Notes under the pieces: generated by a model
What the model was told of the DNA's origin: nothing
Seen by the model: the letters and a program-made list of their open reading frames with translations, nothing else
Database searches by the model: none
Translations under genes and position numbers: made by a program
Assembly (NCBI GenBank): GCA_025353085.1
Contig: JANXRI010000126.1
Location: 1 to 33,008 of the forward strand
DNA length: 33,008 bases
Source: Betaproteobacteria bacterium
GTDB taxonomy: Bacteria > Pseudomonadota > Gammaproteobacteria > Burkholderiales > SG8-41
Reading direction: 5' to 3'
Shown: positions 1-33,008 of the stretch, piece after piece
Layout: every line of letters starts with the position of its first letter
How positions within the stretch are numbered: the stretch's first letter is position 1

Positions 1-207
1 CGGCCGGTTGTCGACAACTACCTGCTGGTTCCAGTTCTCCGCCATTTTCTGTCCGACCGCGCGCGCAAAAAAGTCCGTCGCACTGCCGGCCGAGAACGGC
101 ACCAGCATGCGAATCGGCTTGGTCGGAAATTTTTCCTGCGCGATGACCGGCGCCGCTGTAACGAGCAATACACCCGCGAGCAACCTGGTTACGTTCGCGA
201 TCAGCAT
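1..207 (-). CDS. Bug/TctC-family tripartite tricarboxylate transporter substrate-binding protein, N-terminal part (3' end outside window)
   Basis: Reverse translation from ATG at 207: MLIANVTRLLAGVLLVTAAPVIAQEKFPTKPIRMLVPFSAGSATDFFARAVGQKMAENWNQQVVVDNRP; signal peptide plus Bug N-terminal pattern (YP.KPIR..VPF..G...D..AR....K.....Q..VVDNRPG). Confidence 0.88.
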   Translation of the reverse strand, partial: MLIANVTRLLAGVLLVTAAPVIAQEKFPTKPIRMLVPFSAGSATDFFARAVGQKMAENWNQQVVVDNRP

Positions 208-239
208 GGTGCTTTCCTCCTGGTTACTCATTTTCGAAG

Positions 240-1202
240 TCACTGGCTCGAGATACCGGCTTCTTTGACGAGCTTCTGATATTTCGCAAAATCAGTCTGC
301 ATCAATTTTTTGAAATCTTCGGGCGTACCGTTTGCGGGTACCGCGCCCTGGCGCAGGAAACGTTCCTTGAGCTCCGGCGTTGCGAGCAGCTTCGCGACGT
401 CGCGGTTGAGCTGCACGATGTGACCGCGTGACATGCCCGCCGGGCCGACGATACCGAACCAGCTCTCGCTCTGGAATCCCGGCAAACCCGAGTCCGACAT
501 GGTTGGCACACCGGGTAGTGACGGCGTCGGCTGCGGGCTTCCCACCGCCACCACGTGCAACTTGCTGTCCTTCAACATCGGCATCACGGCGGGCAAAGGG
601 AACATATATAGCTGCACGCGGCCGGCGAGCATCTCGGCGAAAATGTCGGGCAACAGTTTGAACGGCACATGCACGATGTCGATGCCGGCGGCAGCCTTCA
701 ACGCCTCGCCCGCGATATGGGATGAGCTGCCGATGCCGGCCGAACCGAAATTCAACTGGCCCGGTTTGGATTTCGCAAGTGCAATCACATCGCTCACCGA
801 TTTGACCGGCAATTGCGGCGACACCACCAGCACATTCGGCAGCGACGCGACTTGCGTGACGAAAGCAATGTCGTCGAGCGCCCGGTACGGCGGCTCTCTT
901 TGCAGCAATGGCTGCATCAAATGCGGCTGGCCTACCATCCCCAGCGTGTAGCCGTCCGGCGCGCTTTTAGCGACCAGCGTGCTGCCGACAATGCCGCCGC
1001 CGCCCGGCCGGTTGTCGATGACGATCTGTTGACCGTACATCTCGTTCAGCTTCTGGCCCAGTGTTCGCGCCAGAAAATCACTCGCCGCACCCGGCGGGAA
1101 CGGCACGATCATGCGGATTGACTTGCCAGGATACGAGTCGGCGCCGTGCGTCGCGGTCGCTGCGAAGCCACAAATCAAAACGAGCATAAGCCGATAAATC
1201 AT
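240..1202 (-). CDS. Bug/TctC-family tripartite tricarboxylate transporter substrate-binding protein
   Basis: 320 aa ORF with signal peptide and Bug motifs (KSIRMIVPFPPGAASDFLARTLGQKL, VIDNRPGGGGIVGS, SAPDGYTL, LNFGSAGIGSSSHIAGE). Confidence 0.93.
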   Translation of the reverse strand: MIYRLMLVLICGFAATATHGADSYPGKSIRMIVPFPPGAASDFLARTLGQKLNEMYGQQIVIDNRPGGGGIVGSTLVAKSAPDGYTLGMVGQPHLMQPLLQREPPYRALDDIAFVTQVASLPNVLVVSPQLPVKSVSDVIALAKSKPGQLNFGSAGIGSSSHIAGEALKAAAGIDIVHVPFKLLPDIFAEMLAGRVQLYMFPLPAVMPMLKDSKLHVVAVGSPQPTPSLPGVPTMSDSGLPGFQSESWFGIVGPAGMSRGHIVQLNRDVAKLLATPELKERFLRQGAVPANGTPEDFKKLMQTDFAKYQKLVKEAGISSQ

Positions 1203-1274
1203 TTACTCCTCCTTTATTCAACTACGTTGAAGCTGCACCGCCCGGCGCGGGCCGGCGTCATCAAGCCGCCGCGC

Positions 1275-2354
1275 TTAGCTCAACTGATCTGCCATCCAGT
1301 CGGCCGACTGTGCGCGATATTTGTAAGCGCGGTTGTTGGCGACATGATTGCCGTCAGCAATGACAACCAGTTCGACCGGGCCGCTGGCTTCGCGCGCGAG
1401 GCGCTCGGCGTCCTGCCAGGGCACTACTCGATCAAGCTTGCCTGTGACGATATATAGCGGGCAAGTGATTTTAGCCGCGACGCCTTCGAGGCTCAACGTG
1501 GCGGCAACTTTGCGCGCATCATCCTGAGTGCGGCAATGCGCGCGCGTGCGAAACGTTTCGCGCGTGAGTTCCGGCAATCCATCCCACGCGGCGCCCATGT
1601 TGTACGGCCCGGACAAAGCAATGCACGCTTTGACGCGTTTTTCGAAGGCGGCGGCGCGTGGCGCGTAATATCCGCCAAGACTCACACCCCATAAACCGAT
1701 TTTTGCGGCATCAACATCGGCGCGCTGTTCGACCCAGTCAACGACCGCCTCGACCGCGACTTCATAGTCGCCGCGGATCGGAATATCGTATTCAGATTCG
1801 CCCTGCCCCGGCCCGTCGAAACTCAACGTCGCGAGTCCGCGCGCGAGAAACAGCGACTCGTAACTGTCCATCTCTTCTTTCGCCGAATCAAGACCCATGC
1901 ACATGACGACGACCGGTGGCCGCTCGATACCGGCCGGCCGCCGCAACACGCCCGCGAATGACCTGCCCGCAAAAGGAATACGCACATACTCGCCGGCGGG
2001 ACGCAGATGCGGCAATGCCAGCTTGCGACAATCGACCGCTTTCATATGCGCCGCGCGCATCTCGTCACCATCGAGCACGAACACAAACTTGGCGAAGTGA
2101 TAGCACACGCCGGCGGTGGTCAGGTGCTGCCCGGCCGACAAGTTAAAGCCGTCGGCAAGCGCCTGGCGGCCGATCGCTTCGTGTACGGCAGCGCGTGCGC
2201 TCCACGCACCGCACCATTCGGCCCACCGCGAAATTCCCGCGGTGACTTCCTGAAAATCCGTCAGTGGCACGCCGTTGGCAACAAACCGCGGCGCCCAGTG
2301 ATGGATTGCGGATGCGACGAGCGCATCGTGTTGCGGTGAAATGGTGTCATGCAT
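1275..2354 (-). CDS. alpha/beta hydrolase (dienelactone hydrolase/FrsA-like)
   Basis: 359 aa ORF; nucleophile elbow GLWGVSLGGYYAPRAAAF (GxSxGG), catalytic Asp region VTGKLDRVVPWQDAERL, His region VVIADGNHVANN. Confidence 0.88.
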   Translation of the reverse strand: MHDTISPQHDALVASAIHHWAPRFVANGVPLTDFQEVTAGISRWAEWCGAWSARAAVHEAIGRQALADGFNLSAGQHLTTAGVCYHFAKFVFVLDGDEMRAAHMKAVDCRKLALPHLRPAGEYVRIPFAGRSFAGVLRRPAGIERPPVVVMCMGLDSAKEEMDSYESLFLARGLATLSFDGPGQGESEYDIPIRGDYEVAVEAVVDWVEQRADVDAAKIGLWGVSLGGYYAPRAAAFEKRVKACIALSGPYNMGAAWDGLPELTRETFRTRAHCRTQDDARKVAATLSLEGVAAKITCPLYIVTGKLDRVVPWQDAERLAREASGPVELVVIADGNHVANNRAYKYRAQSADWMADQLS

Positions 2355-2383
2355 GAGGTCGCTCCCGCGGTCGAGTCAGTCAA

Positions 2384-3307
2384 TCAGCGTGCGCTGAGCA
2401 CCTGGTTGAGGTATGACAAATCCATGTATTTTTCAGGCTCCTCCTGCGGACCCTGCTTGCCCTCGGACGCCCATACTACGGCGATCACCTGGCGCAGGCC
2501 AGCGGTCTTGATTTCCGGCAACGGTTGCGCGGCGATCTGATCATAGGCTTCGCTGGCGGTTGCGCGATCGATATTCAGACGCGCGGGCAAAAGCTTAATT
2601 GCCGCTTCCTTATTCGCTTGGTCCTGCAGCCATGCATACGCCGCCAGAAATGCGCGTATGTAAGCGAGCAATGCCTGTTCATTGCGGACTGCCCAACTTC
2701 GACGCGCCGCGGCGATTGAACCCGGATACGTTGGAAAATACCTGGCGGTCGTGCCGAGACTGCGAAAGCCCGCCGCCTGCAGATTGCGGTCAAAAGGCGG
2801 ATTCAGGAGGCTCGCAACGGTGGCGCCGGATTTGAGCGAATCGAAGCGCTCTTGCGACCCGCCGATTTCCTTAAACGTATAAGCACCGTCGGCAAGCCCC
2901 TTGTCCGCGAGTAATTTTCGCAACAGCAGCGCATAACCGGTACGCGCGCCATCGACCGCGATGTCGCGGCCTCTGAGATCGTCAACCGTTTTGATTTCAG
3001 GTGCCGCGACCAGGGTAAGTTCGGGGGCGAGCGCGTGCGCCATAATAATGAACAAGTCGGAGCCGCGTTCGACGCCGCGCACAACGTGGTCGGATTGCTG
3101 CATACCGATGTCGTACTCGCCGCTCGTGAGTTTGGCGAGTTGCTGCGTTGAGGAACCCGTAATCGTGACGTCGACTGCGACGCCTTCTCGCGCGAACAGG
3201 TCATGCGCCTGCGCGACATACAGCGGCCACGAGTAAACGCCTTCTGATATGAGCGCGAAGCGAACCGTTGGCGTTGCGCCGGCGATTGCCATCAAATATC
3301 CCCGCAC
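2384..3307 (-). CDS. ABC transporter substrate-binding protein, NMT1/THI5/SsuA-like
   Basis: 307 aa ORF: FALISEGVYSWPLYVAQAHDLFAREGVAVDVTITGSSTQQLAKLTSGEYDIGMQQSDHVVRG, typical of NMT1-like periplasmic binding proteins. Start uncertain: ATG at 3292 (MAIAGATPTV) is also possible. Confidence 0.8.
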   Translation of the reverse strand: MRGYLMAIAGATPTVRFALISEGVYSWPLYVAQAHDLFAREGVAVDVTITGSSTQQLAKLTSGEYDIGMQQSDHVVRGVERGSDLFIIMAHALAPELTLVAAPEIKTVDDLRGRDIAVDGARTGYALLLRKLLADKGLADGAYTFKEIGGSQERFDSLKSGATVASLLNPPFDRNLQAAGFRSLGTTARYFPTYPGSIAAARRSWAVRNEQALLAYIRAFLAAYAWLQDQANKEAAIKLLPARLNIDRATASEAYDQIAAQPLPEIKTAGLRQVIAVVWASEGKQGPQEEPEKYMDLSYLNQVLSAR

Positions 3308-3378
3308 TGCCGCAAATCGCGGGCGGCGGCTTTTATCGTCTGCATGTTGAACGAGTCCTTAATTAAATGGCTGGCGCT

Positions 3379-4362
3379 TCAGGGATACGGAAACAATGGC
3401 TTGCCGGTGGTGTAGAGATGATAAAGCGCTTCAAGAAATACCTCGATGCGGTCGTAGTTGCGGCGGTTCGCGAATTCCGGGAAGCGCAAATTTTTTACGA
3501 TTTCGTCGCGACTCATGCCCGCCGCAATCGCCGCCTTGACGCCCGTCTGTACCTCGGTTAACAGCTTCGCTTCGTCGAGAACGTCTGCGCGTTTGCCGAC
3601 GTCACCATGACCGGGCAGAAAAAGGTCCACGTCGTCCATTGCGGCGATTCGCTGCAGCAACGCGATCCAGCCGTCCATCGACGGCGTAAACGACATGTTC
3701 GACCAGTTGCTGTTGGCGAACGGGCCGCCGACGTAGAGCGCGCGCGCATGCGGAAAATAGATGAGCGTGTCGCCGGGATTTTGGCCCGGGCCGAGATACA
3801 GTATCTCGATGACGCGCCCGCCGAGTTTAAGTGTCAGGCGCGAATCGAAAGTGACGTCGGGCAGCACGGTCTTCACTTCGGCCGGATCGAGCTTGAGCGA
3901 CTTGAAGAAAGCGAGCCGGCGCTTTAATTCAAGCTGCTCGTTCTTGAGCATGCCGGCGACGACGTCGCGATGCGCGATGATCGTCGCACCCGCCGCCTTG
4001 AACGCCGGGTTGCCGTAATAGTGATCGCCGTGCGCGTGCGTGTTGATCACCCACTTGATGGGCTTGTCAGTGATTTTGCGAATGCGCTCTATAAGATCGC
4101 GGCCATGGGCCGGATGCTGGCGCGTATCGATGACGAGCACGCCTTCATCGGTCACCAGGAATGCGGAGTTCGACGACAGGTCGTCGTAAAGAAAATACAG
4201 ATCCGGCGCGACCATTTTCAACTCGGTCGGCACACCCTCGCGCATTCTAAAATTGTCGAAGCGATCAGTCGGCTCCGCGGCCATTAACGGCCCTGTCAGC
4301 AGGCCCAGAATGCAGCCTGCGAGAGATAATCCGGCAGTCAGTTGGCGCCACCACTCGCGCAT
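3379..4362 (-). CDS. MBL-fold metallo-hydrolase, exported
   Basis: ORF extends to 4470, but the internal Met at 4362 (MREWWRQLTAGLSLAGCILGLLTGPLMAAEP) gives a signal peptide; HxHxDH motif in INTHAHGDHYYGNPAF; LPGHGDV. Confidence 0.85.
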   Translation of the reverse strand: MREWWRQLTAGLSLAGCILGLLTGPLMAAEPTDRFDNFRMREGVPTELKMVAPDLYFLYDDLSSNSAFLVTDEGVLVIDTRQHPAHGRDLIERIRKITDKPIKWVINTHAHGDHYYGNPAFKAAGATIIAHRDVVAGMLKNEQLELKRRLAFFKSLKLDPAEVKTVLPDVTFDSRLTLKLGGRVIEILYLGPGQNPGDTLIYFPHARALYVGGPFANSNWSNMSFTPSMDGWIALLQRIAAMDDVDLFLPGHGDVGKRADVLDEAKLLTEVQTGVKAAIAAGMSRDEIVKNLRFPEFANRRNYDRIEVFLEALYHLYTTGKPLFPYP

Positions 4363-4542
4363 TGGCAGTTTCCCGTGAGTTGAGGCCGGCAGGATGCGAA
4401 AAGTCATGCCGCGCTGCACTGACGAACGGCATGGTGGGGCGATGCTAGAAAACAATAAACCGCTTGTCAATCAAACTGCTAAGGCTAAGTCACGGGCACG
4501 ACGGTAAGCGATCACGAAAGGCTTAACCGTGAAAAATAAAGC

Positions 4543-4576
4543 ATCCACAATTTCTGTGGATAAGGTTGTGCACAAC
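4543..4576. promoter_or_regulatory. DnaA-box-like / palindromic motif cluster
   Basis: ATCCACA-atttc-TGTGGAT inverted repeat (4543-4561), TGTGGATAA (4555-4563, reverse complement TTATCCACA matches the DnaA box), then perfect 12-bp palindrome GTTGTGCACAAC (4565-4576), in the 338-447 bp non-coding gap upstream of the MBL gene. Confidence 0.4.
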
Positions 4577-4808
4577 TCCTGTTTGAACGCTGCACACGCT
4601 GATTGCGCCTCGGCGTCAGACAGATTGCATATAAATTGGGCAGGCGAATTTCAGGCGTTGACAGCGCCGATTATTTAAGTGCGTGCAACAGATTTATGAA
4701 GTCGTTTGTCCACACGCGAAAGCCCGTGGGCCCCGCAATCTGCGGATCGCCACACTTGTAACGCCGTTGAAATAAAGCCAATCAACCGCGGACTCAACAC
4801 ACCGGCGC

Positions 4809-5411
4809 TCAGAACAGCTTGCCTCCCGAGCCTTTGCCGAGCATCGCGTCGCGCAGCCGGCCGTCGACCGGCTTGTTGCCAATCCAGATGTGCAGCATCG
4901 CGCGAAAAAAGTCTTCGCCCGGAATCGTGATGCGCTCCTGGCCGTCGACGATCACGCGCGTCCCGACATTCGGCAGGTAATCGAGATGCACGACGCTGCC
5001 CTTGTTGATCGTCTTGAGCGAGCTCATCATCGCATTCAGGTCGCGAATTCTTTTTTCGAGCAGCGCGAGTTCATGCGGTGACAGATTCTCTGCGAGCGCG
5101 TTGTTCATGGACGCGATGAGGTCTTGCGCGGTGACCTCGCTTGAAAGGATGTGCATCGACACGCGCTTCGGCCCGGGGTCGGCGAAAATCGCTTCGTTGT
5201 CGTTCTTCTTCTGCGTTAGGTAGAGACTGCCGATATAGACCTTGATGAACGCGAACTTGTGGCGCAGGCCGGCGCCGTTCAAAACGAGTTCAGGCACACC
5301 CTTCGCGAGCACCGCCTTGTCGTCTATTTTTACGCCATCGATATCGGCCGCGCGCGCCGCAGAATTCCCAAAGATCGCGGTCAGCAAAACCAGGGCCAGG
5401 AAGTTTTTCAT
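4809..5411 (-). CDS. chalcone isomerase-like family protein, exported
   Basis: 200 aa with signal peptide; [26 protein letters not shown] and later core are characteristic of bacterial chalcone isomerase-like proteins. Confidence 0.85.
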
Positions 5412-5444
5412 TATTATTCCGGTGGGCGAATTACTCGAAGTGTA

Positions 5445-6644
5445 TCAGAGCGCTTCGAAGACGCCGGCGGCCCCCATGCCGGTGCCGATGCACATCGTGA
5501 TCATGCCGTACTTCTTCTTGGTCCGGCGTATGCCGTGCATGAGCGTGGCCGCGCGCACTGCGCCGGTCGCGCCCAGTGGATGGCCTAATGCAATCGCGCC
5601 GCCGAGCGGGTTCACTTTCGCCGGGTCAAGCCCGAGTTCCTTGATCACCGCGAGCGACTGCGCGGCGAACGCCTCGTTTAATTCGATCCAGTCCATGTCG
5701 TCCAGCCGCAGTCCGACCTGCTGCAATACTTTCGGAATCGCCTTGACCGGCCCGATGCCCATGATTTCGGGTGGCACGCCGGCGACCGCGTAACCCATGA
5801 AACGCCCAAGCGGCAACACATTAAACCGCTGCATCGCCGCTTCGCTCATAAGCACGACCGCGGCTGCGCCATCCGACATTTGCGAGCTGTTGCCCGCGGT
5901 GACACTGCCTTTATTGAGGAAGACCGGCTTCAATTTTGCGAGCCCCTCCGGCGACGTATCGCGACGCGGGCCTTCATCTGCCGCCGCAGTACGGCGGGTT
6001 ACCGCAACCTCGCGCGTATTGAGGTCCGGCTTGCGGTCGACGATTTCGTACGGCGTGATCTCATCCTTGAATTCGCCGGCATCGGTCGCCCGCAACGCGC
6101 GGCGATGGCTTTCGGCGGCGAACAGATCCTGCTGCTCGCGGCTGATATTCCATTGCTGGGCAACATTTTCAGCGGTGATGCCCATGCCATAGCCGATGGC
6201 GATGTTTTCGTCTTTTTCGAATATCGCCGGGCTGAACGACGGCTTGTTGCCACCCATCGGCACCATGCTCATGCTTTCGGTGCCGGCCGCGATCATCACG
6301 TCGGCATCGCCGAGCCGGATACGGTCGGCGGCGAGCGCGATAGCCTGTACGCCGGACGAGCAGAACCGGTTGAGGGTCATGCCCGGCACGGTGTTGGGCA
6401 GACCTGCCAGCAGCAGGCCGATGCGCGCGACGTTCATGCCCTGCTCCGCTTCAGGCATTGCGCAACCGACGATGACATCCTCAACGGCGCCGGCATCGAG
6501 TCCAGGACATTGCGCCAGCACGGACCTCAGCACGTATGCGAGCATATCGTCGGGACGCGTGTTTCGAAACATGCCGCGCGGCGCCTTGCCGATGGGCGTG
6601 CGGGTCGCCGCAACTATGTAGGCGTCCTGGACTTGTTTAGTCAT
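5445..6644 (-). CDS. fadA: acetyl-CoA C-acyltransferase (thiolase)
   Basis: 399 aa; active-site [42 protein letters not shown]. Adjacent to the HAD/ECH fusion gene. Confidence 0.93.
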
Positions 6645-6666
6645 AACAAACTCCTGTCAAACGCCC

Positions 6667-6846
6667 AACGCAGAGGACGCGGAGGACGCAGAGGTGCGCA
6701 GAGGTGCGCAGAGGAAAAACGATAACCCGCAAATTAATCAGACTACTCGAAAGACATTAATCAACAAAAATAGGGTGCCATTTCGTGTTTTTTCGGCTAA
6801 CTGCTTTCCTCCGCGTTCCTCTGCGTCCCCTGCGTCCTTCGCGTTA
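6667..6846. repeat. inverted pair of short tandem repeats, locus A (unit about 9-10 bp, ACGCAGAGG type)
   Basis: Left arm 6667-6715: AACGCAGAGG ACGCGGAGG ACGCAGAGG TGCGCAGAGG TGCGCAGAGG. Right arm 6805-6846, reverse complement: AACGCGAAGG ACGCAGGGG ACGCAGAGG AACGCGGAGG AAA. Confidence 0.85.
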
Positions 6847-6858
6847 AGAGGTTAAGTT

Positions 6859-9348
6859 CTAGTTCCTAAGCGGTTTGCCCGTTTTAAGCATCTGCTCGAT
6901 GCGAGCCTGAGTTTTTTCGGTCGCCAGCAATTCCATGAAGTGCCTGCGCTCGAGATCGAGCAGCCACTGCTCGTCGACCAGGCTGCCCGCGTCGACGTCG
7001 CCGCCGCACATGACATCGGCGATTTTACTGCCGATCAAATAGTCATGTTCCGAGATGAACTTGCCGGCATGCATGTTGGCGATAAACGCCTTGATGGTCG
7101 CCGCCGCCGAACGCCCGAGCACCGGTATGTCGCGCGGCTTCAAGGGCGGCCGGTAACCTGCTTCCGCCAGCATGCGCGCTTCTGCCTTGGCGATCGAGAG
7201 CAGTTCGAAGCGATTCATCACGATGCGGTCAGTCGGACGCAGATAACCGAGCTCGCGCGCGTGCTCCGCGCTGCGGCCAACCTGCGCCATGGCGACCGCT
7301 TCAAAGTAACGGCGCACAAACGGAAACGAGTCGCCGCCTTTAGCGTCCTGCGCCGCGCGCAAAACGAATTCCTTGCAGCCACCGCCCGCCGGCAGCAGTC
7401 CGACGCCCACTTCAACGAGCCCGATATAGCTTTCCATGGTTGCCACGGCGCGATCGCAATGCATGACAAATTCACAGCCGCCGCCAAATGCAAAGCCATC
7501 GACCGCGGCAACGGTTGGCACCATCGAATACTTGAGCGCCTGCGTGGTGAACTGGAACTGCTCGACCAACTGCTCGACTTCCGCGAGTTTGCCCGCCATC
7601 AATTGATCGGCCACGTTCAATGAACGCGCAGCCTTGAGTACGGCGGACTCCGCGGCGCGTTTGAATTTCTTGAAGAGCGCGCCCGCCGCCGATGGCTTGG
7701 ACGGCTGCCCGCCGCCGGCCGGGGTTTTCTTGAGATTGGCGCCCACCGAAAACGGCGGCTCGGTCTGCCAGATCACGAGCGCCGCGTAATTTCGCTCCGC
7801 GTGATCGATCGCCTCGAGCACGCCATCGAGGACATCATCGCCGATCGCATGCATGCGGCTCTTGAAGCTGACGATCGCGATGTCGTCGCCGGTGTGCCAG
7901 CAGCGCACCGCCTCGGTTTCAAATATTGTCTGGCCATACTGCACGTGTTCGCCGAGCACGCGGTCCGGAAACAACTGACGCTGATAAACGGGCAGCGTCG
8001 AGCGCGGGACACTGGAGTTTGTTAGCGGTGAATACGATCCGCTCGGCGCATGCACGCCGGTGCGGCCGGGTTCGGTGACCCACGCCGGCAACGGCGCTGA
8101 CGTCATCGTCTTGCCGGCTTTGATGTCGTCGGCGATCCGCTGCGCGACTTCGCGCCAGCCCGCCGCCTGCCAGATTTCAAACGGCCCCTGGTTCCAGCCA
8201 AAGCCCCAACGTATCGCGAGGTCGAGATCGCGCGCATTACCGGCGATATCGGCGAGGTGAACCGCGCAGTATTGGAATGTGTCGCGGAATATTGACCACA
8301 GAAATTGCGCCTGCGGGTGCGATGACGCATGCAGTTGCGCGAACTTCTCCGCGGCGTTTTTCTGCTTGAGTATTTCAACGACCGCCTCGTCGGCCTTGCC
8401 CCCGCCCACGCGGTAGTTGCCCGACGCAACGTCGAGCACTTGAATGTCCTTGCCGACTTTTTGATAAACGCCGCGCCTGGTCTTCTGGCCCAACGCGCCG
8501 GCGTCGATCAGTTTCTTAAGCCACCCGGGACTCGCGTAATAGCGGTGCCATGGATCATCGGGCAATGTATCGGCCATTGTTTTGACGACGTGCGCGAAGG
8601 TGTCGAGCCCGACCACATCGGCCGTGCGGAAGGTCGCGCTTTTGGGGCGTCCGATCAGCGGCCCGGTCAGCGCGTCGACTACATCGAACCGGAGTCCAAA
8701 CTGCTGTGCATGATGAATCGTCGCGAGCATTGAAAACACACCGACGCGGTTCGCAATAAAGTTCGGCGTGTCCCTGGCGCGGATCACGCCTTTGCCCAGC
8801 GTGGTGACGAGAAATTTCTCGAGGTCGTCGAGCAACGACGGATCGGTGCGGTCGCACGCGATCAGTTCGACCAGGTGCATGTAGCGCGGCGGATTGAAAA
8901 AATGCACACCGCAGAAGCGGTGGCGCAGATTTTCCGGAAACGCCTGCGCGAGACTGTTGATCGACAGCCCGGACGTATTGCTCGCAAAGATCGCGTGCTC
9001 GCCAAGAAACGGCGCAACCTTGCGACAGAGCTCGGTCTTCCAGTCCATCCGCTCGGAGATTGCCTCGATTACGACATCGCATTCGCGCAGCAGCTCAAGA
9101 TTCTGAGCGTAATTGGCGGGCCGGATCATCGCCGCCTTGCGCGCGACCGCGAGCGGGCTGGGCTCGAGCTTGCGCAGATTGTCGATCGCTTTTAATACGT
9201 TGCCGTTGGGGTCGCCCTCTGTGGCCGGCAATTCGAAGAGCAGCACTTCGACGTTGGCATTGGCAAGATGCGCGGCGATCTGCGCCCCCATGACCCCGGC
9301 GCCCAGGACGGCCGCCTTGCGCACGATAAACGGTTGATTGGATTGCAT
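6859..9348 (-). CDS. 3-hydroxyacyl-CoA dehydrogenase/enoyl-CoA hydratase fusion (FadN-like domain order, HAD first)
   Basis: 829 aa; N-terminal Rossmann VRKAAVLGAGVMGAQIAAHLANA, SNTSGLSI, HFFNPPRYMHLVELI; C-terminal crotonase VAAVDGFAFGGGCEFVMHCDRAVA. Confidence 0.92.
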   Translation of the reverse strand: MQSNQPFIVRKAAVLGAGVMGAQIAAHLANANVEVLLFELPATEGDPNGNVLKAIDNLRKLEPSPLAVARKAAMIRPANYAQNLELLRECDVVIEAISERMDWKTELCRKVAPFLGEHAIFASNTSGLSINSLAQAFPENLRHRFCGVHFFNPPRYMHLVELIACDRTDPSLLDDLEKFLVTTLGKGVIRARDTPNFIANRVGVFSMLATIHHAQQFGLRFDVVDALTGPLIGRPKSATFRTADVVGLDTFAHVVKTMADTLPDDPWHRYYASPGWLKKLIDAGALGQKTRRGVYQKVGKDIQVLDVASGNYRVGGGKADEAVVEILKQKNAAEKFAQLHASSHPQAQFLWSIFRDTFQYCAVHLADIAGNARDLDLAIRWGFGWNQGPFEIWQAAGWREVAQRIADDIKAGKTMTSAPLPAWVTEPGRTGVHAPSGSYSPLTNSSVPRSTLPVYQRQLFPDRVLGEHVQYGQTIFETEAVRCWHTGDDIAIVSFKSRMHAIGDDVLDGVLEAIDHAERNYAALVIWQTEPPFSVGANLKKTPAGGGQPSKPSAAGALFKKFKRAAESAVLKAARSLNVADQLMAGKLAEVEQLVEQFQFTTQALKYSMVPTVAAVDGFAFGGGCEFVMHCDRAVATMESYIGLVEVGVGLLPAGGGCKEFVLRAAQDAKGGDSFPFVRRYFEAVAMAQVGRSAEHARELGYLRPTDRIVMNRFELLSIAKAEARMLAEAGYRPPLKPRDIPVLGRSAAATIKAFIANMHAGKFISEHDYLIGSKIADVMCGGDVDAGSLVDEQWLLDLERRHFMELLATEKTQARIEQMLKTGKPLRN

Positions 9349-9447
9349 CCGAAACCCCTCCCGCAGGGTGCCGATTTTAACATGCCGCCGGGATGACAGC
9401 CTGCAATAACGCCGGCGTCCGCGCCGCCTGCCACGTTTAAGCGCGAG

Positions 9448-9478
9448 TTAAAACGAGTGCGATTTAAAACGAGTGCGA
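9448..9478. repeat. 16-bp-period tandem duplication spanning the FadL stop codon
   Basis: TTAAAACGAGTGCGA at 9448-9462 and again at 9464-9478; the second copy contains the minus-strand final codons S-H-S-F-stop of the FadL-like gene. Confidence 0.85.
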
Positions 9479-10714
9479 GTACTGAACCGAAAAGATGTCA
9501 ACCTGGTTTTTGAACTGGCCGATCAGCCTTAATCCGGTGACGGGTGCGACGTTGTTGACCAATGCATTTTTGATGAACTCATGGGCGTAGCCAAAATCGA
9601 CCGCGCCCGCTTTGCTCACCTTCATTTGCGCGCCTAGCGCAAGCCACGTGCGATCCTGATCCGGCAAGCGCGGCGTGCGATCGACATCGTTGGTGGGCGT
9701 CTTGTCGTACGCGACGCCGGCGCGAAATTTCCACGTCGCATTCGGCTTGTAGTTCGCGCCGATTGCGGTGCGCCAAGTATCGCGCCAGTTGAAAGTCAAT
9801 GCGACTGGCGAAGTTCCGGCCAGCGCCCCGCTGGTGCGCACGACGGACAACCGTTGCAAATGACTCCAGCCTGTCCACGTCACATCGCCCATGATGTCCC
9901 ACTGCGGCGAAAGCGCCTGCAGCGCGCTCAGAGAAAAAGTATCGGGGGTCGTGAGCCCTGCGGTGGCCGAGCCGCTGCCGCCGATGGCAGCCGGGGCGGT
10001 GAGATTCCCGGTCGCCTGCAAATTGATCGCCGTGCGATAGTGCGCACCGACGCGAGTCTGCTGCGTGGGCTGGAACAACACGCCGAAATTGTAGCCAATG
10101 CCGCTGTCGTTGAGATTCGGTTCGACGAATCCGATTGCAATCTGGCTGTTGAACTTGAGCTGCGCCTTCAAGTAGTTGATGCCGACGCCGACCGACCACA
10201 GGTCGTTTATCTTGTAGGCGACGCTCAGGTTGAGGTTGTAGGTCTTGAGGTCGGAGGTCAACGCGATCGACTGCCCGCGCCAGCCGGCGTCGTAGTTGGT
10301 TTTCAGGCCGAACGGTGTGTTGAACGCGGCGCCGACGCTCCATCTATCGTTGAGCCTGGTGGTGATGAAGCCGTGCGGAATGTAAGTCCAGTCTCCGCCG
10401 TCGCCGCCCTCGCCGGTGCCCGCCGGCAGTGTTGAAGCAGTATTCTGAAACTGAAACGACGGCTTCAGAATCTGGGCCGAGACCGCGACGTTGGTCGTGC
10501 CGGGCAACGCAGTCATTCCGGCCGGGTTGAACCAGACGGTGCTCGCGTCTTCAGCGGCAGCCGCTCCGCCGGCAAACGCATTGCCGGTGCCGCTGCCGCT
10601 TTGAGTGGCGATTCCGAATCCGCCCGCGCAGGCAATCGACGTCATGCCGGCAGTTGCGATGGCCACTACGGTAGTTAAGTTGCGGTTGCCTGTTTTCATT
10701 CGCCACCTCGTCAC
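9464..10714 (-). CDS. fadL: OmpP1/FadL/TodX-family outer membrane long-chain fatty acid transporter
   Basis: 416 aa; signal peptide, GFGIATQSGSGTGNAFAGGAAAAEDASTVWFNPAGMTALPG (FadL N-terminal hatch), beta-barrel pattern and terminal Phe. Confidence 0.92.
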   Translation of the reverse strand: MTRWRMKTGNRNLTTVVAIATAGMTSIACAGGFGIATQSGSGTGNAFAGGAAAAEDASTVWFNPAGMTALPGTTNVAVSAQILKPSFQFQNTASTLPAGTGEGGDGGDWTYIPHGFITTRLNDRWSVGAAFNTPFGLKTNYDAGWRGQSIALTSDLKTYNLNLSVAYKINDLWSVGVGINYLKAQLKFNSQIAIGFVEPNLNDSGIGYNFGVLFQPTQQTRVGAHYRTAINLQATGNLTAPAAIGGSGSATAGLTTPDTFSLSALQALSPQWDIMGDVTWTGWSHLQRLSVVRTSGALAGTSPVALTFNWRDTWRTAIGANYKPNATWKFRAGVAYDKTPTNDVDRTPRLPDQDRTWLALGAQMKVSKAGAVDFGYAHEFIKNALVNNVAPVTGLRLIGQFKNQVDIFSVQYSHSF

Positions 10715-10799
10715 TGAATGTTTAAATCGCCTTGCTCTTCGAGCGCATAAACTTATTGCATCTTACCCATCCTGTTCGCGATTACAACGACATTGGCGT

Positions 10800-11204
10800 T
10801 TACTGTTGCGCTGCTACCACACGCGGGCGGCGCTCCTTGTCGACAGCAACATAAGTCAGCGTCGCCTCGGTGACTTTTACGATTTCTTCCTTCTCGGGAT
10901 TGCGCTGCGCGTAAACCTCGACGCTGACCGTAATCGAAGTGCGGCCGACCTTGACGATGTCCGCGTAAAAGCTCACCACGTCGCCCACCATTACCGGCTG
11001 CTTGAAGATGAATGAATTGACGGCGACGGTCGCCACGCGACCGCGCGCGCGGCGGATCGCCGGAATGCTGCCCGCGATGTCGACTTGCGACATGACCCAC
11101 CCGCCAAATATATCGCCGCTTGAATTCGAATCGGCCGGCATCGGAACGACGCGTAGCGTTGGATGTTTGTCTGCGGGAAGGACAGTCGGGTGTGCGTCGG
11201 TCAT
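10800..11204 (-). CDS. acyl-CoA thioesterase, hotdog fold (YciA-like)
   Basis: 134 aa; LRVVPMPADSNSSGDIFGGWVMSQVDIAGSIPAIRRARGRVATVAVNSFIFKQPVMVGDVVSFYADIVKVGRTS. Confidence 0.92.
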   Translation of the reverse strand: MTDAHPTVLPADKHPTLRVVPMPADSNSSGDIFGGWVMSQVDIAGSIPAIRRARGRVATVAVNSFIFKQPVMVGDVVSFYADIVKVGRTSITVSVEVYAQRNPEKEEIVKVTEATLTYVAVDKERRPRVVAAQQ

Positions 11205-11218
11205 GGGGGGCAGTGTTT

Positions 11219-11340
11219 AAGGATGAAGGCGGAAGGATGAATTAAAACACTGTGCAGACGACACCGGACCTTAAGGTTTTTTTTCATCCTTCATCCTTCA
11301 TCCTTCATCCTTCATCCTACATCCTACATCCTACATCCTT
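11219..11340. repeat. inverted pair of heptamer tandem repeats, locus B (GGATGAA / TTCATCC)
   Basis: Left arm 11221-11241: GGATGAA GGCGGAA GGATGAA. Right arm 11283-11338: 5x TTCATCC followed by 3x TACATCC, exact 7-bp period. Confidence 0.95.
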
Positions 11341-11347
11341 ACATAAA

Positions 11348-13153
11348 TCAGTGCCCCGAATACATCTGGTCCAGTTCGATCTGAAATTTTTCCATCACGC
11401 GGCTGCGGCGCAATTTGAGCGTCGGGGTGAGGAGGCCGTTTTCCACTGTCCACGGGTCGAGCCCTGCGCGAATGCGACGCACCTCGGCATAGCCGGGGAA
11501 TGTCTTCATCTGGGCCGCGATGCGCGCCAGCAGCAGTTTTTCGGCCCCGCCGTTTTGCAACCCGACGGACTCGGGCTGAATGCCTTGCTCCGCGGCCAGT
11601 TTTTTCCATTGCCCGCGGTTGAGATTGGCCAGCACGCTTAAGTACGGTTTGCCTTCACCGATCAGCATAACCTGTTCGAACAGCGTATCGCGCATGATCG
11701 CTGCCTCAATATCGACCGGCGGTATTTTTTCGCCGTTGGACATAACGATGATTTCCTTGAGACGCCCGGTAATGAACACACGGCCGCCCGCGTCGATGCG
11801 CGCGGTGTCGCCGGTATTGAGCCAGCCGTCGGCGTCGATCAAGGCGCGCGTGGCCTCTGCGTTGTTCAGGTACCCGAGCATCACATTGGGGCCTTTGATC
11901 ATCAGTGCATTCTTGTCGCCGATTTTGATCTCGACACCCGGCACCGCCTTGCCGACGCTCGCGGGCACGTTGTCGTCAGGACTGTTGGCGCAGGCGACGG
12001 GGCTGGTTTCAGTCAGCCCATAACCCTGGATCACGGGCAGGCCAAGCCCGATGAACACGCGCGAAACATCAAGCGACAGCGCGGCGCCGCCGGCAAACGC
12101 GGCCTTCAAACGGCCGCCCAGCCGCGCCATGATTTTGCGCGCCACCAGCGCGTCGAGCAAGGGCCATAGGAGAAAGGCAGGCTGCCAACCGCCACGGCCT
12201 TGCGCATGCTCAAAGCGCGCCCAGCCTGTATCGACGGCAAACTCAAACAGCTTTTTCCGCCATGGCGGACCGTCGTCGAGCTTCGACTTGATCGCGGCAT
12301 AAATGCGCTCGTAAATGCGCGGCACTGAAATAAGCATCGTCGGCCGCAGGCTCTGCAAATCTTCGCCTAGTTGCTGCACTGAGCGCGCGTACGCCGTCGT
12401 CGCGCCGCACATTACCGTTAAGTAATATCCGCAAGTGCGTTCGAACATATGCGACAACGGCAGAAACGACAGCAGCAGATCGATTGAGGTCACCGGCACC
12501 GCTTTGAGGCAGGCTTCCGCATTGGTGAGGATATTGCGATGACTCAGCATCACGCCCTTCGGCCGGCCGGTGGTGCCGGAGGTATACACAATGGTGGCAA
12601 GCGCGTTCGGATCACGTGGCACGTGGCGCGTTGCTTCACCCTCGTCCGGCAGCCATTGTTCGATCGACCTCAAGCGCGGCTCATCAGTCGCGGCCGGCTG
12701 TGCCTCGACTGTCAGCAGGCGCACAAGGCCGCCAAGCTGATCGCGCACGGTCGAAAAAGCTTTCCATTGCTCATGGGTGCCGAGCAAAAGCAGTTTGCAA
12801 TTAGCGTCGTTAAGAATGTACGCAACGTTGTCGCATCGGTCCTGCGTATAGACCGGCACAACGACGAGCCCGAGCCCCATCGCGGCCTGGTCGAAGATCA
12901 CCCACTCCGTTGAATTGCGCAGCATGATGGCGACACGGTCGCCGGCTTTGAGGCCATCGCGCTCGAGCGCCGCCTGCCAGCGCGCCACCTGGCGATCGAT
13001 CTGCGCCCACGTGTAGTCACGCCAATTCGCATGCTGCTGGTTGAAATCGCGATAGGCAACTGTCTCGGGCGTGCGCTTAACGCGCTCGCGAAACAGCCCG
13101 TCGAGCGTGACGGCGTGCGTTGATGTTATGACTTCGCCTGCAGCCGTGGTCAT
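11348..13153 (-). CDS. fadD: AMP-dependent long-chain fatty-acid-CoA ligase
   Basis: 601 aa; YTSGTTGRPKGVMLSHRN, GYGLTETSPV, DGWLNTGDTARIDAGGRVFITGRLKEIIVMSNGEKI. Confidence 0.93.
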   Translation of the reverse strand: MTTAAGEVITSTHAVTLDGLFRERVKRTPETVAYRDFNQQHANWRDYTWAQIDRQVARWQAALERDGLKAGDRVAIMLRNSTEWVIFDQAAMGLGLVVVPVYTQDRCDNVAYILNDANCKLLLLGTHEQWKAFSTVRDQLGGLVRLLTVEAQPAATDEPRLRSIEQWLPDEGEATRHVPRDPNALATIVYTSGTTGRPKGVMLSHRNILTNAEACLKAVPVTSIDLLLSFLPLSHMFERTCGYYLTVMCGATTAYARSVQQLGEDLQSLRPTMLISVPRIYERIYAAIKSKLDDGPPWRKKLFEFAVDTGWARFEHAQGRGGWQPAFLLWPLLDALVARKIMARLGGRLKAAFAGGAALSLDVSRVFIGLGLPVIQGYGLTETSPVACANSPDDNVPASVGKAVPGVEIKIGDKNALMIKGPNVMLGYLNNAEATRALIDADGWLNTGDTARIDAGGRVFITGRLKEIIVMSNGEKIPPVDIEAAIMRDTLFEQVMLIGEGKPYLSVLANLNRGQWKKLAAEQGIQPESVGLQNGGAEKLLLARIAAQMKTFPGYAEVRRIRAGLDPWTVENGLLTPTLKLRRSRVMEKFQIELDQMYSGH

Positions 13154-13179
13154 AACCGCCCTCCCTCATTTGATGTTTT

Positions 13180-13998
13180 TTAATTCAGGAACAGGTCGGG
13201 ATAAAGTTGCGCTCCCGGCGTTACCGCGTAGTGCGCAAAATCGGTGACACCTTCTTCGCGCAATACTGCCTCATCAATGTAGAAATTGCCAGTATGCCGG
13301 CGGCTGTCGCGCTTGAAAATCGCATAGGCGGCGTCGGCCATGATCGCTGGCCGGCGGCTGGCCTTGAGTATTTCCGGCGGAAAGTTGACCTCGATCGCCG
13401 CCGTCGCAATGGTGGTCCGCGGCCACAGCGAGTTGACCGCGATGCCGCGCCCTTCGAGTTCCGCCGCCATGCCGAGCGTGCACATGCTCATGCCGTATTT
13501 CGACATCGTGTAAGCCGTATGATTTTTGAACCACTTCGCATTCATGTTGAGCGGCGGCGACAAATTAAGAATGTGCGGATTCGCCGCTTTCATGAGATGC
13601 AAAATGCAGGCCTGCGATGCGGCGAACGTGCCGCGCGCGTTGACGCCAAGCATCAGATCGAAGCGCTTCATCGGCGTTTGCAGCGTATCGGTCAGCGCAA
13701 TCGCGCTCGCGTTGTTGACGAGAATGTCGATGCCGCCGAATCTGGCGACGGCGATCTCGACCGCCGCGAGCACCGCACCTTCATCGCGCACGTCGACTTG
13801 CACGGCGAGCGCGTGGCCGCCGGCTGCTTCGACTTCCAGCGCCACGCTATGAATCGTACCGGGCAGTTTCGCGTGCGGTTCGATGGTTTTAGCGGTCACC
13901 ACGATGTTGGCGCCGTCGTTCGCGCACTTGAGCGCAATCTCACGGCCGATGCCGCGACTCGCGCCGGTGATGAAGATGGTTTTGCCCTTTAGCGACAT
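13180..13998 (-). CDS. SDR-family oxidoreductase (HSDL2-like)
   Basis: 272 aa; GKTIFITGASRGIGREIALKCANDGANIVV, DILVNNASAI, YTMSKYGMSMCTLGMAAEL. AAGGGAG ribosome-binding site upstream. Confidence 0.92.
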   Translation of the reverse strand: MSLKGKTIFITGASRGIGREIALKCANDGANIVVTAKTIEPHAKLPGTIHSVALEVEAAGGHALAVQVDVRDEGAVLAAVEIAVARFGGIDILVNNASAIALTDTLQTPMKRFDLMLGVNARGTFAASQACILHLMKAANPHILNLSPPLNMNAKWFKNHTAYTMSKYGMSMCTLGMAAELEGRGIAVNSLWPRTTIATAAIEVNFPPEILKASRRPAIMADAAYAIFKRDSRRHTGNFYIDEAVLREEGVTDFAHYAVTPGAQLYPDLFLN

Positions 13999-14024
13999 CT
14001 AACTCCCTTCAATCAAAAGCTTTC

Positions 14025-14160
14025 ACCGCAAGGACGCAAAGGACGCTAAGGAAACCAAAATCTAGTCGTCGGCAGATAAATGCAAATATCTTTTCGATTC
14101 GCGTAAATATTTTTTCCGTTGCTCCTGCTTCCCTTTGCGTCCTTCGCGTCCTTGCGGTTC
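14025..14160. repeat. inverted pair of short tandem repeats, locus C (9-bp unit, ACGCAAAGG type)
   Basis: Left arm from 14025: ACCGCAAGG ACGCAAAGG ACGCTAAGG AAA. Right arm 14129-14160, reverse complement: ACCGCAAGG ACGCGAAGG ACGCAAAGG GAA; 27 of 30 positions match. Confidence 0.92.
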
Positions 14161-14165
14161 AATCT

Positions 14166-14954
14166 TTATCTGCCGTTGAATACAGGTTTTCGTTTCTCGA
14201 CGAAAGCAGTCACGCCTTCCGCAAGGTCTTGCGTGGTCGCGCAACGCGCAAACGCGTGCGCTTCCGCTTCCAGTTGCGACGAGAGCGCACGCTCGAACGT
14301 GCGATTGACGAGCGCTTTGGTCTCGCCATAAGCGAGCGTCGGCCCATTGACGAGCCGCTGAGCGATTTTGTCCGTCGCCGCGGCAAGCTCCGCATCGGTC
14401 ACCACCCAGTTGACAAGTCCCAGCGCGAGTGCGGTCGCGGCGTCGAAGGTCTCCGACAACATCATCAACTCGAGCGCTTTGCGCATGCCGACGATGCGCG
14501 GCAGAAAATAAGTGCTGCCGCCGTCCGGGCTGGTTGCAATCCTGCTGTATGCGAGCGTGAATTGGGTGTCCGCCCCGGCGATTGCCAGGTCAGCCGCCGC
14601 GAGCAAACTCACGCCGGCGCCCGCTACCGCGCCATGCACGCTCGCGAGCACCGGCTTGGCGGCGTCGCGCAATGCGATGATCGCGTGATGCAGTTCGGCG
14701 GCAAGCGCTTCCACCATGGCCGGCAGGTTCGGCAGGTTGGCATGAAACAGTGCGACATCGCCGCCCGCGAGAAATGCCGGGCCATTGCCGCGCAGTACGA
14801 TCACGCGCACCGTCGCATCGTCGCGCGCCTCTTCGCACACCGCGCGCAGCCGCATGATCATGTCCGCATCAAGCGCGTTCATGACCTGCGGCCGGTTAAG
14901 CGCGATGGTCGCTATGCCATCAGCCACTGCATAGGCGAGCGTTTCAGCGCTCAT
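14166..14954 (-). CDS. enoyl-CoA hydratase/isomerase
   Basis: 262 aa; IALNRPQVMNALDADM, FLAGGDVALF, ASVHGAVAGAGVSLLAAADLAIAG. Confidence 0.93.
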   Translation of the reverse strand: MSAETLAYAVADGIATIALNRPQVMNALDADMIMRLRAVCEEARDDATVRVIVLRGNGPAFLAGGDVALFHANLPNLPAMVEALAAELHHAIIALRDAAKPVLASVHGAVAGAGVSLLAAADLAIAGADTQFTLAYSRIATSPDGGSTYFLPRIVGMRKALELMMLSETFDAATALALGLVNWVVTDAELAAATDKIAQRLVNGPTLAYGETKALVNRTFERALSSQLEAEAHAFARCATTQDLAEGVTAFVEKRKPVFNGR

Positions 14955-14978
14955 TCAGGAATTTCCAAAAAGCGTTTC

Positions 14979-15086
14979 GCCGCACATAAACGCAGAAAAC
15001 GCGGATGAATTCAAAAACCACATTCTTTGCGCCAAAGCTAATCTGCAATTAATCATCATCTGCGCTTATTTGCGTGTATCTGCGGC
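14979..15086. repeat. inverted pair of short tandem repeats, locus D (about 10-bp unit, CGCAGATAAA type)
   Basis: Left arm 14979-15011: GCCGCACATAAACGCAGAAAACGCGGATGAATT. Right arm 15051-15086, reverse complement: GCCGCAGATACACGCAAATAAGCGCAGATGATGATT. Confidence 0.8.
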
Positions 15087-15095
15087 TGCATAAAA

Positions 15096-17591
15096 CTAAC
15101 TATGACTTAGCGCGTCACGCAGCGCTTCGAACGTTACCGGCCGAGTTGTCTGAAATATTTCAGACTTGCCGAGGTCGCGCGGAAAATCGTCGACCATGAT
15201 GACCTTGCGGCGCAACTCATGTGCACGCTCGAGCAGTGCTGACTCGGCTTGGGTGATCACGCCCTTGTTGACCGCCTTTTCCGCAAGCTCGCCGGCGAAG
15301 CGGCTGCTGATTATTCCGGCCTTCACGCCAGCGCGGATCTTCGCTTCGACAGGTTCGGCCGCAATCACTGCGCGCAACGCGGCTTCAAGGGCGCCGACCG
15401 GTTCGTCTTCGCTTTTCGGAACATACACGCCGGCCGTCAGGCGTTCACGCGCAGGCCCGGGCTCGAGCAGCGTTTTAACCACTGCGTGGCCGAGTTCATC
15501 GCGCGGCTGATCGAATTCGCGCCCATAGGCGAAAATTACAAACCGCAGCACTCCGGTGACAAACCGGTTGGGCAGATTGTCGAATAAGCCATAAAAAGCC
15601 TGCTGAATTTTGTGCAACGCATCCTGCATCGCCCAGTGCAGCAACGGCAGATCATCCGCGGGACGCCCGCTGTCTTCGTAACGCTTCAACACTGCCGATG
15701 CAAGATAGAGCCAGCTAAGCACATCACCGAGGCGCGCCGACAGCCGTTCGCGGCGCTTCAATGAGCCGCCAAGCACGAACATCGCGGCGTCTGACATCAG
15801 CGCAAAACCGCTCGATAGCCGCGTGAGTGTTTGATAATAGCGATGCGTGTGAGCGTCGCCCGGCGCACGCACGAACACCGCGCGCGTGAGTCCCAGCCAT
15901 AAAGCCCGCGCGAAATTCGACACGACGAATGCGACATGACCAAAGAACGCCGCGTCGAAATCGGCGAGCGCCTTGCGCGCGTCAGTCTCCCGGGTCGCGG
16001 CGATTTCTTTGAGCACGTAAGGATGGCCGCGGATCGCGCCCTGCCCGAAGATAATCATCGAGCGCGTAAGGATATTGGCGCCCTCGACCGTGATCGCAAT
16101 CGGCACGCTCTGATAACCGCGCGCGAGATAATTGCTCGGCCCCATGCAGATACCTTTGCCGCCGTGCACGTCCATCGCATCGTTGGTGACGATGCGCGCA
16201 AGTTCGGTTAGATGGTATTTGACGATCGCCGACACCACCGACGGCTTTTCGCCGAGATCTATTGCGCCCGCCGTCATCACGCGCGCGGCTTCCATCAGAT
16301 AGGTATGGCCGCCGATGCGCGCGATCGCTTCTTCGACGCCTTCGAACAGGCCGACCGCCATTTTGAATTGCGTGCGCACCCGGCCGTACGCGCCGGTCGT
16401 CAGCGCGCACATCTTCGCCATGCCCGTGCCGTTGCCCGGCAGCGAAATCGAGCGGCCGGCGGCGAGGCAGTTCATCAACATCTTCCAGCCCTGGCCGACG
16501 TAATCGACGCCGCCGATCACGTACTCGATGGGAATGAACACATCCTGGCCGCAGTTCGGCCCGTTCATGAACACCGCGTTGAGCGGCAAATGCCGCCGGC
16601 CGATTTGCACACCGGGCGTTTTGGCTGGAATCAATGCGAGCGTGATGCCGATGTCGTCCCGCTGGCCGAGAATGTGGTCGGGATCGTAGAGCCGGAACGC
16701 GAGACCGAGCAAGGTTGCGATAGGCCCGAGCGTGATGTAGCGCTTTTCCCACGTGAGGCGAATGCCGAGCACATCCGGCTTGCCTTCCCATTCAGCGCGG
16801 CAGACGATGCCGAAATCCGGAATTCCGCCGGCGTCAGACCCGGCTTCGGGGCTCGTCAGCGCAAAGCACGGCATCTCGACACCCCTGGCGAGACGCGGCA
16901 GATAATAATTTTTCTGCGCTTCGGTGCCATAGTGCAGCAGCAATTCGGCAGGCCCCAAAGAATTCGGCACCATCACGGACACGGCGGCCGTGCCGCTGCG
17001 CGTGGTGAGCCTGGTCACCACTTCGGAATGCGCAAGCGCCGAAAATCCCAATCCTCCGAATTGCTTCGGGATGATCATGCCGAGAAAACCCTTGTCCTTG
17101 ATGAATTGCCATACGGGCGGCGGCAGATCGTGCAACTCGTGCGTGATCTGCCAGTCATTGAGCATCCCGCACAATTCGTCGAGCGGCCCGTCGACGAAAG
17201 CTTTTTCATCGGCTCTAAGCGTGGGCTTCGGAAACGCGAGGAGTTTGTTCCAGTCCGGATCGCCGCTGAATAAATCACCGTCCCACCATACGCTGCCGGC
17301 GTCGAGCGCTTCCTGCTCGGTTTGTGACACGTGCGGCAATATCCGCCGGAACAACGCGAGCAGCGGTGAACTCACGATCGCACGGCGAATCGGCGATGCA
17401 TTCAACGCGAGCGCGCCCAGCGCAAATACTATCCAGAAGCTGACCACCGCCGCGCGCGAAAGATTCGCTTCGTAGGTCAAAGCCAGCAAGCCGACGCCGA
17501 TGACCGCCGTCCAGCCCGGCGCGCTGTAGCGTCTATAGGCACAAACCCATACCGCGAGGAAGATCGCGACCACGATCAGCCACACATTCAT
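15096..17591 (-). CDS. fadE: acyl-CoA dehydrogenase, large FadE type
   Basis: ORF to 17660; likely start MNVWLIVVAIFLAVWVCAYRRYS at 17591 (N-terminal hydrophobic segments as in FadE). FALTSPEAGSDAGGIPDFGIV, MDVHGGKGICMGPSNYLARGYQSVPIAITVEGANILTRSMIIFGQGA. Confidence 0.92.
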   Translation of the reverse strand: MNVWLIVVAIFLAVWVCAYRRYSAPGWTAVIGVGLLALTYEANLSRAAVVSFWIVFALGALALNASPIRRAIVSSPLLALFRRILPHVSQTEQEALDAGSVWWDGDLFSGDPDWNKLLAFPKPTLRADEKAFVDGPLDELCGMLNDWQITHELHDLPPPVWQFIKDKGFLGMIIPKQFGGLGFSALAHSEVVTRLTTRSGTAAVSVMVPNSLGPAELLLHYGTEAQKNYYLPRLARGVEMPCFALTSPEAGSDAGGIPDFGIVCRAEWEGKPDVLGIRLTWEKRYITLGPIATLLGLAFRLYDPDHILGQRDDIGITLALIPAKTPGVQIGRRHLPLNAVFMNGPNCGQDVFIPIEYVIGGVDYVGQGWKMLMNCLAAGRSISLPGNGTGMAKMCALTTGAYGRVRTQFKMAVGLFEGVEEAIARIGGHTYLMEAARVMTAGAIDLGEKPSVVSAIVKYHLTELARIVTNDAMDVHGGKGICMGPSNYLARGYQSVPIAITVEGANILTRSMIIFGQGAIRGHPYVLKEIAATRETDARKALADFDAAFFGHVAFVVSNFARALWLGLTRAVFVRAPGDAHTHRYYQTLTRLSSGFALMSDAAMFVLGGSLKRRERLSARLGDVLSWLYLASAVLKRYEDSGRPADDLPLLHWAMQDALHKIQQAFYGLFDNLPNRFVTGVLRFVIFAYGREFDQPRDELGHAVVKTLLEPGPARERLTAGVYVPKSEDEPVGALEAALRAVIAAEPVEAKIRAGVKAGIISSRFAGELAEKAVNKGVITQAESALLERAHELRRKVIMVDDFPRDLGKSEIFQTTRPVTFEALRDALSHS

Positions 17592-17795
17592 ATTGTTTTC
17601 CTTCTCACTCTCGCGTCGGCGCGCTCGCGCGGAATTCTCACAGCGAATATCAGCATACACTCGCGCCGACGACGCAGCAACGCACGCTACCTTCAGGCGA
17701 GCAGGCGGAATATGATTACGTTGCTACGTGCTCGTCGCAATGAATGTGCAAGTGATCTGCTTCGTAATTCCGAAAACATAACGCAGCAGGAGCAG

Positions 17796-17861
17796 GGTAG
17801 CGCAGGCGCCCCGCCTGCTTCGTAAACGCATGCAGGCGAGGCGTTTGCCGGCATCTGCTAT
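17796..17861. repeat. GC-rich imperfect inverted repeat (GCAGGCG-CCC-CGCCTGC plus second GCAGGCGAGGCG arm)
   Basis: GCAGGCG (17802-17808) CCC CGCCTGC (17812-17818); GCAGGCGAGGCG (17832-17843) can alternatively pair with CGCCCCGCCTGC (11 of 12). Non-coding gap upstream of fadE. Confidence 0.7.
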
Positions 17862-18179
17862 GGGATGGCACCGCTCCCGAAGATAAGTGGCAATCGGTTT
17901 GACGCATTGCGCTGGTGCGGTGGTTTTCAATGAAACTTCAAAGTCATCCGCGTCAATCGGCGCTTAAGTTCCAATCAGAATGAAGCACTACACTAGTGCG
18001 CGAATGAATCAAGCATTAGCGTATCTACTGGCACTGCCGCCGGCATAGGTATGAAGAAGTCACGGGTATCACACTGCGGTGGTCACGCCACGGTGCGACT
18101 TTGCAGGTCGATCGCTATGTCATGAAGCCACACTAAAGCGCTTCCCCAAGCAGAGTATCGAGTGGTACGCGCCTGGTGT

Positions 18180-18518
18180 TTACCGATGCTCCATCTGCCT
18201 GGACGGAATCTGCGGACGCGCCCAGCCTCTCTCTTTTTCAAGCGAATGCAGGCGTCCCAATGCGGTGCCGTACGTATGCAAAGCCTGTTTTATCAGGGCG
18301 ACGGCTTTATCGTCGAGGCGCTTTGACGCAGCATCGAGTTCAGGCACCAGTTGGTCAAACCGCTCCTTTACGTCATTCGGTCCTTTGACGGGTAAGCGTG
18401 TAATCGGCTCGGGCACGGACTCAACAGGCCGGTCGTAACGCACGGCGTCTGCGTACGACGTCAATAGAAAATAAATTTCGTGCTCATTTTCAGCGGTACG
18501 AATAGCGTCGGTAAACAT
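18180..18518 (-). CDS. hypothetical protein
   Basis: 112 aa (MFTDAIRTAENEHEIYFLLTSYADAVRYDRPVE...), helical and charged; good ribosome-binding site (CCAGGAGAGAAATGCCATG on the minus strand). Confidence 0.65.
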   Translation of the reverse strand: MFTDAIRTAENEHEIYFLLTSYADAVRYDRPVESVPEPITRLPVKGPNDVKERFDQLVPELDAASKRLDDKAVALIKQALHTYGTALGRLHSLEKERGWARPQIPSRQMEHR

Positions 18519-19174
18519 GGCATTTCTCTCCTGGTAAATGACAGAACAATTATTTCACTATCGCCGGTCGATGCGGACACGCGCAACTTTGGGCGCTCGC
18601 CAGATGGCAAGCCGTCGTCGACTGCAGAATTCGGTGATACGAGTCAAAATACGCCTGCACGCTCGGTACTGCAACGACGAATTCAGATCGCGTGAGCCGC
18701 TATGGTGGTGACTTGAATGATTATGCGGTTTTGCGCTGCAACATCAGCCCGCGAGTCTGCTTCATCGCGTATGCAGGTGCGATTATTGCAGTGCCGCTGT
18801 TGCACTTTGATTACGCTAACGTGACATTTGCGCTTAACTCGGTGTCAATTACGTTTTGACGTTTTGCGGCGAACTGTTTTGAACGGCCGCGGCACGCAAA
18901 TGTTAATTCCATCCTCATTCGATTCATAACACCGTTGCAGATGCTTAGCGCTTTAAAGCTGTGTTTAACAGTTTTCAGCTTGCGCCTCCGCAGGACTACG
19001 TCGAAACGGCTGGGATTCGTGGCGGCTTGGCAACGGCATTCAAAAAGTATCAATCGCGAAATGCATGAGGAATTCCACAATGTGAACGGCGACGTAAGCT
19101 CGCCCGGGTTTGATGTCGCGAGTTTGATTGCCTCGCCTCTCTCATCCATGGCAACATGGCACAGGAGGATAGAG

Positions 19175-20008
19175 ATGGAAATTCGCCACATGGGGCCGAT
19201 TGGCGCGCTGATTAGCGACGTCGATGTGAGGACCATGGATGACGCCACGTTCGCAAGAATTTATCAGACCTGGCTTGCCTGTAATGTGATCTGCGTGCGT
19301 GATCAGCACCTCGAGATCGACGATTTCCTCGCGTATAGCCGCCGTTTCGGCATGGTCAGCCCGCATCCCGCCAAAAGCACACGTCATCCGGAGCGTCCTG
19401 AAATCACGCTGCTCGGAACCAACAAGTTGCGTGCCGACGGCACACTCGACCAGGATATTTATCGCCGCGGCGCGGAAGGTTTTCACACCGATGGCTCGTA
19501 CGAGGAAGTGCCGTACAAGGCAACGCAACTGTACGCGATCGCAATCCCCAGCAAGGGTGGCGACACTCACTTCTCAAGCGCTTATGCCGTGTATGAAGGA
19601 CTGCCGCAGCGCCTTAAAGATCGTCTTGAAGGCAAGTCCGGCTTGTTCAAGTACGGCGGTCGCAAGCAGGCCAACGCTTTGTTGAATGAAGAAGACCGCA
19701 AAGTGCCGCCCGTGCGCCATCCGCTGATACGTTTGCATCCGGAGACCGGCCGCAAACTGCTCTATTTCGATCAAAACAAAATTCTCGGCATCGAAGGCCT
19801 CGAGGCGGCGGAGAGCGCAACAATCATCGACGAGATGACTGCCTTCATGGTGCAACCGCCCGATCAATACCGGCACCAGTGGCGCCAAGGCGACGTCGTC
19901 ATCTGGGACAACCGTTGCTCGTATCACAAGGCGGCGGGCGACTATCCGCCCGAAGAAGACCGCATCCACTGGCGTGTCTCGATCAAGGATCATGCAGCCG
20001 CGTGTTAA
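19175..20008 (+). CDS. TauD/TfdA-family Fe(II)/2-oxoglutarate-dependent dioxygenase
   Basis: HxD in GFHTDGSYEEVPYKATQLYAIAIPSKGGDTHFSS; C-terminal WDNRCSYHKAAGDYPPEEDRIHWRVSIK. Strong ribosome-binding site AGGAGGATAGAG before ATG at 19175. Confidence 0.9.
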   Translation: MEIRHMGPIGALISDVDVRTMDDATFARIYQTWLACNVICVRDQHLEIDDFLAYSRRFGMVSPHPAKSTRHPERPEITLLGTNKLRADGTLDQDIYRRGAEGFHTDGSYEEVPYKATQLYAIAIPSKGGDTHFSSAYAVYEGLPQRLKDRLEGKSGLFKYGGRKQANALLNEEDRKVPPVRHPLIRLHPETGRKLLYFDQNKILGIEGLEAAESATIIDEMTAFMVQPPDQYRHQWRQGDVVIWDNRCSYHKAAGDYPPEEDRIHWRVSIKDHAAAC

Positions 20009-20015
20009 AAATACA

Positions 20016-20981
20016 ATGCTGAGTAAAGTTCTGGCGTGTGCGGTTGCAATATGCGCGCTGCCACACACGGCAGGCGCGGATGTTTATCCGACCCGCCCCA
20101 TACGCTTGATCAACCCGACGGCGCCCGGCGGTACCGCGGAACCCATCGCGCGCGTGATTGCCTCGAAACTTTCGGCCAGCCTGGGTCAGAGTGTCGTCGT
20201 CGACAGCCGCGGTGGCGCCGGTGGCACCGTCGGCACGGCAACGGCTGCCAGCTCTTTGCCCGATGGCTATACGCTTCTGCTCGGGGTGGTATCGCCGATG
20301 GCGATCAACGTGTCGCTGTATGGCGCGAAGCTGCCCTACGATCCACTGCGGGATTTCGCGCCAGTCTCGCTGATTACAAAAGTGCCGCAGGTGCTGTCGG
20401 TGCATCCGTCTCTGACGGCCAATACGATTAAGCAACTGATCGACTACGCGAGAGACCCGAAGAACAAGCTCAATTACGGCTCCGCGGGCAGCGGCACTAC
20501 CGGGCATCTCGTCGGCGAATTATTAAAGAAATTCGCCAACTTGCAGATCACGCATATACCGTTCAAAGGTTCGGGCCCGGCGTTGAGCGCATTTTTGTCC
20601 GGCGACGTCGGCATCATGCTGTCGGGTCCGCCCGCGGTGCTCGCGTTGTCGCAGGCAGGAAGGCTTCGGGTGCTGGCGACCTCCGGCGTAACGCGCACGC
20701 CCGTGTTGCCGGACGTGCCGACCTTCATCGAATCCGGCCTGCCAATCGATGTGACTTCTTGGTACTGCCTGGTTGTCCCTGCCGGCACGCCGCAGTCGAT
20801 CATCGCGCGATTGCATGCAGCGACCGTGTCTGCGCTAAATAGCCCGCAAGTAGCAGAAGCACTGCTCAAGATGGGGGCGCCGCCCGAATCGTCGAGTCCG
20901 GAAGAATTACGCGTTTTTCTGCGCGCTGAGATCAAAAAATTCGCCGAAGTGGTTGAAATCGCGGGCGCCAGGATCGACTGA
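20016..20981 (+). CDS. Bug/TctC-family tripartite tricarboxylate transporter substrate-binding protein
   Basis: MLSKVLACAVAICALPHTAGADVYPTRPIRLINPTAPGGTAEPIARVIASKL...VVDSRGGAGGTVGTATAASSLPDGYTLLLG; alternative start at 19992 would overlap the dioxygenase. Confidence 0.9.
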   Translation: MLSKVLACAVAICALPHTAGADVYPTRPIRLINPTAPGGTAEPIARVIASKLSASLGQSVVVDSRGGAGGTVGTATAASSLPDGYTLLLGVVSPMAINVSLYGAKLPYDPLRDFAPVSLITKVPQVLSVHPSLTANTIKQLIDYARDPKNKLNYGSAGSGTTGHLVGELLKKFANLQITHIPFKGSGPALSAFLSGDVGIMLSGPPAVLALSQAGRLRVLATSGVTRTPVLPDVPTFIESGLPIDVTSWYCLVVPAGTPQSIIARLHAATVSALNSPQVAEALLKMGAPPESSSPEELRVFLRAEIKKFAEVVEIAGARID

Positions 20982-21130
20982 TGACCGGCGCAGACGTAAG
21001 GTTGATTCGGCAGCGCCGCGTCAGGCACAATGGCGGAACTTTGCGGCTTATATGACCTCTAAACCAGATACCCGCATTCACAATTTGTTAAAACCACGAT
21101 GCTTGGGTCCATAGGCCAAAAAGTCTGCTT

Positions 21131-21490
21131 ATGAAACGTTACAAGATAATTCTGGTGTTGGCCGTGCTTGCTGTCAGCACGGTCGTGAGTTCGCCTGCGC
21201 TGGCACGCCGCGGGCACGCGCACTTCGGTGTGTTTATCGGCCCCGGCTGGTACCCGCCTCATTACTACTACCCGCCCTACTACTACCCTCCCGCGTATTA
21301 CCCATACTCATACTACCCGCCGGTCGTCAGCGCGCCGCCCACGTATGTCGAGCAGGGCGTGGCACAGTCATCTGCCCCGGCTTTGGCGTCCGGTTATTGG
21401 TATTACTGCAACGGTGCCGATGCGTATTATCCTTACGTCAGAGAGTGCCCGGGCGGATGGCAACGCGTTGCGCCGCAACCGGCCCAGTGA
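21131..21490 (+). CDS. small secreted Tyr/Pro-rich protein
   Basis: 119 aa; signal peptide MKRYKIILVLAVLAVSTVVSSPALA, low-complexity PPHYYYPPYYYPPAYYPYSYYPPVV, C-terminal YWYYCNGADAYYPYVRECPGGWQRVAPQP motif recurrent in proteobacterial small exported proteins. Confidence 0.82.
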   Translation: MKRYKIILVLAVLAVSTVVSSPALARRGHAHFGVFIGPGWYPPHYYYPPYYYPPAYYPYSYYPPVVSAPPTYVEQGVAQSSAPALASGYWYYCNGADAYYPYVRECPGGWQRVAPQPAQ

Positions 21491-21505
21491 GCGGGAAATA
21501 GGGTT

Positions 21506-22057
21506 GTGATGCTTCGTCTGACTAAACGCTCGTCGTGGCTGGGCTTGCTCGCGCTCGGCGCGTGCGTATCGATTCCCACGGGGCCGAGCATGATGGCGTT
21601 GCCCGGCACCGGCAAAAATTTCGATCAGTTCAGGATGGATGACGGCGACTGCCGCCAATATTCGTACGGGCAGATCGGCGGCAATACACCCGAACGCGCG
21701 GCCGCCGACAGCGGCATTAAAAGCGCAGCGGTCGGCACCTTGATCGGCGCAGCGGCGGGCGCGGCAATCGGCGGCGGCCGCGGTGCAGCCGCCGGAGCCG
21801 GCGTGGGTCTGGCTGGCGGAGCGCTCGTCGGTACAGGCGCCGCGGATCAGTCGTCGTACGGCATGCAGAGGCGTTATGACATCGCTTATACGCAGTGCAT
21901 GTATTCGAAGGGCCACAAAGTACCGGTGACGGGCCGCTTTGTATCGCCGACGGAGAATACTGGCGCGGATGGTGGCGTGAGCGCGCCGCCACCGCCGCGC
22001 CGTGATACGCCACCGCCGCCGCCAACCGGAAATCCGCCGCCGCCGCCACCGCGCTGA
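21506..22057 (+). CDS. glycine-zipper lipoprotein with proline-rich tail
   Basis: Lipobox LALGAC; glycine zipper AAVGTLIGAAAGAAIGGGRGAAAGAGVGLAGGALVGTG; QRRYDIAYTQCMYSKGHKVP; Pro-rich C-terminus. Confidence 0.85.
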   Translation: MMLRLTKRSSWLGLLALGACVSIPTGPSMMALPGTGKNFDQFRMDDGDCRQYSYGQIGGNTPERAAADSGIKSAAVGTLIGAAAGAAIGGGRGAAAGAGVGLAGGALVGTGAADQSSYGMQRRYDIAYTQCMYSKGHKVPVTGRFVSPTENTGADGGVSAPPPPRRDTPPPPPTGNPPPPPPR

Positions 22058-22134
22058 TCGCGAGCGCTGTCGGGACACCGCAGTGAAACGCTTCATCGCC
22101 TTTCATTTGCGCGCCGACTCTTAGCGCAATAGTG

Positions 22135-22537
22135 CTAATTTTTCAGATTGTCCGGCAGATTTTCACCGTTCTCTGCGATCTTTTTGATCACCTGCTTATG
22201 CAACCAGATGTTCATGCTGGCATGAGTCGCTCGTGTCGCCGGTGAAGTTGAGTTCTCGGGCAAGTTCTTTTCTGGCACTCAAACTGCTGTCCATACCGAC
22301 CAGCTTCATGAGATCCACAATTGAAGTGTGCCAGTTCAGTTTTTCGGCGTTTTTCTGTGCCATGTCGTTCAAGACTGCTTCGACGTCGGCCTGCGGTGCC
22401 GCAGCGGCAGGTTATCCTGGGCTGGCCGGTGCTGACGAAAGTGTTGCCGCACTGGACGTCGAAGGCGCCGTTGCCTGCGTGACAGCGGGGTGACTCGAGG
22501 GAAGACTTTTGCTTAAGATCGCGCCAAAAATACTCAT
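22135..22537 (-). pseudogene. DUF3597-like protein, disrupted by an in-frame stop and a frameshift
   Basis: Minus strand: MSIFGAILSKSLPSSHPAVTQATAPSTSSAATLSSAPASPG-stop(22412-22414)-PAAAAPQADVEAVLNDMAQKNAEKLNWHTSIVDLMKLVGMDSSLSARKELARELNFTGDTSDS-[+1 base near 22222]-SMNIWLHKQVIKKIAENGENLPDNLKN-stop(22135). Confidence 0.85.
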
Positions 22538-22767
22538 ATCACTGTTTCCTCTGAAAGTGAGTTGCAGGATTGCAACCTGCCGCGACTGAATCTAAATCTC
22601 AGCGGCCTACGGCATCGGCGCCAGGCTGAATCGGGCGTAGAAAAAAAACCGCCGTGAAAGGGCGCCTGACTTTTTTACAGCAAGGTAGCGGTTAGGACAA
22701 TGCCACGACGCTGTCAGCTTCCTCGGACAGCGCCGATGCCAGCCGCAGCGCTGCCCCGCTAAGGCGG

Positions 22768-24558
22768 CTAAAACTGCGCTTCAGTAAGCGCAAGCACGCT
22801 TGATGATCCACCGGTCACCGCACTGACCAGGCCAGCGGACTGGGGCAAGATGTGCTCCGCATAAAACCGCGCCGTGATGATCTTTGCCTGATAGAAATCC
22901 GGGTCGCCATTGCCCGCGAGTTTGGCGGTGGCAACCAATGCCGCGCGCGCCATCAGCCAACCACCGGCGACGATCCCCCACAGTTTCAAAAAAGGCACTG
23001 ATACCGCGGCCACCGCGTTCGGCTCTTGCGGGAAGGTATCGACCACCCATTGCGTGGCGATTGCGAGACCCTCCACCGCTTGCTGAAAATTCTCGCGCGC
23101 AACTCCGCTGCGATCGTTCTTCGCTGCCGGGAGTTCGGTATCGAGCTTGCGCATCACATCGATGATGGTGAAAGCAGTGACGCCTTTCTCATAGCCGACT
23201 TTGCGGCCGACGAGATCGGCGGCCTGAATACCGGTAGTGCCTTCGTAAATCGTCGTGATTCGGGCATCGCGCAGATATTGCGCGGCGCCCGTCTCTTCGA
23301 TAAAGCCCATGCCGCCGTGGATCTGCACGCCGATTGATGCCACTTCCACGCACTGCTCGGTGCACCAGCCTTTCACGATCGGAATCAGAAAGTCGACGAG
23401 CGCCTGATTCTTGCGGCGTTCCTTATCGTCAGGATGATGGTTGGCTTTGTCGAGCGCGGCCGATGCGCTGTAGGCGAGCGCGCGCATCGCCTCCGTCTGC
23501 GCTTTCATCATAAGCAGCATGCGCTTTACGTCAGGGTGATGAATGATGGTCACGCGGTCGCCGCTTTTCTGGCCAATCGCGCGACCCTGCACGCGCGTCT
23601 TCGCATAGTCGCGCGCATGCTGGTAGGCCCGCTCCGCGAGCGCCACGCCTTCGAGGCCGACACCTAATCGCGCATGGTTCATCATGATGAACATGTACTC
23701 GAGCCCGCGGTTTTCCTCACCGACCAGATAACCAATCGCGCCTTTGCCGTCGCCGTACGCCAGCACGCAGGTCGGGCTCGCATTGATGCCCATCTTGTGC
23801 TCGATCGAGACGCATTTCACGTCGTTGCGCTCGCCGAGACTGCCATCGTCGTTGACGAGAAACTTCGGCGCGATGAAGAGCGATATTCCCTTGACGCCCT
23901 CAGGCGCGTCGGGCGTGCGTGCGAGCACCAGGTGAATAATGTTGTCCACCATATCGTGCTCGCCCCACGTGATAAAAATCTTGGTACCGTGCAAGCAATA
24001 ATGATCGCCTTCCGGTACCGCGCGGGTACGCACGGCGGACAAATCCGAGCCCGCCTGCGGCTCGGTCAGATTCATCGTGCCGGTCCACTCGCCGGCCGTG
24101 AGCTTATGCAGGTACTTGGCTTTTTGCTGGTCGGAGCCTTTGAGCTTGAGCGCTTCGAGCACGCCCGAAGTCAGCATCGGGCAAAGGCAGAACGCCATGT
24201 TCGCGCTGTTCCACATTTCCTGCACCGGCATCGAGACGACATGCGGCAAACCCTGACCGCCGTAATCGCTTTCTCCCGACAGCCCGTTCCAGCCTGCAGC
24301 CACGAACTGGCGGTACGCTTCTTTGAAGCCGGGCGACGAGGTGACTTTTGAATCGGCAAACTTTGCGCCTTCTTTGTCGCCGGCGCGATTGAGCGGATCG
24401 AGCACGCCGGCAGCAAACTTGCCGGCTTCCTGGAGAACTGCATCGACGAGGTCTTCAGTGACCTCCGCGCAATCGGGCATCGCAGTGATATCGGCAAGCC
24501 CGACCAGATCCTTGATCACGAACTGCATGTCCTGCAGCGGCGCGGTGTAAGTGGACAT
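22768..24558 (-). CDS. acyl-CoA dehydrogenase (about 600-aa type with C-terminal extension domain, DmdC-like)
   Basis: 596 aa; GTMNLTEPQAGSDLSAVRTRAV, KIFITWGEHDM, QIHGGMGFIEETGAAQYLRDARITTIYEGTTGIQAADLVGRK; ends SVLALTEAQF. Confidence 0.94.
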   Translation of the reverse strand: MSTYTAPLQDMQFVIKDLVGLADITAMPDCAEVTEDLVDAVLQEAGKFAAGVLDPLNRAGDKEGAKFADSKVTSSPGFKEAYRQFVAAGWNGLSGESDYGGQGLPHVVSMPVQEMWNSANMAFCLCPMLTSGVLEALKLKGSDQQKAKYLHKLTAGEWTGTMNLTEPQAGSDLSAVRTRAVPEGDHYCLHGTKIFITWGEHDMVDNIIHLVLARTPDAPEGVKGISLFIAPKFLVNDDGSLGERNDVKCVSIEHKMGINASPTCVLAYGDGKGAIGYLVGEENRGLEYMFIMMNHARLGVGLEGVALAERAYQHARDYAKTRVQGRAIGQKSGDRVTIIHHPDVKRMLLMMKAQTEAMRALAYSASAALDKANHHPDDKERRKNQALVDFLIPIVKGWCTEQCVEVASIGVQIHGGMGFIEETGAAQYLRDARITTIYEGTTGIQAADLVGRKVGYEKGVTAFTIIDVMRKLDTELPAAKNDRSGVARENFQQAVEGLAIATQWVVDTFPQEPNAVAAVSVPFLKLWGIVAGGWLMARAALVATAKLAGNGDPDFYQAKIITARFYAEHILPQSAGLVSAVTGGSSSVLALTEAQF

Positions 24559-24583
24559 TGCGTTCTCCGTTGTCGAAGTGCCG

Positions 24584-24705
24584 GTGATTGAGTGATTGAG
24601 TGATTGAGTGATTAGGTGATTAGGTGATTCAAGTCTGGCACACGGCTGCTAAATCACTTAATCACTTAATCACTTAATCGCTAAATCACACATCACACAT
24701 CACAC
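24584..24705. repeat. inverted pair of octamer tandem repeats, locus E (GTGATTGA / TTAATCAC)
   Basis: Left arm 24584-24630: 3x GTGATTGA, 2x GTGATTAG, GTGATTC. Right arm 24650-24689, reverse complement: GTGATTTA GCGATTAA GTGATTAA GTGATTAA GTGATTTA; followed by acatcacacatcacacc. Confidence 0.93.
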
Positions 24706-24708
24706 CGC

Positions 24709-25638
24709 TCACAGCGCCGCTGTGAGCTCAGGCACCGCCTTGAACAAATCCTCCACCAGCCAGTAATTCGCGATTTGAAATATTGGCGCTTCCGCATCCT
24801 TGTTGATCGCAACGATCACCTTGCTGTCTTTCATGCCGGCGAGATGCTGAATCGCGCCGGAAATCCCCACCGCGACATAGAGTTCAGGCGCGACTATTTT
24901 GCCGGTCTGACCGACCTGGTAATCGTTTGGCACGAAACCCGAGTCGACCGCTGCGCGCGATGCGCCAACCGCAGCGCCGAGTTTATCCGCAAGCGCTTCA
25001 AGCAACTTGAAGTTTTCGCCGCTGCCCATGCCGCGGCCGCCCGACACAATGACCCGCGCCGCCGTCAATTCAGGCCGGCTCGACTTGGTAAGTTCGTGGC
25101 CTTTGAATTGCGACAGCCCGCTGTCGGCAACTGCTGGGACATTCTCGATCGGCGCAGCGCTCGCCGACTCGCCTGCCGCATCGAATCCGGTGATGCGCAC
25201 GGTGATGACCTTGATTAAATCTTTCGATTGCACGGTCGACAACACGTTGCCGGCGTAAATCGGGCGCACGAAAGTATCCGGTGAAACGATGGCACTGATA
25301 TCGGAAACCTGCGCTACGTCGAGCAGCGCCGCCACGCGCGGCATGAAGTTTTTGCCGAAGCCGGTCGCCGGCGCAAGAATATGCGTGTAATTTTTTGCAA
25401 TGGACACCACGAGAGCCGCGATGTTTTCAGCGAGCGACTCCGCATACTGCGGCGCATCGGCGATCAGCACCTTGGTGACGCCGGTGATTTTCGCGACAGC
25501 AGCCGCCACTTGCGCGCAGCCGGTGCCCGCAACGAGTACGCTGATGTCGCCGCCGATTTCCGCCGCCGCTGCTATGGTATTGGCAACACCGGTCTTGAGC
25601 TGCTGATTGTCGTGTTCCGCTATAACGAGGATAGCCAT
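24709..25638 (-). CDS. etfA: electron transfer flavoprotein subunit alpha
   Basis: [29 protein letters not shown]...; C-terminal FAD domain [107 protein letters not shown] junction with etfB. Confidence 0.97.
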
Positions 25639-26387
25639 CAAATCACCTTCGCTTCGTTCTTGAGTTTATTGACGAGCTCCGCCACGTCGGCAAGTTTGAC
25701 GCCGGCCCCGCGTTTGGGCGGCTCTTCGACCTTGAGTGTTGTGAGACGCGGCGTCACGTCGACGCCGAGCGCATCGGGCTTGATATTTTCAAGCGGCTTC
25801 TTTTTGGACTTCATGATATTGGGCAGCGTCACGTAGCGCGGCTCGTTGAGACGCAAATCGGCGGTTACGACGGCGGGCATTTTGACGGTAATGTTCTCAA
25901 GACCGCCATCGACTTCGCGCGTAATGTCGGCATGGTCCCCCGCCACTTCGATTTTCGAGATGAAGGTTGCCTGCGGCCAGCCCAGCAGCCCCGCCAGCAT
26001 CTGGCCTGATTGATTGCAGTCGTCATCGATCGCCTGCTTGCCCATGAGCACGAGCCCCGGCTGTTCCCGGTCTACCAGCGCTTTTAAAAGTTTCGCCACC
26101 GCAAGAGGTTGCACCTCGGTTGCGACCTCCACGAGAATGGCGCGGTCAGCCCCCATCGCAAGCGCGGTGCGCAGGGTTTCCTGACATTGCGGCACGCCGA
26201 TCGACACCACGACGATTTCGGTTACCGTGCCCGCTTCCTTCATGCGCACGGCCTGTTCGACTGCGATTTCGCAGAACGGATTCATCGCCATTTTTACATT
26301 CGCGGTCTCCACACCCGTGCCGTCCGTTTTGACGCGCACCTTGATGTTGGGGTCGACCACGCGCTTGATTGCCACCAGGACCTTCAT
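25638..26387 (-). CDS. etfB: electron transfer flavoprotein subunit beta
   Basis: [51 protein letters not shown]...[31 protein letters not shown]. Confidence 0.97.
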
Positions 26388-26435
26388 TACTTCCCTCGCT
26401 TGAAATTTGCGGCAGAACGCCGCGGAAAGAGTTCG

Positions 26436-26465
26436 ATTTTACCGGATTAAACGGCAGGGCGTCAT
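26436..26465 (-). promoter_or_regulatory. possible sigma70-type promoter upstream of etfB
   Basis: Minus strand ATGACG - 18 bp - TAAAAT, about 50 bp upstream of the etfB start. Motif inspection only. Confidence 0.3.
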
Positions 26466-26553
26466 GCACACCCGCGCGGCGGCGGCACCATTCAAGCAGC
26501 TCAAAAAAAACAACCGTGCACGCACACTTGAAGGCGAAACACCGCGCCGCCGG

Positions 26554-27537
26554 CTAAGGGTCGAACCGCTCACCGGACGCGCGGATGACTTTACCGATAC
26601 GCTCGTACTCGTTTTTGATGTGCGCTGCGAACTGCGCGGGCGTACTGCCGAGCGGAATCACTGCCTCGAATGTCATGCGCTCGACGATATCGGCTGCGTG
26701 CGTCGCCGCGATGATGCCGCGCGCGAGCAGGTCGATGATAGCGGGCGTCACGCCGGCCGGCGCGAGTATTCCGTACCACGAGCCCGCCTGATAATCAGGC
26801 AAGCCCGACTCGGCGACGGTCGGCAAATCAGGCAGCGCTGCGGCACGCTTGATGCCCGTCATGGCGATTGCGCGCAACCGCCCTGCTTTCACATGCGGCA
26901 CCATCGCGACCGCACTCGAAAACATCAGTTGGACCTGCCCCGCCAGCAAATCGGTCGATGCCGCCGCGAGTCCCTTATAAGGAACATGCACGAAATTCGT
27001 CGCCGTCATCGACTTGAACATTTCGGTCGCGAGATGGGTCGTGCTGCCGACGCCGTTCGACGCATAATTGAGCTGGCCGGGCCGTGCTTTCGCGAGCGCG
27101 ATGAGTTCGCGGACGGATGTGACCGGTACCGACGGATGGACGACGACGAGTAACGGTGCGGAAGCGATCAGGCTGATCGGCGCGAAGTCGCGCAACGGGT
27201 CGTACGATAATTGTTTTTGCAAATGCGGAATCACGGCGAGCGTGGCGACATTGCCAAGCAGCAATGTGTATCCGTCGGGCGCGGCTTTGGCGGCGAGTTC
27301 GGCGCCTATGAGGCCGCCCGCGCCGGCGCGGTTATCGATAACGATCTGCTGCTTCAGCGTGCCGGCAAGACGCTGGCTGATCAGGCGCGCGATGGTGTCG
27401 TTGCCGCCGCCGGGCGGTTGCGGCACGATCAGGCGTAACGGCCGCGCCGGATAATTTTGCGCGAGTACGCACGCATTGCCGGCGACTATTAACGATGCCG
27501 CGCAAATCGTCCGCCAAGCACGGCGCGCGCTGGTCAT
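26554..27537 (-). CDS. Bug/TctC-family tripartite tricarboxylate transporter substrate-binding protein
   Basis: 327 aa; NYPARPLRLIVPQPPGGGNDTIARLISQRLAGTLKQQIVIDNRAGAGGLIGAELAAKAAPDGYTLLLGN. Confidence 0.93.
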   Translation of the reverse strand: MTSARRAWRTICAASLIVAGNACVLAQNYPARPLRLIVPQPPGGGNDTIARLISQRLAGTLKQQIVIDNRAGAGGLIGAELAAKAAPDGYTLLLGNVATLAVIPHLQKQLSYDPLRDFAPISLIASAPLLVVVHPSVPVTSVRELIALAKARPGQLNYASNGVGSTTHLATEMFKSMTATNFVHVPYKGLAAASTDLLAGQVQLMFSSAVAMVPHVKAGRLRAIAMTGIKRAAALPDLPTVAESGLPDYQAGSWYGILAPAGVTPAIIDLLARGIIAATHAADIVERMTFEAVIPLGSTPAQFAAHIKNEYERIGKVIRASGERFDP

Positions 27538-28925
27538 GCAGCGAGCAGCCGGGCCAGGTGCGACGCGTCACCGAGCTTATCGAGTTCGAGTACCGTATCG
27601 CGCAATTCCCTGACGCGCGCCGCCGGCAGCACCTGCGCCGCGAGCGTTTCGAATTTGTTTATCACCGCGGATTCCACCGCGAAACTTTCCTTCGCGCGCG
27701 AAACCTCGCGAGTGCGCTCGAGCCGCCTGCCGTCTTTGAGGACTATCGCGACGCGTACCATTTGCCGGAACTTCGGGCCCTTCGCAGTGATCGCGGGATC
27801 GTGCAGCACGCTGACTTTGGCCGCGAGCGCCATGCGCGCCGCGTCGGTCAGCCTGGCCTCGGTGAATTGATCGACAAACACTTCGCCGTCCAGCAACAGC
27901 GTGGCAACGCAATAAGACAAATTGAGTTGCGCCGCCGTGAAGCCCTGCGGCACGTATTTCCATCCCACATGGTCGAGCGTGACTTGCGAGCAGTGAACGA
28001 CGATTTTATCGACGTCGTTCGCAACGAAGGAATTGGCAAGCTGCAACTCCTGAATTGCGTCTAGCGTCGAGTGATTGCTGCCGACGCACGAATAGAATTT
28101 CAATGCGACATTCATCGTCTGCCACACGCTGCCGAAGCCAGCAGTCAATTCAGCGAGCCTGAAGCGATCGGACGAGCGAGAGAACGTAGTGCAAAAACCG
28201 CCATACTCGCTTTCGAACACGTTGAGGATGCCGGTGAATCCGGCATCCGCGAGCTGAGCCCCGTACAAACCGCTCTGCGCGGCACGGCCCGCGTGCAGGC
28301 GCTTGACCATTGAGCCGAACTGCGCGGCCATCAGGCCGCTCGACTGCGTGCCCGCGATGCCGAGCGCATGCACGGTTTTCCCGGTGTCGAGCTGGAGGCC
28401 GCGCGCCGCGGCCGCGCCCGACGCATATACGCCGACCGTCGCGCCCGAATGCCAGCCCTGCGCAATATGCTCGGGCCCCATGCAGATGCCGACGCGCGGA
28501 CCGATTTCGTAGCCGGCGACCGCTGCCGTCAGAAACTCGCGGCCGCTCATGCCCGGCCGCGTCTCGGCGATCGATACGAGCGGCGGCAGCACGAGACAAC
28601 CAGTGTGCAGCACCCCGACTTTGTGCACGTCGTCGAGCTCGAAGCCCTGCACCTGGCTGCCGTTCACGAGTGCAGCATGCGGCGCTGACAATTTTTGCGC
28701 GGTGCCCCACACCGCGCACGCGCGTGTCGTGTCGAGCTGGCTCAAACTGCGCTGCAGGATGCGGCTCCATTCGAGACCTGCGCCATACAGTCCGCAACCG
28801 AACGCGTCGAGCATCAGCAGCTTGACGCGGTGCCGAACCTCCGCGGGAATCGCATCGAATTCGAGTTCTGCGACGAACGCAGCTACACCGCGCGTGTGGG
28901 GATGGTCTTCAGACACTTTCACCAC
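27534..28925 (-). CDS. MmgE/PrpD family protein
   Basis: 463 aa; LMLDAFGCGLYGAG, NGSQVQGFELDDVHKVGVLHTGCLVLPPLVSIAE, AVAGYEIGPRVG, KFYSCVGSNHSTLDAIQEL. ATGA overlap with the following Bug gene. Confidence 0.92.
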   Translation of the reverse strand: MVKVSEDHPHTRGVAAFVAELEFDAIPAEVRHRVKLLMLDAFGCGLYGAGLEWSRILQRSLSQLDTTRACAVWGTAQKLSAPHAALVNGSQVQGFELDDVHKVGVLHTGCLVLPPLVSIAETRPGMSGREFLTAAVAGYEIGPRVGICMGPEHIAQGWHSGATVGVYASGAAAARGLQLDTGKTVHALGIAGTQSSGLMAAQFGSMVKRLHAGRAAQSGLYGAQLADAGFTGILNVFESEYGGFCTTFSRSSDRFRLAELTAGFGSVWQTMNVALKFYSCVGSNHSTLDAIQELQLANSFVANDVDKIVVHCSQVTLDHVGWKYVPQGFTAAQLNLSYCVATLLLDGEVFVDQFTEARLTDAARMALAAKVSVLHDPAITAKGPKFRQMVRVAIVLKDGRRLERTREVSRAKESFAVESAVINKFETLAAQVLPAARVRELRDTVLELDKLGDASHLARLLAA

Positions 28926-28959
28926 AGACCATTACGAGGCGATGCCGCGTGCCATTCGG

Positions 28960-29931
28960 CTAAGCCCGCGCTTTACGCAGCAACGCCATGGCCTCGCCGA
29001 CGATGCCGCGCCGGAACGCGAGCACGCAAATCACGAATATGAGCCCGGTGACAATGGTCACCGAGTCGCCGATCGTCCTGAACCACTCCAAACCGGTATA
29101 CGTCGCGAGCATCTGGCCGAATTCGCCGATGCGGTTTTCGAGCGTTTTAACGATGAACGCACCGACCACCGGGCCGAGCACGGTGCCCATGCCGCCGAGC
29201 AGCGTCATCAACACGACTTCGCCCGACATATGCCAGTGCACGTCGGTCAGCGTCTCGAATCCGAGTACCAGCGTTTTGGTCGAGCCCGCGAGTCCTGACA
29301 ATCCCGCCGAAATGACGAACGCGAGCAACTTGTATTTGTCGACGTCATAACCGAGCGACAACGCACGCGGCTCGTTTTCGCGGATCGCGGTCAGCACCTG
29401 GCCGAATGGCGAATGAATCGTGCGGTGAATGACCCAAAAGCCGAGCGCGAATATTGCGAACACCACGTAATACATCGCGCGGTCGTCTTCAAGGCTGATG
29501 AATCCGAACAGATGGCCGCGCGGCACGCCTTGCAACCCGTCTTCGCCGCCGGTGAATTTCGCTTGCAGGCAGAAAAAATACAGCATCTGCGCGAGGGCCA
29601 GAGTGATCATCGCAAAGTAAATCCCCTGGCGGCGAATCGCGAGGCTGCCGATCAGGTAACCGAGCAAAGCCGCGGTCCCCGTGCCGACCAACAGTCCGAG
29701 TTCAGGCGGCAGGCCCCACTGCTTGACGGCAAGTCCCATCATATAGCCGGCCATGCCGAGGAAAGCAGCGTGGCCGAACGACAGCAGTCCGGTATAACCG
29801 ATGAGCAGGTTGAACGCACATGCGAACAACGCAAAGCACAACGCCTGCATCAGGAAAATGGGATACAGCACGAACGGCGCGATGAGGCCGCAAATGATGA
29901 GTACTGTATAACCAAGCGCGGCGCGGCTCAT
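28960..29931 (-). CDS. branched-chain amino acid-type ABC transporter permease (LivM family)
   Basis: 323 aa multi-TM; NLLIGYTGLLSFGHAAFLGMAGYMMGLAVKQWG, IRENEPRALSLGYDVDKYKLLAFVISAGLSGLAGS, GGMGTVLGPVVGAF. Confidence 0.94.
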   Translation of the reverse strand: MSRAALGYTVLIICGLIAPFVLYPIFLMQALCFALFACAFNLLIGYTGLLSFGHAAFLGMAGYMMGLAVKQWGLPPELGLLVGTGTAALLGYLIGSLAIRRQGIYFAMITLALAQMLYFFCLQAKFTGGEDGLQGVPRGHLFGFISLEDDRAMYYVVFAIFALGFWVIHRTIHSPFGQVLTAIRENEPRALSLGYDVDKYKLLAFVISAGLSGLAGSTKTLVLGFETLTDVHWHMSGEVVLMTLLGGMGTVLGPVVGAFIVKTLENRIGEFGQMLATYTGLEWFRTIGDSVTIVTGLIFVICVLAFRRGIVGEAMALLRKARA

Positions 29932-30812
29932 TTTTCGCGCCCGAATAAACCGGCCGGCCGCACCATCAACACGATCGCCATGATGACGAACACCACGGTC
30001 GACGACGCTTCGGGGTAATAGACCTTGGTCAGCCCTTCGACGATGCCGAGGCCGAGGCCGGTCAGGATCGAACCGAGAATCGAACCCATGCCGCCGATGA
30101 CGACGACCGCAAATACCACGATGATCAGATTCGAGCCCATCAGCGGGTTGACCTGGATCACGGGCGCTGCGAGCACGCCGGCAAAGGCCGCAAGCGCCAC
30201 GCCAAAACCATAGGTCAGCGTCACCATCAACGGCACATTGATGCCGAACGCCTGCACGAGCTGGGGATTTTCAGTGCCGGCACGCAAGTAAGCGCCGAGC
30301 TTGGTGCGCTCGATCACGTACCACGTTATCAGACAGACCGAGAGCGACGCGACGACGATCCACGCGCGGTAATTGGGCAGCGTCATGAAACCGACGTCCG
30401 TCGCGCCGCGCAAGAGATCGGGCACCGGATAGGGTTGCCCCGACACGCCGTATACGGAGCGGAACAATCCTTCGAGCACCAGGGTCAGGCCGAACGTCAG
30501 CAGAAACCCATACAAGTGGTCGAGCTTGTAAAGCCAGCGCAGCATCGTGCGCTCGATCACCATGCCGAAAATACCGACTGCGAGCGGCGCGAGCACGAGC
30601 GCGGGCCAGTAGCCAATGCCCAATACGGTCATCAGGATGTACGCGGCATACGCGCCCATCATGTAAACCGCGCCATGCGTGAAATTGATGATATTGAGCA
30701 GGCCGAAGATGACGGCGAGGCCCAGCGACAACATTGCGTAAAACGAACCATTGACTAGGCCGAGCAGCAACTGCCCGAACATCGCCTGCAACGGTACGCC
30801 GAAAATTGCCAT
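29928..30812 (-). CDS. branched-chain amino acid-type ABC transporter permease (LivH family)
   Basis: 294 aa multi-TM; LLLGLVNGSFYAMLSLGLAVIFGLLNIINFTHGAVYMMGAYAAY, VIVIGGMGSILGSILTGLGLGIVEGL. ATGA overlap with the LivM-type gene. Confidence 0.95.
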   Translation of the reverse strand: MAIFGVPLQAMFGQLLLGLVNGSFYAMLSLGLAVIFGLLNIINFTHGAVYMMGAYAAYILMTVLGIGYWPALVLAPLAVGIFGMVIERTMLRWLYKLDHLYGFLLTFGLTLVLEGLFRSVYGVSGQPYPVPDLLRGATDVGFMTLPNYRAWIVVASLSVCLITWYVIERTKLGAYLRAGTENPQLVQAFGINVPLMVTLTYGFGVALAAFAGVLAAPVIQVNPLMGSNLIIVVFAVVVIGGMGSILGSILTGLGLGIVEGLTKVYYPEASSTVVFVIMAIVLMVRPAGLFGREK

Positions 30813-30863
30813 ACGCGTAAGGCCGAATCCGCGCGCCTTTATCCGGCGCGCGGCGTCAGGACA

Positions 30864-32111
30864 TTACTTCTTGACCAGCGCGCACTGCGATTTCGCGAGA
30901 GGCAGAAAAGCCTCCTCCGCCGGAATCGTCGCTTTGACCGTAAAATAATCCCACGGGTATTTGGAATCGGCCGGCTTTTTAACCTGCATCAAATACATGT
31001 CGTGCACCATGCGGCCATCAGCGCGGATGTAACCGTTCCTGGTGAACATGTCGTTGATCTTCATCTTCTTCATTTGCGCCATAACCGCGTCGGAGTTATC
31101 GGTCCCGGCCGCCTGCACCGCTTTCAAATAGGTAGTGACCGCCGAATAAACTCCCGCCTGATTCATGCTCGGCATTTTTTTGAGCTGCTCGAAGTAACGC
31201 TTGCCGAACTTGCGCGACTCGTCATTCTGGTCCCAATACCAGCCGTCGGTGAGCATCATGCCCTGCGCGATTTGCAGGCCGAGACTGTGAATGTCAGTGA
31301 TGAATACCAGCAAGCCCGCGAGACTTTGCGTTTTGGTCAAACCAAATTCGTTGGCCGCTTTGATCGCGTTGATCGTGTCGCCGCCCGCATTGGCGAGACC
31401 CACAACTTGCGCCTTCGACGCTTGCGCCTGCAGCAGGAACGACGAGAAGTCCGATGCGTTGAGCGGATGGCGGACTGCGCCAAGCACCTGTCCGCCCGAG
31501 GCCTTGACGACGTTCGACGTGTCGCTTTCGAGCGAATGGCCAAACGCATAATCGGCAGTCAGGAAAAACCAGGTTTTGCCGCCGCCTTTAACAATCGCGT
31601 TGCCGGTGCCGTTCGCGAGCGAATAAGTGTCATAAACATAGTGCACCGTGTACGGCGAGCAGTCTTCGTTGGTGAGCCGCGTGCTCGCTGCGCCGGTGTC
31701 GATGAGAATGCGTTTTTTCTCGGCGGTCAGTTTGGCGACCGCCAGGGCCACTGCTGAATTCAGCACGTCAGTCACCATATCGACACCCTGGGTGTCATAC
31801 CATTCCCGCGCCTTTTGTGCACCGACGTCGGCTTTATTCTGGTGGTCGGCCGACACGAGATCAATCGGGAACGCCTTGCCCTTTTCAGCCGCCTTGAAAT
31901 CGTCGATTGCCATTTTGGCGGCGAGCACTGAGCCGGCGCCGCCCAAATCTGAATAGAGGCCGGACATGTCGGTCAGCACGCCGATTCGAACGACGCCGTC
32001 AGTGAGCTTGGGTGCGCCGGCGGCGGCTTTGCCCGCTTGCGCAAACGCCGGCGCGAGCGGCGCAGAAGCGAGTGCGGCGCCAACCAGGACTGCAATCAAT
32101 TTGCGTTTCAT
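30864..32111 (-). CDS. branched-chain amino acid-type ABC transporter substrate-binding protein (LivK-like)
   Basis: 415 aa; signal peptide MKRKLIAVLVGAALASAPLAPAFAQA, VVRIGVLTDMSGLYSDLGGAGSVLAAKMAIDDF. Confidence 0.94.
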   Translation of the reverse strand: MKRKLIAVLVGAALASAPLAPAFAQAGKAAAGAPKLTDGVVRIGVLTDMSGLYSDLGGAGSVLAAKMAIDDFKAAEKGKAFPIDLVSADHQNKADVGAQKAREWYDTQGVDMVTDVLNSAVALAVAKLTAEKKRILIDTGAASTRLTNEDCSPYTVHYVYDTYSLANGTGNAIVKGGGKTWFFLTADYAFGHSLESDTSNVVKASGGQVLGAVRHPLNASDFSSFLLQAQASKAQVVGLANAGGDTINAIKAANEFGLTKTQSLAGLLVFITDIHSLGLQIAQGMMLTDGWYWDQNDESRKFGKRYFEQLKKMPSMNQAGVYSAVTTYLKAVQAAGTDNSDAVMAQMKKMKINDMFTRNGYIRADGRMVHDMYLMQVKKPADSKYPWDYFTVKATIPAEEAFLPLAKSQCALVKK

Positions 32112-32129
32112 TTCATCCTCCCTGTGAAA

Positions 32130-32864
32130 TTAAATTCCAAGTAAAACGTGCAATTTGTGCATCTTTTTATCGAGTTCGGCCATTGTAACCGCTTCGACTA
32201 TGCGGCCGTGCTCGATCACATAGTGACGGTCGGCCAAGGGTGCTGCGAACCGAAAGTTCTGCTCGACGATGACGATCGTATAGCCACGCTCCTTCAGGGT
32301 GCGAATGACGCGGCCGAGCGTCTGCACGATCACCGGCGCGAGCCCTTCGCTGATTTCGTCGAGCAACAACAGTTTTGCGCCCGTGCGCAGGATGCGCGCG
32401 ATCGCCAGCATCTGCTGTTCGCCGCCTGACAAGCGCATGCCGGGGCTCGAGCGCCGCTCGCGCAAATTCGGAAACATCGTGTAGATTTCATCGACGCTCA
32501 TGCCGCCGCTCGCGACCGCCGGCGGCAACAACAGGTTTTCCTCAGCCGACAGGCTCGCGAATATGCCGCGCTCCTCGGGGCAATAGCCGACACCGAGATG
32601 CGCGATTTCATGCGTCGCCATACCGATGGTTTCGCGGCCGTTGATCAGAATCGAACCCGCGCGCGTGCCGGTGAGTCCGAGGATTGCCCGCAGTGTGGTC
32701 GTGCGGCCCGCGCCGTTGCGACCCAGCAGCGTCACGACTTCCCCGCGGTTCACGACGAAGTCGATGCCGTGCAGGATATGCGATTCGCCGTAGAAGGCAT
32801 GCAGATTGGCGACGCGCAACAGTTCAGCATGCCGGGATGTGTCCAATGCGTCCACTGTGCCCAC
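32130..32864 (-). CDS. branched-chain amino acid-type ABC transporter ATP-binding protein (LivF family)
   Basis: 244 aa; Walker A region LLGRNGAGRTTTLRAILG, signature LSGGEQQMLAIARIL, Walker B LLLLDEISEGLAPVIV. GTG start overlapping the upstream stop (TAGTG). Confidence 0.94.
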   Translation of the reverse strand: MGTVDALDTSRHAELLRVANLHAFYGESHILHGIDFVVNRGEVVTLLGRNGAGRTTTLRAILGLTGTRAGSILINGRETIGMATHEIAHLGVGYCPEERGIFASLSAEENLLLPPAVASGGMSVDEIYTMFPNLRERRSSPGMRLSGGEQQMLAIARILRTGAKLLLLDEISEGLAPVIVQTLGRVIRTLKERGYTIVIVEQNFRFAAPLADRHYVIEHGRIVEAVTMAELDKKMHKLHVLLGI

Positions 32865-33008
32865 TACGCAGCCGCCGTGTCAGGCGAGCCGACGTACGCC
32901 TCGAGAACCCTGGCGTTTTTTGAAACTTCCGCATATGGCCCCTCCGCAAGTATGGCGCCACGCGCCAGCACGGTAATCGTATGCGACAGATCGGCGACGA
33001 CGTTAAGG
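32864..33008 (-). CDS. ABC transporter ATP-binding protein (LivG family), C-terminal fragment (gene continues beyond window)
   Basis: Reverse translation VVADLSHTITVLARGAILAEGPYAEVSKNARVLEAYVGSPDTAAA-stop, matching the LivG C-terminus. Confidence 0.82.
   Translation of the reverse strand, partial: LNVVADLSHTITVLARGAILAEGPYAEVSKNARVLEAYVGSPDTAAA

Follow-up and report, generated by a model that had tools for sequence, protein, structure and literature searches.

The spacer between a fadD-like acyl-CoA ligase gene and a thioesterase gene in the analyzed stretch of DNA (33,008 nt, hereafter the window) carries two facing heptamer arrays. We consider these to be, probably, one copy of a dispersed, slippage-prone class of intergenic hairpins, block-replaceable and with at most a generic REP-like effect, rather than a switch dedicated to the thioesterase. 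The observations in favor of this explanation include one-unit changes in array length, whole-spacer replacement, the presence of same-orientation hairpins made of other units at orthologous spacers, the recurrence of the unit in tandem elsewhere in the genome, and the polarity and placement of array hairpins in the family and in other phyla (detailed below). According to the proposed scheme, both arms of such a hairpin would be tandem arrays of one 7–9 nt unit in opposite orientation (here GGATGAA/TTCATCC). The number of units would change by slippage, as seen in relatives, and whole spacers would be replaced by recombination, the probable route of the unit exchange that is observed at orthologous sites. 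The arms occupy spacers running from a gene end to a gene start and lie ~15 nt from each gene; almost without exception, it is the 5' arm that has the G/purine-rich strand. If transcribed, the spacer is predicted to fold into a long intercistronic hairpin that could shift its register (8 units vs. 3), and any resulting effect would most likely be of a generic REP-like nature, i.e., on mRNA stability or on the coupling of the two genes.

Facing arrays in the fadD–thioesterase spacer

The elements of the locus, in the order of the plus-strand coordinates of the window, are as follows.

10800–11204, minus strand: acyl-CoA thioesterase (4HBT), the downstream gene (ORF; 4HBT match 1.9e-16)
11211–11252: further 10-bp inverted repeat around the short arm, CAGTGTTTAA (11211–11220) and TTAAAACACTG (11242–11252), with a one-base bulge (direct reading)
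11219–11241: short facing arm of 3 units, AAGGATGAAGGCGGAAGGATGAA, forming the 3' (pyrimidine) arm on the mRNA strand (sequence, fold)
11242–11282: 41-nt loop separating the arms (sequence)
11283–11338, followed by TT at 11339–11340: 8-unit heptamer array, given in plus-strand reading (sequence, TRF)
11348–13153, minus strand: fadD-like AMP-binding acyl-CoA ligase (ORF; Pfam AMP-binding match 2.7e-79)

By direct reading, the long array consists of five TTCATCC units (11283–11317), three TACATCC units (11318–11338) and the terminal TT (11339–11340), and TRF reports it with a period of 7, 8.3 copies and a score of 95. On the mRNA strand it forms the purine-rich 5' arm (AAGGATGTAGGATG...GGATGAA), and its outer end, CATCC plus TT, corresponds to the phase-locked terminus that TTCATCC arrays share. 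In the short arm, the middle unit deviates (GGCGGAA). The spacer's inverted repeat has a score of 40, whereas dinucleotide-shuffled sequences give 13.2 ± 1.4 (z = 19.6); thus, sequence, TRF and this score all bear out the 8-unit array and facing 3-unit arm described in an earlier note on this DNA. Predicted RNA folds reach −45.6 kcal/mol (z −3.2) for the minus (mRNA) strand and −45.1 kcal/mol (z −4.6) for the plus strand. Both ends of the further inverted repeat are TTAA-like, and it looks as though the short arm had been placed in the center of a palindrome.

The spacer measures 143 nt from the fadD stop codon (TGA, 11350–11348) to the thioesterase ATG (11204–11202), a start supported by aligned N-termini of orthologues. 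The long array was correctly placed close to the fadD stop (at 7 nt, not 8). Its supposed position ~15 nt before the thioesterase start has to be reassigned to the 3-unit arm, which lies 14 nt before the ATG, the 8-unit array being 78 nt upstream of it. This ATG, already noted for its want of an obvious Shine-Dalgarno sequence, has none before it (...ACTGCCCCCCATG). A search of 11150–11420 for intrinsic terminators (G+C-rich stem, short loop, T run) yielded none, a site scan gave no promoter in the spacer, and comparison with known RNA families returned only chance matches to miRNA/snoRNA models, below the gathering score.

Distribution across the genome, the family and other phyla

The source genome is a 3.3-Mb draft in 476 contigs (the window is on C449), in which tandem TTCATCC occurs at six other loci (C161, C249, C260, C282, C376, C412). 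Facing GGATGAA...TTCATCC arms are present at five of these, and C249 has the pyrimidine array only. Neighboring genes include leuS–lptE, udg–hldE, ptsH–ptsI and recN; together with the names of organisms that carry like arrays (Betaproteobacteria RIFCSPLOWO2), they suggest a betaproteobacterium as the source. The loops look unrelated between copies, and the loop at 11242–11282 is, by eye, unlike any of them. The window itself contains further facing-array hairpins with the same purine-first polarity: an 8-mer at 24584–24705 (GTGATTGA/AATCACTT), a 9-mer at 6668–6845 (ACGCAGAGG) and another 9-mer in the spacer 13999–14165. Since hairpins of this type stand between unrelated gene pairs genome-wide, nothing ties the present one to the thioesterase gene.

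Some of these arrays appear to reach into genes. In the leuS–lptE spacer of this genome (L003:988–1233), the start codon of lptE seemingly comes from the purine arm (AGG ATG AAA), as it does in relatives (AAG ATG GAA in L257, AGG GTG AAA in L263). The signal peptide of the lipoprotein likewise seems to be specified in part by the pyrimidine arm (FFILPPSSFRLLVSLALCAMLTACG; FIIHRSSFIVLTAALLLTSCG in L255). The lptE arms within coding sequence use different heptamers (L003 and the relatives L257, L263, L258 and L255). Upstream of hldE in the source genome (L194:14499–14560) there is no in-frame ATG, GTG or TTG between the array and the conserved N-terminus, unlike in the relatives L261 and L253, and the array may have displaced the start codon.

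A survey of 621 spacers from 28 genomes of the family, based on stretches of incomplete genomes with approximate (longest-ORF) gene calls and hand-set thresholds, yielded 39 array hairpins with periods of 7–10. Some contigs of the genome set are perhaps contaminants, and two contigs of G014 (L239, L242) may belong to different strains. The 5' arm was more than half purine in 38 of the 39 (mean 0.70), compared with a 37:19 split among 58 non-periodic control hairpins, and G exceeded C in it by 33:5 (p = 4e-6). Divergent spacers were avoided (2/39 vs. 74/339, p = 0.011), and the arms lay ~15 nt from both neighboring genes. The order of unit variants was not mirrored between the arms (34 hairpins, mean fraction 0.47, null ~0.5), although single hairpins with mirrored order exist, e.g., at lptE in the source genome. 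This observation offers no evidence of selection acting pair by pair on the stem, and fold-back copying of one whole arm into the other, in its simple form, is therefore not supported in general.

Exact TTCATCC arrays occur across many phyla (at least 119 stretches), in a collection that was itself selected by the TTCATCC pattern; the matches listed include Betaproteobacteria RIFCSPLOWO2. TTCATCC arrays are also present in the cultured Chthoniobacter flavus Ellin428 (L131). Among the matches listed, GGATGAA lay only upstream of the array in 61 of 143 cases, only downstream in none, on both sides in 2, and was absent in 80. The outer end, again among the matches listed, reached CATCCTT in 128 of 146 arrays and stopped exactly there in 71; because the arrays mostly reach this point and most often stop at it, we describe their outer ends as phase-locked. 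Three exact units were present in about one-third of the sampled family relatives, in none of 24 order relatives from other families, and in 1 of 149 other genomes of a phylum sample. The TTCATCC unit is, moreover, patchy within the family.

Turnover at orthologous spacers and between close relatives

Among the 27 orthologous fadD–thioesterase spacers measured, five contain strong hairpins, each built of another unit (GGATGAA, GGATGAG, GTGACGCA, GAACGAT and GAATGAT). Two contain weaker hairpins, five contain single-sided arrays, and no clear array is evident in the remainder, several of which have the two genes 0–2 nt apart, leaving no spacer. With units varying or arrays absent at orthologous sites, the hairpin is no conserved regulator of the thioesterase gene. 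The role in thioesterase translation that the earlier note had envisaged thus finds no support, the orthologous spacers being variable or empty and the same hairpin type flanking unrelated genes. At seven other hairpin sites of the source genome, followed in five relatives, most orthologous spacers bear array hairpins. The unit there is commonly a different one; the purine arm follows the stop codon, and the pyrimidine arm precedes the next start. At fadJ–thiolase, for instance, the 9-mer GGACGCAGA has drifted to GGACGCGAA and GGACGCAAA in congeners, and G014 and G024 have heptamers in its place. In the ptsH–ptsI spacer of G024 (L245), an uninterrupted GATCCTT array of more than 100 nt lies directly upstream of ptsI.

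Turnover at close range can be followed between the relatives G016 and G068, which share ~97.5% identity across ~52 kb of alignment. Only six indels separate them there. Two of the six amount to one heptamer each in a TTCATCC array (4 vs. 3 units), and one of these is the only gap in a 1,584-base alignment with 99.4% identity. Accordingly, two of the three orthologous TTCATCC arrays in this pair differ by one heptamer, and the third by substitutions only. Unit-number slippage is thereby shown for TTCATCC in these relatives, and the copy-number instability and recent amplification proposed from the sequence of the window are real for this type of array. Block replacement of an array spacer is likewise shown, in one case: a spacer of G016 with a CGTGATC-type array hairpin (L280:1297–1533) has a wholly different sequence in G068 (L348), and since the adjoining gene end differs too, recombination is pointed to.

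Candidate drivers of array abundance did not separate the genomes accordingly. Y1 transposase genes were absent from the array-bearing G013, G014, G023 and G071 and present in G002, G021, G069 and G073; a RAYT/Y1 transposase as the driver was rejected, its presence not tracking array-rich genomes. Loss of mismatch repair was rejected with mutS present in most array-rich genomes (mutS1 was not found in the incomplete drafts of the source genome and its nearest relative, G005). SbcD (TIGR00619) was found in none of 60 family genomes (the source genome and 59 others) vs. 8 of 14 control genomes; as SbcD is absent from rich and poor genomes alike, loss of SbcCD was rejected as the driver and is at most permissive. 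Thus, with SbcD absent everywhere and mutS mostly present, neither feature distinguishes array-rich from array-poor genomes.

Competing explanations and known repeat systems

A possible, if doubtful, alternative is a selected intercistronic or 3'-end RNA hairpin of free sequence, shielding upstream mRNA ends or limiting read-through. The maintenance of facing arms while the unit changes at orthologous spacers and the avoidance of divergent spacers are as such a hairpin would have it, but many relatives lack any hairpin at the fadD–thioesterase site, the variant order is unmirrored, and no terminator-like site is present. A mobile non-autonomous hairpin with defined termini, moved in trans (REP/RAYT-, MITE- or IS200/IS605-like), appears unlikely. 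It would fit the unit, polarity and phase-locked termini shared across many phyla among the matches listed, as well as the patchy occurrence of three exact units (many family relatives, 0/24 and 1/149); yet neither loops nor flanks agree between copies, the copies read in the source genome show no target-site duplication by eye, Y1 transposase does not follow array-rich genomes, and the unit type differs at orthologous sites. Phase-variable translational control, whereby unit number would set the hairpin register and hence ribosome access to the thioesterase start, is less credible again. Its attraction lies in an array beside a start codon devoid of a Shine-Dalgarno sequence and in the varying TTCATCC unit number of relatives' arrays. 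However, the arm adjoining this start is the short one and not the variable array, most orthologous spacers have no array, a single-sided one or other units, and like structures stand between unrelated genes. Least plausible of all, and quite improbable in our estimate, is recognition of the array units by a regulatory RNA-binding protein (CsrA, S1 or Csp), by analogy with the proposal made for the TAACTGA repeats of Beggiatoaceae. Every unit of the 5' arm contains GGA, and a precedent hypothesis exists (PMC4679880), but units at orthologous sites include ones devoid of GGA (GTGATTG, GAACGAT, GAATGAT), and in the predicted fold the GGA motif is mostly paired.

The preferred reading, a dispersed slippage-prone hairpin class, has its own difficulty: phase-locked outer ends and a polarity fixed across phyla exceed what free slippage predicts. 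We therefore also entertain, as a rather unlikely extension, a single cross-phylum system with few 7–9 nt units, purine-first polarity and phase-locked termini, in which some process would install matching arrays at both ends of gene-end-to-gene-start spacers and could swap the unit type. Should a trans-acting process make the hairpins, intergenic evolution in many uncultured phyla would have a driver not seen before; otherwise, the value of the hairpins lies in the natural record they keep of slippage and spacer recombination.

Among the papers covered, a literature search by repeat sequence gave no match for the TTCATCC array or the sister repeats searched for in a bacterial context. Intergenic heptamer arrays have been described before from a small number of genera. 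Long simple sequence repeats with units of 5–11 nt, heptamers being the commonest long-unit class, were described by Mrazek et al. (2007; cited in PMC4679880 and PMC4692102), with slippage proposed. Variation of unit number between close relatives, the mark of phase-variable repeats, was found for TTCATCC in G016/G068; facing arms, polarity and phase-locked ends set the present arrays apart from the Mrazek repeats as cited. REP/BIME palindromes are likewise extragenic and occur in aligned and convergent spacers, but the arms here are tandem arrays, the loops are long and unrelated, and Y1 transposase does not track their presence. Neither of the REP tags named in the title of PMC3733652 (GTAG and CGTC) was found by direct reading at the outer ends (11205–11218 and 11341–11347). 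Assignment to MITEs is contradicted by the unrelated loops and by the lack, by eye, of target-site duplications at copies in the source genome. The TAACTGA direct repeats of Beggiatoaceae (MacGregor, 2015; PMC4679880), with one indirect case and a proposed role in translational regulation, resemble our arrays in being heptamers dispersed intergenically near start codons, patchy across phyla and without a gene-function pattern, and differ in unit and in that facing arms are common here.

Overall, the closest description is that of Rehm et al. (2015; PMC4692102), who reported G-rich intergenic heptamers in Xanthomonas and Nostoc (GGGAATC / GGGGA(C/T)T) with G-quadruplex potential and a preference for four units. 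Architecture and polarity match: a 7-nt tandem unit in non-coding DNA, as single arrays or inverted pairs, the G-rich strand nearest the 5' ORF (at this locus and in 38/39 family hairpins), under-representation between divergent ORFs, length variation between relatives, and occurrence beside genes of all classes. The unit differs, GGATGAA/GGATGTA having only two-G runs and no GGG quadruplex unit; the array is therefore of the same kind as the Rehm heptamers but not of the same repeat family. Many other units are, furthermore, used within one family here, and unit type is replaced at orthologous sites. What the present analysis adds to such descriptions is a testable rule, comprising polarity, phase-locked ends, exchange of the unit type between orthologous spacers and indels of a single heptamer between close relatives, along with the indication from the lptE start and signal peptide that such repeats can enter coding sequence.
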